Below, piece after piece: positions 1 through 64,000 of a stretch of 64,000 nucleotides of DNA. Numbering within the stretch: the stretch's first letter is position 1; every line of letters begins with the position of its first letter. The DNA is from Aliihoeflea aestuarii (GTDB lineage Bacteria > Pseudomonadota > Alphaproteobacteria > Rhizobiales > Rhizobiaceae): positions 496,001 through 560,000 of the forward strand of contig NZ_JAAAMK010000003.1 of the NCBI RefSeq assembly GCF_024105665.1, written 5' to 3'. A program made the translations under genes and the position numbers. Under the pieces are notes generated by a model, which was not told where the DNA came from, did not search any database, and saw only the letters and a program-made list of their open reading frames with translations.

Positions 1-598
1 ACGCGCCGTCATAGGGCTCGTTGTCGCCGACCGTCAGGCCGGCGTCGGCGCGCAGGGCCTCCAGCATCGGCTCGACCGCGCGCGAATCCGAATCCCACAA
101 TATGCCGATCTCCCACGGCCGGCGGCGGCCCTGCATCGTGGGCGTGAAGGAATGGATCGAGACGATGAAGGGCGTGCCTTCACTTTCGGCCGCGACCGAA
201 GCGACCGTGGCTGAGACGGCGTCGTGATAGGGGCGGTAGAAGCGCTCCAGCCTGTTTTCGCGCTCACTTTCGCTCATGGGATAATTCGCCGGAACGATGG
301 TTCCGTCATAGAGCTGGCGGATCAGCGTCGGATCGTCCTCGCCCCGGTTCGGGTCGATCAGGAGGCGCGACCACGTCGCCATCACGGCCGGGACGGCGAG
401 CCGCGCGGCAAGCGCGCGCGTCACCGCCTCGACGCCGATGTCATAGGCGATGTGGCGCGTGAACTCGACTGCGGGCAGGCCGAGATCGCCATATTCGTCC
501 GGCAGCGCGTTGCGCGCGTGGTCGGCGATCAGCACCATGCCGCGCATGCGATCGCCTTCGATCAGTTCGACGGGATTGAAAACAGCGGCGCGCGTCAT
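1..598 (-). CDS. N-formylglutamate amidohydrolase family protein (3' end cut off by window)
   Basis: Predicted amidohydrolase of the N-formylglutamate deformylase family (COG3931-like), expected to release formate from N-formyl amino acids in the cytoplasm. The minus-strand frame is open from an ATG at 598 to the window edge, 199 codons without a stop. Visible features are LIADHARNALP near residue 23, TWSRLLIDPNRGEDDP near residue 75, and FIVSIHSFTP near residue 145. The conserved Asn/Arg and His residues fit the family. It is divergent from the DUF1036-pyk pair across a gap of about 200 bases. Substrate specificity cannot be read from sequence, since some homologues act on other N-formyl compounds. 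The family call is solid; the exact substrate is inferred. Confidence 0.85.
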   Translation of the reverse strand, partial: MTRAAVFNPVELIEGDRMRGMVLIADHARNALPDEYGDLGLPAVEFTRHIAYDIGVEAVTRALAARLAVPAVMATWSRLLIDPNRGEDDPTLIRQLYDGTIVPANYPMSESERENRLERFYRPYHDAVSATVASVAAESEGTPFIVSIHSFTPTMQGRRRPWEIGILWDSDSRAVEPMLEALRADAGLTVGDNEPYDGA

Positions 599-802
599 GA
601 AAAGGCAAGGTCCGGCTGGTTGGAAGACATTTCCATGTGTCATGGACGCAAGGCCCATGCAATGTCATCCATGCGACAAGATCGCGATGGACGTTCCCGG
701 CAGCAGGTGTGGATGATTCGCGATCGACCAGTTCTAAATCGATTCATGTGGCACCGCAGACGCGTTGACAAGACTCGGGCGATTGCCGAAAAGGTTGAAA
801 CC

Positions 803-1329
803 ATGCTGATTTCACCCCTCAAACACTTGCTTTCAGCCGTCGTGCGACGGCTTCGCCGCCGCATACCGCTCGTCGGCCTCCTCGCCGCACTCGGGCTCGG
901 CGCGACGGCGGTTCCGGCCATGGCGGATTTCCGCGTCTGCAACGCCACGCAAAGCCTCGTCGGCGTCGCGATCGGCTATCGCGCGCAGGCGGGCTGGGTG
1001 ACCGAAGGCTGGTGGCACATCGAGGCGTCGAGTTGCCGCACGCTGATCGAGGGCGCGCTCGCCTCGCGCTATTACTATCTCTACGCCGAGGACGCGCAGC
1101 GCGGCGGGCGCTGGGAAGGCCCGATCAACATGTGCGTGGCCGAGCGCGAGTTCAAGATTTCAGGCCCCGGCGACTGCGTCCCGCGCGGCTTCCAGCGCGC
1201 CGGCTTCCAGGAATACGACACGCGTGAACAATCGAGCTGGATGGTCCAGCTTACCGACGAGCCGGCGGACGGCACCACAACCCCGATGACCGGCGCGCCG
1301 GCCAACGGCTCCACACCAGGCGAATCCCC

Positions 1330-1333
<4 letters not shown>
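803..1333 (+). CDS. DUF1036 family exported protein
   Basis: A 176-residue protein of the DUF1036 family, whose function is unknown. The frame stays open far upstream, but I place the start at 803 because a typical Sec signal follows directly: an Arg-rich n-region (VVRRLRRRIP), a hydrophobic stretch (LVGLLAALGLGATAV), then AMA before DFRVCNATQ. The mature part carries Cys and aromatic residues typical of the family (CNATQ, EGWWHIE, SCRTL, YYYLYA) and ends in a Thr/Pro/Gly-rich tail. Its stop overlaps the pyk start in an ATGA, so the two are probably translationally coupled. Why an exported small protein is coupled to pyruvate kinase is not known to me. Confidence 0.85.
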
Positions 1334-2766
<1,433 letters not shown>

Positions 2767-2815
2767 GGGAGCAGCGTCACGTTGGGCATCGGTGTGCGGT
2801 GGCAAGGTTGAGGCA

Positions 2816-2933
2816 TGGATTCCTGTGACGAGCACAGGAATGACGGTGGAAAGGTTTGAAGCCAGTCTCCAACGCCGAAGATTTGCAAAGCTATTTTTGC
2901 TGTCGTCATTCCTGTGCTCGTCACAGGAATCCA
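2816..2933. repeat. Bipartite palindromic element (30-base inverted arms)
   Basis: Two 30-base arms, 2816-2845 and 2904-2933, are exact reverse complements separated by 58 bases. Each arm is itself a near-palindrome (ATTCCTGTG, then CACAGGAAT around a short GACGAG centre). The element fills the gap between the convergent pyk and M48 genes and could fold in RNA from either strand, perhaps as a bidirectional terminator. Similar ATTCCTGTG...CACAGGAAT units are, from memory, common intergenic repeats in Hyphomicrobiales. No second copy was seen in this window. Confidence 0.8.
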
Positions 2934-3003
2934 GGCCTTGACCGTCGAGCAACCCCGACGTTCTTCAAACCAGTCGCTGAATGCTGTAGGCGTTCGCCCG
3001 TTT

Positions 3004-4521
3004 CTACCGGTCCGTCACGATCTTGACGCGGTTGCCGACCGAGAGGCTGGCGCCGGGGCCGAGGCCGTTCAGGAGGCGGAAGAGGTCTTGCGGGCGGTCC
3101 GTGCCGACCATGCGGTTGGCCATCGAGGCGACCGTATCGCCGGCGCCGACCGTCACCACGCGGATGCGCAGCGGGCGTATCCGGGCTTTTTCGGCGGCGG
3201 ACAGGGTGCGGAAGCTGTCCGCGACGGCGCGGGCGACGGGCTGGAGATCGGTCGAGGCGAGCGGGGCCGCCGTCAGGAGGCGGTAGACCTGCCGGCCGGA
3301 ACGGATCAGCGTCACGTCGAACTGCCAGCCTTCGGCGCGCGCCTGCGCGTTAACAGCTTCGTTTCCGTTGATCGTCATGGATCGCACGGAGGCCGGATCG
3401 AGGCCCGCGACCCAGCCCGAGCGGACGTAATCGGTCAGCGACTGGCGCTGTTCGACCGTGACGCCGTCGAAGCGGACGGCCATGTCGCCCGGTCCCGACG
3501 CGGTCACGGCGGCGGCCGTATTGTCGATGACGAAGCCCTGCGGCACGTCGAAGCTGATGCCCAGGACCGGGTGGATGAAGCTCGTGCCGCGCACGAAGCC
3601 TTCGTCGGGCGTGTCGCCGAAAAGCATGCCGTCGACGCCGTCGAGGAAGGCGTCGCGATCCCGGTTGCCGGTTCCCGGCTGACCGAACTGGCGCGCATGG
3701 CGCATGGCCAGATCGATCCGCTGCGGCGGATTGGGGTGGCTGGCCAGGAAGTCGAGATTGGGATTGGCCGATGACGAGACGGTTCGCGATTCCGAATAGG
3801 CGGCCATCGCCTGCAGGAAGCGGGCGGCCGCGTAGGGATCGTAGCCGGCGCGGCCGATCGAGCGGATGCCGATGGCGTCGGCTTCCAGTTCCTGATTGCG
3901 CGAGAACTGGGCGAGCCGGAGCTTGCCGCGAATGAGCGCGACCTGTCCGCCGGTTCCGCCGCCGTCGAGCACGTCCGAGACGACCCGCGCGGCCAGAACC
4001 TCCTCGGCCTCGCGCTGCTGGCGCTGGATGCCGTGATTGGCGGTCACATGCGCCATTTCATGCGCGACGACGGCAGCGACTTCGGCCGAATCGTTCGCCA
4101 GCGCGAGAAGACCGCGCGTCAGATACAGGAACCCGCCGGGCAGCGCGAAGGCGTTGATGTTGGGCGAGTTGAGGATCGTGATCTGGTAGGTCTGGTTCGG
4201 ATTGTCCGGGTCGAGCGTCAGCGAACCGATGATGCGCGCGATGGAACGTTCGAGCTTGGGGTCCGAATATTCGCCGCCATAGGTCGCCAGAATGCGCGGA
4301 TGCTGCTCGCGCGCGATCGCGGCCATGCGGTCGTCGCGCGTGACCGAATCGACGGTGACCGGATTGGACGAGGGGCGGAAGGCATCTTCCGAGAGCGAGG
4401 CCGTATCGAACGCCTGGCAGGAGGAGAGCGCCGTCGCCAGAAAAAGCGCAACGGCGAGCCGTCCGCGGCTTTGGGCCCCGGCGCGATACTGCCTGTCCGT
4501 CTCGATCTGTCTTGCGGCCAG
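3004..4521 (-). CDS. Periplasmic M48 family metalloprotease lipoprotein with C-terminal LysM-like domain
   Basis: A BepA-like zinc metalloprotease, probably anchored to a periplasmic membrane face and acting in outer-membrane protein quality control. The zinc motif HEMAH is near residue 155, with EADAIG as the third-ligand region. A LysM-like segment (VVTVGAGDTV...VGNRVKIV) occupies about the last 60 residues. The first ATG in frame (4326) would omit the export signal. Reading upstream, the frame stays open to a TAA at 4537-4539 and encodes a classic lipoprotein signal (LAVALFLATALSSC). No ATG, GTG or TTG lies in that extension. A CTG at 4519-4521 has GGGGAGG five bases before it, so I choose that start (505 residues). 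The protease call is firm; the start is inferred. Confidence 0.8.
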   Translation of the reverse strand: MAARQIETDRQYRAGAQSRGRLAVALFLATALSSCQAFDTASLSEDAFRPSSNPVTVDSVTRDDRMAAIAREQHPRILATYGGEYSDPKLERSIARIIGSLTLDPDNPNQTYQITILNSPNINAFALPGGFLYLTRGLLALANDSAEVAAVVAHEMAHVTANHGIQRQQREAEEVLAARVVSDVLDGGGTGGQVALIRGKLRLAQFSRNQELEADAIGIRSIGRAGYDPYAAARFLQAMAAYSESRTVSSSANPNLDFLASHPNPPQRIDLAMRHARQFGQPGTGNRDRDAFLDGVDGMLFGDTPDEGFVRGTSFIHPVLGISFDVPQGFVIDNTAAAVTASGPGDMAVRFDGVTVEQRQSLTDYVRSGWVAGLDPASVRSMTINGNEAVNAQARAEGWQFDVTLIRSGRQVYRLLTAAPLASTDLQPVARAVADSFRTLSAAEKARIRPLRIRVVTVGAGDTVASMANRMVGTDRPQDLFRLLNGLGPGASLSVGNRVKIVTDR

Positions 4522-4526
4522 TTCGG

Positions 4527-4533
4527 CCTCCCC
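4527..4533 (-). promoter_or_regulatory. Shine-Dalgarno supporting a CTG start for the M48 lipoprotein
   Basis: On the minus strand the sequence reads GGGGAGG, five bases (CCGAA), then CTG at 4521. It is the only good ribosome binding site in front of the lipoprotein signal, and the frame is closed by TAA only five codons upstream of the CTG. It decides the start chosen for the protease. Confidence 0.55.
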
Positions 4534-4680
4534 ACGTTACGACATGCGTCGCGTTCAAGGTTTGCGGGATGTCCCGCACACACCAGAATCCTAATCGAAA
4601 GACAAGTGCCCCTCTTCGCTCAAGATGCTGTCTGCATCGCGAATGTGGTCTTAAACGGGCGATTTCGCGGTCCGTTCCCG

Positions 4681-5403
4681 TCAAACAAAAGGCGAACGTC
4701 CGACATAGGCCGTGAATTCGGCAGGGGCATCGGGTCCGTAGAAGGTTTCGACGGGTCCGTCGGCGGCGATGCGGCCGTCTTCGAGGAAGATGATTCGGTC
4801 CGCCAGCGCGCGCGCATCCTCCGGCGCGTGGGTGACGAAGACGATCGTCATGCCGGTGCGCGTTTGCAGGCTGCGGACGAGTTCCACCATCTCGGTGCGC
4901 AGCGCGGGACCGAGCGAGGCGAAGGGTTCGTCCAGAAGGAGCAGCGGGTGTCGGCGCACGAGCGCGCGGGCGAGCGCAGCGCGCTGCCGCTCGCCGCCGG
5001 ACAACGCGTCGGGGCGGCGGTCTTCCTTGCCGGCGAGGCCGACATCGGCGAGCGCCTTCGAAATGTCGGCACGGTCGGCCTCGGTGAGACGCAGCGACGG
5101 CGACCGGCCGAGCCCGACATTGTCGGCGACGCTCAGGTGGTGGAAGAGGTTGTTTTCCTGAAAGACCATCGAGACCGCACGCCTCGCCGGGTCGAGCCGG
5201 GTCACGTCGTCTCCGGCGATGCGGATCATGCCCGACTGCGGCTCCTCGAAGCCGGCGACGAGATGCAAAAGCGTCGACTTTCCCGAACCGCTCGCGCCCA
5301 GAAGGCCGACGATCTCGCCGGCCGGGACCGAGAGGTCGAAAATCATCTCGCTGCCGCCCGGATAGGCGAAGCGGATATCGTTCAGTTCGAGTGCGAAAAT
5401 CAT
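4681..5403 (-). CDS. thiQ: Thiamine/TPP ABC transporter ATP-binding protein
   Basis: ATPase subunit of the ThiBPQ importer for thiamine and its phosphates. The protein has 240 residues, normal for ThiQ. Walker A GASGSGKST is near residue 34, the Q-loop lies in VFQENNLFHH, signature LSGGERQRAALARAL is near 134, and Walker B LLLLDEPFASLG is near 155 with the H-loop in FVTHAPEDA. The ATG at 5403 overlaps the thiP stop (ATGA), so it is the last gene of thiB-thiP-thiQ and should be controlled by the TPP riboswitch upstream of thiB. The frame is open further upstream inside thiP, but only this start gives a proper ABC N-terminus. Confidence 0.93.
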   Translation of the reverse strand: MIFALELNDIRFAYPGGSEMIFDLSVPAGEIVGLLGASGSGKSTLLHLVAGFEEPQSGMIRIAGDDVTRLDPARRAVSMVFQENNLFHHLSVADNVGLGRSPSLRLTEADRADISKALADVGLAGKEDRRPDALSGGERQRAALARALVRRHPLLLLDEPFASLGPALRTEMVELVRSLQTRTGMTIVFVTHAPEDARALADRIIFLEDGRIAADGPVETFYGPDAPAEFTAYVGRSPFV

Positions 5404-7007
5404 GCCTGCTTCCGTCCCGCCCATTCGGAGGCGAGCATCAGTATCAGCGTCAGGAGGGCGAGGAAAAGGGCGATGCCGGCGGCGTCCTCGGTGCGGTACG
5501 CGCCCATGCGCGAGAGCAGGAGATAGGGAAGCGTCTGCACCGCATCGGACCCGAACAGGGCGATGACGCCGAGATCGCCCAGCGACAGCGCCATGGCGAA
5601 GGCGAAGGCGGTGGCGAGCGGACGGCGCAGAAGCGGCCAGTCGATGAAGCGCAGACGGTCGAGCGTGCTCATGCCGAGCGAGACGGAAAGCCGGTCGTAG
5701 CGCGCGGCGGCGGCATCGTGCGCGGGGCGCAGGATGCGCAGCGCGAAGGGCAGCGCCATGACCGCGTTGACGGCGACGACCATCGGCGCGGCGTAGTTCA
5801 GGACGTTGCCGGTGTGGCGCAGGAGGATGAACCAGCCCGCGCCGACAACGATCGGCGGTATGACGAGCACGAAGCCCGCGCCGGTGTCCATCGCGCGTTC
5901 GAGGAGACCGGGAGACCGGCCGGAACGGCGCGCTTCCAGCCGCTGGCGAGCACGCACGAGGCAAAAAGCGAGGGCCAGCGTGAAGCAGGCGGCGAGGGCG
6001 GCGAGCTTCAGGCTGGTCACGGTTGCGGCGTGGACGGCAGGATCGGCGGCAAGGCGGGCGAGATCGGCGCGCAGGCCCGCGATGACGATGGCCGCCATCG
6101 GCGCGACGACGAAGAGCATCGCGGCGAGGATTGGCAGGGCGTCAGCGATCTTGGCTCGCCAGCCGCGCAGGGACGGCCTGCGTGCAGTCATGCCGATGTT
6201 GGCATCGGGTGCGAGATCGGCGCCGGCGCGCTTCAGCACAAGGACGATGGCGAGGGTGAGCGCGATCTGGACCGCGACGAGTGCGACGGCGCGGGCCGGT
6301 GCGAAGTCGAAGCGCAGCGCCTGATAGATCGCGACTTCGAGCGTCGTTGCGCGGGGGCCGCCGCCGAGGATCAGGACGATGGTGAAGGACGTCACGCACA
6401 GCATGAAGACGAGCCCGGCGACGCTCGGCAGGGCAGCGCGCAGAACCGGCCATTCGACGATGCGGAACGTCGCCCACGGGCTGAAGCCGAGCTGGCTCGC
6501 CAGACGCCAGCGGTCGTTCGGCACCGTGTCGAGCGCGGCGAGCAGGAGGCGGGTGGCGAGCGGCAGGTTGAAGAAGGCGTGCGCGATCAAAATGCCGGAC
6601 AGGCCGTAGATGCCCTGCCAGCGTGCTCCGGTGAGCGCCGTCAGCGGCTCGGCGACCAGTCCGGCGCGGCCCAGAAGCGCCAGGACGCCGAGCGCGGCGA
6701 CGATGGCGGGCAAGGCGAGCGGGACCGCAAAAAGAGCGAGCAGCAGCCGGCGGCCGGGGAAATCCGGCCTGCGGGACAAAGCGCGCGCGACGAAAATGGC
6801 GGGGAGGACCGACACGACGGTCGACAGCAACGCCTGCCAGAGCGTGAAGCGGGCGATGCGCAGGAGATAGGGATCGAAGGCGGCGAATGCGCTGGGGAGG
6901 TCTCGCGCGCCTTCCGCGATGAGGCCGGCGAAAGCGCCGCCGACGATGATGGCGAGGATGGCGAGCGCCGCGGTGCCGGGGAGAGTGGCGCGGGAGGGCG
7001 CGGTCAT
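5400..7007 (-). CDS. thiP: Thiamine/TPP ABC transporter permease
   Basis: Inner-membrane permease of the thiamine importer. Its 535 residues contain two tandem binding-protein-dependent permease modules, as is usual for fused ThiP/FbpB-type proteins. About twelve hydrophobic segments can be counted. EAA-like loops are visible in each half (for example RLASQLGFSPWATFRIVEWP and YDRLSVSLGMSTLDRLRFID), where the two ATPase subunits dock. It overlaps thiQ by four bases. Unusually, 283 bases separate it from thiB, and that gap carries a long palindromic repeat, so thiP-thiQ expression may be partly uncoupled from thiB. Confidence 0.93.
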   Translation of the reverse strand: MTAPSRATLPGTAALAILAIIVGGAFAGLIAEGARDLPSAFAAFDPYLLRIARFTLWQALLSTVVSVLPAIFVARALSRRPDFPGRRLLLALFAVPLALPAIVAALGVLALLGRAGLVAEPLTALTGARWQGIYGLSGILIAHAFFNLPLATRLLLAALDTVPNDRWRLASQLGFSPWATFRIVEWPVLRAALPSVAGLVFMLCVTSFTIVLILGGGPRATTLEVAIYQALRFDFAPARAVALVAVQIALTLAIVLVLKRAGADLAPDANIGMTARRPSLRGWRAKIADALPILAAMLFVVAPMAAIVIAGLRADLARLAADPAVHAATVTSLKLAALAACFTLALAFCLVRARQRLEARRSGRSPGLLERAMDTGAGFVLVIPPIVVGAGWFILLRHTGNVLNYAAPMVVAVNAVMALPFALRILRPAHDAAAARYDRLSVSLGMSTLDRLRFIDWPLLRRPLATAFAFAMALSLGDLGVIALFGSDAVQTLPYLLLSRMGAYRTEDAAGIALFLALLTLILMLASEWAGRKQA

Positions 7008-7086
7008 GGCGGCGGTGCGGGGATGTTTGGGATCGTTGCGAATGCAGGGCGGGGGGTGGCCTTATTTCGGGACCGCTTGCGACATG

Positions 7087-7244
7087 CGCGCCCCTCTGGC
7101 CTGCCGGCCATCTCCCCCGCGAGGGGGGAGATCATGCGCGCCATCGCCGCATCATGTCCGGCAACATGGGCGATTGGCGAAAACGAAGGCGAAATCCGAT
7201 CTTCCCCCTTGCGGGGGAGATGGCCGGCAGGCCAGAGGGGGGCG
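7087..7244. repeat. Bipartite palindromic repeat, family A copy 1 (within thi operon)
   Basis: Left arm 7087-7133 and right arm about 7198-7244 are near-perfect inverted copies of a sequence containing TCTGGCCTGCCGGCCATCTC and a GGGGGAGAT edge, with about 64 bases between them. Each arm also holds an inner GGCCTGCCGGCC-type palindrome. A second copy with almost identical arms lies at 36961-37080. Here it sits between thiB and thiP in the direction of transcription, so its RNA could form a strong stem that stabilises or ends the upstream thiB message. Confidence 0.85.
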
Positions 7245-7290
7245 TGACGGGGCGATGCCTTCGAAGCCGACAAGAGGGAGAGGTTTCCGC

Positions 7291-8292
7291 TCACCGGCTC
7301 ATGATCGCGAGCCATTCGTCGATCCAGGCGCTGCGGTTTTCGGCGATTTCCTCGGGCGGCAGTTGCAGCGCGTCTTCCGGCGCTACGGCATCTTCGAAGA
7401 CTGGGTTGAGCGGTTCGGATGTGGGGCCTGCCGGGAACATCCAGTTGTGCTCGGGGATCGCGTCCTGAAAGCCGGAGCCCGTCATGAATTCGAGGAACTG
7501 CGCGGTGAGCGGATTTTCCGCGCCACCGAGCGTCGCCGCCGCGACCTCGACCTGAAGATAGTGGCCTTCCTCGAAGATCGCCGCCTGATAGCGGTTCGTG
7601 CGCTCCGCGATCTGATGATAGGCGGGCGAGGTCGTGTAGGACAGCACCATCGGCGCCTCGCCGGAGGTGAACAGACCGTAAGCCTCGCTCCAGCCGGGCG
7701 TGACGGTGAGGACGCGCTGCGACAGTTTTTCCCACGCTTCGCTCGCCCCGTCGCCATAGATGGCCTTGACCCAAAGGAGAAGGCCGAGGCCCGGCGTCGA
7801 GGTGCGCGGGTCCTGAATGACGATCTTGATTTCAGGGTCGCCGTCCAGAAGCTCGGCGAAGCTTGCGGGCGGGGTTTCGATTGCCTCGGTGTCATAAACG
7901 AAGGCGAAATAGCCGTAGTCGAAGGGGACGAACATGTCGTCGTCCCAGCCATTGGGCACCGTGATGTTGTCCAGAGAAATGCCGTGCGGAGCGAAAAGCC
8001 CGCTTTCCCGCGCCTCGAAAGTCAGGTTCGTATCGAGACCGAGCACGATGTCGGCGTCGGTGTTCTCGCCTTCGAGCTTCAGGCGGTTCAAAAGCGCGAC
8101 GCCGTCTGCGGCGGCGACGAAGTTCAGCGTGCAGCCGCAGTCGGCCTCGAAGGCTTCCTTCACGAGCGGGCCGGGGCCCCATTCGGCGGTGAAGCTGTCA
8201 TAGGTGTAGACGGTCAGCGTTTCCTGCGCGGCGGCGGGCAGAGCCGTTGCCGAGACCAGGAGCGCGGTAGCAAGAATGCGGCCAGAGATCAT
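7291..8292 (-). CDS. thiB: Thiamine/TPP ABC transporter periplasmic binding protein
   Basis: Extracytoplasmic binding protein that delivers thiamine, TMP or TPP to ThiP. The 333 residues begin with a Sec signal ([16 protein letters not shown]), followed by [19 protein letters not shown], the typical ThiB mature N-terminus. Further family features are the CGCTLNFV segment near 53, [12 protein letters not shown] near 78, and [14 protein letters not shown] near 121. The ATG at 8292 has a good AGGAGG ribosome site. It is the first gene of thiBPQ, preceded by a TPP riboswitch ending about 50 bases upstream. Confidence 0.95.
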
Positions 8293-8344
8293 CTTGTTGC
8301 CTCCTTCGTTTTCGTGTTGAAGGACAGGCGCCGGATGTTTGCGT

Positions 8345-8430
8345 CTAATCCCTCCGCCGGTATGAGCCGGATCAGGTTCTGCGGGTTGGCACGACGCCTC
8401 TCAGCCGCGACGAACGCGGCACCCCGTTAG
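8345..8430 (-). promoter_or_regulatory. TPP riboswitch (THI element)
   Basis: Read on the minus strand, the region carries the conserved THI-box parts in order: GGGGTGCC near the 5' side, GGCTGAGAGG, ACCCGCAGAACCTGATC, then CATACCGGCGGAGGGA near the 3' end. It lies about 50 bases before the thiB start. The known role of the family is TPP-induced shut-off of transcription or translation. Here it should repress thiBPQ when TPP is plentiful. No strong intrinsic terminator is seen between it and thiB, so control of translation start is more likely; that is inference. Confidence 0.95.
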
Positions 8431-8480
8431 ATGGCAAAGACATAGAATGCGTTGCAGGCGGGCGCAAGCGCTCCTTGATG

Positions 8481-8532
8481 GAGCATCGGATTTGTCCGAA
8501 AACCGGTTTCCACTTTTCGGTCCGATGCTCTA
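8481..8532. repeat. Short palindromic intergenic repeat (GAGCATCGGA...TCCGATGCTC)
   Basis: The ends GAGCATCGGA and TCCGATGCTC are exact inverted copies, and the inner part (TCCGAAAACCGGTTTCC then TTTTCGG) is also partly palindromic. From memory, this element (rich in AAACCGGTTT) is extremely common between genes in Hyphomicrobiales. It lies between the divergent thiB riboswitch and the VWA gene and ends only about ten bases before the VWA start codon, so it may overlap that gene's promoter or leader. Confidence 0.85.
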
Positions 8533-8542
8533 GCTTCACATC

Positions 8543-9733
8543 ATGTTCATTCCATTCTTCCTCGAACTGAAAGCCGCGCGCGTTCCCGTTTCGCTTCGGG
8601 AATATCTGACGCTGCTCGAAGGCATGGACGCCCATCTCGTCAATTACGACGTCGAGGGGTTCTACTATCTTTCCCGCACGGCGCTGGTGAAGGACGAGCG
8701 GCATATCGACCGCTTCGATCAGGTCTTCGGCCACGTCTTCAAGGGAGTCGAGGCGGTGTCGGGCCAAGGGGCTATCGACGCGCGCAACCTGCCCGATGAG
8801 TGGCTGCGCCGGCTCGCCGAAAAGCACCTGAGCGACGAGGAGAAAAAGCTGGTCGAAGCGCTTGGCGGGTTCGACAAGCTGATGGAGACGCTGAAAAAGC
8901 GTCTCGAAGAGCAGAAGGGGCGTCATCAGGGCGGGTCGAAATGGATCGGCACGGGCGGCACGTCGCCCTTCGGCGCTTATGGCTACAATCCCGAAGGTGT
9001 GCGGATCGGCCAGAACGAAAGCCGGCACCGGCGCGCGGTCAAGGTCTGGGACAAGCGCGAGTTCAGGAATTTCGACGATTCGGTCGAACTCGGCACCCGC
9101 AACATCAAGGTGGCGCTGAAGCGGCTGCGGCGCTGGGTGCGCGAGGGCGCGGACGAGGAATTCGACCTGCCCGGCACGATCCGCTCGACCGCCGAGCACG
9201 GCTATCTCGACGTGCAGACGCGGCCGGAGCGGCGCAATGCGGTGAAGCTGTTGATGTTCTTCGACGTCGGCGGCTCGATGGACGACCACATCCGCATCGT
9301 CGAGGAGCTGTTTTCCGCCGCGCGGGCCGAGTTCCGGCAGCTCGAATATTTCTATTTCCACAATTGCATCTATGAGGGCGTGTGGAAGGACAATAAACGC
9401 CGGCATTCGGAGGTGATCCCGACCTATGACGTGCTGCATAAATACGGGGCGGACTACAAGGCGATCTTCGTCGGCGATGCCTCGATGAGCCCCTACGAGA
9501 TCGCGCATCCGGGCGGTGCGGTGGAGCACTGGAACGCGGAGGCCGGCATCGTGTGGCTGCAACGGGTGCTCGCGCACTGGCCGAAGGCGGTGTGGCTCAA
9601 TCCGGTGCGCGAAAAACACTGGGGCTATACGCATTCGATCCGGATGATCCGCGAGATCGTCGGCGAACGCATGTATCCGCTGACGCTGAACGGGCTTGAA
9701 CGGGCGACAAAAGAACTGTCGCGCGGACGTTGA
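8543..9733 (+). CDS. VWA/CoxE-like domain protein
   Basis: A 396-residue protein of the VWA-containing CoxE-like family (COG3825). Members usually work with a MoxR-type AAA+ ATPase to assemble or activate a partner enzyme. The N-terminus FIPFFLELKAARVPVSLREY is characteristic. The middle has YGYNPEGVRIGQ and RRAVKVWDKREFRNFDD. The VWA core starts with LLMFFDVGGSMDDH near residue 239, where the usual MIDAS DxSxS reads DxGxS. The C-terminus holds YLNPVREKHW-like sequence (VWLNPVREKHW) and a final SIRMIREIVGERMYPLTL helix. No MoxR gene is adjacent. There is no signal peptide, so it is probably cytoplasmic. Confidence 0.85.
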   Translation: MFIPFFLELKAARVPVSLREYLTLLEGMDAHLVNYDVEGFYYLSRTALVKDERHIDRFDQVFGHVFKGVEAVSGQGAIDARNLPDEWLRRLAEKHLSDEEKKLVEALGGFDKLMETLKKRLEEQKGRHQGGSKWIGTGGTSPFGAYGYNPEGVRIGQNESRHRRAVKVWDKREFRNFDDSVELGTRNIKVALKRLRRWVREGADEEFDLPGTIRSTAEHGYLDVQTRPERRNAVKLLMFFDVGGSMDDHIRIVEELFSAARAEFRQLEYFYFHNCIYEGVWKDNKRRHSEVIPTYDVLHKYGADYKAIFVGDASMSPYEIAHPGGAVEHWNAEAGIVWLQRVLAHWPKAVWLNPVREKHWGYTHSIRMIREIVGERMYPLTLNGLERATKELSRGR

Positions 9734-9818
9734 TCCGGCAAAAGTTTTAGCAGGTGGTGAACAAGTCGTGAGGTTCGGCGTTGCTGCAAACACGCAACGT
9801 TCCGCCGGTTTCCCATTC

Positions 9819-10322
9819 ATGGAAGATATCCTTCTCGACTTCGGCCATCCGACGCACCTGCCTTTCGGCGTCATCGTCTCAAGACTTTTGGCGGCCGCGC
9901 TCTTCGGCGCCGCGATCGGCTTCGAGCGCGAATGGCGCTCGCATCCGGCGGGTCTTCGAACGCATATGCTGGTTTCGCTCGCAGCCGCCGCCTTTGCGAT
10001 CCTCGGCATCGAGATCGTCCATTCCAGCCAGTTCGACGGTGACGCATCGCGGCTCGATCCCCTTCGCCTCATCGAAGCCGTAACGGCGGGCGTTGCCTTC
10101 CTCGCCGCCGGCTCCATCATCTTCGCGCAAGGGACGGTCAAGGGACTGACCACCGGGGCGGGGCTGTGGCTGGCCGGCGCGATCGGGCTCGCTTCCGGGC
10201 TCGGCTTCTGGCAGGTGGGCGCGTTCGCGACGCTGCTGGCGATCGTGATCCTCGGCCTGATGCACGTTCTGGAAAAGAAGCTCGGCCGGATCGACGGTCA
10301 GGACGGCCCGCCCGACGATTGA
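9819..10322 (+). CDS. MgtC/SapB family membrane protein
   Basis: A 167-residue inner-membrane protein of the MgtC/SapB family. Start at ATG 9819 gives MEDILLDFGHPTHLPFG, followed by a typical MgtC N-terminal block: LLAAALFGAAIGFEREW, AGLRTHMLVSLAAAAFA, FLAAGSIIFAQGTVKGLTTGAGLWLAGAIG split over three to four membrane segments. The soluble ACT-like tail of Salmonella MgtC is absent, as in many short homologues. MgtC itself is linked to survival in low magnesium and to control of F-ATPase, but short forms should not be assumed to act the same way. It stands alone, 85 bases after the VWA gene. Confidence 0.9.
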   Translation: MEDILLDFGHPTHLPFGVIVSRLLAAALFGAAIGFEREWRSHPAGLRTHMLVSLAAAAFAILGIEIVHSSQFDGDASRLDPLRLIEAVTAGVAFLAAGSIIFAQGTVKGLTTGAGLWLAGAIGLASGLGFWQVGAFATLLAIVILGLMHVLEKKLGRIDGQDGPPDD

Positions 10323-10354
10323 AGCGGCTCCAAAAGGCTGGTAATGAAGCGGCG

Positions 10355-10477
10355 ATGGAAAAGCTTTTCGGAAAACCCGGCTACAGGCGGTTCACGCTGC
10401 AGGACAGGAAGCGCCTGCCGGCGCGGTTCTATGCCCGCGTCTCCGGCGCGATCTCGACGCGCGCGGCTGCCGCCTGA
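10355..10477 (+). CDS. Possible 40-residue basic protein, unknown
   Basis: A short open frame beginning MEKLFGKPGYRRFTLQDRKR, rich in Arg and Lys with an Ala-rich end. It starts 32 bases after the MgtC-like gene in the same direction and ends 60 bases before leuC. The ribosome site is only fair (GAAGCGG). There is no match to a family I know. It could be a real small basic protein or chance; the composition is more protein-like than a random GC-rich frame, but the evidence is thin. Confidence 0.3.
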   Translation: MEKLFGKPGYRRFTLQDRKRLPARFYARVSGAISTRAAAA

Positions 10478-10537
10478 TCCTTGTATCGACGGCCGATAGC
10501 GGCCTGTTCTCCATTTTCCAATCGACGGACTTCAGCC

Positions 10538-11950
10538 ATGAGCGCACCGCGCACCCTCTACGACAAGATTTTCGACGACCATGTGGTCGACCGGCAGGAC
10601 GACGGTACCTGCCTTCTCTATATCGACCGCCATCTCGTTCACGAAGTGACCAGCCCGCAGGCCTTCGAGGGGCTGCGGATGGCCGGACGCACGGTGCGCC
10701 ACCCCGAGCGCACGCTCGCCGTCGTCGATCACAACGTGCCGACCTCGCCCGACCGCAAGCTCGGCATCAACCGGAACGAGGAAAGCCGCATCCAGATCGA
10801 GGCGTTGGCAAAGAACGCGGCGGATTTCGGCGTCGAATATTACGACGCTGCCGACATTCGGCAGGGCATCGTCCACATCATCGGGCCGGAGCAGGGCTTC
10901 ACGCTGCCGGGCATGACGATCGTGTGCGGCGACAGCCACACCTCGACGCATGGTGCGTTCGGTGCGCTGGCGCACGGCATCGGCACGTCGGAGGTCGAGC
11001 ATGTTCTGGCGACGCAGACGCTGATCCAGTCCAAGGCGAAGAACATGCTGGTGCGCGTCGACGGGCAATTGCCCGAGGGCGTCACCGCCAAGGACATCAT
11101 CCTTGCCATCATCGGCGAGATAGGCACGGCGGGCGGCACCGGCTACGTCATCGAGTATGCCGGCGAGGCGATCCGCGCGCTGTCGATGGAAGGGCGCATG
11201 ACGATCTGCAACATGTCGATCGAAGGTGGCGCGCGCGCCGGCCTGATCGCGCCGGACGAGACGACCTTCGCCTATGTGAAGGACAAGCCGCGCGCGCCCA
11301 AGGGCAAGGCGTGGGACATGGCGCTCGACTACTGGAAGACGCTCAATTCCGACGAGGGCGCGCATTACGACAAGGTGGTGGTGCTCGACGCGGCCAATCT
11401 GCCACCGATCGTCTCGTGGGGATCGTCGCCCGAAGACGTTATTTCGGTGGGCGGCGTGGTGCCCGATCCGGCCGAGATCAAGGAAGAGACCAAGCGCGTC
11501 TCCAAGCAGCGCGCCCTCGACTATATGGGCCTGACGCCGGGAACGAAGATCACCGACATCGCCATCGACCGCGTCTTCATCGGATCGTGCACCAATGGCC
11601 GCATCGAGGACCTTCGCGCCGCCGCCAAAGTGATCGAGGGCAAGACGGTCGACCCGCGCGTCGATGCGATGGTTGTGCCGGGGTCGGGCCTCGTCAAGCA
11701 GCAGGCCGAGGAAGAAGGTCTCGACGCCATCTTCAAGGCGGCCGGCTTCGACTGGCGCGAACCGGGCTGCTCGATGTGCCTTGCCATGAACGACGACCGA
11801 CTGAAGCCGCAGGAGCGTTGCGCGTCGACCTCGAACCGCAATTTCGAGGGCCGGCAGGGCTTCAAGGGCCGCACGCATCTCGTGTCGCCCGCAATGGCGG
11901 CGGCGGCGGCGATCGCCGGGCATTTCGTCGATATTCGCGACTGGAACTGA
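10538..11950 (+). CDS. leuC: 3-isopropylmalate dehydratase large subunit
   Basis: Large subunit of the LeuCD isomerase, which converts 2- to 3-isopropylmalate in leucine synthesis. The 470-residue protein starts [17 protein letters not shown]. Aconitase-family iron-sulfur ligands are visible: [13 protein letters not shown] near residue 350 and [11 protein letters not shown] near 412. [20 protein letters not shown] near 130 and the end [12 protein letters not shown] are also diagnostic. The frame extends 19 codons upstream, but this start matches the family N-terminus. leuD is not adjacent, which is usual in this group. A hairpin follows the stop. Confidence 0.97.
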
Positions 11951-11961
11951 CTGTGTGATGC

Positions 11962-11999
11962 GAGCCGCGATCATCCGTTATCGCGGCTCACATTTACTT
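11962..11999 (+). terminator. Probable terminator of leuC
   Basis: A ten-base-pair stem GAGCCGCGAT / ATCGCGGCTC with a short loop, followed by CATTTACTTTT. The T-rich stretch is interrupted, so it is a moderate rather than ideal intrinsic terminator. Confidence 0.6.
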
Positions 12000-12168
12000 T
12001 TCGCTAACCATGAAATCCGAACGCCCGGTATTTGCGCGGCAGACATCGGTCCGTTTAATGGTGCCGATGGATTTCCGTCCCAATAATCCATTTGGAATCA
12101 GGTGGCGATTTCGCCAATGTGTCCTTGGGGCTTCCTGGCGAACGGGCTCCAGTCGTGCGAGGTGAAGT

Positions 12169-13371
12169 TTGGGTGCGGAATTTCTGCTTGGCGTGAACTT
12201 TGCCATTGCTTCGCTGCTGGCGGCGGCATTCCTGACCATCGCCCTATATGATGACCAGCGCCTGTCCGCGCGCTGGTTCGCGCTTGGTTATTGTCTCGGC
12301 GCGATCTTTTTCGGCATTGAGCTGTTCACGCCGCTGGCACATGGCGGCCTGATGTCCGAAAGTCTGGGCTATGTGGCGTTCCTGGCAGCGCTCGTAGCGT
12401 TCAATACGGGCGTTTCTCGGTTCTACGACGTGCGCCAGCCCGTCAGGTTCATAGCTATCGTGCTCGTCGCCGGGATCGTCGCCAAGCTCATGAGCGATAC
12501 GATGCCACGCGAATCCTTCCTGCGCATGATGATCTATCAGGCACCCTATTTCGTCTTGCAGGCGATGGGCATGATGCTGATCCTGCGCTCGGCCTATCGG
12601 CACCGTCTCGATACGGTGCTGGCCGGTCTTCTCGGCCTCACGGCGTTGCATTATCTGGCAAAGCCCTTCATTGCGCTTGCGACGGGCGGCCCCGGCGCGA
12701 CGCCAGCCGACTACACCTCGACCCTTTATGCCGTGATCGGCCAGACGGCGGCCGCGATCCTTGCCGTTGCGGTCGCGCTCATCCTGCTGGTCATTCTGGT
12801 GCGCAACCTTTTATCCGAACTGACCGAGAAATCGGAAACCGACATGCTTTCCGCCGCGCTCAACCGTCGCGGTTTCGAACGGCAACTCGATCTTGCCGGC
12901 AAGGGCAAGGGCCAGCCGCTCTCGCTCGTGCTTGCCGATCTCGATCATTTCAAATCCGTCAACGACACTTATGGCCACGCCGTTGGGGACGTGGTGATCA
13001 CGGCCTTCGCGAGAACGCTGCGAGACGCCACGAAGGACGCCCATTTCGTCGGGCGGATCGGCGGCGAGGAATTTGCCGTGCTCTTGCCCGGCTATACGGT
13101 TTCTGCCGCGCGCATCTTTGCCGAGGATGTGCGGCTGCGCATGCAAAAGCTGCAGATCGAGGGGCTGGAGGACGGCGCGCGCGTGACGGCGAGCTTCGGC
13201 GTTGCCGAAAGGGCGCATGCGGAGCCGGCGATCAGCCTCCACAAGCGGGCGGATGCAGCGCTTTATGCGGCCAAGAATGCGGGCCGCGACTGCGTGCGCG
13301 CCGCGCTTCCGCTGACGGTGGCCGGCGGTGCGACGCCCGTCAGCGCATCGCGAGCGGGCCGGTCGTCGTAA
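12169..13371 (+). CDS. Membrane diguanylate cyclase (GGDEF domain)
   Basis: Predicted to make cyclic di-GMP from two GTP. The start is a TTG preceded by GAGGTG. The N-terminal half (about residues 1-210) holds about six hydrophobic segments, a plain membrane sensor module of no recognised type. The C-terminal GGDEF domain (about 225-385) has DMLSAALNRRGFERQL, LADLDHFKSVNDTYGHAVGD and the active-site loop GRIGGEEFAVLLP near 294. The product-inhibition RxxD site is missing (the position reads KDAH), so feedback inhibition is unlikely. The 3' end overlaps the convergent protease gene by 32 bases. The activating signal is unknown. Confidence 0.9.
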   Translation: MGAEFLLGVNFAIASLLAAAFLTIALYDDQRLSARWFALGYCLGAIFFGIELFTPLAHGGLMSESLGYVAFLAALVAFNTGVSRFYDVRQPVRFIAIVLVAGIVAKLMSDTMPRESFLRMMIYQAPYFVLQAMGMMLILRSAYRHRLDTVLAGLLGLTALHYLAKPFIALATGGPGATPADYTSTLYAVIGQTAAAILAVAVALILLVILVRNLLSELTEKSETDMLSAALNRRGFERQLDLAGKGKGQPLSLVLADLDHFKSVNDTYGHAVGDVVITAFARTLRDATKDAHFVGRIGGEEFAVLLPGYTVSAARIFAEDVRLRMQKLQIEGLEDGARVTASFGVAERAHAEPAISLHKRADAALYAAKNAGRDCVRAALPLTVAGGATPVSASRAGRSS

Positions 13372-14161
13372 CGAGCTTGTATTCGGCCATCTCCTGCGGC
13401 GATAGATAGTAGAGCGCGCGCGGCGGCGTATCGAGCGCGTGCAGCCACATGGCCGGCTCGACGCCCATCTCGGCCAGATAGCGCGAAATCCGCGCCGCCG
13501 TGACTTGCGCATCCGACATCGCCTGTTCGGGCGCGGGAAGATTCGCGGTTCCCGAATAGAACTGGTGAAGCCCGACGGCTGCCTTCTCACCTACCGTGCG
13601 TGTCGTGCCGCCTGCCAGCACGAGCGGGCAGGACGAGGCGCACAGCGCGCCGTCCGGGACCAGCGTGCCCAGATCGCGCTCACGGATCATGCGCGCCATC
13701 GCCATAGCATCTTCCAGCGAGCCGCCGGGCGAATCGAGCGCTACCGTGCGCACGTATTCGCCGCGCGCATCGAGTTCGGCCGCAAGGCGTGTGGACGAAC
13801 CGACATCGATGGACCCGGTGGCGGCGAGGACACCGCCGGGACGCAATTCGAAGCGGATCGCATCCTTCAGCGCCGCTTCGTTGGTCTCGACGTTTTCGCG
13901 CGGGTCCTGAGAGCCGGAGGCCGAGCCGTCCGTCTCCACCGCCGGCGGCAGGATCGGCTGCGAGATTTGAACCGCCGGGTCGCTGGAAGGCCACAGTCCA
14001 CCCGTCTCGTTGCGCAGGTTGTTGAGGTCGAGCGCCAGAACGCAGACGGTGCCGGCCAGCATCGCGCCGAAGGCGAAGCGCATGATGTTGCCGTCGTCGA
14101 CACGATCGACGAACGCGGCGAAGCCGGACTTCTTCTCGGGGATGCTGGCGTTTGTGGTCAT
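13340..14161 (-). CDS. Membrane-anchored ClpP/SppA-like protease (COG3904-like)
   Basis: A 273-residue protein with one N-terminal membrane segment (MRFAFGAMLAGTVCVLALDL, about 27-46), a low-complexity linker, then a periplasmic ClpP-crotonase-like fold. Family signs are LDSPGGSLEDAMAMARMIRE near 140, PDGALCASSCPLVLAGG near 170 with the likely catalytic serine, and KAAVGLHQFYSG near 190 with the likely histidine. It probably cleaves membrane or periplasmic peptides, but no substrate is known. It overlaps the upstream partner gene by ATGA and is almost certainly co-translated with it. Its end overlaps the diguanylate cyclase gene tail to tail. Confidence 0.8.
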   Translation of the reverse strand: MTTNASIPEKKSGFAAFVDRVDDGNIMRFAFGAMLAGTVCVLALDLNNLRNETGGLWPSSDPAVQISQPILPPAVETDGSASGSQDPRENVETNEAALKDAIRFELRPGGVLAATGSIDVGSSTRLAAELDARGEYVRTVALDSPGGSLEDAMAMARMIRERDLGTLVPDGALCASSCPLVLAGGTTRTVGEKAAVGLHQFYSGTANLPAPEQAMSDAQVTAARISRYLAEMGVEPAMWLHALDTPPRALYYLSPQEMAEYKLVTTTGPLAMR

Positions 14162-15501
14162 GGCTCGAACCGCTTGCGTTCGTTGACGGACAGGGGCGTG
14201 ACGTTTTCGGCGGCCGGCTGGTGAGCGGGCGGCGGGGACGTTTCGGGTGCGTCCTGCGCCGGGGCCGGCTCTTCGGGCGCGGCAGGTTCGGCTTCGCGCA
14301 GACGCTGGGCGCGGGCTTTGACGAGTGCGTCCTGCAGCTCGATCGCGCGCATCATGTCGGCGGCCGTGACGCGGTCGGCATCGCCGATGTTTTCCTCGTC
14401 GCGGCGCACGGCGGCGTGGGCCACGGCCAGCATGGCGACGAGCACGCCTGGAAGCAGATCGATCGAGATCGCGCCGGCCCAGCTCGGCAGGAAGCTCGAC
14501 GCATAGAGAATGACCGCCTCGGCCGATGAGAGCGGGACGAAGCGCCGCTCTTCGACGCGGGGCTGCGCCATGATCTCGGCGGCGGCGTTCGACAGTGCCT
14601 GCGACTGCGCATCGACGGATGCGCGGATGGTGCCCATCACCTCATTCTGGCGGCCGGCGAGATCGGCGGTGCCGCCGGCCGCGACCGGCGCGATGAAGCC
14701 GGCCGACAAATCCTGCGCGGCGCGGGCGACGGAGGGGGCGATCGAGGTTTGCTGCAGAGCCGCGATCACGCCGGCGAGCGCCACGCTTTCTTCGGCGAAG
14801 GAATCGGAGCGTGGCTGGATGGGACCGGCGCCCGAGACGAGGCCGCGCATAGTCGCCAGATGCTGCTGGCCTTCCTCGAAAAGCTGCTGCACCGTGCCGC
14901 GCGAAGCGGTGATGGTGGCTTCCAGCTCGCGCATCTGCGCCGACATCTGGGTCAGAAGCTGGACGACGGTGCCCGAGCCGGAGGTGCCGGTGAGCGCGCC
15001 GGACTGGCGCTCGTCATCGGCAAGGCGGGCAAAGCGTTCACCCGCGCGCTGGATGTCCGGCAGGAGCGACAGTGCCGCGATGGCGTTGGAATTCGCCTGA
15101 TCGAGATCGGCCGTGTAGCCTTCCTGGGTGACCGCCAGATGCTGCTCGACGGCCGCAGAACCGGCGAGCGCCGCCGCGTTCAGCCAGGACGACATGGCGA
15201 TGATCATCAGTGAGCCAGCGGCCATGACGCCGAACAATGCGAGGCGCGAGCCGGCATCGCGCATCTCCGGCAGGATACGGGCGAGATAGGTCCAGAACCC
15301 GTAGATGCCGACCGAGACGGCGACCGAATAGATGATGGCTGCGAAGAAGACGAGCGTCGCGTCTCCGTCGAGCAGGTTGCGCACGCCGAGATAGGTATAG
15401 ACGCCGCTTGCCAGCGCCAGCGTGGCGAGGACGAAACGCGTCATCGTCTGCAAGGACGCGACGTGATTGCGGATGTTGCGGGCAGTGGTGTGGTTAGCCA
15501 T
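14158..15501 (-). CDS. Hypothetical membrane protein with coiled-coil region
   Basis: A 447-residue protein with no family I recognise. Three hydrophobic segments lie in the first 120 residues (FVLATLALASGVYTYLGV, LVFFAAIIYSVAVSVGIYGF, LALFGVMAAGSLMIIAM). A long, largely helical extracytoplasmic region of Ala, Gln, Glu and Ser follows, with coiled-coil potential. A fourth segment is near 325-360 (SIDLLPGVLVAMLAV), and the tail is Glu/Pro/Ala-rich and presumably cytoplasmic. It is the first gene of a two-gene operon with the ClpP-like protease (ATGA overlap), suggesting that it is that protease's scaffold, substrate or partner. That role is inference from the pairing only. Confidence 0.75.
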   Translation of the reverse strand: MANHTTARNIRNHVASLQTMTRFVLATLALASGVYTYLGVRNLLDGDATLVFFAAIIYSVAVSVGIYGFWTYLARILPEMRDAGSRLALFGVMAAGSLMIIAMSSWLNAAALAGSAAVEQHLAVTQEGYTADLDQANSNAIAALSLLPDIQRAGERFARLADDERQSGALTGTSGSGTVVQLLTQMSAQMRELEATITASRGTVQQLFEEGQQHLATMRGLVSGAGPIQPRSDSFAEESVALAGVIAALQQTSIAPSVARAAQDLSAGFIAPVAAGGTADLAGRQNEVMGTIRASVDAQSQALSNAAAEIMAQPRVEERRFVPLSSAEAVILYASSFLPSWAGAISIDLLPGVLVAMLAVAHAAVRRDEENIGDADRVTAADMMRAIELQDALVKARAQRLREAEPAAPEEPAPAQDAPETSPPPAHQPAAENVTPLSVNERKRFEP

Positions 15502-15600
15502 TTCTTAACCTCTTGCTTCGCAAAGGCAAAACAAAGGTGTCGAAAAGTGGACGCGCTCTCTTGAAGCACGCGTTCGCGCGGTCACGAATATGTGTGGCCT

Positions 15601-15945
15601 TTACCTGCAAAGCACATCGGCCGGGGTGGGGACGACGCCTTCCGGCAGTCCGTACATGTAGCTGCGCCCATGGACCAGAACCGCGCCGAATTCGCAGTCG
15701 CGGCCGCGGGTAAGGTGCAGGCGCTGCCCGCCATGATACGCGACGCGCGGCGCGTCCTTCTCATAATATCCCGACGCCGCCTCGCCCGCGCCGACGACGA
15801 TGCGCTTGTAGCCGGCGGGCGAATAGATCACGAGATTGCCGAAACTGTCGGCATGGACGCGGTCCCGGTGGAGGCCGCCGGCGAAAGCGGATGGAATGGC
15901 CGAAGCGGCGAGGGCGAGCGATAGGGCAATGGCGGCTGGCTTCAT
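15601..15945 (-). CDS. Small exported protein, unknown
   Basis: A 114-residue protein. The frame is open further upstream, but the ATG at 15945 is directly followed by a clear Sec signal (MKPAAIALSLALAASAIPSA then FAGG). The mature part is about 92 residues with HADSFGNLVIYSPAGYKRIV, two Cys (RGDCEF-like RGRDCEFG and the C-terminal DVLCR) that could form a disulfide, and GRSYMYGLPEG. I do not recognise a family. It lies alone between the protease operon and sdh. Confidence 0.7.
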   Translation of the reverse strand: MKPAAIALSLALAASAIPSAFAGGLHRDRVHADSFGNLVIYSPAGYKRIVVGAGEAASGYYEKDAPRVAYHGGQRLHLTRGRDCEFGAVLVHGRSYMYGLPEGVVPTPADVLCR

Positions 15946-16295
15946 CACGCGGGCTCCCAGAATCAAGACCGGCGCGGATCGCCGGGTAGTGTTAAGGCAA
16001 GTTAACGCTTTCTTAACGCTTGTCACCCGAAACGCCGTGTTTGGCGGCCGAGGTTTTAACAAACATGGTTAACGCGCAGCAGCCGGACACTGTCATGCCA
16101 GACGCTGGAAATCGCCTGAACGCTTAATCGATTGAAGCGCGACGGATCGAAATAAGGGGCGAAAAGCAGGCCAAATCAGCGCTTTCCGGCTTTGACGCAA
16201 TGCAAAAACCGCATTAGAAAGCGCCAACACTTCACGTCGCAGTCCGGCGACGGCATGACGCATCCAGTCGAGTGCCGCCGTCGAACGGGGGAGCC
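15946..16295. other. 350-base intergenic region upstream of sdhC
   Basis: No convincing gene on either strand. It contains the divergent control regions for the small exported protein (-) and sdhCDAB (+). GTTAA/TTAAC-rich sequence lies between 15990 and 16070, and a sigma-70-like promoter candidate is at 16192-16220. No riboswitch or strong terminator is seen. Confidence 0.6.
16192..16220 (+). promoter_or_regulatory. Candidate housekeeping promoter for sdhCDAB
   Basis: TTGACG (preceded by T, matching the well-conserved alphaproteobacterial -35), a 17-base spacer, then TAGAAA as a weak -10. It lies about 75 bases before the sdhC start in a gene-free stretch. Confidence 0.4.
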
Positions 16296-16706
16296 ATGAG
16301 CAAGACCACAGCCACCCGTGCGAGACCTCTGTCTCCGCATCTTCAAGTCTACACGTTTATCCCGACCATGATGATGTCGATCATCCATCGCATCACCGGC
16401 GTCGGGCTCTATTTCGGTACGGTCCTCGTCGCGATCTGGCTTCTGGCGGCTTCCGGTTCGCCGGAAAGCTTCGCGCGCGTTCAGGCCATCTACGGGTCGT
16501 GGTTCGGGCTGTTCGTGCTCTTCGGCTATACTTGGGTGCTGATCCATCATCTCATCGGCGGCGTGCGCCATTTCGTCATGGATTCCGGTAGCGACCTCGC
16601 GCTCGGCAAAGAGCAATCAACGAAGGCCGCAATCGCCATGCCGTTCATTTCGGCCGGCATCACGATCCTGATCTGGATCGTCGCCCTTCTTTCGCGGGGA
16701 GCCTGA
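16296..16706 (+). CDS. sdhC: Succinate dehydrogenase cytochrome b556 subunit
   Basis: Membrane anchor of complex II that helps bind heme b and ubiquinone. The 136-residue protein starts MSKTTATRARPLSPHLQVY, with RPLSPHLQVYTF being the usual SdhC opening. SIIHRITGVGLYFGT (near 35) and IHHLIGGVRHFVMD (near 90) carry the family signature and the likely heme histidine. Three membrane segments are visible. It is the first gene of sdhCD-A-vapD-B; three bases separate its stop from sdhD. Confidence 0.95.
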   Translation: MSKTTATRARPLSPHLQVYTFIPTMMMSIIHRITGVGLYFGTVLVAIWLLAASGSPESFARVQAIYGSWFGLFVLFGYTWVLIHHLIGGVRHFVMDSGSDLALGKEQSTKAAIAMPFISAGITILIWIVALLSRGA

Positions 16707-16709
16707 GCG

Positions 16710-17093
16710 ATGGCGAGCATGCGTACACCTCTTCGCCGCGTTCGCGGCCTCGGTTCGGCCAAGGAAGGCACGGACCATTTCTGGAAGCAGCGCCTGACGG
16801 CGCTCGCCAATGTGCCGCTGGTGCTGTTCGCGCTCGGCCTGATCGTTTCGCTCGCCGGACAGCCCCATGAGGTCGTCCGCTCGACGCTGGCCAATCCCTT
16901 CGTGGCGCTGGTGCTGATCCTCTTCCTCGTGTCGGTCCTGACCCATATGAAGCTCGGCATGCAGGTCGTCATCGAGGATTACGTGCATGGCGAGGGCGCG
17001 AAAATTCTGCTCATCGCGCTCAACATCTTCTTCACCTTCGCCGTGGGCGCCGCATCGGTGTTCGCGCTGTTGAAAATCGCATTCGGGGGCTGA
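16710..17093 (+). CDS. sdhD: Succinate dehydrogenase hydrophobic membrane anchor subunit
   Basis: Second membrane anchor of complex II, 127 residues with three hydrophobic segments. RRVRGLGSAKEGTDHFWKQR is the conserved cytoplasmic start, and VLTHMKLGMQVVIEDYVHGE near 75 includes the heme-side histidine and the quinone-site region. It is packed tightly between sdhC and sdhA. Confidence 0.95.
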   Translation: MASMRTPLRRVRGLGSAKEGTDHFWKQRLTALANVPLVLFALGLIVSLAGQPHEVVRSTLANPFVALVLILFLVSVLTHMKLGMQVVIEDYVHGEGAKILLIALNIFFTFAVGAASVFALLKIAFGG

Positions 17094-17096
17094 GGC

Positions 17097-18944
17097 GTGG
17101 CTGAGAGCGAAACCAGAAACAATGCTTCGCGACCCGCGCGCGACGGCTACACCTATGTCGATCACTCCTATGACGTCGTCGTCGTGGGGGCCGGCGGCGC
17201 GGGCCTTCGCGCAACGCTCGGCATGGCCGAACAGGGGCTGAAGACGGCCTGCATCACCAAGGTCTTCCCGACGCGCTCGCACACGGTCGCGGCGCAGGGC
17301 GGCATCGCCGCCTCGCTGAAGAACATGGGTCCGGATTCGTGGCAGTGGCACCTTTACGACACCGTCAAGGGCTCCGACTGGCTCGGCGACGTCGACGCGA
17401 TGGAGTATCTGGCGCGTGAGGCACCTGCCGCCGTCTACGAACTCGAGCATTACGGCGTGCCGTTCTCGCGTACCGAAGAGGGCAAGATCTACCAGCGTCC
17501 CTTCGGCGGTCACATGCAGAATTTCGGCGACGGCCCGCCCGTGCAGCGCACCTGCGCGGCCGCCGACCGCACCGGCCACGCGATCCTGCACACGCTCTAC
17601 GGCCAGTCGGTTCGCAACAACGCGCAGTTCTTCATCGAATATTTCGCGCTCGACCTGATCATGACGGACGGTGTGTGTACCGGCGTCGTCGCCTGGAACC
17701 TCGACGACGGCACGATCCATCGCTTCGCCGCCAAGATGGTGGTGCTGGCGACGGGCGGCTATGGCCGCGCCTACCAATCGGCCACTTCGGCCCACACCTG
17801 CACCGGCGACGGCGGCGGCATGGTCGCCCGCGCCGGCCTGCCCTTGCAGGACATGGAGTTCGTCCAGTTCCACCCGACCGGCATTTATGGCGCGGGCTGC
17901 CTCATCACCGAGGGCGCGCGCGGCGAGGGCGGGTATCTGGTCAATTCCGAGGGCGAGCGCTTCATGGAGCGCTATGCGCCTTCGGCGAAGGATCTGGCCT
18001 CGCGCGACGTCGTCTCGCGCTGCATGACCATGGAAATCCGCGAGGGGCGCGGCGTCGGCAAGGAGAAGGACCATATCTTCCTTCACCTCGACCATCTCGA
18101 TCCGGCCGTGCTGCACGAGCGCCTTCCGGGGATTTCCGAAAGCGCCAAGATCTTCGCCGGCGTCGACGTGACGCGCGAGCCGATCCCGGTCCTGCCGACC
18201 GTTCACTACAATATGGGCGGCATCCCGACGAATTACTGGGGCGAAGTGCTGAACCCGACCGCCGAAAAGCCGGACGCCGTCGCGCCGGGCCTGATGGCTG
18301 TCGGCGAGGCCGGTTGCGCCTCGGTCCACGGGGCGAACCGTCTCGGCTCCAACTCGCTGATCGATCTCGTTGTGTTCGGCCGCGCGGCCGCCATCCGCGC
18401 CGGTCAGGTGATCGACAGGGATTCCAAGGTTCCGGCAATCAATGTCGAAGCCTGCGACAAGATCATGGAGCGCTTTGACCGTATCCGTCATGCCGACGGT
18501 TCGACGCCGACCGCGAAGATCCGCGGCCGCATGCAGCGGGCCATGCAGGAAGACGCCGCCGTCTTCCGCACGCAGGAATCGCTCGAACAGGGCTGCCGGC
18601 GCATTTCGAAAATCTGGGACGAGATGGCCGATCTCAAGGTCCACGACCGCTCGATGATCTGGAACTCCGATCTGGTCGAGACGCTGGAACTGGAGAACCT
18701 GATGGCGAACGCCATCACCACGGTGTATTCGGCCGAGGCGCGCAAGGAAAGCCGCGGCGCGCACGCCCGCGAGGATTTCGCCGATCGCGATGACGCCAAC
18801 TGGCGCAAGCACACGCTGTCGTGGGTGGACGAGGCGGGCAAGGTTCGGCTCGACTATCGCGGCGTTCACACCGAGACGATGCTGCCGCTCGATCAGGGCG
18901 GCATCGACCCGGCCAAGATCGCGCCGAAGAAGCGCGTTTACTGA
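17097..18944 (+). CDS. sdhA: Succinate dehydrogenase flavoprotein subunit
   Basis: Catalytic subunit of complex II that oxidises succinate to fumarate on covalently bound FAD. The 615-residue protein starts at a GTG three bases after sdhD. Visible features are [20 protein letters not shown] near residue 24 (FAD binding), [14 protein letters not shown] near 60 (histidine that binds FAD covalently), [19 protein letters not shown] near 240, the substrate/catalytic [20 protein letters not shown] near 410, and a C-terminus ending [12 protein letters not shown]. Flavinylation normally needs SdhE, and the SdhAF4-type chaperone at 41437-41646 would act on this subunit. Confidence 0.97.
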
Positions 18945-18979
18945 GTATATGATAATGTCCGGGGCGAAAGGATATCGCC

Positions 18980-19318
18980 ATGAACATGATTGGGCACAAC
19001 AGACGTTCAAGGGGATCCATGTACGCGATCACGTTTGATCTCGACACGCAAATACTGGAACAGAGCTATGGCAACGCATCTTGGCGCAATGCGTACGCCG
19101 ACATTCGCAATGCGTTGCGGGGGCACGGATTCGATTGGCAGCAGGGAAGCGTCTATTTCGGCAATGACGCTGTCAACGCCGTGAGTTGCGTTCTCGCTGT
19201 TCAGGATTTGACGCGTCGCTTCGGCTGGTTCCGACCTTCGGTGCGCGACATGCGCATGCTGCGGATCGAGGAAAACAACGATCTCGGTCCTGCGATCGAA
19301 CAGGCAGTAAACGGATAA
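18980..19318 (+). CDS. vapD: VapD-family protein (Cas2-like ribonuclease fold) inside the sdh operon
   Basis: A 112-residue protein whose core matches VapD: YAITFDLDTQ, then SYGNASWRNAYADIRNALR, QQGSVYFGN and VRDMRMLRIEENNDLGPAI. Studied VapD proteins have a Cas2-like ferredoxin fold; the Helicobacter protein is an endoribonuclease, and the Haemophilus one is the toxin of VapXD. The start at 18980 has AAAGGA seven bases upstream. An internal ATG at 19019 with AAGGGG would give the usual MYAI family N-terminus. It sits between sdhA and sdhB in the same direction, with sdhB three bases after its stop. The gene looks less GC-rich than its neighbours, a sign of acquisition. No VapX-like antitoxin was found. 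Confidence 0.85.
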   Translation: MNMIGHNRRSRGSMYAITFDLDTQILEQSYGNASWRNAYADIRNALRGHGFDWQQGSVYFGNDAVNAVSCVLAVQDLTRRFGWFRPSVRDMRMLRIEENNDLGPAIEQAVNG

Positions 19319-19321
19319 GAC

Positions 19322-20101
19322 ATGGTCGAAATCACGCTTCCCAAGAATTCGCGGATCAATGAGGGCAAGACCTGGCCGAAGCCGGAAGGCGCGACCAATC
19401 TGCGCGAATACAAGATCTATCGCTGGTCGCCGGACGACGACGAGAACCCACGCACCGACACCTATTATGTCGACATGGACGATTGCGGGCCGATGATCCT
19501 CGACGGCCTGTTGTGGATCAAGGACAATGTCGATCCGACGCTGACGCTGCGCCGCTCCTGCCGCGAGGGCATCTGCGGCTCGTGCGCCATGAACATCGAC
19601 GGCACCAATACGCTCGCCTGCACCAAGGGCGCGGACGAGATTTCGGGAGCCGTGAAGGTCTATCCGCTGCCGCATATGCCGGTGGTGAAGGACCTCGTGC
19701 CCGATTTGACCGTGCCCTATGCGCAATTGTCGTCGATCCAGCCCTGGCTGCAGACCGTGTCGCCGGAACCGGCGAAGGAGTGGACGCAGAGCCACGAGGA
19801 CCGGGCCAAGCTCGACGGGCTTTACGAGTGCATCCTGTGCTTTTGCTGCCAGACCTCGTGCCCGAGCTACTGGTGGAACGGCGAGCGCTATCTCGGCCCG
19901 GCCGTTCTCTTGCAGGCTTATCGCTGGCTGATCGACAGCCGTGACGAGGCGACGGGCGAGCGGCTCGACAATCTGGAAGACCCGTTCCGGCTCTATCGCT
20001 GCCATACGATCATGAACTGCACGCAGGCGTGTCCGAAGGGCCTGAACCCGGCCAAGGCGATCGCCGAGATCAAGAAGATGATGGTGGAGCGGCGGGTCTG
20101 A
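19322..20101 (+). CDS. sdhB: Succinate dehydrogenase iron-sulfur subunit
   Basis: Electron-transfer subunit of complex II. The 259 residues carry the three cluster motifs in order: [15 protein letters not shown] near 80 with the following Cys ([2Fe-2S]), [17 protein letters not shown] near 170 ([4Fe-4S] and part of [3Fe-4S]), and [17 protein letters not shown] near 227. The last also supplies quinone-site residues. It starts three bases after the vapD stop, so its translation may now depend on ribosomes finishing vapD rather than sdhA. Confidence 0.97.
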
Positions 20102-20117
20102 TCCTGCCGGAATCGCC

Positions 20118-21161
20118 ATGGCGTTGACGGGCGCGGCAGCCGAACATTTCGAACGGCAGGCCGACGCCTGCGACCGGCTCGGTTCGCCCTTCACCGCCCG
20201 CCTTTGCCGGCTGCTCGCGGCAATCCTCGACGACACGAGCGAAACCGGCCGCCGGATTATCGGCTGGCCGGACGATCCGCGCGGCGATGCACTCGCGCTG
20301 CGCCTGTGCGGCGGGCTGCACCGGCTCGCCTTGTCGGGGGCTGAACCGCTTGCGGCAGTCTATCCGCCTGAACCAGCCGGTGACGACGATCTGGAGCGCG
20401 CGCTGCGTGCTGCGCTCCTTCGGCATGATGGCGTTCTTCGTGCGGCGCTCGATCGTCCGCCGCAAACCAACGAGATCGCGCGTTCCGCGATGCTCCTGCC
20501 GGGCTTTCTTGCCGTCGCGCGCGAGACGGGACTTGCGCTTCAGCTTGCCGAGATCGGCTCCAGCGCCGGCCTGAACCTTCTGCTCGACCGTTTTTCCTAT
20601 CGTTACGGCGATGCGGCATGGGGCGAACCGAACGCGCCGGTGCGACTTGTACCGGAGGTTCGCGGAAACCGGCCGCCGCTTGCCGGCGAACTTGCGGTGA
20701 CGGGCCGCGAGGGGTGCGATATCGCACCGATCGATGTCGCCTCGCCTGACGACCGTCAAGTGTTGCGCTCCTATGTCTGGCCCGATCAGCCGGCGCGACT
20801 GGAACGCCTCGACGGTGCGCTCGCGCTCGCTGCCGAAACGCATTTCTCGCTGGTGCGCGCGGATGCCGCCGCGTTCGTCGGCCGGAAACTCGACGCGCGG
20901 TCGCACGGTGCCTGTCTGGTGCTGTTTCATTCGATCATGTGGCAATATATGCCGCAGGGAACGCGGGACGCGATCGTCGCCGCGTTGGCTGAAGCAGGAG
21001 CACGGACGCACAAGGGCGCGCCGCTGGCGTGGCTGCGCATGGAACCGCGCGACATGGCCGATCCCTTCGCGACGCTGTCTCTCACGCTGTGGCCCGGCGG
21101 TGAGACCAGGCATCTTGCCCATTGCGATTATCATGGCCGTTGGATCGATTGGCTCGCGTAG
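20118..21161 (+). CDS. DUF2332 family protein
   Basis: A 347-residue cytoplasmic protein of the DUF2332 family, function unknown. Family signs are the N-terminal FERQADACDRLGSPFTARLC, the conserved ETGLALQLAEIGSSAGLNLL near 135 (resembling the SAM-binding glycine motif of methyltransferases), FSYRYGDAAWG near 160, and LVLFHSIMWQYMP near 275. It begins 17 bases after sdhB and may be read through from the sdh operon, though a functional link is not apparent. Confidence 0.85.
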   Translation: MALTGAAAEHFERQADACDRLGSPFTARLCRLLAAILDDTSETGRRIIGWPDDPRGDALALRLCGGLHRLALSGAEPLAAVYPPEPAGDDDLERALRAALLRHDGVLRAALDRPPQTNEIARSAMLLPGFLAVARETGLALQLAEIGSSAGLNLLLDRFSYRYGDAAWGEPNAPVRLVPEVRGNRPPLAGELAVTGREGCDIAPIDVASPDDRQVLRSYVWPDQPARLERLDGALALAAETHFSLVRADAAAFVGRKLDARSHGACLVLFHSIMWQYMPQGTRDAIVAALAEAGARTHKGAPLAWLRMEPRDMADPFATLSLTLWPGGETRHLAHCDYHGRWIDWLA

Positions 21162-21244
21162 CTCGCGGCGTCATCCCGAAGCCTTGATTTGAAACTCCCG
21201 CTGCCGGCGCTACGTTGCTGCCATGTCTTCCCGGAGGTCGATCG

Positions 21245-21844
21245 ATGATCCGCGCGCTGCTTGTGACCCTCTTTCTCGCTTTCGCCGCCCTTCCGGCGTC
21301 GGCGCAGCAGACCCAGACGGCGATCTTCGCCGGCGGGTGCTTCTGGTGCGTGGAATCGGATTTCGACAAGGTCGGCGGCGTGATATCGACCATTTCCGGC
21401 TATATTGGCGGGCAGAATGAAAATCCCACCTACGAAAACCATCCGGGCCATCGCGAGGCGGTCGAGATCGCATTCGATCCGGCGCGGGTTTCGTATGAGC
21501 AGTTGCTGGCGATCTTCTTCCGGTCGGTCGATCCGACCGACGGCGAGGGCCAGTTCTGCGACCGGGGCCATGCCTATACGACCGCCGTCTATGCGCTCGA
21601 CGATGCGCAACTGGCGGCCGCCGAGGCGGCGAAGGCGGATGCTTCGAAGACGCTCGGCGGCGCGCGACTGGCGACCGAAATCGTCGCCGCGCCGCGCTTC
21701 TGGCCGGCCGAGGAGTATCATCAGGATTTCTACAAGAAGAACCCGCTGCGCTACCGCTACTATCGTTACGCGTGTGGGCGTGACGACAGGGTGTTACAGG
21801 TCTGGGGCGCTGCCGCCCATTACGGCATCGACCACGACAGTTGA
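21245..21844 (+). CDS. msrA: Peptide-methionine (S)-S-oxide reductase, exported
   Basis: Reduces the S epimer of methionine sulfoxide in proteins. The 199-residue form begins with a Sec signal (MIRALLVTLFLAFAALPASA then QQT), so the enzyme should work in the periplasm. The catalytic motif AGGCFWCVESDF is near residue 31. GYIGGQNENPTYENH and the GEGQFCDRGHAYTTA segment are typical. The ATG at 21245 is chosen over an upstream in-frame codon because the signal begins there. The next gene is convergent and close. Confidence 0.95.
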   Translation: MIRALLVTLFLAFAALPASAQQTQTAIFAGGCFWCVESDFDKVGGVISTISGYIGGQNENPTYENHPGHREAVEIAFDPARVSYEQLLAIFFRSVDPTDGEGQFCDRGHAYTTAVYALDDAQLAAAEAAKADASKTLGGARLATEIVAAPRFWPAEEYHQDFYKKNPLRYRYYRYACGRDDRVLQVWGAAAHYGIDHDS

Positions 21845-21907
21845 CGGGCAAGTCCGGCCGGCGCCGCGTTTTTGCGATCTCCCGGCCGGCTCCCCTCGGA
21901 ACGATCG

Positions 21908-23014
21908 TCAGGCGGCGGAGAGGCGTTCTTCGGCGAGCGCCTGCGCGACCGTGTCGGTCGGCAAGCCTGCTGCTTCGGCGCGCGCGAAGATGTCCGCGAG
22001 CGTGGCGGGGATCGTTTCGACCAGCCGCATCGCCCGCGCGTGGTCGTAGCCGCCGGGTAGAAGTTCGCTAGCAACGTTGATCAGGCCGCCGGAGTTGATG
22101 ACGTAGTCCGGCGCGTAAAGGATGCCGCGTTCGCGCAGGCGTTCGGCGTCGGCTTCCTCGGCGAGCTGGTTGTTGGCCGCGCCCGCGATCACTTTGGCCT
22201 TGATCGTGCCGATCATGCCTTGATGGATGATGCCGCCGAGCGCGCACGGTGCGAACACGTCGGCATCGGCCAGCGCGATGGCGTCGGAGCCCATCATTTC
22301 GGCACTGAAATCCGCGCGTGCTGTTTCGACGCGCGCGGCATCGATGTCGGCGACGACGAGTTTCGCGCCGGCCTCGTGCAGTTCCTCGCACAAGCGGCGG
22401 CCGACCGACCCGAGGCCCTGGACGGCGACGCGCAGGCCGGCAAGGTCGGCGCGGCCGAAGCGGTGGGCGACGGACGCCTTCAAGCCGAGGAACACGCCAT
22501 GGGCGGTGACGGGCGAGGGGTTCTCGCTGCCGCCCAGCGTCGTGCCGGTGACGTTCGGCGTGCGGGCACGCAGGAAGTCGGCATCGGCGAGCGTCAGGCC
22601 CACATCCTCGCCGGTGTAATAGTCACCGTCGAGGACGCTCAGCATCTCGGCATAGGCTTCGAGCAGTTCCGGCGTCTTCTCCGTCTTCGCGTTGGCCATG
22701 ATGACGGCCTTGCCGCCGCCGAAGGGCATGCCTGCGATGGCGGATTTGTAGGTCATGCCGCGAGACAGGCGAAGGGCGTCGGTGATCGCGGCTTCGAGGC
22801 TTTCGTGCTTCCACACGCGCGTGCCGCCGAGCGCGGGGCCGAGGCGGGTGTCGTGGATGGCGACGATCGCGATCAGACCACGGGTCTCGTCGCGGCCGAG
22901 CACGACCCGCTCATGGCCTTCGAAGCCGGCAAGATGGCTGGCGTCCTCGGTGATGTCGGTGATTTCAAGCGTGGTGCGTAGAGCCTGCGCGGCAGGCTTC
23001 AATGCGTGCAACAT
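21908..23014 (-). CDS. Leu/Phe/Val-type amino acid dehydrogenase
   Basis: NAD-dependent oxidative deaminase of the Glu/Leu/Phe/Val dehydrogenase family, 368 residues. Visible are LGPALGGTRVWKHES near 70, MTYKSAIAGMPFGGGKAVIM near 92 (catalytic lysines), GEDVGLTLADADFL near 140, and the Rossmann motif VAVQGLGSVGRRLCEEL near 205. It ends with CALGGIIHQGMIGTIKAKVIAGAANNQL-type sequence. The start at 23014 has GGGAGG upstream; the frame is open further but lacks a better site. Leucine, valine or phenylalanine could be the substrate. A catabolic role in branched-chain amino acid use is likely. Confidence 0.88.
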   Translation of the reverse strand: MLHALKPAAQALRTTLEITDITEDASHLAGFEGHERVVLGRDETRGLIAIVAIHDTRLGPALGGTRVWKHESLEAAITDALRLSRGMTYKSAIAGMPFGGGKAVIMANAKTEKTPELLEAYAEMLSVLDGDYYTGEDVGLTLADADFLRARTPNVTGTTLGGSENPSPVTAHGVFLGLKASVAHRFGRADLAGLRVAVQGLGSVGRRLCEELHEAGAKLVVADIDAARVETARADFSAEMMGSDAIALADADVFAPCALGGIIHQGMIGTIKAKVIAGAANNQLAEEADAERLRERGILYAPDYVINSGGLINVASELLPGGYDHARAMRLVETIPATLADIFARAEAAGLPTDTVAQALAEERLSAA

Positions 23015-23080
23015 GGCGTTTCCTCCCGTCCGTTGCGTTTGCAACAATATAGGATGGTCGGGCCGATCTTTGGTTGCGAA

Positions 23081-23111
23081 GACGCAAGGAAACGGGTCAT
23101 TCCCTTGCGTC
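23081..23111. repeat. Stem-loop between osmC and the amino acid dehydrogenase gene
   Basis: GACGCAAGG at 23081-23089 pairs perfectly with CCTTGCGTC at 23103-23111. It lies downstream of osmC and upstream of the dehydrogenase gene, both minus strand. There is no T-run, so it is either a processing or attenuating hairpin or a dispersed repeat. Confidence 0.55.
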
Positions 23112-23151
23112 AAAATTCACGTCGGCGTCAGGAAATTTCCCGGCGGACGGA

Positions 23152-23589
23152 TCAGGCCAGTTTGGCGTCGAGCGAGACCTTGATCGCTCCGAGCGCCTTG
23201 GAGACCGGACAGCCTTCCTTCGCCTTGGTGGCCAGTTCCTTGAATTTCGCCTCATCGATTCCGGGCACGTTGCCGGTCAATTGAAGGGCGCTCTCGGTGA
23301 TCTCGAAGCCGCCGCCGGCCGCCGGACCGTAGGTGACGAACGCCTTTGCTTCCAGCTTTTCGGCCGGGGTGCCGTTCTCGGCAAGGAAATGCGAAAGCTG
23401 CATGGCGAAGCAGCCGGCATGCGCGGCGGCGATCAATTCTTCCGGATTGGTGCCGGACTTGCCGCTTTCATCCTCAAAACGCCCCTTGAAGGAATAGGGC
23501 TGCTTGGCAAAAGCGCCGCTTTGCGTGTCCAGCGTTCCGTTGCCGTCCTTGAGCGCGCCCTGCCAGATCGCCGTTGCATGTCTGTTCAT
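23152..23589 (-). CDS. osmC: OsmC family hydroperoxide reductase
   Basis: A 145-residue OsmC/Ohr-family thiol peroxidase, probably using the lipoyl-dependent route to reduce organic hydroperoxides. It starts MNRHATAIWQGALKDGNGTL. The two redox cysteines are in AAAHAGCFAMQLSHFL near 57 and AKEGCPVSKALG near 125. The gap before the second Cys and the N-terminus favour OsmC over Ohr. The ATG at 23589 has AAGGAGAACG upstream. The upstream YbaK gene runs in the same direction. Confidence 0.92.
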   Translation of the reverse strand: MNRHATAIWQGALKDGNGTLDTQSGAFAKQPYSFKGRFEDESGKSGTNPEELIAAAHAGCFAMQLSHFLAENGTPAEKLEAKAFVTYGPAAGGGFEITESALQLTGNVPGIDEAKFKELATKAKEGCPVSKALGAIKVSLDAKLA

Positions 23590-23651
23590 GTCGTTCTCCT
23601 TGGGTTGAAGTCCGAGCATGAAGGTAGTGTGCGGTGGCCGACCTTCCACCC

Positions 23652-24110
23652 CTATTGGCAAACGTCGATCCATTCGGCGTCGGTCAGCGCGACGAGCCTT
23701 GCGGTGGGAAGGCGCACGGCGGCATTGGTCGCGCCCGCCGCCGGAACGACTTCATCGAATTTCTTCAGCGATACGTCGCAATAGATCGGCAGGGAGGCCG
23801 GCAGGCCGAACGGGCAGACGCCGCCGACCGGATGCGAGGTGACTTCGACCACGTCCTCGGCCGGCAGCATGCGCGCCTTGCCGCCGAAGCGATCCTTGAA
23901 CTTGCGGTTGTCGAGACGGGCGAGGCCGGACGCCACGATCAACATCGTCTCGTCGCCGACGCGCAGGCAGATCGTCTTTGCGATCTGGTCGGGTTCCACG
24001 CCATGCGCCTCGGCCGCCAGCGCGACGGTGGCGGAGCTTTGTTCGGTTTCGATGATGGAAATGTCAGGTGCGTTCTCGGCAAGGAACGCGCGCACGGATT
24101 CAAGGCTCAT
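23652..24110 (-). CDS. YbaK/EbsC (ProX-like) aminoacyl-tRNA deacylase family protein
   Basis: A 152-residue member of the YbaK editing family, which hydrolyses misacylated tRNA (for example Cys-tRNA-Pro or Ala-tRNA-Pro). It starts MSLESVRAFLAENAPDISI. KTICLRVGDETMLIVASG near 45, DNRKFKDRFGGKARMLPAED near 70 (catalytic lysine region), and VGGVCPFGLPASLPIY near 96 are family features. It lies 19 bases downstream of the UbiH-type gene and is probably co-transcribed. The exact tRNA substrate is not clear from sequence. Confidence 0.9.
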   Translation of the reverse strand: MSLESVRAFLAENAPDISIIETEQSSATVALAAEAHGVEPDQIAKTICLRVGDETMLIVASGLARLDNRKFKDRFGGKARMLPAEDVVEVTSHPVGGVCPFGLPASLPIYCDVSLKKFDEVVPAAGATNAAVRLPTARLVALTDAEWIDVCQ

Positions 24111-24129
24111 GGGACATCCGAGATGAGGA

Positions 24130-25377
24130 TCAGATGGCTTCGCCGCGCAAAAGGCGGGGCGAAGTCGGGGAAAGGCCGGATGCCTGACGGATGAAGAACT
24201 CCTTCAGGCGCGGCATGCGCTCGACGAGGCCGAGGCCGATGTCGCGGACCGCACGGACCGGGGCCACGTCGTTGGAAAAGAGCCGGTTGAGCACATCGGT
24301 CGTCACGCCCATCTGCACCGTGTCGAAACGGCGCCAGCGCTCGTAGCGCTCGAGGATGTCGAGCGTGCCGATGTCCTGGCCGAGGCGGTCGGCATCGACG
24401 ATGGTCTCGGCCAGCGCGGCGGCGTCCTTGAAGCCGAGATTGAGGCCCTGGCCGGCGATCGGATGGATGCCGTGGGCCGCATCGCCGACGAGGGCGAAGC
24501 GTGGCTTGACGAAATCGCGCGCCAGCGTCAGGCCGAGCGGCCATGCGCGGGGTTTGCCCTCGACGCGGATTTCGCCGAGCTGGAGTCCGAAACGCTGCTC
24601 CAGCTCGTGCTCGAAGACGATGATGTCGGAGGCGACGAGGCGGTCGGCGTCGCGCGTGCGCTCCGTCCAGACGATCGAGGAGCGGTTGTTGCCGTCGGCG
24701 TCGGGTGCGAGCGGCAGTGTGGCGAAGGGGCCGGCGGGCAGGAAATGCTCCTCGGCGCGGCCATTATGCGGGCGTTCGTGATGGACCGTGCAGACGATGC
24801 CGGACTGGCCGTAATCCCAGTGAACCGTCTTGATGCCGGCCATGTCGCGCAGGCGCGATTTAACGCCGTCGGCGGCGACCAGAAGCTTCGCTTCGACGGA
24901 TGAGCCATCGGCGAAGGTGACGCGCGTTGCGGCCGACAATTGCTCGAAGCCGGTGACGCCCAGCCCTTCGCGGATTTCGACGCCGAGTTCATCCGCCTTG
25001 CGGCGCAGCGCGCCGTTCAGATCCTTGTTCGCGACCATGTGGGCGAAGGCTTCGCCGGGACCGACTTCGCCATCGAAGGTCAGAAAGACGGGTCGCACCG
25101 GATCGGAGGTGCGCGAATCCGTTACGACCATCTCCGTCATCGCCTGTGCGCCGGGCGCAATCTCGGCCCAGCAGCCGAGCTGGTCGAGCATGCGCGTTGC
25201 CGCCGCCGCGATGGCCGATGCGCGCGTGTCGCGCTGCCAGATGCCCTCGGGCGCGGCATCGACGACGAGCACCGACAGGTTCGTCCGCGCCGCCTTGATC
25301 GAAACGGCGGTGGCGAGCCCGACATAGCCTGCGCCGGCGATCACGATATCGAAGGCGTCATTCGTGGTTTGTGCCAT
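24130..25377 (-). CDS. UbiH/UbiF/VisC-type FAD-dependent monooxygenase
   Basis: A 415-residue flavin hydroxylase, most likely acting in ubiquinone ring hydroxylation at the inner membrane. It has the FAD motif DIVIAGAGYVGLATAVSI near residue 9, the DG motif VAADGVKSRLRDMAGI near 165, and FALVGDAAHGIHPIAGQGLN near 290, all typical of the family. The ATG at 25377 is used rather than the earlier in-frame codon because the Rossmann strand follows after the usual short lead. Which ring position it modifies cannot be told here. In alphaproteobacteria, related enzymes (UbiL/UbiM types) differ in regiospecificity. Confidence 0.88.
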   Translation of the reverse strand: MAQTTNDAFDIVIAGAGYVGLATAVSIKAARTNLSVLVVDAAPEGIWQRDTRASAIAAAATRMLDQLGCWAEIAPGAQAMTEMVVTDSRTSDPVRPVFLTFDGEVGPGEAFAHMVANKDLNGALRRKADELGVEIREGLGVTGFEQLSAATRVTFADGSSVEAKLLVAADGVKSRLRDMAGIKTVHWDYGQSGIVCTVHHERPHNGRAEEHFLPAGPFATLPLAPDADGNNRSSIVWTERTRDADRLVASDIIVFEHELEQRFGLQLGEIRVEGKPRAWPLGLTLARDFVKPRFALVGDAAHGIHPIAGQGLNLGFKDAAALAETIVDADRLGQDIGTLDILERYERWRRFDTVQMGVTTDVLNRLFSNDVAPVRAVRDIGLGLVERMPRLKEFFIRQASGLSPTSPRLLRGEAI

Positions 25378-25469
25378 CTGGCGGCCTTTCACGCATTCTT
25401 GACTTGGCGGCCCGTTCCTGATGAACCCGGACCTTGATCGAATGTCGGCATTTGCCGGGGGATTTCAAC

Positions 25470-26345
25470 ATGACGACGGCAATGCACGAGCTTTTGTCCA
25501 TACTCGACCTCGAACAGCTCGAACACAACCTTTATCGAGGTCGCAGCCCGCAGGCTGGCTGGCAGCGCGTTTTCGGCGGGCAGGTGATCGGGCAGGCGCT
25601 GGTCGCCGCGCAGCGCACGGTCGTCGCCGACCGCTTCGTGCATTCACTGCATTGCTATTTCATGCGGCCGGGCGATCCGTCCGTGCCGATCATCTACGAG
25701 GTCGACCGCATCCGCGACGGCGGCTCGTTCACCACGCGGCGCGTGGTTGCGATCCAGCATGGCCATGCGATCTTCTCGCTGGAGGCGTCGTTTCAGGTCG
25801 AGGAAGCGGGGCTCGAGCACCAGATCGACAATACGCTCGAAGTGCCGAAGCCGGAGACGCTGAAGTCGCAGACCGAGCTTCTGGAGATGATGGGCGACAA
25901 CGTGCCCGAAGCGATCCGCAAGTTCTGGGCGCGCGAGCGGCCGCTGGAAATCAAGCCGGTGATGCTTGAGCATTACACGACCCGCAAGAAGCTCGCGCCG
26001 CAGCAGCATGTGTGGGTGCGCACGACCGGCGAGGTGCCGGACGAGCGCCCGCTACAAGCGGCGATCCTCGCCTATCTGTCGGACATGACGCTGCTCGACA
26101 CGGCGACCTTCGCGCATGGCCGCAACGGGTTTGACCCGGAAATCCAGATGGCGAGCCTGGACCACGCGATGTGGTTCCACAGACCCCATAAGCTCGATGA
26201 CTGGCTTCTATACACGATGGACAGTCCCAATTCGATCGGCGCACGCGGATTGTCGCGCGGATTTCTTTACGGCCGTGATGGCCAGTTGATCGCATCGGTC
26301 GCTCAGGAAGGTCTGATCCGCTTGAAGTCGAAGCCCAAAAAATAG
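25470..26345 (+). CDS. tesB: Acyl-CoA thioesterase II
   Basis: Hydrolyses acyl-CoA to free acid and CoA; a double hotdog-fold enzyme. The 291 residues include YRGRSPQAGWQRVFGGQVIG near 22, HSLHCYFMRPGDPSVPIIYEV near 56, TFAHGRNGFDPEIQMASLDHAMWFH near 210 (with the catalytic Asp region) and DDWLLYTMDSPNSIGARGLSRG near 245. The ATG at 25470 follows a GGGG-type ribosome site; an earlier TTG has no support. A strong terminator follows. Confidence 0.95.
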   Translation: MTTAMHELLSILDLEQLEHNLYRGRSPQAGWQRVFGGQVIGQALVAAQRTVVADRFVHSLHCYFMRPGDPSVPIIYEVDRIRDGGSFTTRRVVAIQHGHAIFSLEASFQVEEAGLEHQIDNTLEVPKPETLKSQTELLEMMGDNVPEAIRKFWARERPLEIKPVMLEHYTTRKKLAPQQHVWVRTTGEVPDERPLQAAILAYLSDMTLLDTATFAHGRNGFDPEIQMASLDHAMWFHRPHKLDDWLLYTMDSPNSIGARGLSRGFLYGRDGQLIASVAQEGLIRLKSKPKK

Positions 26346-26382
26346 GCAATTACTGTTCGCTTGGAAAATAGAGCAAAACATT

Positions 26383-26424
26383 TAGGCAATGACGGTCGAA
26401 CTCTTGACCGCCATTGCCTTTTTT
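26383..26424 (+). terminator. Terminator of tesB
   Basis: A long stem, AGGCAATGACGGTC pairing with GACCGCCATTGCCT (one mismatch), followed by a run of six T. It ends about 25 bases before the sigma-54-type promoter of glnK. Confidence 0.85.
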
Positions 26425-26451
26425 ATGCCGCGTTTGCTGCCTGAACGCGAA

Positions 26452-26468
26452 CTGGCACGCCACTTGAT
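26452..26468 (+). promoter_or_regulatory. Sigma-54 (-24/-12) promoter upstream of glnK-amtB
   Basis: CTGGCACGCCACTTGAT matches the RpoN consensus YTGGCACG-N4-TTGCW at all but one position (A for C in the -12 part), with correct spacing. It lies about 85 bases before the glnK start. glnK-amtB operons are classic NtrC/RpoN targets, so nitrogen limitation should induce it. I could not pick out clear NtrC boxes upstream. Confidence 0.75.
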
Positions 26469-26554
26469 TCACCCCAGACGATCGCCTGCGAGCAACGGCC
26501 GCGGCGGTTGTCACGCAGCAGCGGGATTCCGCGCAGGGGAAAGGGCGAAAACCT

Positions 26555-26893
26555 ATGAAAATCGTGATGGCTATCATCAAGCCGTTCAAGCTGGACGAGG
26601 TGCGCGAAGCGCTCACCGCCGTCGGCATCCAGGGACTGACCGTCACCGAGGTGAAGGGCTACGGACGCCAGAAGGGGCATACCGAAATCTATCGCGGCGC
26701 CGAATACGCCGTGTCCTTCCTGCCGAAGATCAAGGTCGAGATCGCGGTCGGTGCGGAGCTCGTCGACAAGGCGGTCGAAGCGATCGCATCGGCTGCCAAG
26801 ACCGGCCAGATCGGCGACGGAAAGATCTTCGTCTACGGCATCGATCAGGCACTGCGCATCCGCACCGGCGAAACCGACACGGACGCGCTCTAG
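26555..26893 (+). CDS. glnK: PII nitrogen regulatory protein
   Basis: A 112-residue PII protein that senses glutamine, 2-oxoglutarate and ATP/ADP, and in its unmodified form blocks the ammonium channel AmtB. The T-loop GYGRQKGHTEIYRGAEY ends with the uridylylation tyrosine at position 51. The B-loop KTGQIGDGKIFV near 90 and the C-terminal RIRTGETDTDAL are complete. Pairing with amtB and the sigma-54-type promoter point to GlnK rather than GlnB. Confidence 0.96.
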   Translation: MKIVMAIIKPFKLDEVREALTAVGIQGLTVTEVKGYGRQKGHTEIYRGAEYAVSFLPKIKVEIAVGAELVDKAVEAIASAAKTGQIGDGKIFVYGIDQALRIRTGETDTDAL

Positions 26894-26917
26894 GCCGCCC
26901 TTCTCAGGAGACAGGAA

Positions 26918-28294
26918 ATGAAGACCATGAATTTTTCCGCATTCGTCCGCCCGGCGCTGGGGGCGCTGGCGCTGACCGCGTTCGCCGCGCTGCCGGCCGG
27001 CGCGCAGGAAGCCGCCGAAGGTGCCACTGAAGCCGTCGCCGGCGAAGCCAGCCAGCACACGCAGTTCATCCTCAATTCGCTGATCATGCTGATCGGCGGC
27101 ATCCTCGTGTTCTGGATGGCGGCGGGCTTCGCGATGCTCGAAGCCGGCTTCGTGCGCACCAAGAACGTGTCGATGCAACTCCTGAAGAACATCACTATGT
27201 ATTCGGTGGCGTGCTTCGCCTATTACATCATCGGCTACCAGATCATGTATCCGGGTGACGGCTGGATGATCGACGGCGTCCTGGGCGCGATCGGCATCGC
27301 CGTTCTCGAACCCGTCGCGGTCGGCCCCGACGCTGTCGACCTGACCTATGCGACCGTCTCGTCCGACTTCTTCTTCCAGATCATGTTCTGCGCCACCGCC
27401 GCCTCGATCGTCTCGGGCACGGTCGCGGAGCGCATCAAGCTTTGGCCCTTCCTGCTGTTCGTGTTCGTCCTGACCGCGCTGATCTACCCGATCCAGGCTT
27501 CCTGGAAATGGGGTGGCGGTTTCCTCGACCAGATGGGCTTCCTCGACTTCGCGGGCTCGACGGTCGTTCACTCGGTCGGCGGCTGGGCCGCGCTCACCGG
27601 CGCTCTCATCCTCGGCGCGCGCAAGGGCAAGTACAATGCCGACGGCACGGTCAACGTGCTGCCGGGCTCCAACATGCCGCTCGAGGTGCTGGGCATGTTC
27701 ATCCTGTGGATGGGCTGGTACGGCTTCAACGGCGCCTCGCAGCTTGCGATCGGAACCGTTGCCGATATCGCCGATGTCGGCCGCGTGATGGCGAACACGA
27801 ATGCCGGCGCCATCGGCGGCGCACTTGCAGCGGCGATCCTCGCACAGGTGCTCTACAAGAAGGTCGACCTCACCTTCGTCATCAACGGCGCGCTGGCCGG
27901 TCTCGTTTCCGTCACGGCCGAGCCGCTGACGCCGGGCCTCGGCACAGCTTCGCTGATCGGTGCCGTCGGCGGCGTCATCGTCGTGTTCTCGGTGCCGCTC
28001 CTCGACAAGTTCAAGATCGACGACGTCGTGGGCGCGATCCCGGTTCACCTGTTCGCGGGCATCTGGGGAACGCTCGCCGTGGTGTTCACCAACCCGGATG
28101 CTGCCTTGTGGCCGCAGCTCGTCGCGATCTTCGTCGTCGGCGTGTTCGTGATCGTCGCCAGCGCCGTCACCTGGCTGATCGCCAAGGCCGTGTTCGGCCT
28201 GCGTCCGACCGAGGAAGCGGAATATCTCGGCCTCGACAAGGCCGAGGTCGGCGTCGAGGCATATCCGGAATTCCCGGGCGCCACGATCCGCTGA
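26918..28294 (+). CDS. amtB: Ammonium transporter
   Basis: Trimeric inner-membrane ammonium channel of 458 residues. A cleavable signal (LGALALTAFAALPAGAQ) and a short acidic lead precede eleven membrane segments. Family motifs are FWMAAGFAMLEAGFVRTKN near 68, MFCATAASIVSGTVAERIKL near 158, VVHSVGGWAALTGALILG near 215 (pore histidine) and IPVHLFAGIWGTLAVVF near 375 (second pore histidine). It starts 25 bases after glnK in the same operon. A strong terminator follows. Confidence 0.96.
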   Translation: MKTMNFSAFVRPALGALALTAFAALPAGAQEAAEGATEAVAGEASQHTQFILNSLIMLIGGILVFWMAAGFAMLEAGFVRTKNVSMQLLKNITMYSVACFAYYIIGYQIMYPGDGWMIDGVLGAIGIAVLEPVAVGPDAVDLTYATVSSDFFFQIMFCATAASIVSGTVAERIKLWPFLLFVFVLTALIYPIQASWKWGGGFLDQMGFLDFAGSTVVHSVGGWAALTGALILGARKGKYNADGTVNVLPGSNMPLEVLGMFILWMGWYGFNGASQLAIGTVADIADVGRVMANTNAGAIGGALAAAILAQVLYKKVDLTFVINGALAGLVSVTAEPLTPGLGTASLIGAVGGVIVVFSVPLLDKFKIDDVVGAIPVHLFAGIWGTLAVVFTNPDAALWPQLVAIFVVGVFVIVASAVTWLIAKAVFGLRPTEEAEYLGLDKAEVGVEAYPEFPGATIR

Positions 28295-28339
28295 TATACA
28301 CATCCCGTCGCAGTGCCCGGCAGTCGGGCGCTGCACCTT

Positions 28340-28367
28340 GAGGCCCGGTTCTGCCGGGCCTCTTTTT
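28340..28367 (+). terminator. Terminator of glnK-amtB
   Basis: GAGGCCCGG, loop TTCTG, then CCGGGCCTC followed by six T. It lies 46 bases after amtB and closes off the operon from the nucleosidase gene. Confidence 0.9.
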
Positions 28368-28395
28368 TCCTTTCGCCCATCTGCAGGAGTATTCC

Positions 28396-29310
28396 ATGAA
28401 GCCGACCCTCGCCGCCCTGACGCTCGCCGCAGCGCTCGCAGCCCATTCGCCCGCTCTCGCGCAGACGGCCCAGCCGGTCGACGAGGCCGCCCGTATCGCC
28501 GTGATTTCGGCATTCGAGCCGGAGTGGATCGCGCTTCAGGAGATGATCGAGGGCCGCGAGGACCACCTCATCAGCGGCACGACGTTCGTGACCGGCACGA
28601 TGGAGGGCAAGCCGATCCTCCTGTTCCTGTCAGGTGTCTCCATGGTCAATGCAGCCATGACAACGCAGATCGCGCTCGACCGCTTCAACGTCGACCGCAT
28701 CGTGTTTTCCGGTATCGCCGGCGGTGTCGATCCCGACCTTGCCATCGGCGATGTCGTCGTCTCCGAACAGTGGTCGCAATATCTGGAAGCGATCTTCGCC
28801 CGCGAGACGGAAGACGGTTTCGTCATCCCGTCCTTCATGCAGACCGACGTACCGGGCTACGGCATGATCTTCCCGCGCGAAGTGGGCATTGCGCGCGGTG
28901 CGGACGGCATCGAAAAGCGGCTCTGGTTTCCGGTCGACGGGGAGATGCTGGACGTTGCCCGCGCCGTCGCCGCCGAGTTGACGCTGGAAGATTGCGCCGG
29001 CGAAACCTGCCTGACACGGGCGCCGTCGATCGTCGTCGGCGGCAACGGCGTGTCGGGGCAGGCCTTCGTCGACAATGCCGATTTCCGCGAATATGTGTTC
29101 GAAACCTTCGACGCCAAGGTGCTGGACATGGAAAGCGCGGCGGTCGCGCATGTGGCCTATGCCAACGACGTGCCCTTCATCGCCTTCCGCTCGCTTTCCG
29201 ACCTTGCCGGTGGCGGTGAAGGCGAGAACGAGATGGGCACCTTCATGCAGATCGCGTCCGACAATTCGGCCGCAGTCGTCCAGGCATTCATCGCCGCGCT
29301 GCCGCGATAG
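28396..29310 (+). CDS. Exported 5'-methylthioadenosine/S-adenosylhomocysteine nucleosidase-like protein
   Basis: A 304-residue purine nucleoside phosphorylase-type protein resembling MTA/SAH nucleosidase. It has GGVDPDLAIGDVVVSEQW near 115, the purine/ribose glutamate motif LDMESAAVAHVAY near 243, and the catalytic aspartate in FRSLSDLAGGG near 265. Unlike the cytosolic enzyme it begins with a convincing Sec signal (LAALTLAAALAAHSPALAQ), so it should be periplasmic. It is longer than E. coli MTAN because of the signal and an insertion near residues 140-215, including a likely Cys pair (EDCAGETC). It is separated from amtB by a terminator. Family call good; substrate inferred. Confidence 0.85.
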   Translation: MKPTLAALTLAAALAAHSPALAQTAQPVDEAARIAVISAFEPEWIALQEMIEGREDHLISGTTFVTGTMEGKPILLFLSGVSMVNAAMTTQIALDRFNVDRIVFSGIAGGVDPDLAIGDVVVSEQWSQYLEAIFARETEDGFVIPSFMQTDVPGYGMIFPREVGIARGADGIEKRLWFPVDGEMLDVARAVAAELTLEDCAGETCLTRAPSIVVGGNGVSGQAFVDNADFREYVFETFDAKVLDMESAAVAHVAYANDVPFIAFRSLSDLAGGGEGENEMGTFMQIASDNSAAVVQAFIAALPR

Positions 29311-29788
29311 CATCCGCTTGCCGCCCATCTGCCGCGATGCGCGTCAGATGGGCGGCGAATTCGGGGTCCTCGCCGATCAGCAGATCGGGCAGGAGATCAC
29401 GGAAATCGTCGCGTCCGCACCATTCGCGCATCAAATCTTCCCAGCTTTTCCAGTAGCGGCGCTGGCGCGCATTCATGCGTCCGCTGAACGTCAGCACATA
29501 GGTACGCTCGAAGAACGAGACGAGCACCGAATAGATCGCCCGCACGCGCTCGGCCTGCTCGGGGGAAAGGTCCGGCGTGCGCCTGGAACTCAGAAGCCTC
29601 AGATCGGGATGTTCGAGGGCGAGCTTGAGAAAGTCGGTGTAGCCGTCGGCCAAAGTCTGCTGGATTTCCGCTTCCTCGTTCTGCCGTTCCTTGCGCTGCT
29701 CCATCGTGAAGATGAAAATGGCGACCGGCAGGCCGATGACCGTGACGACGTAGCTCAGGAGTTCCCAGGTCTGGATGGATGTCAGCAT
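29288..29788 (-). CDS. Hypothetical single-pass membrane protein
   Basis: A 166-residue protein with one N-terminal membrane segment (WELLSYVVTVIGLPVAIFIFT), then a charged helical soluble part (QRKERQNEEAEIQQTLADGY; RAIYSVLVSFFERTYVLTF; YWKSWEDLMREWCGRDDF). The pattern resembles the widespread DUF4760-like single-pass proteins, but I cannot assign it firmly. Its 3' end overlaps the convergent nucleosidase gene by 23 bases. Coding character is good and no alternative frame looks better. Confidence 0.7.
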   Translation of the reverse strand: MLTSIQTWELLSYVVTVIGLPVAIFIFTMEQRKERQNEEAEIQQTLADGYTDFLKLALEHPDLRLLSSRRTPDLSPEQAERVRAIYSVLVSFFERTYVLTFSGRMNARQRRYWKSWEDLMREWCGRDDFRDLLPDLLIGEDPEFAAHLTRIAADGRQADAIAAARR

Positions 29789-29924
29789 CGTTTCGCGGCT
29801 CGCCTTTGTGGCGCCACGATAGGGTCAGGACATCCCAATTGCCATCGGTATGAATTCGGGTAGGCACGGTCTGCGTCGAAAGTTAGTCTGCATCCCCATT
29901 CGACACGGCAAAAAGGGGAGCGGG

Positions 29925-30026
29925 ATGAGAACGATCGGGCTGATGATCGCCGGCATTCATGACGGGATCCTCTACGATTTGAGTGTCGATGCCACCGGAA
30001 AGAGCCTGGCCGATTGCGGACTGTAA
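29925..30026 (+). CDS. Possible 33-residue leader ORF
   Basis: A short frame with AGGGGAG four bases before its ATG, beginning MRTIGLMIAGIHDGILYDLS. It ends seven bases before the start of the next membrane-protein gene, whose own ribosome site is weak. It may be a coupled leader peptide or chance. No family recognised. Confidence 0.3.
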   Translation: MRTIGLMIAGIHDGILYDLSVDATGKSLADCGL

Positions 30027-30033
30027 ACGCTGG

Positions 30034-30297
30034 ATGACCCGTTTTCCGACGATAAGCCTTGCCATACTGGTTGCATTATTCGTGGCGCTACAGGTCTCCG
30101 GGCATATCTCGCGAACCTATTGTGGTGCGTTCGGCTTTGGCGGGTTCGGATGTTCAGACCCGTTTGTCGGTTGGGGCGATTTCATGTTTGCGACCACTAT
30201 CGGTCTGATGCTCGCCAATGTGGTCCAGGCGATCATTGCAACGGGGTTTCTGGTACGCTGGTATTTTAGACTGAAACGCTCACGCCGAAAAAAATGA
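30034..30297 (+). CDS. Small membrane protein, unknown
   Basis: An 87-residue protein starting MTRFPTISLAILVALFVALQ with two membrane segments (about 5-23 and 50-72), a Gly/Phe/Cys-rich loop between them (YCGAFGFGGFGCSDPF) and a very basic end (FRLKRSRRKK). The basic tail suggests the C-terminus is cytoplasmic. The ORF is open upstream, but the earlier start lacks a site. No family recognised. Base composition is less GC-rich than most neighbours. Confidence 0.55.
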   Translation: MTRFPTISLAILVALFVALQVSGHISRTYCGAFGFGGFGCSDPFVGWGDFMFATTIGLMLANVVQAIIATGFLVRWYFRLKRSRRKK

Positions 30298-30368
30298 TGC
30301 TCTGCAAAGGGTGACCGACTTACTTGCTACTTCACGCGCTACAACCGCAACGTGGTCAGGATGATTAG

Positions 30369-30566
30369 ATGAGACCTTCGACACGCATATTCCTGCTCGC
30401 CGCCTTCCTGATCGTCACGCTGGCAGGTGGCGCGGCCTATCTGGTTTCGGTCGGCAGTTCCGAAGAATTCGTCCGGCGCGTACTGACCGTATTCGGCGGC
30501 GCGATCGGAGCGATTGGAGGCGCGCTCCTGTTTCTCGGTGTGTTCCTTCGCCTGAAGGGGCGTTGA
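30369..30566 (+). CDS. Small membrane protein, unknown
   Basis: A 65-residue protein, MRPSTRIFLLAAFLIVTLAG onward, with two membrane helices joined by a short loop (SVGSSEEFVRRVL) and a glycine-rich second helix (FGGAIGAIGGALLFLGVFL). It ends directly against a convergent tiny membrane gene (no gap). Function unknown. Confidence 0.55.
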   Translation: MRPSTRIFLLAAFLIVTLAGGAAYLVSVGSSEEFVRRVLTVFGGAIGAIGGALLFLGVFLRLKGR

Positions 30567-30728
30567 CTACATCGCCTCTATCCGCTCGATCGCCAGCAGC
30601 CCGAGCAGGATCGACAATAGAACGAGAATGACGATCGATGGCCACCATGGCCACCGTCTCGAATGTGGCCATATCGGTGCCGAGGCGATAGCGAGCGCGC
30701 CGATCAGCGCAATCAGAACGAGAGCCAT
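30567..30728 (-). CDS. 53-residue membrane protein, unknown
   Basis: A short minus-strand frame from an ATG at 30728 to a TAG at 30567-30569. It encodes two strongly hydrophobic helices, MALVLIALIGALAIASAPIW and IVILVLLSILLGLLAI, separated by a Trp/Arg/Pro-rich turn (PHSRRWPWWP). The two-helix pattern in a frame this short is unlikely by chance. It abuts the convergent 65-residue gene. Function unknown. Confidence 0.5.
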   Translation of the reverse strand: MALVLIALIGALAIASAPIWPHSRRWPWWPSIVILVLLSILLGLLAIERIEAM

Positions 30729-30867
30729 TCCGTCAGACTATCCATTCGCAACGTCATGGAAAACAAGGCGCGTCGAAAAAAATGTAGTTAATGGCGTCTT
30801 AACCCGCACCCGTTAGCGTGATGCGAATCTGGCCGGATCATCGGCGCGACGGCATACGGGGTAAGGC

Positions 30868-33438
30868 ATGCGTTCGCAGTCTCATGCGCTCAGCTTGAAT
30901 GAGGGCGATTACGGGTTCACCGGCTTCCTGCGGCGGCAGGTGCGCAAGCTGGCGGGCACGGCGATCCTGATCGTCGTCGCCGCGATCGTAGCGGCGCTGG
31001 CGACGTGGAACGTGGCGGACCCCTCCTTCAGCCATGCGACCGACAATCCCGTCACCAACGCCGCCGGCTATCCGGGCGCGGTCGTTTCCGACATCTTGAT
31101 GCAGTTCTTCGGGCTCGGCTCGGTCGTCGTCCTGGTACCGGCGATCGTATGGGCGATCGGTCTGGTGCTCGGCCGGCGTATCCTCCAGCCGGGCAAGCGT
31201 GCTTTGGCGTGGTTCGGCGCAGCGGCGATCGGCGCGGGTATCATCGGCTGCGTCGGGGCGCCGCCGACATGGCCGCTGCCATCAGGGCTGGGCGGCGTCT
31301 TCGGCGATATCGTGCTGGCGCTTCCGGGCAGGTTCATCGGCGCCTATCCGAGCGGAATGGCGGGCTTCGTCACCGCCGCGCTTTTGTTCCTGCCGGCCGG
31401 CGGGCTGCTCTATGTCGCCTGCAACGCCCTTGGCACGCTGCCTGCGGAGCGCAGGAAGACGGCGCGCAAGGTCGCGGTCCAGGAAGAGGCCGATGAGGAC
31501 GATTACGACGACGATTACGAAGAGGATGGCGAGGGCCGCCGCTTCCTGGCGTTGGGCGCCGTCGCGCATATGTGGCTGTCGGCCCACGCTTTCCTGAAGC
31601 GTCACGGCGCGTTGCCGAACATGTCGCGCCGCCGGCGCGACGACGAATTCGATGCGTTCGACGAACTGGCGACGCGCCCCGCAGGCCGTGTGGAGCCGGG
31701 TTTCGAGGCAATGCGCGGCGCGCCGTCCGTCGAGCCGCCCTTCGATGCCGACGATATCGGATTGAGCGAAGACGATCTCGACCTGGATACGCCGGTGCCG
31801 AGCCCGCAGGAAATCGCGGCACGGCGGGCACAGGCGGCCCCGGCTCGCGCGGCCGCGCCACGCGCCGTTCAGCGCGCCGCGCAGCCGATGGCGCGTCACG
31901 GGAACAGCGGCTTCGAGATGCCGCATATCGAATTCCTGTCCGAACCGAGGGCGCTGGCGCGCGACGCCTCGCTGTCGCAGGACGCGTTGAACCAGAACGC
32001 CCGCATCCTCGAAGGCGTGCTGGAGGATTTCGGCGTCAAGGGCGAGATCATCCAGGTGCGTCCCGGTCCGGTCGTCACGCTTTACGAACTGGAGCCGGCG
32101 CCCGGCATCAAGTCGTCGCGCGTGATCGGCCTTGCCGACGACATCGCCCGCTCGATGAGCGCGATTGCCGCGCGCGTGGCCGTCGTGCCGGGCCGCAATG
32201 CGATCGGCATCGAACTGCCGAACGCCCGGCGCGAGACCGTTTATCTGCGCGAGATGCTAGCCAGCCAGGACTTCGCCACGACGAAAGCGAAGCTGGCGCT
32301 GGCGCTCGGCAAATCGATCAATGGCGACGCCGTTATCGTCGATATCGCCAAGATGCCGCACGTTCTGGTCGCCGGCACGACCGGCTCGGGCAAGTCCGTC
32401 GCCATCAACACGATGATCCTGTCGCTGCTCTACCGGATGACGCCGGACGAATGCCGCCTGATTATGATCGACCCGAAGATGCTGGAACTGTCCGTCTATG
32501 ACGGCATCCCCCACCTTCTGACGCCCGTGGTCACCGATCCGAAAAAGGCGGTCGTCGCGCTCAAATGGACCGTGCGCGAGATGGAGGACCGCTACCGCAA
32601 GATGTCGAAAGTAGGCGTGCGCAATATCGATGGTTTCAACCAGCGCGTCGCGACCGCCGAGAAGAAGGGCGAGCAGATCAGCCGCACGGTTCAGACCGGC
32701 TTCGATCGCGAGACGGGCGAGGCGATCTACGAGACCGAGCATCTCGAACTCGAGCGGATGCCCTATATCGTCGTCATCATCGACGAGATGGCCGACCTGA
32801 TGATGGTCGCCGGCAAGGACATCGAAGGTGCGGTGCAGCGTCTGGCGCAGATGGCGCGCGCGGCGGGCATCCACGTCATCATGGCGACGCAGCGCCCCTC
32901 GGTCGATGTCATCACCGGCACGATCAAGGCGAACTTCCCGACCCGCATGTCCTTCCAGGTCACTTCCAAGATCGACAGCCGCACGATCCTCGGCGAGCAG
33001 GGCGCGGAGCAGCTCCTCGGCATGGGTGACATGCTCTACATGGCCGGCGGCGGGCGCATCCAGCGTGTTCACGGGCCGTTCGTCTCCGACGACGAGGTCG
33101 AGAAGGTCGTCGCGCATCTGAAGCTTCAGGGCGTGCCGGAATATCTCGATTCGATCACCGAGGACGACGGCGAGGACGAAGATGGCGGCGCGTCGGCCAA
33201 GGGCGGTTCGTCGGGCAACAGCAATCTGGACGATTCCGACGATCCCTACGATCAGGCGGTTTCGGTGGTGCTGCGCGACGGCAAGGCGTCCACCTCCTAT
33301 ATCCAGCGCCGGCTCGGCATCGGCTACAACCGCGCCGCCTCCATCATCGAGAAGATGGAGCAGGAGGGCATCGTCGGCCCGGCCAACCACGCCGGCAAGC
33401 GCGAAATTCTCGTGCCGACCGAGGAAGAGACCTATTGA
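30868..33438 (+). CDS. ftsK: DNA translocase FtsK
   Basis: Septal DNA pump that clears chromosome ends and helps XerCD resolve dimers during division. The 856 residues contain four N-terminal membrane segments (about 25-190), an acidic/Pro/Ala linker (about 200-350), the motor with Walker [14 protein letters not shown] near 502 and Walker [14 protein letters not shown] near 633, and a C-terminal gamma winged-helix domain ([20 protein letters not shown] near 795) that reads KOPS-like polar sites. The linker is short compared with E. coli FtsK, as is normal in alphaproteobacteria. It is followed by lolA. Confidence 0.96.
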
Positions 33439-33548
33439 GCCATGCCGCCCGGCATGCTTGCGACAAATTTGCCGCGCCTGCAGCCAAACTAATGCCCCAC
33501 TGACGCGTTACTTACCAGTTGAGGGCAACACATGAATTTGCGAGACCG

Positions 33549-34223
33549 ATGACGATGGAAACACCCACCCTTTCGGGCCTGACCAGGATGCGGCGTGGCT
33601 TTTTCGCCTTGAGCGCGGCGGCGATTGCGGCCGCAACGGCGCTGTCGCCTGCGTTCGTGGCGCCTGCCCATGCACAGGCCGGCGAAGCGCAGCAGATCGC
33701 CGATCATTTCGCCAGCGTGAAGACGATGATGGGCGATTTCGTCCAGTTCGGGCCGAGCGGCGAGCAGACCGGCGGGAAATTCTATATCGAACGTCCCGGC
33801 AAGGTGCGCTTCAACTACGAACAGCCGTCGACCTTCCGCGTCACCTCGGACGGGCAGTCGGTCGTTCTGGAAAATACCCGCATGAACACGGCTGATCTTT
33901 ACTCGCTGTCGTCCACGCCGCTGAAGCTGCTTCTGGACGAGCGTATCGACCTGTCCGGCAACAAGGTGCAGAGCGTCGAGCAGGAAGCGGATGCGACGAC
34001 CATCACGCTTCAGGATCGCTCGGTCTTCGGCAATTCGACCATCACCATGATGTTCGATCCGCAGAACTACGATCTGAAGCAGTGGACCATCACGGATGCG
34101 CAGGGCCGCGACACGACGGTCATGATCTACAATGTCCAGTCGGGCGTGACCTTCGATCCTTCGGTCTTTTCGATCAATTATCAGCGGGTCAACGAGATCG
34201 GTACGCGGCGCGACACCCGCTGA
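33549..34223 (+). CDS. lolA: Outer-membrane lipoprotein carrier LolA-like protein
   Basis: Periplasmic chaperone that ferries lipoproteins to the outer membrane. The 224 residues start with an Arg-rich n-region (LTRMRRGFFALSAAAIAAAT) and a signal ending AHA before QAGEA. The mature part shows the family pattern: ADHFASVKTMMGDFVQF, GGKFYIERPGKVRFNYEQPS near 75, and LKQWTITDAQGRDTTVMIYN near 175. It lies directly after ftsK, a common arrangement. LolB was not seen in the window. Confidence 0.9.
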   Translation: MTMETPTLSGLTRMRRGFFALSAAAIAAATALSPAFVAPAHAQAGEAQQIADHFASVKTMMGDFVQFGPSGEQTGGKFYIERPGKVRFNYEQPSTFRVTSDGQSVVLENTRMNTADLYSLSSTPLKLLLDERIDLSGNKVQSVEQEADATTITLQDRSVFGNSTITMMFDPQNYDLKQWTITDAQGRDTTVMIYNVQSGVTFDPSVFSINYQRVNEIGTRRDTR

Positions 34224-34334
34224 CCTGTGGACGAGCAGCGGTTTTCGCCCAAGCCGTCGTGAAAGACTTGAGTTGACGGGATGCGGCTGGCAGGGTCCGG
34301 CCGCATCCCTTTGTCTTTCCGGTTTCCACCCCCC

Positions 34335-35141
34335 ATGCCTTTTTCCGTCGCCACCTGGAACATCAATTCCGTTCGCCTGCGCATGCCGCTGGTGGAGCAT
34401 TTTCTGACCGCTCACCAGCCGGACGTGCTGTGCCTGCAGGAAACCAAGTGTCCGGACGACATGTTTCCGCTGAAACCGCTCAGAAAGCTCGGCTACGAGC
34501 ATATCGAGATCAGCGGCCAGAAGGGGTATCACGGGGTCGCGACGATCTCGAAAAGGCCGCTAGAAATCGTGGAAAAGCGCGATTTCTGCACCAAGGGCGA
34601 TTGCCGGCATCTGGCGGTCAATGTGTCGGCGGGCGGTAAGCGCATCCTCGTGCACAATTTCTATGTGCCGGCGGGCGGCGACGAGCCGGACCCGGAGATC
34701 AATCCGAAATTCCGCCACAAGCTCGACTTCGTCGCCGAGATGCATCACGTACCGGCGACGAGCGGGGACGATCATGCCTCGATCCTCGTCGGTGATTTGA
34801 ACATCGCGCCGCTCGAAACGGATGTGTGGTCGCACCGGCAATTGCTCAAGGTCGTCAGCCACACGCCGATCGAGACGGAAAGCTTCGAGGCGATGCGCAA
34901 AGCCGGCAACTGGGTGGATTTGATGCGCCAGGCGATCCCGCCTACGGAGAAGCTCTTCACATGGTGGAGCTACCGCTCGAAAGACTGGGCGGCGTCGAAC
35001 CGTGGCCGCAGGCTGGACCATGTCTGGTCGTCGCAGAACCTGTCGCCGCATCTGACCGCGATGGACGTGCTGACGGATGCGCGCGGTTGGGAACGGCCGT
35101 CCGACCATGTGCCGGTGATCGCGCGGTTCGATCTGGATTGA
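34335..35141 (+). CDS. xthA: Exodeoxyribonuclease III
   Basis: AP endonuclease and 3'-exonuclease of base-excision repair; 268 residues. Family motifs: ATWNINSVRLR at the N-terminus, VLCLQETKC near 32 (metal Glu), GYHGVATISK, LVGDLNIAPLETDVW near 152 (Asp and Asn), and the C-terminal GRRLDHVW and SDHVPVIARF with the catalytic Asp-His. The ATG at 34335 gives the usual short N-terminus. It is convergent with purH across a short hairpin repeat. Confidence 0.95.
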   Translation: MPFSVATWNINSVRLRMPLVEHFLTAHQPDVLCLQETKCPDDMFPLKPLRKLGYEHIEISGQKGYHGVATISKRPLEIVEKRDFCTKGDCRHLAVNVSAGGKRILVHNFYVPAGGDEPDPEINPKFRHKLDFVAEMHHVPATSGDDHASILVGDLNIAPLETDVWSHRQLLKVVSHTPIETESFEAMRKAGNWVDLMRQAIPPTEKLFTWWSYRSKDWAASNRGRRLDHVWSSQNLSPHLTAMDVLTDARGWERPSDHVPVIARFDLD

Positions 35142-35170
35142 GGCGGCAGTAGCGCGCTCGTGAGGCAGCA

Positions 35171-35197
35171 GATTCTCGGGACAAGCCCGAGGATGAC
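35171..35197. repeat. Short palindrome between convergent xthA and purH
   Basis: CTCGGG, loop ACAAG, CCCGAG, flanked by ATT and GATGAC. From memory, units of this form (CCTCGGG...CCCGAGGATGAC) are frequent in Hyphomicrobiales. It could serve as a bidirectional terminator-like hairpin here. Confidence 0.6.
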
Positions 35198-35219
35198 GAT
35201 TGTCAGGTTGGTGCCTTGC

Positions 35220-36836
35220 TCAGTGCCGGAAATGGCGCATGCCGGTGAAGACCATGGCGATGCCGTGCTCGTCGGCGGCGGCGATGACGTCGTCGTCGCG
35301 CATGGAGCCGCCGGGCTGGATGACCGCCGTCGCGCCGGCCTCGATGGCCGCGACGAGGCCGTCGGCGAAGGGGAAGAACGCGTCCGAGGCGACGACGGAG
35401 CCTTTCGTCTTCGGCTCGGGCCAGCCGGCTGCTTGCGCGGCGTCCTCGGCCTTGCGGACTGCGATGCGCGAGGAATCGACGCGGCTCATCTGGCCCGCGC
35501 CGATGCCGACCGTCGCGCCGTCGCGGGCATAGACGATCGCGTTCGACTTCACATGCTTGGCGACGCGGAAGGCGAAGCGCAAATCGGCCATTTCGGCGTC
35601 GGTCGGCGCGCGCTTCGTCACCACTTTCAGGTCGAGATCGTCGACGATGCCGTTGTCGCGGCTCTGGACGAGCATGCCGCCGGCAACCGACTTGAAGGCG
35701 AGGCCGCCCGCGCGCGGATCGGGCAGGCCGCCGGTGACGAGCAGGCGCAGATTCTTCTTCGCGGCGACCAGCGCGATGGCCTCGTCCGACGCTTCCGGCG
35801 CGATGATGACCTCGGTGAAGGTCTTCACGATCTCTTCGGCGACCTCGGCGTCCAGAAGACCGTTCAGCGCCACGATGCCGCCGAAGGCCGAGACGGGATC
35901 GCATTCGACCGCCTTGAGATAGGCGTCCCGCAGTGAGGTGCCGGTGCCGACGCCGCAGGGGTTGGCGTGCTTGATGATGGCGACCGCCGAGCCTGCCTGC
36001 GGGTCGAATTCGCCGACCAATTCGAAGGCGGCGTCGGTGTCGTTGATGTTGTTGTAGGAGAGTTGCTTGCCCTGCAATTGCCGCGCGGTCGCGACGCCCG
36101 GTCGCGGGTTGCCGTCGATATAGAAGGCGGCCTTCTGGTGCGGGTTCTCGCCGTAGCGCATCTCGGCGGCGAGGCGTCCGCCGAAGGCGCGCGAGGCGGG
36201 GGCGTCGAGTTGAAGCGTCTCGGCGAACCAGCCGGAGATGGCCGCGTCATAGGCGGCGGTGCGGGCATAGGCCTTGGCGGCAAGTTCCTGGCGGAAGCGA
36301 TAATCCGTCTCGCCTTCATTCGCTTTCAGGGTCTCGACGAGGCGCGGATAGTCGGCCGGGTCGGTGACGATACAGACGTAGGCGTGGTTCTTGGCCGAGG
36401 CGCGGACCATGGCCGGGCCGCCGATGTCGATATTCTCGACCGTCGCGGCATAGTCGCCGCCTGCGCGCCGCACTTCCTCGAAGGGGTAGAGATTGATGAT
36501 CGCGATGTCGATCGGGCCGATGCCGTGGGCCTCCATCGCTTCGCGGTGCTCCGCATCGTCGCGGATGGCGAGCAGGCCGCCATGGACGGACGGATGCAGC
36601 GTCTTGACGCGTCCGTCCATGATCTCCGGGAAGCCGGTGATGTCGGACACGTCCTTGACCTTCAGGCCGGCCTCCGTAATCGCCTTCGACGTGCCGCCGG
36701 TCGAGACGAGTTCGATGCCGAGCGCCGTCAGTTCACGCGCCAGATCTGCGAGGCCCGTCTTGTCGGAGACAGAAAGAAGCGCGCGGGTGGCGCGCACGCG
36801 GTCGGGGGCGGGGATGTTCTTCGACGCGACGGCCAT
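35220..36836 (-). CDS. purH: Bifunctional AICAR formyltransferase / IMP cyclohydrolase
   Basis: Carries out the last two steps of IMP synthesis. The 538-residue protein has an N-terminal MGS/cyclohydrolase domain ([28 protein letters not shown] near 50; NLYPFEEV near 110) and a C-terminal transformylase domain with [11 protein letters not shown] near 275 and the catalytic Lys-His region. The end reads [21 protein letters not shown] use the ATG at 36836, which precedes this N-terminus, instead of an upstream in-frame codon. Upstream lies palindromic repeat family A. Confidence 0.97.
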
Positions 36837-36960
36837 GGCGGATGTCCTTGTGAGGCAAGCGGGAGGTGCGCTTCGCCTATCATAGATCGGCGGTGAATCA
36901 ACCGTTGGATGGGCAGCATTGCGCATTGTCGCGGTCCTCTCTGGGCAGCATCGCGCTCCG

Positions 36961-37080
36961 TCGCGCCCCCTCTGGCCTGCCGGCCATCTCCCCCGCGAGG
37001 GGGGAGATCAGTCTCGTGATCGACACCGCGTAGTTTCCCCACCTGTGGGGGAGATGGCCGGCAGGCCAGAGGGGGCGCGA
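36961..37080. repeat. Bipartite palindromic repeat, family A copy 2
   Basis: Left arm 36961-37009 and right arm 37031-37080 are inverted copies sharing TCTGGCCTGCCGGCCATCTC and the GGGGGAGAT edge. The left arm is almost identical to that of the copy at 7087-7133, but the spacer is shorter (about 21 bases) and unrelated. It lies between the heparinase-like gene and purH, both minus strand. Confidence 0.85.
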
Positions 37081-37103
37081 CGAAGCGGAGGCTTAAGAGA
37101 AAA

Positions 37104-38807
37104 TCATCCCGCCTTTTCGATGCGGGTGAAGCGCCAGGCGACTTCCGGCAGCACGGAGGGGTCGATTTCGACGAGAAGCTGGCGCGAGCGGCGGGGGCCG
37201 CTTATCGCGGCGAAGAACATCGATTCCTCCACCACCGGGGCGACGCCCTCGACCTCGACGGTCCAGATGTCGGTGTCGTTGCCCTTGAGCACGAGTTGTC
37301 CGCGCTCGTTGCGGAAGACGCCGATATCGGGGTGGAGGTGGAAACGGATCTGCACGGTCAGGCCCGGTCCCGGACGCGCCATGCCGTTGCGGTCCGAATA
37401 GAAGCGGTCGGTGCCCTCGAAGATGTCGCCATTGCCGGCGAGCATCAGTTCGCGCTCGTGGATGACGCCGAAGCGGGAGAGATAACCGTCATGGCTGGCC
37501 GAGACGCCATGGATTCCGGGGCTGTCGAAACGCTTGGCACGCACCTTGCGGATCGGCCCGATCAGCGGCGAGCCGACCATGGCGCGCAGGCGGCCGGGCA
37601 AGGTGAAGCGCGCGGAGGACGTGTCGTTGACGGTTGCCGTGGAATGGGCGGCCGTGGAGCGCGACAGGAGCCGGAAATCTTCCGCGCCATAGGAATCGAT
37701 GCCGCAATTGACGATGAAATGGTGCCGCCCGGACGACATCTCGAAGGAGAGACAGCCGGCCTGCGCTTCGTGGCTGACATCGGGCGGGGGCGGTGCTCCG
37801 GTATCGGCGATGATCGTCGTGCCGCCCATCGCAAGCCGGTCGTAGCCGCCATGCGAGGCATGCAGGATCGGCGCGCCGCCTGTGTCGTCGTGGTGGAGGA
37901 TGGCCGCGACGCGGTCGTGGCTGGTCGCGCCCATGCCGTTGAAGCGGGCGAGCACGCCGTCCTGATGGCGGAAGAAGCGCAAAGCGGGCAGCATGCGCTC
38001 GATCGCGCCGATCAGAGCGTCGGGCGGCGCCTCGCCCTGGTTGAAATAGGTCTGGCGCAGCGGCAGGAGGTCGGCCAGAAGCTCGAGGCCGGCGCCCGGA
38101 TTGCGCGAGATATGGATGCCGTCCGGCAATATCTGCCGGTCGAGTTCGAGCGCCAGCGCCTTCGAGACCGCGTGAAGCCGCGCGGGAGAGGAGGGCAGGG
38201 AGAGCGTGGCGAAGACGATCGCGATGCGCGCGCGCACCCGTTCCTCGCCGTCGGGCATCTCCGCGGCGACCGCGCGCAGATAGCGCATCTGCACCGCGAG
38301 CGATTTGAGAAAGGTGCGGTAGGCCGCCATATCCGCGCCGGTCAACACGATCGGCGAATGCTGGAGCCAGGCGATCAGCCGTCGCGCGGTGATATGCGGA
38401 GCCCATGCAGGCGCGGCGATCCTGCGGCCATGAATCGAAATCCACTCCGAGACCAGCGCGCGCGCATTGCCGGCGGCGAGCGTCGTTTCGGCGGCGCGCA
38501 TGTGGCGCAGCCAGCGGAAGCCGTGAAGCGCCTCCTGCCATGCGGCGGGCGCGCGCTCGACGCGGAAGGGCGAAGTGCCGCCCGTTTCCACGACGCTGCC
38601 GGCAAGCGGAAAACGGCCGCGATAGAATTCCCGCGCCGTCGCACCGTCGGCCAACCGCAGATCGGGCGGCGCGATCAGGATGCGCTCGGGCGTCTTGCCG
38701 GAAAAGCGCCAGCGATAGAGAGGCCCCGAACGCAGGCGTCGGCGGGCGCGGCGCCACGCCTCGCTCGCCACGAAGCCCCACAATTGGGGATCGTAGTTCA
38801 ACGCCAT
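37104..38807 (-). CDS. Heparinase II/III family protein
   Basis: A 567-residue protein of the heparinase II/III-like family: an N-terminal alpha/alpha-toroid (about 1-300, with TARRLIAWLQHSPIVLTGAD near 142 and DGIHISRNPGAGLELLADLL near 225) and a C-terminal beta-sandwich (about 310-560, with HHDDTGGAPILHASHGGYDR near 303 and ISGPRRSRQLLVEI at the end). Family members cleave acidic polysaccharides by elimination, but this alphaproteobacterial branch is uncharacterised. No signal peptide is seen. It lies in the conserved htpX-rsmB-hep-purH block, and 210 bases separate it from rsmB. The ATG at 38807 is preferred over a TTG two codons earlier. Confidence 0.85.
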   Translation of the reverse strand: MALNYDPQLWGFVASEAWRRARRRLRSGPLYRWRFSGKTPERILIAPPDLRLADGATAREFYRGRFPLAGSVVETGGTSPFRVERAPAAWQEALHGFRWLRHMRAAETTLAAGNARALVSEWISIHGRRIAAPAWAPHITARRLIAWLQHSPIVLTGADMAAYRTFLKSLAVQMRYLRAVAAEMPDGEERVRARIAIVFATLSLPSSPARLHAVSKALALELDRQILPDGIHISRNPGAGLELLADLLPLRQTYFNQGEAPPDALIGAIERMLPALRFFRHQDGVLARFNGMGATSHDRVAAILHHDDTGGAPILHASHGGYDRLAMGGTTIIADTGAPPPPDVSHEAQAGCLSFEMSSGRHHFIVNCGIDSYGAEDFRLLSRSTAAHSTATVNDTSSARFTLPGRLRAMVGSPLIGPIRKVRAKRFDSPGIHGVSASHDGYLSRFGVIHERELMLAGNGDIFEGTDRFYSDRNGMARPGPGLTVQIRFHLHPDIGVFRNERGQLVLKGNDTDIWTVEVEGVAPVVEESMFFAAISGPRRSRQLLVEIDPSVLPEVAWRFTRIEKAG

Positions 38808-39017
38808 TGCCAAGACCCCGGCCTCCTCATCGCATCCTCGCGATGCCGCCCCGAAACCATCGACGCGCGACCGACGCTTCGGTCAGACCCATGTCGAGGC
38901 TTCCTCCAACTGCAAGATGGTGCCCCGCGCGATGCAACGGGCGCAAGGACGACCGGACGGAATCATAGCTGATTCAATCGTTTGTGCGAAGATCAAATGC
39001 GTTTCAAATTGAAACGG

Positions 39018-40403
39018 TCATGCCGTCGTTTTCAGGCGCACCGCGTAAAAACCGTCGAGACCGGCCAAAATCGGTTCGTCATTCGGCAGGCCAGCCGGTG
39101 TCGTGCGGACGGCTCCATCGTCATCCAGAAACGGGTCCGCGAAGGCAAATTCGCCGGGCCGGATCGGATTGCGCTCAAGACGCGGGTTCTGCGCAAGGGC
39201 GGTTTCGATCATGTCCTCGCCCTCCACCGGATCGAGCGAGCAATTGCAAAACAGGATCGTGCCGCCCGGCTTCACCAGCGTCGCGGCATGGTCGAGCATT
39301 CGGCGCTGAAGGGCAGCGAGGCGCTCGATGTCTTGCGGTGTCTTGGTCCATAAAACATCGGGGTGACGCCGGATCGTGCCGGTCGAGGAACAGGGCGCGT
39401 CGAGAAGCACGGCGTCGTAGGGTTCGGCGGGGCTGTGCTCGAACAAATCCTCGATGACGATTTTGGCCGAAAGCTTCAGGCGGTCGAGATTGGCGGCGAG
39501 GCGTTTGGCGCGGTTCGGGACCTTTTCGATCGCCGTCACCTGCGCGCCGGCCGATGCGAGCTGCGCCGTCTTGCCGCCGGGCGCGGCGCAGATGTCGGCG
39601 ACGCGCAGGCCCGAAATGTCGCCCATCAGCCGGGCGGGCAGTGCGGCGGCCGCGTCCTGCACCCACCATTCGCCATCGGCGTAACCGGGAAGGGCAGATA
39701 CCGCGCCGTCGAAGGAGGCGAGGCGCACCTGACCGGTCGGCAGGACGGTTCCGCCGAGCTTGTCCGCCCAGCCCTGCGCATCCGATTTGACGGTCAGGTC
39801 AATGGCGGCCTCGTGGCGGTGCATGTCGAGGATGCGGCTTGCGTGCTCGTCGCCATAGGCGGAAATGAGGCGCTCAGCGAACCAGTCCGGCGCTTCGACG
39901 GTATTCGCCAGCACGGCAGGCAGTGCGCGCTCCTTGCGCCGCCCGATCTCGCGCAAAATGGCATTGACCAGATTGGCGAAGCGGCGCGTGCGCGGGTCCG
40001 CCTTGGCGTGGCTGACGGCGAGATCGACTGCAGCGCTGTCGGGAATATCCAGGAACAGCATCTGCGCCGCGCCGACATGAAGGATGTGGACCAGCGCCGT
40101 GGCGTTGGCGGGCAGCGGCCGGTCGAGTCGTGCGTCGATGAGCGCCTGAATGGACTGGCGATGGCGCAAAGCCGTCGTCAGGATGGCGCGGACCAGCGAA
40201 CGGTCGCGTGGATCGAGCGCGCGATATTGCGGGTGGCCGTGCTCGTTGTCCGTCAGCCCGTCGAGCGGTGTCTTCGTATCGATCACCGCGCTCAAGATGC
40301 GAACGGCGGCGCGCCGGGCGGCAAGGCCCGGCGCGTCGTCATTTACAGGGGATTGGTCGGGGTTCCTTGCGTGTGGCCGCCTTTTCGAGGCGCTCACGAC
40401 CAC
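39018..40403 (-). CDS. rsmB: 16S rRNA (cytosine-967-C5)-methyltransferase
   Basis: SAM-dependent rRNA methyltransferase, 461 residues. The N-terminal NusB-like domain covers about 25-165 ([35 protein letters not shown]). The catalytic domain includes [16 protein letters not shown] near 255 (SAM), [19 protein letters not shown] near 320 (first Cys) and [16 protein letters not shown] near 377 (nucleophile Cys). The start is a GTG at 40403, overlapping the htpX stop by ten bases, so they are likely co-translated. A second GTG two codons later is also possible. Confidence 0.93.
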
Positions 40404-41332
40404 GGACCCCGCGGGCCGGTGGGATTGTTCGACCAGGGGCCTTCACTGCCAGACGTGGGGCCAGACGACGGGCGGCGCGTAGCTGCCTGCGCAGGGAACT
40501 CGCCCTGCATCTTCATCAGCGCCGCGACGCGGTTCTGCGTGGCCGGATGAGTCGAGAACAGATTGTCCATCTTCTCGCCGGAGAGCGGGTTGATGATGAA
40601 CATATGCGCGGTCGCCGGGTTGCGCTCGGCCTCGTCGTTGCGGATGCGCGGGGCGGCGGACGAAATCTTCTGGAGCGCGGAGGCGAGCCATTCGGGGTTG
40701 CCGCAGATCTCCGCGCCGCGCCGGTCGGCCGAATATTCGCGCGTGCGGCTGATCGCCATCTGCACCATCATGGCGGCGAGCGGCGCGACGATCATGGCAA
40801 CGAGGACGCCGATGATGCCGAGCGGATTGTTGTTGTTGCCGCGAAAGAAGAACGCGAAATTGGCGAGCATCGAGATCGCGCCGGCGATGGTCGCGGTGAT
40901 CGTCATGGTCAGCGTGTCGCGGTTCTGCACATGGGCAAGCTCATGCGCCATCACGCCCGCGACCTCTTCATAGGTCAGGCGGTCGAGCAGGCCGGTGGTG
41001 GCCGCGACCGCCGCGTTTTGCGGGTTGCGGCCGGTGGCGAAGGCGTTCGGCTGGTCTTCGCGGATCAGGTAGACCTTGGGCATGGGCAGTTCGGCCCGCG
41101 CGGCCAGATCGCGCACCATTCCGTAATATTCGGGCGCGGTGCGCTCGTCGACCTCGACGGCGTTGTGCATGCGCAGCACCATCTTGTCGGAATTCCAGTA
41201 GCTGAACAGGTTCATCGCGGCCGCGACGAAGAAAGCGATCATCATGCCGCCGGAGCCACCGATCAGGTAGCCCACGCCCATGAAAAGCGCCGTCATGAAT
41301 GCCAGAAGCATGCCGGTGCGCATGATGTTCAT
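40394..41332 (-). CDS. htpX: Membrane protease HtpX
   Basis: Zinc metalloprotease of the inner membrane that degrades damaged membrane proteins. The 312 residues include four hydrophobic segments (two N-terminal, two flanking about 145-205), the zinc motif [15 protein letters not shown] near 126 and the third ligand in [12 protein letters not shown] near 200. The C-terminal 40 residues are Pro/Ser/Gly-rich. An RpoH-like promoter lies about 50 bases upstream, consistent with heat or membrane-stress control. It is first in htpX-rsmB. Confidence 0.96.
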
Positions 41333-41387
41333 CGTCCCGTCTTCCTTTCGTCCTTGGCCGGTCGCAAAGCGCGTCGTCGCCGTCTAT

Positions 41388-41417
41388 ATGATGGGAATAT
41401 CGAACTGTCCTTTCAAT
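41388..41417 (-). promoter_or_regulatory. RpoH (heat-shock sigma) promoter candidate for htpX
   Basis: On the minus strand ATTGAAA, a 14-base spacer, then TCCCATCAT resembles the sigma-32 consensus CTTGAAA-N14-CCCCATNT. It is about 55 bases before the htpX ATG. htpX is a known heat-shock gene in other proteobacteria. Confidence 0.55.
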
Positions 41418-41436
41418 ATTCCACTGCGCGCAGACA

Positions 41437-41646
41437 ATGTCCGACGACCACGACGATCCGATTCCGGCAGAACCGCCCCGCATATTGACCGAGGCGGCCC
41501 GCCGTGCGCTTGCCGAAGCCGAGGCGCGGCGCCGTTCCTACGAAGATGTCGAGGCCGAGAGGCCGACCGAAAAGGGCGGGCGCGGCGGACGCGACCCCGC
41601 CCGTTACGGCGACTGGGAAGTGAAGGGCCGTGCGAGCGATTTCTGA
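41437..41646 (+). CDS. SdhAF4-type succinate dehydrogenase assembly factor (DUF1674)
   Basis: A 69-residue protein of the DUF1674/SDHAF4 family. The N-terminal half is acidic, Pro- and Ala-rich and helical (LTEAARRALAEAEARRRSYE). The C-terminal signature GGRGGRDPARYGDWEVKGRA followed by SDF is diagnostic. Mitochondrial and bacterial homologues bind flavinylated SdhA and protect it until SdhB joins. It would therefore serve the sdhCDAB complex encoded about 21 kb to the left. It is divergent from htpX and followed by a transglutaminase gene. Confidence 0.92.
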   Translation: MSDDHDDPIPAEPPRILTEAARRALAEAEARRRSYEDVEAERPTEKGGRGGRDPARYGDWEVKGRASDF

Positions 41647-41745
41647 CGCAGCGTCAGTGGTTCTGTCGAAATGTGAACCAATGTAAAGGAACGCATCAGC
41701 CGCGCCCGAGTTAGACCGGAAACGCTTTCCGGGAAGGGTTGCGCC

Positions 41746-42621
41746 ATGCTCATACGCCTTGGCTACGAAATCGGGATTTCCTGCCCTCAGTCCACGCCGA
41801 TGGTCGTCTCGCTCGATCTGCATCCCGATCGCCGTGCCGACATTCGCTGGCAAAGCGGCGTCACCTCCCGCCCGATGCTGCCGATGCGCACCTATATGGA
41901 TCAGTTCGGCAATCGCTGCCGCAGACTGGTCGCGCCCGAGGGCGAACTGATCGTGCGCTACGATGCGGTGGTGGAGGATGGCGGCGAGCCGGATATCGTC
42001 GCCGAAGGCGCGGGCGAAGTGCCGATCGACCAGTTGCCGCCCGAAACGCTCATCTACCTGCTCGGCAGCCGCTATTGCGAGACGGATCATCTGAGCGCCG
42101 TTGCATGGAAACTGTTCGGCGAGATGAAACCGGGCTGGTCGCGCGTGCAGGCGATCTGCGACTTCGTCCATGACCGCATCTCGTTCGGCTACGGCTATGC
42201 GCGGTCAAGCCGCTCCGCCAGCCAGGCTTTCGAGGAGCGCGTCGGCGTCTGCCGCGATTTCGCGCATCTGGCGGTCACGCTTTGCCGCGCGCTCAACATC
42301 CCAGCGCGCTACGCGACCGGCTATCTCGGCGATATCAACGTGCCCGCCGATCCCGCGCCGATGGATTTTTCGGCCTGGTTCGAGGTCTATCTGGAAGGCG
42401 GGTGGTATACGTTCGACGCCCGTCACAACATTCCGCGAACCGGCCGCGTCGTGGTTGCGCGCGGACGCGATGCGACCGACGTGCCGATCCTTCATACGTT
42501 CGGACCGCACAAACTGGAAAAATTCGAGGTCTGGACCTACGAGCAGATGGCCGAACCGATGGTCGCCGACCTCCGGCGCGCGCCGCGCACGGCCGACAGC
42601 ACATACAGCCTTTCGGCCTGA
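41746..42621 (+). CDS. Transglutaminase-like family protein
   Basis: A 291-residue transglutaminase-like cysteine protein. The N-terminal beta domain starts LIRLGYEIGISCPQSTPMV, and a linker with DFVHDRISFGYGYARSS leads to the catalytic core. The nucleophile is in EERVGVCRDFAHLAVTLCRA near 170, and the His/Asp pair is probably HDRIS-downstream W(F/Y)EVYLEGGWYTFDARHN near 212. No signal peptide is visible, so it is presumably cytoplasmic, acting as protease or amidase rather than a cross-linker. It stands alone. Confidence 0.88.
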   Translation: MLIRLGYEIGISCPQSTPMVVSLDLHPDRRADIRWQSGVTSRPMLPMRTYMDQFGNRCRRLVAPEGELIVRYDAVVEDGGEPDIVAEGAGEVPIDQLPPETLIYLLGSRYCETDHLSAVAWKLFGEMKPGWSRVQAICDFVHDRISFGYGYARSSRSASQAFEERVGVCRDFAHLAVTLCRALNIPARYATGYLGDINVPADPAPMDFSAWFEVYLEGGWYTFDARHNIPRTGRVVVARGRDATDVPILHTFGPHKLEKFEVWTYEQMAEPMVADLRRAPRTADSTYSLSA

Positions 42622-42641
42622 CCGCTTGCCAAACTCGATGA

Positions 42642-42678
42642 AATAGGAATAAATGCCGTAATGGTATTTATTCCTATT
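42642..42678 (+). promoter_or_regulatory. AT-rich hairpin enclosing the start codon of the thermonuclease gene
   Basis: AATAGGAATAAAT (42642-42654) and ATTTATTCCTATT (42666-42678) pair perfectly over 13 bases, with an 11-base loop that holds the ATG at 42661. The only AGGA near the start is inside the left strand. In the mRNA this would hide the ribosome site in a weak, A-U-rich stem. Confidence 0.6.
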
Positions 42679-43092
42679 CTTATGCTCATCCTGTTGAGTG
42701 CTCCGTCATTTGCAGCGGACATGCCGGGACCCGTTCCGGCAAGTGTCGTGCGGGTGATCGACGGCGATACGGTCGAGGCCGACGCGCATGTGTGGCCGGG
42801 ACATACTGTGCGCGTCTCGGTGCGGCTGCGCGGCATCGATGCGCCGGAACTTCGCTCAAGATGCGAGGCGGAGCGGGTGCTGGCGCAAAAGGCGCGCGCG
42901 CATCTTTCGGCTCTGCTTCAGTCCGGCTCGGTCAGAGTTCGCAACGTCGCGCGGGACAAATTCTTCGGCCGTGTCGTCGCCGACCTGGAGACGGATGCGG
43001 GCGAGGACGTCGCACCTTTGCTGCTGGCGGCCGATCTGGCGCGTCCCTATGCCGGCGGCAGGCGCGCATCCTGGTGCGATGATCCGAATTGA
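42661..43092 (+). CDS. Secreted thermonuclease (SNase-like) family protein
   Basis: A 143-residue staphylococcal nuclease-like protein. A short hydrophobic signal (IPILMLILLSAPSFA then AD) is followed by the OB-fold core: SVVRVIDGDTVEAD near 28 (metal Asp pair), VRLRGIDAPELRSRCEAE near 52 (catalytic Arg/Glu region) and VARDKFFGRVVADLE near 93. Many bacterial members are export-competent nucleases of unclear biological role. The start could be ATG 42661 (inside a hairpin loop) or ATG 42682, seven codons later, which keeps a shorter signal. Confidence 0.85.
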   Translation: MVFIPILMLILLSAPSFAADMPGPVPASVVRVIDGDTVEADAHVWPGHTVRVSVRLRGIDAPELRSRCEAERVLAQKARAHLSALLQSGSVRVRNVARDKFFGRVVADLETDAGEDVAPLLLAADLARPYAGGRRASWCDDPN

Positions 43093-43306
43093 GACAGTGC
43101 GGGTGTTTCGATTCGAAACCTTCGAAATGCGTTACCGGGAAGGATCGAATTTATCGCGCCGCATCAACTCAATAGTAACCTTAATGCTCGGTAAAAATTA
43201 TATTATTCAATAGGATAGGCTCTTATCTCGTGTCCGATGCCCGATCTGGCGTCGTGCGTGCTTTTGCCTCGACATGCGGCCGCAGCGGCCGGCGAGGAGA
43301 GACGAG

Positions 43307-44677
43307 ATGGCACGGGTTTTGAAATCGGCACGAGGCTTTGCGGCGGACAGGCGCGGCAATTTCGCGATCCTGATGGGTGTCGCCCTGTCGGTCCTTGCGA
43401 CCGGTGCCGGTTTCAGCGTCAACACGGCGCAGCTCTTCAACGCCAAATCCGCACTCCAGACCGCGCTCGACGCGGCGGTGACGTCGACGGCGCGCGATCT
43501 GACGACCGGCGTGATCGCGGAAGGGGACGCGCGCGGGTCGATCGAAGCGTTCCTAACCGCGAATGGCAGCGGTCCGTTCGCGCGCGAAGGGGAAGGGGTC
43601 GTGACGCTCGACGAGGTGATCGTCGACCGCAACGCCAAGACCGTCGATGCCACGGCGACCGCCAATGTCGCGCTTGCGTTTCCGCTGTTCGGCGCAGACC
43701 CGGTCCGGCCGGTCAGCGCGCGCACGGCGGCGGTCTATTCGGACCAGAAGGTCGAGGTCGCGATGATGCTCGACGTGACGGGGTCGATGAGCGGGCAGAA
43801 GATTCGTGATCTCAGGGCGGCGGCCCGTATCGCCGTTGAGGCGTTTTTGGGCAATCAGCGTGCGGGATACGAGCGAGTGCGCGTTTCGATCGTGCCATAT
43901 GCCAATTCCGTCAATGCCGGATCGCTTGCCGAAAGCAGTGTGTTCGTCGAGCGCAGTGTGGCGGACCGCAAGGCGGCCCCTGCCAATACTGCCGCAAGGC
44001 CGGTTGCCACGCGGCCCGACAATTGCGCGACCGAGCGCAAGGACGCGCGCTATCGCTACAGCGACGCCGGTCCTGAGTATTCGATGGTCAACCGTGACTA
44101 TCTGATCGACGATTTCATTCGCTATCGCGACGGGAACGACAAAAGCCGAACATGCCCGACTACCGCGATCGTCCCGCTTACCAGCGACAGCGGAAGCTTG
44201 AACCGGGCGATCGACAGCTTCAAGGCGGTCGGCGGCACAGGAGGCCATATCGGCGTCCAGTGGACGTGGTACATGCTTTCTGAGCGGTGGGCAGGAGTTC
44301 TGCCGAGCGCGTCGCGCCCGGCGCGGATTACCGACAACGTCAAAAAATACGCGATCCTGATGACGGACGGCGAGTTCAACCTGTCCTATTTCGACGCATC
44401 GAACTACGGCCAGGTCTATAATGACAACGGCAAGCGGCAGACCCGCGACGAGGCGGTGCGTCTGTGTCGCGAGATGAAGGCGCAGGGGATCGAGATATTC
44501 ACCATCGGATTCGCTTTGGCAGGTGAAAACTCGCATGCGCACCGAACAATGCGCGAGTGCGCGTCAGCCGGAACGCAGTCGTGGCGCTATTTTTTCGATG
44601 TTGCGACGGGTGACGAATTGAAAGTCGCGTTTCGCGACATCGCCGGTACGATCAGCGGGCTTTATATGAGCAAATAG
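43307..44677 (+). CDS. TadG-like pilus assembly protein with VWA domain
   Basis: A 456-residue protein with the TadE/TadG N-terminus: RGFAADRRGNFAILMGVALS, a single membrane segment, and the typical QLFNAKSALQTALDAAVTS repeat. A VWA domain starts near 155 with VAMMLDVTGSMSGQK (MIDAS) and continues to KKYAILMTDGEFNLSYFD near 350. In tad loci, TadG-like proteins anchor to the inner membrane and support Flp pilus secretion. No other tad/cpa gene is nearby, so this is an orphan copy. GAGGAGA supports the start at 43307. A bidirectional terminator follows. Confidence 0.85.
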   Translation: MARVLKSARGFAADRRGNFAILMGVALSVLATGAGFSVNTAQLFNAKSALQTALDAAVTSTARDLTTGVIAEGDARGSIEAFLTANGSGPFAREGEGVVTLDEVIVDRNAKTVDATATANVALAFPLFGADPVRPVSARTAAVYSDQKVEVAMMLDVTGSMSGQKIRDLRAAARIAVEAFLGNQRAGYERVRVSIVPYANSVNAGSLAESSVFVERSVADRKAAPANTAARPVATRPDNCATERKDARYRYSDAGPEYSMVNRDYLIDDFIRYRDGNDKSRTCPTTAIVPLTSDSGSLNRAIDSFKAVGGTGGHIGVQWTWYMLSERWAGVLPSASRPARITDNVKKYAILMTDGEFNLSYFDASNYGQVYNDNGKRQTRDEAVRLCREMKAQGIEIFTIGFALAGENSHAHRTMRECASAGTQSWRYFFDVATGDELKVAFRDIAGTISGLYMSK

Positions 44678-44709
44678 AAAAAGGGCCGCCCTTCGAGGCG
44701 GCCCTTTCG
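44676..44709. terminator. Bidirectional terminator between tadG-like gene and the micro-ORF element
   Basis: Stem GGGCCGCC / GGCGGCCC with loop CTTCGA. The plus strand is followed by TTTCG after the stem, and the minus strand by five T. The T-run is better for the minus strand, so it probably ends the micro-ORF transcript as well as the tadG-like one. Confidence 0.85.
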
Positions 44710-44771
44710 TGTTTCCGTCCGTGGCGCGACCCGTGCGGCAGAAGACTGCCGTCGTTCGCGTCACGCGCCTG

Positions 44772-44840
44772 TCAGGAAGATTGCTTCCCGAAAGGACGAT
44801 CCGCCGGGACCACGCTACGGAACATGGAATCACTCGACAT
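44772..44840 (-). CDS. 22-codon micro-ORF with an unusually complete Shine-Dalgarno
   Basis: On the minus strand CTGAAAGGAGGTGATCCG directly precedes an ATG at 44840. AAAGGAGGTGATCC complements the 3' end of 16S rRNA over about 14 bases, far more than any other gene here. The peptide starts MSSDSMFRSVVPADRPF and ends GKQSS before a TGA at 44772-44774. There is no signal or membrane segment. Upstream is a stem-loop that starts immediately after the MFS gene stop; downstream are a small CGGCAG/CTGCCG hairpin and a terminator with a T-run. This could be a highly translated micro-protein, a leader peptide, or a structured RNA. No family recognised. Confidence 0.5.
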   Translation of the reverse strand: MSSDSMFRSVVPADRPFGKQSS

Positions 44841-44861
44841 CGGATCACCTCCTTTCAGTTC

Positions 44862-44906
44862 GTTGAACACGGCCCCAATGTGGGCGCTTCGAACGGTGCT
44901 GGCAAC
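44862..44906 (-). ncRNA. Predicted structured leader of the micro-ORF
   Basis: Read on the minus strand, GTTG (5') pairs with CAAC (3'), AGCAC pairs with GTGTT, and an inner GCCC-ACATT-GGGGC-type hairpin sits at the top. The structure starts directly after the MFS stop codon and ends just before the AAAGGAGGTGATCC site. Folding was judged by eye only; no known RNA family is assigned. Confidence 0.4.
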
Positions 44907-44911
44907 CCCCG

Positions 44912-46324
44912 TCAGCGTGTCTCGCCGTGGCGGCTCTTCACGAAAGGCAACAGAGCCAGCCCGATGATGAACAGGACGATGATCGGCGTGACCCCGACGC
45001 GCTGCGCGTCGACCGGCGACAGGCCGAACCCTTCCGACGCCACGATGCCCGTCACGACGGCGATGGAGAGCGGGCCGATAAAGGAGGTCGCCTTGCCCGA
45101 CAATGCGTAAAGGCCGAAGGCTTCCGTGACGCGGTCCTTGTCGACCTGATCAACGAGAAGCGTGCGAGAGGACGCCTGGATCGACCCGCCCGCGGCCCCG
45201 ATCAGGCAGCCGGCGACGTAGAAGACGATCACCGGCAGACCGCTGCCATCGGCGACGGGCATGAAGAGCATCTGCGTCTGCGTGGTCGAAATGATAAGCG
45301 CGCAGGACAGAGCGAGGGTGACCGCCGACCAGCCGACGACGAGCTTGGGGCCGTAGCGCTGGTCCATGCGTCCGCCGACATAGGCGCCGATCGCGCCGGT
45401 GATGTTGGACAATATGCCGAAAATGCCGATCTGGATGATCGAGAGGCCGAGCACGCCGGCCGCGTAGATGCCGCCGAACGCGTAAAGCGCGTTGAGCCCG
45501 TCGCGATAGAACATGGACGAGATCAGGAACGAGAAATAGCTGCGCTCGGACGGCAGGCGCTTCAGCGTCTGGCCGAGCTTCGTCAGGCCGTCGCGGATCG
45601 CGCCCTTGATCGCTGGCTTGCGCTTGATGTCGGGCGTGAAGAGCATCATCGGCAGAAGGAAAACCAGATACCAGAGCGCCGTCAGCGGCCCGGCGGCGCG
45701 GTCGCCCTCGCGGGCGGCCGGATCGAGGCCGAAGATCGGCTCGAAGCCGAGCAGCGTGCGGCCGGTTTCCGGCGAGGCGGACATGAAGCCGAGGACGAGG
45801 ATCAGCGAGATCAGACCGCCGACATAGCCGAGACCCCAGGCCGACCCCGACAGGCGGCCGAGTTCGGCGCGGGGCACCAGCGTCGGCATCATGGCGTTGT
45901 TGAAGACGGCGGCGTATTCCATGCCGAAGACGGCGAGCGCGACGATGACGAGTATCCACGTCAGGTCGCTCATGCCGGGCGTCGCGAACCAGAGCATCCA
46001 GCAGGCGAAGATGCCGACGACGGAGAAAACCGTGATCCACGGCTTACGCGGACCGCTGACATCGGCGATGGCGCCGAGGACCGGCGAGGAAAAGGCGATC
46101 AGCAGCCCGCCGATGCCGGTGGCATAGCCCCATAATTCCTGTCCGCGGGCCGCATCCGGCGCGACGGCGGCGGCGAAATAGGGCGCGAAGACGAAGGTGA
46201 TGATGAGCGTGTGGAAGGGCTGCTGTGCCCAGTCGAACAGCATCCATCCCCAGATGCCGCGCCGCGAGGCGCGTTCCTGGTTGTCGCGCTGTAAAGCGCC
46301 GTCGCTCGTGTCAGTGCTCACCAT
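44912..46324 (-). CDS. MFS transporter, UMF1/Atg22-like family
   Basis: A 470-residue inner-membrane transporter with about twelve membrane segments. Family signs are the N-terminal WGWMLFDWAQQPFHTLIITF (near 25), GVLAIAD-like SSPVLGAIADVSGPRKPWI near 80, NNAMMPTLVPRAELGRLSGS near 142 and SIQASSRTLLVDQVDKDRVTEAFGLYAL near 385 (given in parts). The family includes proteins related to yeast Atg22 (vacuolar amino acid efflux), but bacterial substrates are unknown. The gene ends exactly where the micro-ORF leader begins. Confidence 0.9.
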   Translation of the reverse strand: MVSTDTSDGALQRDNQERASRRGIWGWMLFDWAQQPFHTLIITFVFAPYFAAAVAPDAARGQELWGYATGIGGLLIAFSSPVLGAIADVSGPRKPWITVFSVVGIFACWMLWFATPGMSDLTWILVIVALAVFGMEYAAVFNNAMMPTLVPRAELGRLSGSAWGLGYVGGLISLILVLGFMSASPETGRTLLGFEPIFGLDPAAREGDRAAGPLTALWYLVFLLPMMLFTPDIKRKPAIKGAIRDGLTKLGQTLKRLPSERSYFSFLISSMFYRDGLNALYAFGGIYAAGVLGLSIIQIGIFGILSNITGAIGAYVGGRMDQRYGPKLVVGWSAVTLALSCALIISTTQTQMLFMPVADGSGLPVIVFYVAGCLIGAAGGSIQASSRTLLVDQVDKDRVTEAFGLYALSGKATSFIGPLSIAVVTGIVASEGFGLSPVDAQRVGVTPIIVLFIIGLALLPFVKSRHGETR

Positions 46325-46350
46325 CGTCGTTGTCCCCCCTTTTGCCCCAT

Positions 46351-46482
46351 GACTGCGCCCTCTCCGTCCCTTCGGGCCCCCTCCCCGCTCCGCAAGGGAG
46401 GATCCGGCGTTGCGGCCGGCCGCAATCTTGATCCTCCCCCGTTTACGGCGGAGGTGGCCCGAAGGGACGGAGGGGCGCAGTC
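46351..46482. repeat. Bipartite palindromic repeat, family B
   Basis: Left arm 46351-46404 and right arm 46430-46482 are inverted copies: GACTGCGCC outermost, then CCGTCCCTTCGGGCC, then an AGGATC edge, with about 25 bases between arms. The architecture is the same as family A, but the sequence differs. It lies between gdh and the MFS gene, both minus strand. Confidence 0.8.
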
Positions 46483-46491
46483 ATCCAAACG

Positions 46492-49400
46492 TCAGTTCAC
46501 CGTCACATCCGCCAGATCGGCCATCAGTCCGGCCGCGACCGTCAGGCGCGATACGGTGATGTCGCCGCCTTCCGTCAGGCTTTGCAGGCGCTCGCGGGTG
46601 CGAGAGATGCGGGCGCCGCCTGCCTCGATCCACGCGTCCACGGGAGCCGCTTCCTGCGGGAAGGCTCCAAGAGCGGTCGCGGCGATGCCCCGCCGGGCGG
46701 CGTTGATCTGGTCGGTCGCGCGGGCGACGGCCAGGCCGTCATAATAGTCGGCCGTCGAGATCGAGCGCGCCGCGTCCGCTATGCGGCCGATGCGGAAGGC
46801 GTCGGTCACGGCGAAGAAGGCGCGCGCGGCGGTTTCGAGTTGCGAGGAAGCTGTTTCGGCCACCAGCGCGATGTCGGGGATCATCTCCGAAACGTGGAGC
46901 TGGGCGACGCGCTCGGCGAGCTTGTGGGAGACGCCCGCCTTCAGCATCGCGGCGATGCGCTCATCCTGACGCTCGGCCGTAAAGGGCGGCAGCATCTTGC
47001 CGAGCTTCGGCTCCAGCGCCTTGCGCGCGGCGCGCAGACGCTCGATCTCGGAGCCGATCGTATCTCCCGTGAGGTCATTTTTCAGGAACCATGCGCTGGC
47101 CGAATGCACGATGCGGCCGACCTGCTGGTAAAGGTCGAGCTGGGTCGCGCCCTCGATCTGTGTGTCGAGCGCGTCGATGTCGGCGTAAAGCGCGGGCAGG
47201 TCGAAACCGTCGCGGACGACCGTGTAGGCCGAAACGATATCGGCCGGCGACCTGCCGGTCAGGTCCTGCAAGCGGCTGATGAAAGACGGACCGCCGCGAT
47301 TGATCGCCTCGTTGGCGAGTTGCGTGGCGATGATCTCGCGGCGCAATCGGTGGGTCTTGATGTCGGCGGGGAATTTCTTCGCCATCTTCGCGGGGAAATA
47401 GGCGACGAGATCGGTTTCCAGATGCGGATCGTCGGGAAACGCGCTGGCGACGAGATCGTCGAACAGAACGAGCTTGGCATAGGCGAGCAGGACGCCGATC
47501 TCCGCCCGTGTCAGCGGCTGGCCGCGACTTTCGCGCTCCACCATCATCTGGCTGGACGGCAGCACCTCGACGGCGCGGTCGAGCAGCGCACGCGCCTCCA
47601 GCGCCTCCATGAAGCGTTCCTGATAGCCGAGGTCGGCAACGCCGCGCCGTGCGGCAAGCGAGATGGCGAGCGACTGGCGATAATTGTTGGCGAGGACGAG
47701 ATGCGCGACCTCGTCGGTCATGTCGGCGAGCAGCCTGTCGCGGTTGGGGCGCGTGAGGGTGTTCGACCGCATGGCGGACGCCAGCGCGATCTTGATGTTG
47801 ACCTCGACGTCGGACGAATTGACGCCGGCCGAATTGTCGATCGCGTCCGAATTGCAGCGCCCGCCCAGCATGCCGTATTCGATGCGCGCGCGCTGGGTGA
47901 CACCCAGATTGGCGCCTTCGCCGATCACCTTCGCGCCGATCTCGGCGGCGGTGATGCGCAGCGCGTCGTTGGTCTTGTCGCCCACGTCGCTATTCGATTC
48001 GTTCGATCCGCGCGCATAGGTGCCAATGCCGCCGAACCAAAGGAGATCGACCTTCGCCATCAGGATCGCGCGCATGATCTCGACGGGAGAGGCGCGCGTA
48101 TTGCCGAGGCCGATCGCGTCGGCGGCCGCCTGGCTGAGTTCGATCGACTTCTGGCTGCGCGAGACGATCGCGCCGCCCTCCGACAGTTTCGAACGGTCGT
48201 AATCCTGCCAGCTCGACTGGCCCTTGTCGAAGAGGCGCTGGCGCTCGTCGAACGAAATCGCCGCGTCGGGGGCCGGATCGATGAAGATGTCGCGGTGGTC
48301 GAAGGCCGCGATCAGGCGCGTCGCCTTCGACAGGAGCATGCCGTTGCCGAACACGTCGCCCGACATGTCGCCGACGCCGACCACGGTGAAGGGTTCGGTC
48401 TGGATGTCGCGGTCCATCTCGCGGAAATGGCGCTTGACCGCTTCCCACGCGCCGCGCGCCGTGATGCCCATCTTCTTGTGGTCGTAGCCGGCCGATCCTC
48501 CGCTCGCGAACGCATCGTCGAGCCAGAAGTCGTGCGTCTGGCTGATCGCGTTCGCGGTATCGGAAAAGGTGGCAGTGCCCTTGTCGGCGGCGACGACGAA
48601 ATAGGGATCGTCGCCGTCATGGCGCAGGACGTTCGGCGGCGTCGTGACCGATCCGTCTTCCAGATTGTCGGTGATGGAGAGAAGCGAGGAGATGAAATTG
48701 ACGTAGGCCGATTTGCCGGCCTCGAAAATCTCGCTTCTGCTGCCCGCTGGCAACTGCTTGGGGAAGAAACCGCCCTTGGCGCCGACCGGCACGATGACCG
48801 CGTTCTTGACCTGCTGCGCCTTGACGAGGCCGAGCACTTCCGTGCGGTAGTCCTGCGCGCGGTCCGACCAGCGCAGGCCGCCGCGCGCGACGGCCCCGAA
48901 GCGCAGATGCACGCCCTCGACCTGGGGCCCGTAAACGAAAATCTCGCGCCATGGCCTGGGGTCCGGCAGGCCGCGAAGGGCGCGGGAATCCAGCTTGAAG
49001 GCAAGCGAGACGCCGTCCTTGTCCTCGGCATAGAAATTGGTGCGCAAGGTGGACTGGATGAGGTTGAGATAGCGGCGGATGACGGCGTCGTCGTCAATCT
49101 GCGGCACCTCTTCCAACGCCGCCTCGATGGCTTCGGCGGCTTTGTCCGTCGATCTGCCGTCATCGTCGCCATGGGCGGGACCGAAGCGTGCGGCGAAAAG
49201 CGCGATCAGGTGACGGGCGATGTCGGGATAGCGGTTGAGCGTCGAGGCGACGAAATCCTGGCTTTGCGGAATGCCGGCCTGCTGGAGATAGCGTCCATAG
49301 GCGCGCAGGAGGCCGATGTCGCGGGCCGGCAGACCGGCGGTCTGGACGAGCGCGGCATAGGCGTCGTTGTCGCTTTGCCCGTTCCAGACGGACAGGAAGA

Positions 49401-51264
49401 CCTCTTCCAGAAGCGCCCCGCCAGCCTCGACATCGATCGGCGCGCCCGATGCGCTCGCCAGTTCCATGTCGTGCAGGAAGACGGACGCGGCGTCTGGCCG
49501 GGCGAGTTCGAAGGTGCGCTCCGAGATGACGCGGAAGCCCATGTTCTCCAGAAGCGGCACGCGCTTCGACAGCGCCACCGCCTCGCCCTGATGATAGATT
49601 TTGAGGCCGGCCATCGACGGCTTGGCGCCGGGCTGGCGATAAAAATCGATGGCGATGGATGTGTCGTCGCCCAGCCCGGCGACGATTGCCGCGTCGCGCA
49701 TCGCATCGCGCGCGGAGAACGAGTTTCGGTAAGGCTCGCCGAAGCCGGCGGCAAGCGCGGCAAGCTTCGGATCGGCCCGGTTCTCCGTCACTTCCTCGCG
49801 CAGCGCGTCGTCGAAGGTGCGTACGATGTCGCGCAGGGCTGCTTCCATATCGGCCGTGTCGACCTGTGGCGTCTTGCCGTCCGAACGGCCGATGATGAAA
49901 TGGACGCGCGCGAGCGATCCTTCCGGGAAAGCGGGATAGTAGGCCGACAGACGCCCGTCGAAGATGCGGGCGAGGTAGCGGCCGATGCGCTCGCGCACAT
50001 CCGAATCGTAGCGGTCGCGCGGGACGTAGACGATGGCCGAGACGAAGCGGTCGAACTGGTCGACCCGGTGAAGGATGCGCACGCGCGGCCGCTCGCCGAG
50101 CGCAAGGATCGCCTCGGCGTGCCTGCGCAGGATCGGCACCGAGATCTGGAACAGTTCGTCGCGCGGATAAGATTCGAGAACGTTGATGAGCGCCTTGCCG
50201 GAATGATCGCCCGGATCGAAGCCGGATTTCTCGACCACGGCCTGAACCTTGGAGCGCAGATAGGGAATTTTCAGGACGGAGCGCGTATAGGCCGTCGAGG
50301 TGAAGAGGCCGACGATGCGCAATTCGCCGAGCAGCCGTCCCTTCGGATCGAATGTCTTGACGCCGATGTAATCGAGATAGATGCGCCGGTGAACGACCGA
50401 CTTGGCGTTTGCCTTGGTGACGAGGAGCGCCTCTGGGCCATGCAGGAATTCGCGGATTTCGGGCGTCGTCGTGACCGGCTCGCCGCCGCGGCGCAGGACG
50501 CGCACATCCGGGTCGGCGAGGATGCCGAGCCCGCCCTTGGGCGAACGCTCCAGCGTGCCGTCGCTCTCGCCGCCCGAATAGCGCAGTTCGCGCATGCCCA
50601 GAAACGTGAAATTGTCGTCGCGCAGCCATTCGAGAAAGGCGACGGCTTCAGTCATCTGCGCCTTGTCGATGGGGATCGGATTGTAACGATATTCGGTGAT
50701 CGCCTGATCGAGGCGCGCGAGCATCGGCTTCCAGTTGGAAACGGCCGAGCGGACCTGGCGGAGGACGTGTTCCAGCCGCCCCTTCAATGCCGCGCATTCC
50801 TCGTCCGTCAGCCTGGCGACATGGACGTGGATGATCGAGACGCGGTCGGTCTCCGCATCGCCGAGCGCGCTGCCGGCCTCGCCGAGAAGTTCGCTCACGC
50901 CCTTTTTCTCGTGCCGCACGAGCACGACGGGATGAAGCACGAGAAGGGCCTCGCCCGCGTCATCCGAAATCTCGCCCATGGCCGAATCGAACAGGAACGG
51001 CATGTTGTCGTTGACGATGGTGATGGCGGTCAGCGTGCGGCCCTGCCGTTCGATCTCGCCCTTGTTGTCGAAGACGACCAGGCTGTCGCCGCGCTTGTGT
51101 TTTTCAAGCGCGCGGTAGGCGAGTTCGGCTGCCTTGGCGAAGGCTTGCGGCGTATAGGCTTCGCGGTCCTCGACAGGTGCCCGCGACTTGAAGAAGTCGG
51201 CGAGCTTCGACGCTCCGGCATCCATATTCTCCTTCGTCGTCGAAGCAGTCTTGCGCGCAGCCAT
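46492..51264 (-). CDS. gdhB: NAD-dependent glutamate dehydrogenase, large (about 180 kDa) type
   Basis: Catabolic enzyme that deaminates glutamate to 2-oxoglutarate with NAD. At 1590 residues it fits the large L-GDH class found in many proteobacteria. Regulatory N-terminal domains (ACT-like and others) occupy roughly the first 700 residues. The catalytic core follows with DLNRGGLRWSDRA-type sequence (VARGGLRWSDRAQDYRTEV near 800), VIVPVGAKGGFFPK near 835 (catalytic Lys) and VVGVGDMSGDVFGNGML near 965. A helical C-terminal region follows. The ATG at 51264 begins MAARKTASTTKENMD. The symbol is used loosely, as naming varies between species. A long antisense frame covers it and is judged spurious. 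Confidence 0.96.
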   Translation of the reverse strand: MAARKTASTTKENMDAGASKLADFFKSRAPVEDREAYTPQAFAKAAELAYRALEKHKRGDSLVVFDNKGEIERQGRTLTAITIVNDNMPFLFDSAMGEISDDAGEALLVLHPVVLVRHEKKGVSELLGEAGSALGDAETDRVSIIHVHVARLTDEECAALKGRLEHVLRQVRSAVSNWKPMLARLDQAITEYRYNPIPIDKAQMTEAVAFLEWLRDDNFTFLGMRELRYSGGESDGTLERSPKGGLGILADPDVRVLRRGGEPVTTTPEIREFLHGPEALLVTKANAKSVVHRRIYLDYIGVKTFDPKGRLLGELRIVGLFTSTAYTRSVLKIPYLRSKVQAVVEKSGFDPGDHSGKALINVLESYPRDELFQISVPILRRHAEAILALGERPRVRILHRVDQFDRFVSAIVYVPRDRYDSDVRERIGRYLARIFDGRLSAYYPAFPEGSLARVHFIIGRSDGKTPQVDTADMEAALRDIVRTFDDALREEVTENRADPKLAALAAGFGEPYRNSFSARDAMRDAAIVAGLGDDTSIAIDFYRQPGAKPSMAGLKIYHQGEAVALSKRVPLLENMGFRVISERTFELARPDAASVFLHDMELASASGAPIDVEAGGALLEEVFLSVWNGQSDNDAYAALVQTAGLPARDIGLLRAYGRYLQQAGIPQSQDFVASTLNRYPDIARHLIALFAARFGPAHGDDDGRSTDKAAEAIEAALEEVPQIDDDAVIRRYLNLIQSTLRTNFYAEDKDGVSLAFKLDSRALRGLPDPRPWREIFVYGPQVEGVHLRFGAVARGGLRWSDRAQDYRTEVLGLVKAQQVKNAVIVPVGAKGGFFPKQLPAGSRSEIFEAGKSAYVNFISSLLSITDNLEDGSVTTPPNVLRHDGDDPYFVVAADKGTATFSDTANAISQTHDFWLDDAFASGGSAGYDHKKMGITARGAWEAVKRHFREMDRDIQTEPFTVVGVGDMSGDVFGNGMLLSKATRLIAAFDHRDIFIDPAPDAAISFDERQRLFDKGQSSWQDYDRSKLSEGGAIVSRSQKSIELSQAAADAIGLGNTRASPVEIMRAILMAKVDLLWFGGIGTYARGSNESNSDVGDKTNDALRITAAEIGAKVIGEGANLGVTQRARIEYGMLGGRCNSDAIDNSAGVNSSDVEVNIKIALASAMRSNTLTRPNRDRLLADMTDEVAHLVLANNYRQSLAISLAARRGVADLGYQERFMEALEARALLDRAVEVLPSSQMMVERESRGQPLTRAEIGVLLAYAKLVLFDDLVASAFPDDPHLETDLVAYFPAKMAKKFPADIKTHRLRREIIATQLANEAINRGGPSFISRLQDLTGRSPADIVSAYTVVRDGFDLPALYADIDALDTQIEGATQLDLYQQVGRIVHSASAWFLKNDLTGDTIGSEIERLRAARKALEPKLGKMLPPFTAERQDERIAAMLKAGVSHKLAERVAQLHVSEMIPDIALVAETASSQLETAARAFFAVTDAFRIGRIADAARSISTADYYDGLAVARATDQINAARRGIAATALGAFPQEAAPVDAWIEAGGARISRTRERLQSLTEGGDITVSRLTVAAGLMADLADVTVN

Positions 51265-51388
51265 GAAAAAGCGTCTCCCGTCCTGTTTTTTGCAAAGACT
51301 AGAACATTGCACGAGAAAGTGGCACCGGTTTCACGACAGAAAGTCACGCTGCGTAAGTCGCAGACAAGTTTGAAAGGGAGATGACGGG

Positions 51389-51952
51389 ATGAGCGAACGG
51401 ATCACGGCGCTGGAGATCGAACAGCCCGAGCTTTCGGACGGTACGAAAGCGTATTTCGCAAAATGCGAGGAAAAGCTCGGCCTCGTGCCGAACGTTCTGC
51501 GCGCCTATGCCTTCGACGAGAAAAAGCTGCGCGCCTTCACTGACATGTACAACGATCTGATGCTCGGCGATTCGGGATTGTCGAAACTCGAACGCGAGAT
51601 GATCGCGGTCGCGGTATCGGCGGTGAACCATTGCTATTACTGCCTGACGGCGCATGGCGCGGCGGTGCGGCAACTCTCGGGCGACCCGAAATTCGGCGAG
51701 ATGATGGCGATGAACTATCGCGCGGCGGAACTCTCGGGAAAGCAGAAGGCGATGCTGGACTTCGCCGTGAAGCTGACCGAAAGCCCCGACAAGATCGAGG
51801 AGGCCGACCGGCAGGGGTTGCGCGATGCCGGGTTTTCGGATCGCGACATCTTCGACATCGCGTCGACCGTCGGGTTCTACAACATGTCGAACCGCGTCGC
51901 CGCCGCGATCGATATGCGGCCGAACGATGCGTATCACGCGATGGCGCGCTGA
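51389..51952 (+). CDS. Peroxidase-related AhpD-fold protein
   Basis: A 187-residue protein of the alkylhydroperoxidase D / carboxymuconolactone decarboxylase fold (uncharacterised peroxidase-related subfamily). The redox site is VNHCYYCLTAHGAAVR near 80, giving CxxC with the downstream His. The N-terminus EKLGLVPNVLRAYAFDEKKL is typical of the subfamily. It is divergent from gdh. AAAGGGAGATGACGGG precedes the ATG. It probably uses the Cys pair for peroxide or thiol chemistry; the partner is unknown. Confidence 0.9.
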   Translation: MSERITALEIEQPELSDGTKAYFAKCEEKLGLVPNVLRAYAFDEKKLRAFTDMYNDLMLGDSGLSKLEREMIAVAVSAVNHCYYCLTAHGAAVRQLSGDPKFGEMMAMNYRAAELSGKQKAMLDFAVKLTESPDKIEEADRQGLRDAGFSDRDIFDIASTVGFYNMSNRVAAAIDMRPNDAYHAMAR

Positions 51953-51954
51953 TC

Positions 51955-52938
51955 CTATTCCGTCTCGCTTTTCAGCGGGCGTGAGAGGAGGCGGGCGGCG
52001 GCTTGCTTCATGGTGATGCGGCCCTCGATCAGTTCGGCCGTCGCCTCGATGATCGGCACTTCGACGCCGCGGTCGCGGGCGATGGACAGCGCGATGCCTG
52101 CCGTCGCCGCGCCTTCGGCGAGCTTCATGCCGGCGCGGTCGCGGCCCTCGCCGATGGCTGTGCCATAGGCGAAATTGCGCGATTGCACGGAGGCGCAGGA
52201 AAGCATCAGGTCGCCGAGCCCCGACAGGCCCATCAAGGTTTCGGGACGCGCGCCATATGCGGCGCCGATGCGGCGCAGCTCGACGAAACCGCGCGTGATG
52301 GTGGCGGCCTGCGCCGATGCGCCTAGGCCCGCGCCCGACACCGCGCCGGCGGCGATGGCGAGCACGTTTTTCAAGGCGCCTCCGATCTCGACGCCGACCA
52401 GATCGTCGGAGGAATAGCAGCGGAAGGCCGGCGCGGACAAAAGCTCGGCCAGCGCGAAGGCGCGGCGCTCGTCCCGCGCGGCGACCGTGACGGCGGTCGG
52501 CAGGCCGCGCACCACGTCCGCGGCGAAGCTGGGGCCGGACAAAGCCGCGATCGGCGTTTGCGGCAGAACCTCACGGGCGATTTCGGACACCAGCCGGCCG
52601 GTGGTCCTTTCGATGCCTTTGGCGGCGAGGACGACCGGAGCACCGGCCGGGATGGCCGAGGCGGCTTCGCCCAGCACAGCGCGCGTCACTTGCGTCGGGA
52701 CGACGCTCAGAACCGTATCCGCCTTCGCCAGCGCTTCGTTCAGATCACGCGTCGCGAAAATGCCGGCGTCGAGCCCGAGGCCCGGCAGATAGCGCGGGTT
52801 CTCGCGGCGCTCATTGATGGCGGCGACCGTTTCGCCGTCGCGCGCCCAAAGGCGCACCTCGTGACCGGCCCGCAGCATGGTGACCGCCAGCGCCGTGCCC
52901 CACGCGCCGCCGCCCAGAACCGCGATCCGCGCGCTCAT
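51955..52938 (-). CDS. gpsA: Glycerol-3-phosphate dehydrogenase [NAD(P)+]
   Basis: Reduces dihydroxyacetone phosphate to sn-glycerol 3-phosphate for phospholipid synthesis. 327 residues with the nucleotide-binding [20 protein letters not shown] at the N-terminus, [15 protein letters not shown] near 108, [20 protein letters not shown] near 135, and the catalytic-lysine helix [17 protein letters not shown] near 187. The ATG overlaps the tsaD stop (ATGA), so tsaD-gpsA is one operon. Two bases separate its end from the AhpD-like gene, tail to tail. Confidence 0.96.
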
Positions 52939-54020
52939 GCCTTCGCTCCCCGCTTGCCGGACCCGATGAGTGGCGCGGCCGCTTCGTCCAGCGGCCAGCG
53001 CGAGCGCGGGACGACGCTCATCGCGTCACCCGTCTCTATATCGGCCGCCAATCGTTCCGCGCCGGCCCAGGCGATCATCGCGGCGTTGTCGGTGCACAAG
53101 GCCAACGGCGGTGCGATCAGCCGGAAGCCGGACGCCGAGCAGGAGGTTTCGAGCGCGGCGCGGATGGCCTTGTTGGCCGCAACGCCGCCTGCGACGACGA
53201 GCACGCGATCCGATTGCTCGGGATAGGATGACGTAAAAGCCGCGAGTGCCTTGCCGAGGCGTTCCGTCAGCGTGTCCACGATCGCCGCCTGGAACGAGGC
53301 GCAGATGTCGGCGACGTCCCGATCGGACAGCGGTGCGATGGAATTGGCGGCCTGCCGTACGGCCGTCTTCAGACCGGAAAAGGAGAAGTCAGGCCGCGCC
53401 TCGCCGCGCAGCGGGCGCGGAAAGGAAAAGCGCTTGCCGTCTCCGCGCGCGGCCCATTCCTCGACGCTGGGGCCGCCGGGATAGGGAAGGCCGAGAAGCT
53501 TCGCCGTCTTGTCGAAGGCTTCGCCGAGCGCGTCATCGATGGTCGAGCCGAGACGGCGATAGTCGCCGACGCCCCGCACCTCGACGATCTGCGTGTGGCC
53601 GCCCGATACCAGCAGCAGGAGATAGGGAAAACCGACATTTTCGACCAGCCGCGCCGTCAGCGCGTGGCCTTCGAGGTGATTGACGGCGATGAGCGGCACC
53701 CCCGATGCCGCCGACATCGCCTTGGCCGTCATCAGGCCGACGATCAGCCCGCCGATCAGGCCCGGACCCGCCGTGACCGCGATGGCGTCGAGGTCGGCGA
53801 GTGTGACGCCGGCATCGGCGAATGCGGCTTCGATGACGCCGTCGAGCGCTTCGACATGGGCGCGGGCGGCGATCTCCGGGACGACCCCGCCGAAGGCCGC
53901 GTGATCCTCGATCTGGCTCAGAACGACATTCGACAGGATGGCCGGCGTTCCGTCTGCCGCACGCTCGACCACAGCCGCCGCCGTCTCGTCGCAGCTCGTC
54001 TCGATGCCAAGCACGCGCAT
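52935..54020 (-). CDS. tsaD: tRNA N6-threonylcarbamoyladenosine transferase
   Basis: Transfers threonylcarbamoyl to A37 of ANN-decoding tRNAs, together with TsaB/TsaE. 361 residues; start [20 protein letters not shown] at the ATG 54020. The metal motif is [13 protein letters not shown] near 115, and [13 protein letters not shown] near 135 and [12 protein letters not shown] near 275 complete the ASKHA fold. The frame extends seven codons upstream without merit. It is divergent from hemC, with 92 bases between. Confidence 0.97.
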
Positions 54021-54112
54021 ATCGTCGCTACACCTTCTCAAGAACGGGTGGTTCTGTTGCCGTTGCCGGCCATCATCGCTAGGTAGGGGCGACCTATCAC
54101 GGACGCTACTTT

Positions 54113-55042
54113 ATGCAAACAGACCTTATCCGGATCGGAACGCGCGGCAGCGCGCTGGCTTTGGCCCAGGCTGAGGAAACGCGCGCGCGCCTGATGGCGG
54201 CGCACGGCCTGCCGAACGACGCGTTCGAGATCGTCGTCATCTCGACCAGCGGCGACCGCATCCAGGACCGGCCGCTCTCGGAGGCCGGCGGCAAGGGGCT
54301 GTTCACCAAGGAGATCGAGGAGGCACTCCTTTCGGGCGGGATCGACATCGCGGTCCATTCATCCAAGGACATGCCGACGATGCCGCCGGACGGGCTTGAG
54401 CTTTCGGCCTTTCTGGAGCGCGAGGACGTGCGCGACGCCTATATCGGACGTGCCGCACCGAAGCTTGCGGACCTGCCGCAAAATGCCATCGTCGGCTCGT
54501 CCTCGCTGCGCCGGCAGGCGCTGGTCCGCCGGCTGCGGCCCGATATCGAAATGGTGCTTTATCGCGGCAACGTCCAGACGCGGTTGAGGAAGCTTGCCGA
54601 AGGCGTGGTGGACGGCACGCTGCTCGCCAATGCCGGGCTGAAGCGACTGGCACTCGACCATGTGATTACCGAGCTGCTTCCGGTCGAAGCCTTTCCGCCG
54701 GCACCGGGGCAGGGCGCGATCTGCATCGAAAGCCGGATCGGCGATCGGCGCGTGCTCGACCTCATCGCGCCGATCTCGCACGAAAGGACGACGCAGGCGC
54801 TTTCCTGCGAGCGGGCGTTTCTTGCAACGCTCGACGGGTCCTGCCGCACGCCGCTTGCGGGCTATGCCCAGATCGACGGTGACGCGCTTTCCTTCTTCGG
54901 CATGATCCTGTCGCCGGACGGGCGGCAGGTTCACGAGATCCGCCGCGAGGGCAAGGCGGACGATGCCCGCGCCATAGGTCTGCAAGCGGGTGCGGACATC
55001 CGCGCGCGGGCCGGCTCGCAATTTTTCGAAAGCTGGACCTGA
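54113..55042 (+). CDS. hemC: Hydroxymethylbilane synthase (porphobilinogen deaminase)
   Basis: Joins four porphobilinogens into hydroxymethylbilane in heme synthesis. 309 residues: [18 protein letters not shown] at the N-terminus, [18 protein letters not shown] near 80, [18 protein letters not shown] near 128, and [18 protein letters not shown] near 235, where the Cys holds the dipyrromethane cofactor. hemD begins at the very next base after its stop. It opens the hemC-hemD-mic60-hemY cluster. Confidence 0.97.
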
Positions 55043-55738
55043 ATGGAGCGGCGCGTGCTCGTGACGCGGCCCGAGCCGGGCGCGAGCGCCACGGCGCAGC
55101 GCCTCGCCGGGCAGGGATTTGCGCCGGTCGTCCTGCCGCTGACGAGGATCGTGCCGGTCGAGCCGGCGCCCCTGCCGCAGCGTGTCGACGTGATCGTCGC
55201 GACCAGCGCCAACGCGTTTCGCCATCCGCCGCCGGAATTTTTGCGGCTGCTGGCCGCAAAGCCGCTTTACGTCGTCGGGGAAAAGACGGCCGAGGCGGCA
55301 AACCGGGCGGCCGAGATCGTCGCGCCGGATGCGAAGACGCTGACCCAGCGCATGATTGCAAATCTCGGCCCGTCGTCCCACGTTCTCTACCTTGCCGGGC
55401 GCGTGCGCGGGGCAGCGCTGAAGGACGCGCTCGAACAGGCCGGTCATCAGGTCACGGAGATCGAGGTCTACGACGCCGTACCGATCGCGTTCGCACCGGG
55501 CGAGATCGGAACCAAACTTGCTGGCGAGCCGTTCTGGTCCGCATTGGTCTACTCGCGGCGCGGGGGCGAAATCTTGAGCCGAATCGTTGCGCAGTCTCCA
55601 GCCTCGTTTGATTCAACGGTCTTCGTATGCCTTTCTATGGAAGCCGGCGTCGGGCTTGAAAATCACGGCCTCGATCTGGCCTTCGCGGCTACGCCCGACG
55701 AAGCTGGTATGCTGTCGGCGCTTGGGCGGATTGGCTGA
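55043..55738 (+). CDS. hemD: Uroporphyrinogen-III synthase
   Basis: Closes hydroxymethylbilane to uroporphyrinogen III. The 231-residue protein is poorly conserved, as usual, but shows VLVTRPEPGASATAQRLAGQ at the N-terminus, VATSANAFRHP near 52, PLYVVGEKTAEAAN near 75 and HVLYLAGRVRGAALKDAL near 113. Its ATG abuts the hemC stop. The cluster context strengthens the call. Confidence 0.92.
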   Translation: MERRVLVTRPEPGASATAQRLAGQGFAPVVLPLTRIVPVEPAPLPQRVDVIVATSANAFRHPPPEFLRLLAAKPLYVVGEKTAEAANRAAEIVAPDAKTLTQRMIANLGPSSHVLYLAGRVRGAALKDALEQAGHQVTEIEVYDAVPIAFAPGEIGTKLAGEPFWSALVYSRRGGEILSRIVAQSPASFDSTVFVCLSMEAGVGLENHGLDLAFAATPDEAGMLSALGRIG

Positions 55739-55788
55739 CGGAACGAAGGCGGGGCACCGCCAGCAGGATTGAAAACGGGAGTTCGGGC

Positions 55789-57078
55789 ATGGCGAGGACG
55801 CCGAAAACACGACATTCGGAGCCGAGCAAATCGGGATCGACGATCGACATCGATCCGAAGGATGTGAAGCGCATCGACGGCACGACGCCCGCGCCCGAAG
55901 ACGGCGTCAGCGACATAACCTCGAACGAGAGCATCGAAGCTGCGAAGCCTGAGGTCGCCAAGGCGTCAGCGCCGGTCGAGAAATCTTCCGAGACCAAGCC
56001 GGTCGATGCCGGCAAGGCGAAGGCGGATGTGAAGCCGGACAACAAATCCGCGCCAGTAAAGTCGGCCGCCGCGAAGGCCGATGAAAAGCCGAAGGCGGCG
56101 ACGGCGACGCCGTCCGCCTTCGCGACCAAGCCGGCAGGCGGGACCGCCGCTCCGCCGTCCTCCGCACGCCAGCAGGGCGGCAGTTCAGCGCTCATGGGTG
56201 GCGTGGTCGGCGGCCTGATCGTGCTGGCGCTCGGAGCAGGACTCCAGATGGCAGGGGTCTGGCCGGCAGCGCAGAGCGATGGCAATGAAGCCCGCGTCAT
56301 CGCGCTGCAGACCGAGATCGAAACGCTTCGCTCCGACATCAACCAGCTTCGTTCCACTTCCGGCGACAGCGCGGCGGTCGAGGAGCGCCTTGCAGCCCTT
56401 GAAACGGCAATTGCAGACGTCGGTGATGCGCCTGATGCGAGTGCCGCCTTGGCCGAGGTCGAGCAGCGGCTTGCAAGCGCCGGCGATGCGTCGGCCGAAA
56501 ACACCTCTCGTCTTGAAACCGTCGAACAGAGCCTTGCGGACATCGAAACGCGGCTTGCGACGGTCGAGGAGACGAACCCGAGCGAGCGCATCATCGCAGC
56601 TTCGGCGCTGAAATCGGCAATCGACCGGGGACAGCCCTTCACGGCCGAACTAGACGCCTATGCGGGCCTCGGCGGCGAGGGAAGCGAGGTGGACGATCTG
56701 CGTGCCTATGCCGAGGGCGGCATTCCGACGCGCGCGGAAATCAACGCCGAGGCGGAAGCAACCTCACGCGCGATGATCGCCGCAGGGTCGGGAGCCGCGG
56801 CCGATGCCGGGCTGTTCGACCGGCTGTCGGCAAGCGCCCGTTCACTGATTCAGGTGCGCCCTGTCGGCATGGCAGAGGGCGAGGATGTCGCGGCCACCGT
56901 CGCACGCTTCGAGACCTCGGTGCGACAGGACGATTACGCGCGTGCGATTGCCGAATATGAAAGCCTGCCGGAAGATGCACAGGCGGCCGGGGCCGAATTC
57001 ATCGAAAAGGTGCGCGCGCGCCACGCGGCCGACCAACTGATCGACGATGCGCTCGCCGCCGCGCTTCAGGATAGCTGA
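55789..57078 (+). CDS. Mitofilin/Mic60-like membrane protein (COG4223)
   Basis: A 429-residue protein with a cytoplasmic Lys/Ala/Pro/Glu-rich N-terminus (about 1-130), one membrane segment (MGGVVGGLIVLALGAGLQMA, about 137-157), a coiled coil (about 163-265, with LQTEIETLRSDINQLRSTSG and LETVEQSLADIETRLATVEE), and a helical C-terminal domain resembling mitofilin (about 330-429). It lies between hemD and hemY, the neighbourhood known for alphaproteobacterial Mic60 homologues, which shape inner-membrane curvature and are related to the cristae protein. Call rests on architecture and position; sequence identity in this family is low. Confidence 0.8.
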   Translation: MARTPKTRHSEPSKSGSTIDIDPKDVKRIDGTTPAPEDGVSDITSNESIEAAKPEVAKASAPVEKSSETKPVDAGKAKADVKPDNKSAPVKSAAAKADEKPKAATATPSAFATKPAGGTAAPPSSARQQGGSSALMGGVVGGLIVLALGAGLQMAGVWPAAQSDGNEARVIALQTEIETLRSDINQLRSTSGDSAAVEERLAALETAIADVGDAPDASAALAEVEQRLASAGDASAENTSRLETVEQSLADIETRLATVEETNPSERIIAASALKSAIDRGQPFTAELDAYAGLGGEGSEVDDLRAYAEGGIPTRAEINAEAEATSRAMIAAGSGAAADAGLFDRLSASARSLIQVRPVGMAEGEDVAATVARFETSVRQDDYARAIAEYESLPEDAQAAGAEFIEKVRARHAADQLIDDALAAALQDS

Positions 57079-57093
57079 GGAACCAACGACACC

Positions 57094-58899
57094 ATGATCC
57101 GCATCCTGTTCTTCCTCGTTCCCGTTTTCGCGCTCGGCATCGCCTTTGCGTGGCTCGCAGAGCGTCCGGGCGACCTGACCGTCACCTTCGGCGGCTATCA
57201 GTATCAGGTGAGCCTCTTCGTCGCCGCGCTGCTGGTAACGGCGCTCGTCGCGGCGATCATGCTTGCATGGTGGCTCCTGAAATCGATCTGGACGAGCCCG
57301 CACGCCGTCTCCGGCCATTTTCGCAAGCGCCGCCGCGAACGCGGCTATGAGGCGCTGTCGGCCGGGATGATCGCAGCCGGTGCGGGCGATCCCATTTTGG
57401 CGCGGCGCAAGAAGAAGGAAGCGATGAAGCTTCTGTCGTCCGACCGCGAGCCGCTGGTCGCGCTGCTCGACGCGCAGGCCTCTCTTCTGGAAGGCGATCA
57501 TCCCGCCGCACGCTCCAAATTCGAGGCGATGCTGGAAAAACCGGACATGAAGCTTTTGGGCCTGCGCGGGCTCTATCTCGAAGCCGAGCGCGTCGGCGAC
57601 CGGCAGGTCGCCCGCCACTATGCCGAGCGCGCCGCCGAGACCGCACCGCAGCTTGCCTGGGCCTCCGGCGCGGCGCTGGAAGAAAAGACCGAAGCCGGCG
57701 ACTGGGACGGCGCGCTGCGCCTGATCGACACGCAGAAATCGACCCAGCAGATCGACCGCGAGACGGCCGAACGCCGCAAGGCCGTCCTTTTGACGGCGCG
57801 CGCCATGGAGCTTCTGGACGCCGAACCCGTGCAGGCCAAGAACGCCGCGCTTGAAGCCAATCGCCTCGCGCCGGACCTCGTGCCGGCCGCCGTGACGGCG
57901 GCCAAGGCGCTGTTCCGGCTCGACGATCTGCGCAAGGGCGCGAAAATCCTCGAAGCGGCATGGAAACGTCAGGCGCATCCCGAAATCGCCGATGCCTATG
58001 TGAACGCGCGGCTGGGCGATTCCACGATCGACCGACTGGCGCGGGCGAAGAAGCTGCAGGCGCTCAAGCAGAACAATCCCGAAGCCGCGCTGACCGTCGC
58101 ACGGGCCGCGCTGGCGGCCGGGGATTACACGCTTGCCCGCGAACAGGCCGAGGCCGCGATCCGGCAGGAGCCGCGCGAAGGGGCCTATCTGGTTCTCGCC
58201 GACATCGAGGAAGCCGATACCGGCGATCAGGGCCGCGTGCGGCAATGGCTGGGCAAGGCGCTGCGTGCTTCGCGCGATCCGGTCTGGGTGGCCGACGGTC
58301 AGGTCTCGGAGCACTGGGCGCCGATGTCGCCGGTCACGGGCCGCCTCGACGCCTATGAGTGGCGCGCGCCGGTCGAACGTCTCGGCCAGGTGATCGAGGC
58401 CGGCGACGAGGCCCTCGCGATCGTTCCGAGCCTGCCCGTGCCGGTCGAGCCGAAGGCGGAAAAGCCGAAGGCTCCGGTATTCGAAAGGCAGGACGACATC
58501 CTCGACATCGACGAGGCGTCCGAGCCGGTGCCGGAACGCAAGCCCGAGCCTGCGAAGCCGGTCGTGGCCGCGGAGCCGCTCAAAGATACTGTGGTGCCCG
58601 AACCAGCCGTCGAAGCCAAGCAGATCGAGCCCGCTGCCGACCTGACGGACAAGCCCGCGCTCGAGATCAAGCCGGCGCCGAAAGCCGAGCCCGCACGTCC
58701 CGTGCCAGCCAACGATGTGAAAGCGCCCACCGAGACGGGCGAGAAGCGACCGAAACCTGTCGAGCAGAAGCCACTGGTGCCGGATGCCGAACCCGTCGAC
58801 GAGATCGAGGACGAGCCCGTCAAGGCGCCGATCCCCGACGATCCGGGTGTCGACGAAAACGAGAAGCCGCAGGCCGAAAGCCGGTTCAAGCTTTTCTAG
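57094..58899 (+). CDS. hemY: HemY-type membrane TPR protein
   Basis: A 601-residue inner-membrane protein of the proteobacterial HemY family (not the Bacillus oxidase of that name), placed in late heme synthesis but without known catalysis. Two N-terminal membrane segments (about 3-20 and 41-68) flank the conserved DLTVTFGGYQYQV loop. TPR-like helices follow (about 90-440; MKLLGLRGLYLEAERVGDRQ, RREGAYL-type sequence). The last 150 residues are low-complexity Pro/Glu/Lys/Ala and probably disordered. Sixteen bases separate it from the Mic60-like gene. Confidence 0.9.
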   Translation: MIRILFFLVPVFALGIAFAWLAERPGDLTVTFGGYQYQVSLFVAALLVTALVAAIMLAWWLLKSIWTSPHAVSGHFRKRRRERGYEALSAGMIAAGAGDPILARRKKKEAMKLLSSDREPLVALLDAQASLLEGDHPAARSKFEAMLEKPDMKLLGLRGLYLEAERVGDRQVARHYAERAAETAPQLAWASGAALEEKTEAGDWDGALRLIDTQKSTQQIDRETAERRKAVLLTARAMELLDAEPVQAKNAALEANRLAPDLVPAAVTAAKALFRLDDLRKGAKILEAAWKRQAHPEIADAYVNARLGDSTIDRLARAKKLQALKQNNPEAALTVARAALAAGDYTLAREQAEAAIRQEPREGAYLVLADIEEADTGDQGRVRQWLGKALRASRDPVWVADGQVSEHWAPMSPVTGRLDAYEWRAPVERLGQVIEAGDEALAIVPSLPVPVEPKAEKPKAPVFERQDDILDIDEASEPVPERKPEPAKPVVAAEPLKDTVVPEPAVEAKQIEPAADLTDKPALEIKPAPKAEPARPVPANDVKAPTETGEKRPKPVEQKPLVPDAEPVDEIEDEPVKAPIPDDPGVDENEKPQAESRFKLF

Positions 58900-59003
58900 A
58901 TCTGCAACATGCCTTCATATTGGCCATCGCCATCGCCTTGCGTTAAATAAGTGCACAGGCGTGTGATTCTTCAGGCCGCACATTCAGGGAACGCCGCTCG
59001 CCC

Positions 59004-59480
59004 ATGCTCGACCGACTTCTATCGCTGTTTCGTGACGTGCCTGCCTCGGGGGGCAATGCGGATCGCTCCGACGACCCGCGTGTCGCGGTCGCCGCGCTCA
59101 TGTATCACATCATCGATGCGGACGGCGTTCGCGGCGCGGACGAGGCCAAAAAGCTGCGCCGCACGGTCGCCGAAGCCTACGCGCTTTCCGGCAGCGAACT
59201 CGACGACGTCCTGATCGCCGGCGAGACGGCCGAGCGCGACGCGGTCGATTTCTACGCCTTCACCAGCGTGATCAACCGCCGCCTCGACCACCCCGCAAAG
59301 CAGGAGCTCATCTCGCTGTTGTGGGAGATGGTCTATGCCGATGGCGAGCGCCACGAGTTGGAAGACAATATCGTGTGGCGCGTTTCCGAACTGATCGGCA
59401 TCGACCCGCAAGACCGCGTGGCGCTGCGCCGGCGTGTCGCCGAACGTCTCAGAAACGAGGACAACGAAGGGGGCGACTGA
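59004..59480 (+). CDS. TerB family protein
   Basis: A 158-residue all-helical protein of the TerB family. Two related metal-binding-like helices are visible: AALMYHIIDADGVRGADEAK near 32 and LLWEMVYADGERHELEDNIV near 103, each with the DxDGxxxxxE pattern. TerB was named in tellurite resistance, but chromosomal single-domain versions like this occur widely without the ter operon and their role is unknown. Seven bases separate its end from the GATase gene. Confidence 0.88.
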   Translation: MLDRLLSLFRDVPASGGNADRSDDPRVAVAALMYHIIDADGVRGADEAKKLRRTVAEAYALSGSELDDVLIAGETAERDAVDFYAFTSVINRRLDHPAKQELISLLWEMVYADGERHELEDNIVWRVSELIGIDPQDRVALRRRVAERLRNEDNEGGD

Positions 59481-59486
59481 ACCGCG

Positions 59487-60239
59487 ATGCTCGACCGACC
59501 GATCCCGAGAGCCGCAACATGCGGCAACAGGCAGATCCTCGTCGTCCTGCATCAGGAGCATTCGAGCCCCGGCCGCGTCGGGCAATTGCTCGTCGCCAAC
59601 GGCTTCCATCTCGACATCCGCCGTCCGCCGCTCGGCGATCCGCTTCCCGAAACGCTTGCCGATCACGCCGGCGCCGTGGTTTTCGGCGGGCCGATGAGCG
59701 CCAACGATCCCGAGGACTATGTGAAACGCGAGACCGACTGGCTCGCGGTTCCCCTGAGGGAGGACAAGCCGTTTCTCGGCATCTGCCTCGGCGCGCAGAT
59801 GCTGGTCAACCATCTGGGCGGCAAGGTCGGCGGGCGCGATGACGGGCTGGTCGAAATCGGCTGGTATCCGATCGAGGCGACGAACGAAGCGCGCGCACTG
59901 CCGCTCGACTGGCCGGACATGGTCTACCAGTTCCACCGCGAGGGCTTTTCGCTGCCGTCCGGCGCGCAGCTTCTGGCGACGGCGCGCGACTATCCCAATC
60001 AGGCGTTCCGCTATGGCGAGAATGCGTGGGGCATCCAGTTTCATGCGGAACTGACGCGCGTGATGATGCACAAATGGGTGGTGAAGGGCGCGCACCGGTT
60101 CGTGCTGCCGGGCGCGCAGCAGGGGCGCGACCATCTCCATGGACGCCTGCTCTGGGACCTGAAGCTGAAAGCCTGGCTCGACGGCTTCCTCAAGCTGATA
60201 TTCGAGCGCGAAACGGCCGTCGCGCAAGCGGGAAGATAG
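59487..60239 (+). CDS. Class I glutamine amidotransferase-like protein
   Basis: A 250-residue stand-alone GATase1 domain. VVFGGPMSANDPEDY near 66 is followed by the nucleophile elbow FLGICLGAQMLVNHLGG near 95. The second catalytic region WGIQFHAELTRVMMH near 180 supplies His and Glu. Stand-alone members often act as glutamine or gamma-glutamyl hydrolases or GMP-synthase-like subunits. The partner is not visible here. It closely follows the TerB gene and probably shares its transcript. Confidence 0.88.
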   Translation: MLDRPIPRAATCGNRQILVVLHQEHSSPGRVGQLLVANGFHLDIRRPPLGDPLPETLADHAGAVVFGGPMSANDPEDYVKRETDWLAVPLREDKPFLGICLGAQMLVNHLGGKVGGRDDGLVEIGWYPIEATNEARALPLDWPDMVYQFHREGFSLPSGAQLLATARDYPNQAFRYGENAWGIQFHAELTRVMMHKWVVKGAHRFVLPGAQQGRDHLHGRLLWDLKLKAWLDGFLKLIFERETAVAQAGR

Positions 60240-60314
60240 GCCGGCCGACAGCCCGCACATGCAACCTATTTGCACGTTCAAGGTTTCGCTAATGGACGAG
60301 CAAGGGGCATATGC

Positions 60315-61397
60315 ATGAACGACACGATCAAGGCACCGGCACGCGGACGCGACGCGGACTGGCCTTCATCGATCCCGCGCGCCGGCTGGACGGATATCTT
60401 CTGGCGCGTGTGGGCAAACATCAACGATCACCGCGTCATGCTGATCGCGGCCGGCGTGACCTTCTATCTTCTGCTGGCACTGTTCCCCGCGCTCGCCGCC
60501 TTCGTGTCGATCTACGGTTTCGTCGCCGATCCGGTCACCGTCGCCGACCATATCTCGTTTCTGGGCGGCTTCCTGCCCTCGGCCTCGCTCGACATCATCT
60601 ATACCCAGCTCGAGGCGCTCGCCGAGCAGCGGCCCGAAGCGCTGAGCTTCGGCTTCATCACCGGTTTCCTCATCGCGCTGTGGAGCGCGAACAACGGCAT
60701 CAAGTCGATGTTCGACGCGATGAACGTCGCCAATCAGGAGAACGAGAAACGCTCCTTTGTGAAGCTCAACCTGATCTCGTTCTGCTTCACGCTGGGGGCG
60801 ATGTTCCTGGCCATCGCCTTCATCTTCACGGTCGGCGTGGTGCCGGCGATCCTGGCGCTTTTGCGGCTCGACGATTTCGGGCCGATGCTGATCGCCGCGC
60901 TTCGCTGGCCGGTGATGCTGATGATCATCATCACCGGAATCTCGCTGCTCTACCGCTTCGGCCCGAGCCGCGAATATGCGAAATGGCGCTGGCTGTCGTG
61001 GGGCGCGTGCTTTTCGTCCTTCGTCTGGATCGTCATGTCGTTCGGCTTTTCCTGGTATCTCCAGAACTTCGCCGACTACAACGCGACCTACGGCTCGCTC
61101 GGCGCAGTCATCGGCTTCATGATGTGGACGTGGATTTCGACGATGATCGTGATCGTCGGCGCCGAGATCAATGCCGAGATGGAGCATCAGACGGCGCTCG
61201 ACACGACGACGGGAAAGACCCGCCCGCTGGGCCTGCGCGGCGCGACCATGGCCGACACGCTGGGCAGGTCGGCCGAGGCGCATATGCAAGACGAGCATCC
61301 GGGCGACGCGCCGCCGCCGAAGAAGGCCGGTGTCGGTTTTCTGGCCGCTGCGGCTGTCATCATGATCGCGATCCCGGTGTTGCACCGGGTGCGGTGA
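60315..61397 (+). CDS. YihY/BrkB family membrane protein
   Basis: A 360-residue inner-membrane protein with six to seven hydrophobic segments. Family signs: VMLIAAGVTFYLLLALFPAL near 42, FITGFLIALWSANNGIKSMF near 113, IAYNVRE-equivalent NVANQENEKRSFVKLNLISF near 137, and YGSLGAVIGFMMWTWISTMI near 257. Despite the older names (BrkB, RNase BN) its function is unsettled, and it is not the nuclease. The ATG at 60315 has AAGGGG upstream. A final hydrophobic helix sits at the C-terminus. Confidence 0.92.
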   Translation: MNDTIKAPARGRDADWPSSIPRAGWTDIFWRVWANINDHRVMLIAAGVTFYLLLALFPALAAFVSIYGFVADPVTVADHISFLGGFLPSASLDIIYTQLEALAEQRPEALSFGFITGFLIALWSANNGIKSMFDAMNVANQENEKRSFVKLNLISFCFTLGAMFLAIAFIFTVGVVPAILALLRLDDFGPMLIAALRWPVMLMIIITGISLLYRFGPSREYAKWRWLSWGACFSSFVWIVMSFGFSWYLQNFADYNATYGSLGAVIGFMMWTWISTMIVIVGAEINAEMEHQTALDTTTGKTRPLGLRGATMADTLGRSAEAHMQDEHPGDAPPPKKAGVGFLAAAAVIMIAIPVLHRVR

Positions 61398-61449
61398 CAG
61401 ATAAGTCTTCGAACGTCCTGGGCGCGATCCACGAAAGCAGGAGGCAGGC

Positions 61450-61881
61450 ATGGAAGCGCAGGTTCGCGAGCTTTTCGGCCGCTATGCGGAATTCTTCAAT
61501 CATTCGCTGGCAGGCGATGTCGACGATGAAGGATTGTCGTCTCTCTACGCGGCAGAGTTCATCGCTGCTTCGCCGGCGGGTATCATGGCCGGAAAGAACG
61601 ATGCCCGGTTCGGCAAGGCCATGGCGCAGGGATATGAGCGGTATCGCGCCATCGGCACGAAGGAGATGCGGCTGCGTGACGTGACGCTGTTGCCGATCGA
61701 CGAGCATCACTGCGTGGCGAAGGTCGCGTGGAGGGCGATCTACGAGAAAGCAGGCCAGCCTGACCATCCGGTCGATTTCGACGTGCACTATTTCGTCCAG
61801 AAGCTGAACGGAAAGCCCAAGGTTTTCGGATGGGTTTCAGGCGATGAGGAAGCGCTTCTGAAAAAGGAAGGCATAGTCTGA
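61450..61881 (+). CDS. NTF2/SnoaL-like small protein
   Basis: A 143-residue protein with the length and pattern of the NTF2-like fold: an N-terminal helix ([18 protein letters not shown]), then alternating strands ([40 protein letters not shown]). No catalytic residues can be assigned. GCAGGAGGCAGGC precedes the ATG. It is adjacent to tRNA-Ala on the other strand. Confidence 0.7.
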
Positions 61882-61897
61882 AGGCGGCAACGACAAC

Positions 61898-61973
<76 letters not shown>

Positions 61974-61988
61974 GCACCAGTGCCGCGC

Positions 61989-62017
61989 ATTTAGGGATTG
62001 CCCCGGTTTTGTGTCAA
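61989..62017 (-). promoter_or_regulatory. Promoter of tRNA-Ala
   Basis: On the minus strand TTGACA (preceded by C), a 17-base spacer, then CTAAAT, ending 15 bases before the tRNA 5' end. Confidence 0.55.
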
Positions 62018-62127
62018 GCGTCATCTGGGTGGCCATGCGGGTCTTGTCCCGTCCGGGGCCAGCGGTTACATGTCGCCCACGTTCCACCATGCATCGGTCG
62101 CGGGCCGATCGACCAACGGAGACCGGC

Positions 62128-62418
62128 ATGATCGCCCTCATTCAGACCATCATCCTGGCGCTGGACATCTATTGGTGGCTGATCATCCTGTCGGCGATCT
62201 TCTCCTGGCTCTATGCCTTCAACGTCGTCAATCCGCGCAACCAGTTCGTCGGCACGATCGGCAATTTCCTCTATCGTGTGACCGAACCGGCGCTCAGGCC
62301 GATCCGCAATCTCCTGCCGGATCTCGGCGGCATCGACATTTCGCCGATCATCCTGCTCCTGATCATCTTCTTCATCCGCACCTTCATCATCACGACGGTC
62401 GCGCCGGCGCTGATCTGA
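62128..62418 (+). CDS. YggT family membrane protein
   Basis: A 96-residue inner-membrane protein with one YggT repeat (two membrane helices), half the length of the E. coli protein, as usual in alphaproteobacteria. Signature: [20 protein letters not shown] near 15, [20 protein letters not shown] near 52, [15 protein letters not shown] near 73. The ATG at 62128 has ACGGAGACC upstream. Possible links to cell shape, division or osmotic balance are reported for the family; none is shown here. Confidence 0.9.
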
Positions 62419-62431
62419 TCCGGCGTGCCAC

Positions 62432-62456
62432 GGGCGGCCGCCTGCGCCGCCCCCTT
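62432..62456 (+). terminator. Weak terminator-like hairpin after yggT
   Basis: GGGCGGC, a seven-base loop, GCCGCCC, then CCTTT. The stem is strong but the T-run is short. Confidence 0.35.
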
Positions 62457-62541
62457 TCGCAAATGCGAAAAAGCCTGTATGAGCGCGGCAACGAAAATCG
62501 CCGCGCCTTCGCGCGCCGGCCACAATTCCTAAAGAGACACC

Positions 62542-64000
62542 ATGAATCTCCGCAATATCGCGATCATCGCGCACGTCGACCATGGCAAGACCACGCTCGT
62601 CGACGAACTTCTCAAGCAGTCGGGCTCGTTCCGCGAGAACCAGCGCGTTGCCGAGCGCGCGATGGATTCGAACGATCTCGAAAAGGAACGCGGCATCACG
62701 ATCCTCGCCAAGGCGACCTCGGTCGACTGGAAGGACACGCGCATCAACATCGTCGATACGCCCGGCCACGCCGATTTCGGCGGTGAAGTCGAGCGCATCC
62801 TGTCGATGGTGGACGGTGCGATCGTGCTGGTGGATGCCGCCGAAGGCCCGATGCCGCAGACCAAGTTCGTCGTCGGCAAGGCGCTGAAAGTCGGTTTGAA
62901 GCCCATCGTCGCGATCAACAAGATCGACCGTCCCGATGCGCGCCACGAGGAAGTGATCAACGAGGTGTTCGACCTCTTCGCCGCGCTCGACGCGACAGAC
63001 GAGCAGCTCGATTTTCCGATCCTCTACGGTTCGGGCCGTGACGGCTGGATGGCCGAAAGCCCGGAAGGCCCGAAGGAAACGCGCCTCGAGCCGCTCTTCG
63101 ACCTCGTCCTGAAGCACGTTCCGGAGCCGACCGTCGAGCCCGGCCCGTTCCGCATGATCGGCACGATTCTCGAAGCCAACCCGTTTCTCGGACGTATCAT
63201 CACCGGCCGCATCGCATCGGGTACGCTGAAGTCCAACCAGCAGGTCAAGGTGCTGCATCATGACGGCTCGCAGATCGAGACGGGCCGCATTTCGAAGATC
63301 CTCGCCTTCCGTGGTCTCGAGCGCCAGCCGATCGACGAAGCGCAGGCAGGCGACATCGTCGCGATCGCGGGCCTGTCCAAGGGCACCGTCGCAGATACGT
63401 TCTGCGACCCGCAGGTTACGGAGCCGATGCAGGCGCAGCCGATCGATCCGCCGACCGTGACCATGTCCTTCATCGTCAACGACAGTCCGCTTGCCGGCAC
63501 CGAGGGCGACAAGGTGACGAGCCGTGTCATCCGCGACCGTCTGATGAAGGAAGCCGAGGGCAATGTCGCGCTCAAGATCGAGGAATCGGCCGACAAGGAT
63601 TCGTTCTTTGTTTCGGGACGCGGCGAATTGCAGCTTGCCGTCCTGATCGAGACGATGCGCCGCGAAGGCTTCGAGCTTGCCGTCTCGCGTCCGCGCGTCG
63701 TCATGCAGAAGGACGAGAATGGCGACCTTCTGGAGCCGATCGAGGAAGTCGTCATCGACGTCGATGAAGAGCATTCGGGCGTCGTCGTGCAGAAGATGTC
63801 GGAGCGCAAGGCCGAGATGGTCGAGCTTCGCCCGTCGGGCGGCGACCGCCAGCGTCTCGTCTTCCATGCGCCGACGCGCGGTCTGATCGGCTACCAGTCG
63901 GAGCTTCTGACCGATACGCGCGGCACGGCGGTGATGAACCGCCTGTTCCACTCCTACCAGGCCTATAAGGGCGAACTGGCCGGCCGCAGCAACGGCGTTC
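62542..64000 (+). CDS. typA: Ribosome-associated GTPase TypA/BipA (3' end cut off by window)
   Basis: Translational GTPase that aids 50S assembly and stress adaptation. The ATG at 62542 starts MNLRNIAIIAHVDHGKTTLV, and 486 codons are seen of about 605 expected. G1 AHVDHGKTT is near 10, the switch I region DLEKERGITI near 45, G3 DTPGHADFGGEVER near 72, and G4 AINKIDRP near 126. The EF-G-like domain III and V segments follow (FVSGRGELQLAVLIETMRRE near 355 and APTRGLIGYQSELLTDTRGT near 440). The TypA-specific C-terminal domain is partly outside the window. Confidence 0.97.
   Translation, partial: MNLRNIAIIAHVDHGKTTLVDELLKQSGSFRENQRVAERAMDSNDLEKERGITILAKATSVDWKDTRINIVDTPGHADFGGEVERILSMVDGAIVLVDAAEGPMPQTKFVVGKALKVGLKPIVAINKIDRPDARHEEVINEVFDLFAALDATDEQLDFPILYGSGRDGWMAESPEGPKETRLEPLFDLVLKHVPEPTVEPGPFRMIGTILEANPFLGRIITGRIASGTLKSNQQVKVLHHDGSQIETGRISKILAFRGLERQPIDEAQAGDIVAIAGLSKGTVADTFCDPQVTEPMQAQPIDPPTVTMSFIVNDSPLAGTEGDKVTSRVIRDRLMKEAEGNVALKIEESADKDSFFVSGRGELQLAVLIETMRREGFELAVSRPRVVMQKDENGDLLEPIEEVVIDVDEEHSGVVVQKMSERKAEMVELRPSGGDRQRLVFHAPTRGLIGYQSELLTDTRGTAVMNRLFHSYQAYKGELAGRSNGV

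Follow-up and report, generated by a model that had tools for sequence, protein, structure and literature searches.

In the DNA of Aliihoeflea aestuarii analysed here (the whole stretch of 64,000 nucleotides, hereafter the window), the minus strand between an MFS gene (44912-46324, ATG22/MFS_1) and a Tad/VWA gene (43274-44677) carries a Shine-Dalgarno (SD) arm that complements 15 bases of the 3' tail of 16S rRNA and differs from an ordinary SD in the extent of this match. The arm belongs to what appears to be a compact minus-strand transcription unit with its own predicted promoter, SD, ORF and terminator and, judged by the matches given below, the element is one instance of a family present in many Alphaproteobacteria. 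As a tentative explanation, plausible but still short of probable, we propose that it is a structured and translated regulatory RNA of about 190 nt, of a diverged CC2171 type, which may act as a 30S-responsive switch or trap; the term switch is used because it is deduced from the anatomy of the element. The features are the following.

44900..44905, minus strand: -35 box TTGCCA, 17 bp from the -10 box, the two forming the highest-scoring pair within the window
44877..44882, minus strand: -10 box CACATT, from promoter scoring, with a predicted transcription start at about 44869
44678..44869, minus strand: whole element, aligned end to end with covariance model R1 (positions 1-173) at 60.4 bits, E 9.9e-17
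44857..44869, minus strand: short 5' leader with the conserved CAAC, TGTTCAACGAACT, from the family consensus
44842..44856, minus strand: SD arm GAAAGGAGGTGATCC, the complement of a 15-base stretch in the 3' tail of 16S rRNA
44841..44846, minus strand: 5' arm of helix P2, GAUCCG (the 3' end of the SD plus one base)
44772..44840, minus strand: 22-codon ORF and stop (ATG at 44840-44838, TGA at 44774-44772)
44826..44833, minus strand: 5' arm of helix P1, codons 3-5, GUGAUUCC
44798..44803, minus strand: 3' arm of helix P2, CGGAUC, codons 13-15, at nt +38 in the window
44775..44788, minus strand: P3 hairpin, GGAAG-CAAU-CUUCC, which reaches the stop codon
44737..44750, minus strand: small hairpin GGCAG-TCTT-CTGCC
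44709..44716, minus strand: 3' arm of helix P1, GGAAACAC, adjoining the terminator on its 5' side, from covariation among relatives
44679..44708, minus strand: intrinsic terminator, a 13-pair stem and a T-run

A preliminary description of this DNA had listed a two-stem leader, a 22-codon ORF, a small hairpin and a terminator with a T-run, and the last three are all present at this locus. The ORF translates as MSSDSMFRSVVPADRPFGKQSS, with its ATG at 44840, 1 nt 3' of the end of the SD arm. A transcribed two-stem leader was rejected in favour of a promoter, whose -35 and -10 boxes lie at an offset from the SD that is kept in relatives: of 54 elements of the window's type, 41 have their best-scoring -10 start between -24 and -27 relative to the SD, a count made without a shuffled control. 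The DNA upstream of 44869 is most likely promoter, and the stems in it most likely untranscribed, because the R1 covariance match begins only at 44869; the match to the Rfam family RF01867 starts at 44864. No such promoter was prominent in the Sphingomonadales type (score of at least 7 in 4 of 34). Folding of elements of the window's type gave the 5' leader a mean unpaired probability of 0.71, and a terminator-like site, also counted without a shuffled control, was found in 170 of 194 elements and not found in 24.

The suggestion that the locus encodes a self-contained small mRNA or an RNA that binds 30S subunits is well supported by the promoter position and terminator and by the SD, frame, stop and covarying helices conserved in relatives. 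The resemblance of the opposite strand to the 16S tail, which had also been pointed out, is real as a consequence of the complementarity; it is the minus strand that bears the start codon, promoter and terminator.

The arm complementary to the 16S tail

Alphaproteobacteria generally use SDs. The 14-mer AAAGGAGGTGATCC (44855-44842, minus strand) is exactly complementary to the 16S tail, in agreement with the claim of about 14 bases, and the preceding G extends the complementarity to 15. When up to two mismatches were allowed, the 14-mer had a single match in the window (expected 0.21), and RRAGGAGGTGATCC occurs once in the 4.1-Mb assembly. The pairing partner of the arm is, we assume, the 16S 3' tail GGAUCACCUCCUUUCU; a tail ending in GGATCACCTCCTTTCT was located in 3 of 61 genomes, the assembly of the window's own genome (G000) lacking the 16S 3' end.

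The duplex of the window's arm with this tail was predicted at -29.7 kcal/mol, against -10.3 kcal/mol for a made-up AGGAGG control. Such complementarity had been called rare, and it is: among 757 ordinary ORFs of at least 150 aa, taken from the window and 117 named loci, the median pairing with the tail was -9.6 kcal/mol, the 1% quantile -17.5 and the strongest value -24.8, and exact runs did not exceed 8 bases except in a single ORF with 13. Pairing in 249 elements had a median of -29.9 kcal/mol (weakest -21.3), a strength that is by construction because these elements were chosen by their SD pattern. The two bS21 matches of this genome sit on contigs other than that of the element, and the starts of its bS21 genes that were examined showed no comparably strong SD, the best being -15.3 kcal/mol at a TTG.

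Variation within the arm was tallied over 102 sites from a search allowing at most two mismatches, 53 of which had one or two mismatches to the 21-base pattern. In these 53, changes fell at position 1 (11 sites), 2 (5), 4 (1) and 13 (1), whereas positions 3, 5, 8, 9 and 14 were invariant. Position 12 varied in 13 sites, always from A to G with a G-U pair kept, and position 15 in 20 sites, 14 of them C to T (again G-U); the arm's internal changes fall mainly at these places (A12 to G, C15 to T), and therefore G-U pairing with 16S is mostly kept. Positions 6, 7, 10 and 11 varied in only two sites (G423 and G228), both chance-like, and the remaining changes were in the start codon (R to T, 6 sites) and in bases 3' of it. 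Three genomes carry GGAAGG within the SD, with all pairs kept and one bulged A. We infer that the 16S tail is the sole partner of the GAUCC end of the arm common to all orders, because the internal partner of GAUCC varies between orders and GAUCC itself is almost unchanged.

Family spread and reading frame

A cmscan search with a relaxed threshold matched the window to RF01867 (CC2171, a Caulobacter sRNA) with 36.1 bits and an E value of 3.4e-6 over model positions 1-159, which is below the gathering threshold of 75 bits; in the alignment, the codon-3 helix and the inner region include several non-standard pairs. Among 61 relatives, RF01867 matched 32 at an E value of at most 0.001, one of them exceeding the gathering threshold. 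One locus (L031) scores 93.6 bits in RF01867 and is also one of the 48 rows of R1, and so forms an intermediate that links the window to the Rfam family. On these matches the window element is a diverged RF01867 homologue below the Rfam cut-off; we use this wording because its score falls under the cut-off and yet intermediates connect the two.

Model R1 was built from 48 VSHC-type sequences drawn from 61 VSHC-type elements, with the window excluded, and found the window from the first to the last model position. At an E value of at most 0.001 it matched 43 of the 61 genomes scanned, three of which had contributed rows to it: 42 (the window's own included) over model positions 1-173, with large internal deletions in G043 and G006, and the remaining one by the terminator part alone. 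Ten of ten chosen genomes were also matched, four of them row donors and six non-donors, including Novosphingobium, Rhodobacterales and Bradyrhizobium loci. By blastn, a match was present in 38 of the 61 genomes (own included), with the terminator end alone in four.

The exact SD-start pattern AGGAGGTGATCNNRTGTC was found in 77 of 385 alphaproteobacterial genomes and its reverse in 0 of 385; pattern GAAAGGAGGTGATCCNRTGTC with at most two mismatches was found in 101 of 385, with 1 for the reversed control. In a sample of the phylum, matches were present in 40 of the 67 Alphaproteobacteria and in 4 of the 182 other genomes (the latter all with two mismatches; reversed control 3 of 249). Named genomes contributed at least 117 matching stretches, and among the matches listed all 80 titles belonged to Alphaproteobacteria of several orders or to unplaced Proteobacteria.

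A local artefact or chance was rejected, given the uniqueness of the arm in the window and assembly and the reversed-pattern controls (0 and 1 of 385). A phage or plasmid origin was likewise considered and rejected: the pattern lies on 6 viral contigs, five with chromosomal-type peptides and one (L244) with a different protein and a similar SD, and the plasmid matches comprise 3 Azospirillum replicons, with 18% of the query covered.

The reading frame is conserved across the family. A stop within codons 2-13 occurred in frame 0 in 0 of 186 elements, against 69 and 77 in the other frames; 3' of the ORF, stops within 12 codons were counted in 40, 62 and 86 of 184 in the three frames, so that frame 0 was no longer stop-free there, and the unequal counts beyond the ORF are themselves a caveat on this frame test. 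The length of the ORF is characteristic of each group, namely 18 codons in Rhodobacterales (20 of 20) and Sphingomonadales (27 of 29), 14 codons in Bradyrhizobium (9 of 10) and mostly 20-27 in the remaining groups. All three start codons occur in the family, and all three stop codons are used at the same position.

The peptide behaves differently. From codon 7 to the end, differences at codon positions 1, 2 and 3 numbered 192, 207 and 149 in the window's type (47 pairs), and 58, 64 and 49 (10 pairs), 468, 543 and 327 (139), 621, 525 and 540 (160) and 8, 8 and 0 (8) in the other four groups, counts that come from non-independent sequence pairs and are distorted by RNA pairing. Substitutions at positions 1 and 2 were thus at least as frequent as at position 3 in four of the five groups and nowhere fell mainly at position 3, which looks like the opposite of the pattern of a conserved protein. 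Purifying selection on the amino acid sequence was not found in these codon-position differences between non-independent pairs. Peptide motifs are shared within lineages (MSS..EQPS, MSHGS, VSR..LERGVGT), and no peptide was common to the different orders among those compared. EQPS is encoded where the P3 hairpin with its CARY loop lies and, by eye, wobble bases are invariant where stretches pair. RNA pairing can account for such conservation of the peptide as there is. Of the conservation that had been named beforehand as a test, the stems and the SD were conserved in relatives, whereas the peptide sequence was not. Translation therefore seems to be under selection, the peptide sequence apparently not, and the conserved frame and stop without constraint on the peptide suggest a ribosome-responsive RNA over a small-protein gene.

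RNA helices and possible functions

A MAFFT alignment of the 3' segments misaligned two groups and was confounded by ancestry, and within-group permutation and pair counting were used instead; RNAalifold gave little signal on mixed alignments. P1, which pairs codons 3-5 with the segment directly 5' of the terminator, was tested in 161 of the 194 elements (terminator-like site present, total length 110-260). In three groups (n = 39, 46 and 24) an element's own arms fitted better than arms permuted within the group, with 0 of 2000 permutations as good. P1 was uninformative in Sphingomonadales (n = 22) because it is invariant there, and the permutation test did not detect it in Rhodobacterales (n = 20) or Bradyrhizobium (n = 10). 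Compensation is illustrated by the pairs CATTGTC/GACAATG, CATTGCC/GGCAATG, CATCGTT/GACGATG, GCATTTT/AAAATGC and ATGAGAT/ATCTCAT. In the window, P1 consists of GUG/CAC and UUCC/GGAA with one A-A mismatch and is not prominent by itself, as 5 of 50 shuffles fitted equally well. Against shuffles it stands out in 18 of 46 for the window's type and in 29 of 39, 11 of 24, 19 of 22, 3 of 20 and 1 of 10 for the other types. The effect in the window's type is one of mean fit, since 6 of 7 pairs were formed in 5 of 46 elements, a number that permuted arms also reach (mean 2.6, maximum 8).

P2 pairs GAUCC and the next base with the ORF, its partner lying mostly between nt +27 and +43. Among 179 Rhizobiales-like elements, 85 form at least 5 of its 6 pairs (mean 53 and at most 67 after permutation); of 61 elements belonging to the other three types, 2 do. 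Variants with A12 changed to G mostly lack it. When P1 (with an extension) and P2 were considered together in the 48 VSHC-type sequences, 81.1% of cells were paired against at most 42.4% in slid registers, a control that favours the structure, which was derived from one row of the alignment. Both sides had changed in 14 of the 20 pairs (46 such cells), with 0 of 500 shuffles as good; when further pair types were counted, 5 of 500 were. P1 and P2 would form a pseudoknot or alternate, because the two helices cross.

Of 75 elements of the window's type, 46 have P3 as a stem of at least 5 pairs with a 4-base loop (12% in shuffles), the loop being CARY in 46 of 46, and hairpins of this type end a median of one base 5' of the stop codon. 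It was found in 0 of 32 Sphingomonadales, and the loop sequences of other types are mixed. In Rhodobacterales and Bradyrhizobium the SD or the start codon falls inside other predicted helices. By eye, 19 of 20 Rhodobacterales rows read R-Y-CUCC before the terminator, a stretch that can pair with the SD GGAGGUG. The predicted mean unpaired probabilities of SD bases 1-9 and 10-15 were 0.46 and 0.47 in the window's type and 0.55 and 0.45 in the VSHC type, so that folding gave no clearly free toehold in the SD arm of these two types.

These parts suggest how a switch might work. In many members the internal helices would hold GAUCC and the region 3' of the start codon, and the RNA would stay folded without a free 30S subunit, or when the tail of the 30S is hidden. 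The 16S tail would capture the SD arm and push out the internal partner of GAUCC (P2); an initiating ribosome would have to open P1, and translation to the fixed stop, a point that adjoins a hairpin in the window's type, would remodel the RNA. Tail capture and the opening of helices by translation would therefore leave two folds, one ribosome-bound and one ribosome-free, which presumably differ in stability or in the pairing of the released 3' segment. Counted for this switch are the spread of the element through the family, the 15-base arm with a complementarity exceeding that of ordinary genes, the promoter position kept in most types, the terminator, the frame, the fixed stop, the apparent indifference of the peptide and the covarying P1 and P2; rpsU of Flavobacterium johnsoniae offers a precedent for an extended SD that is read by a ribosome subpopulation (PMC9976891). 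Counted against it are that SD bases 1-9 are no freer than bases 10-15 in folds of the window's type, that P2 occurs in about half of the Rhizobiales-like members and is rare elsewhere, that P1 went undetected in Rhodobacterales and Bradyrhizobium, and also the GGAAGG within the SD of three genomes. A more specific idea, which we regard as speculative and improbable, is that of a class-wide sensor whose 15-base arm would discriminate 30S subunits with an accessible tail (for example lacking bS21, immature or idle) and whose two-fold flip, driven through an ORF of fixed length and indifferent peptide, would read out the small-subunit pool.

An unlikely but serious alternative is a small-protein gene, that is, a short mRNA with a maximal SD and a functional peptide of 14-30 residues in which RNA structure would be secondary. 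The conserved frame and stop and the lineage motifs agree with it, as do the frames of 55-59 codons with a signal-peptide-like start at some Azospirillum-like and related loci, and Sinorhizobium meliloti is described, in the available text, as translating sORFs on annotated sRNAs, among them 33% of 54 non-annotated ones (PMC10117765). Against it stand substitutions never concentrated at the third codon position, wobble positions invariant in pairing stretches, the overlap of EQPS with P3, peptides that differ across orders and the lack of a Pfam match for the 22-codon ORF, the last of little weight at 22 residues. We find it rather improbable that the element is a trans-acting sRNA or sponge, its G-rich arm pairing with CCUCC-type loops of other sRNAs or with 16S and its translation incidental. 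It is stand-alone, structured, terminated and catalogued as an sRNA family, and the Caulobacter sRNAs SisA-D reportedly have in common a 10-mer that bears an anti-SD signature (PMC12559287, as far as its available text goes); however, UGAUC is also conserved and would be superfluous for pairing with a CCUCC loop, and the start codon, frame and stop are all kept.

The pairing energy of the arm would also suit a bare ribosome sink, in which an unusually stable complex sequesters 30S subunits and reduces initiation elsewhere, and the extended-SD rpsU mRNA of Flavobacterium johnsoniae is described as forming unusually stable complexes even without tRNA (PMC9976891, available excerpt). Such a sink would require a very high abundance of the RNA and has no need for a fixed ORF length or for the covariation of P1, and we judge it distinctly improbable. 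Least credible, and very improbable indeed, is a role in cis, as attenuator or leader of the gene downstream, with the leader peptide suggested in the preliminary description. Although the combination of a short ORF, hairpins and a terminator recalls trpL-type leaders, we rejected this reading, as the downstream tad gene in the window is convergent with the element and downstream neighbours are kept only inside lineages, their identity and strand differing between them; nor was there, by eye, a run of codons or residues common to the peptides that might serve to sense an amino acid.

A family that Rfam calls a Caulobacter sRNA has relatives across many Alphaproteobacteria, and it contains a conserved frame with a seemingly indifferent peptide, so that a non-coding label can mask a reading frame. 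Should the element indeed report on or capture 30S subunits, the state of the ribosome would be read out directly by an RNA.

Comparison with known systems

The original survey of Caulobacter sRNAs is reportedly that of Landt et al. in 2008. The element resembles RF01867/CC2171 in the 5' CAAC, the GAAAGGAGGUGAUCC arm, the start region, the codon-3 helix and the terminator, which follow the same order in both, but differs in score, the window reaching 36.1 bits against a cut-off of 75. In the available parts of the literature naming RF01867, MH_s33 of Mesorhizobium huakuii, a 215-nt unit taken as an RNA-seq transcript, is annotated with this family (PMC5596092), and the family appears in a table of Rfam structure updates (PMC11701678); these parts mention neither the ORF, nor the match to the 16S tail, nor the class-wide spread. 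The passages available from the literature searched likewise held no description of a 16S-tail match or an ORF for the CC2171 family, and within these limits an arm matching the whole tail combined with a peptide-indifferent ORF would be an undescribed property.

Like rnTrpL/peTrpL of S. meliloti, the element has a short, probably translated ORF in a small RNA with a presumed role in trans. That RNA, however, is described in the accessible text as leaderless, derived from a trp attenuator and encoding a functional peptide (PMC7298713, PMC10117765), whereas the element has its own predicted promoter, a strong SD and no operon.

In Staphylococcus aureus, SD pairing extends from the SD core towards the start codon, as it does here, an extension that bS21 would hinder in E. 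coli according to the authors; the excerpt at hand reports an extension by two base pairs, observed for a single mRNA and predicted for many others (PMC13009471), while the pairing here covers 15 bases in a conserved small RNA. Exceptional pairing with the 16S tail is also a trait of rpsU in Bacteroidota, the extended SD of F. johnsoniae rpsU being read, in the portion available, by a subpopulation of ribosomes lacking bS21 (PMC9976891). Whereas rpsU encodes bS21, the element is stand-alone and structured, without a conserved protein, and it too is a candidate for selective reading by a ribosome subpopulation.

Other RNAs in the window

Besides the small-RNA element, two further RNA features were located in the window:
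8332-8436, minus strand, TPP riboswitch (RF00059, 72.7 bits)
61898-61973, minus strand, tRNA-Ala(CGC)

Variation in the SD and the 3' segment

In three genomes (loci L021, L059 and L266) the SD, the arm complementary to the 16S rRNA 3' tail, carries one additional A, reading GGAAGG; the extra base forms a bulge and every pair with the 16S rRNA is kept. A full-length SD was also found in a viral contig (L244, positions 10076-10095) at the start of a phage-like protein, a site apparently unrelated to the small-RNA element.

By eye, the motif R-Y-CUCC was recognized directly before the terminator in 19 of the 20 Rhodobacterales rows of the alignment (e.g., L101, L112 and L155). This motif is anti-SD-like and can pair with the element's own SD.

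Loci with longer reading frames

At six loci (L066, L167, from Azospirillum, L213, L286, L287 and L296) the element-type SD precedes an ORF of 55-59 codons instead of one of 14-30 codons, and these ORFs encode a signal-peptide-like N-terminus. L296 has a different second codon, and this locus may be unrelated. In L066 the strong complementarity of the arms of P1, the helix joining codons 3-5 to the segment before the terminator, persists.

Genomes with two elements

Among the 101 genomes matching the SD pattern with at most two mismatches (385 Alphaproteobacteria searched), only G072 had two such sites; its two elements, L269 and L270, comprise one of the MSHCH and one of the MSHGSA peptide type. 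The genome of L143 (G672) contains two full-length matches to R1, the covariance model built from 48 VSHC-type elements.
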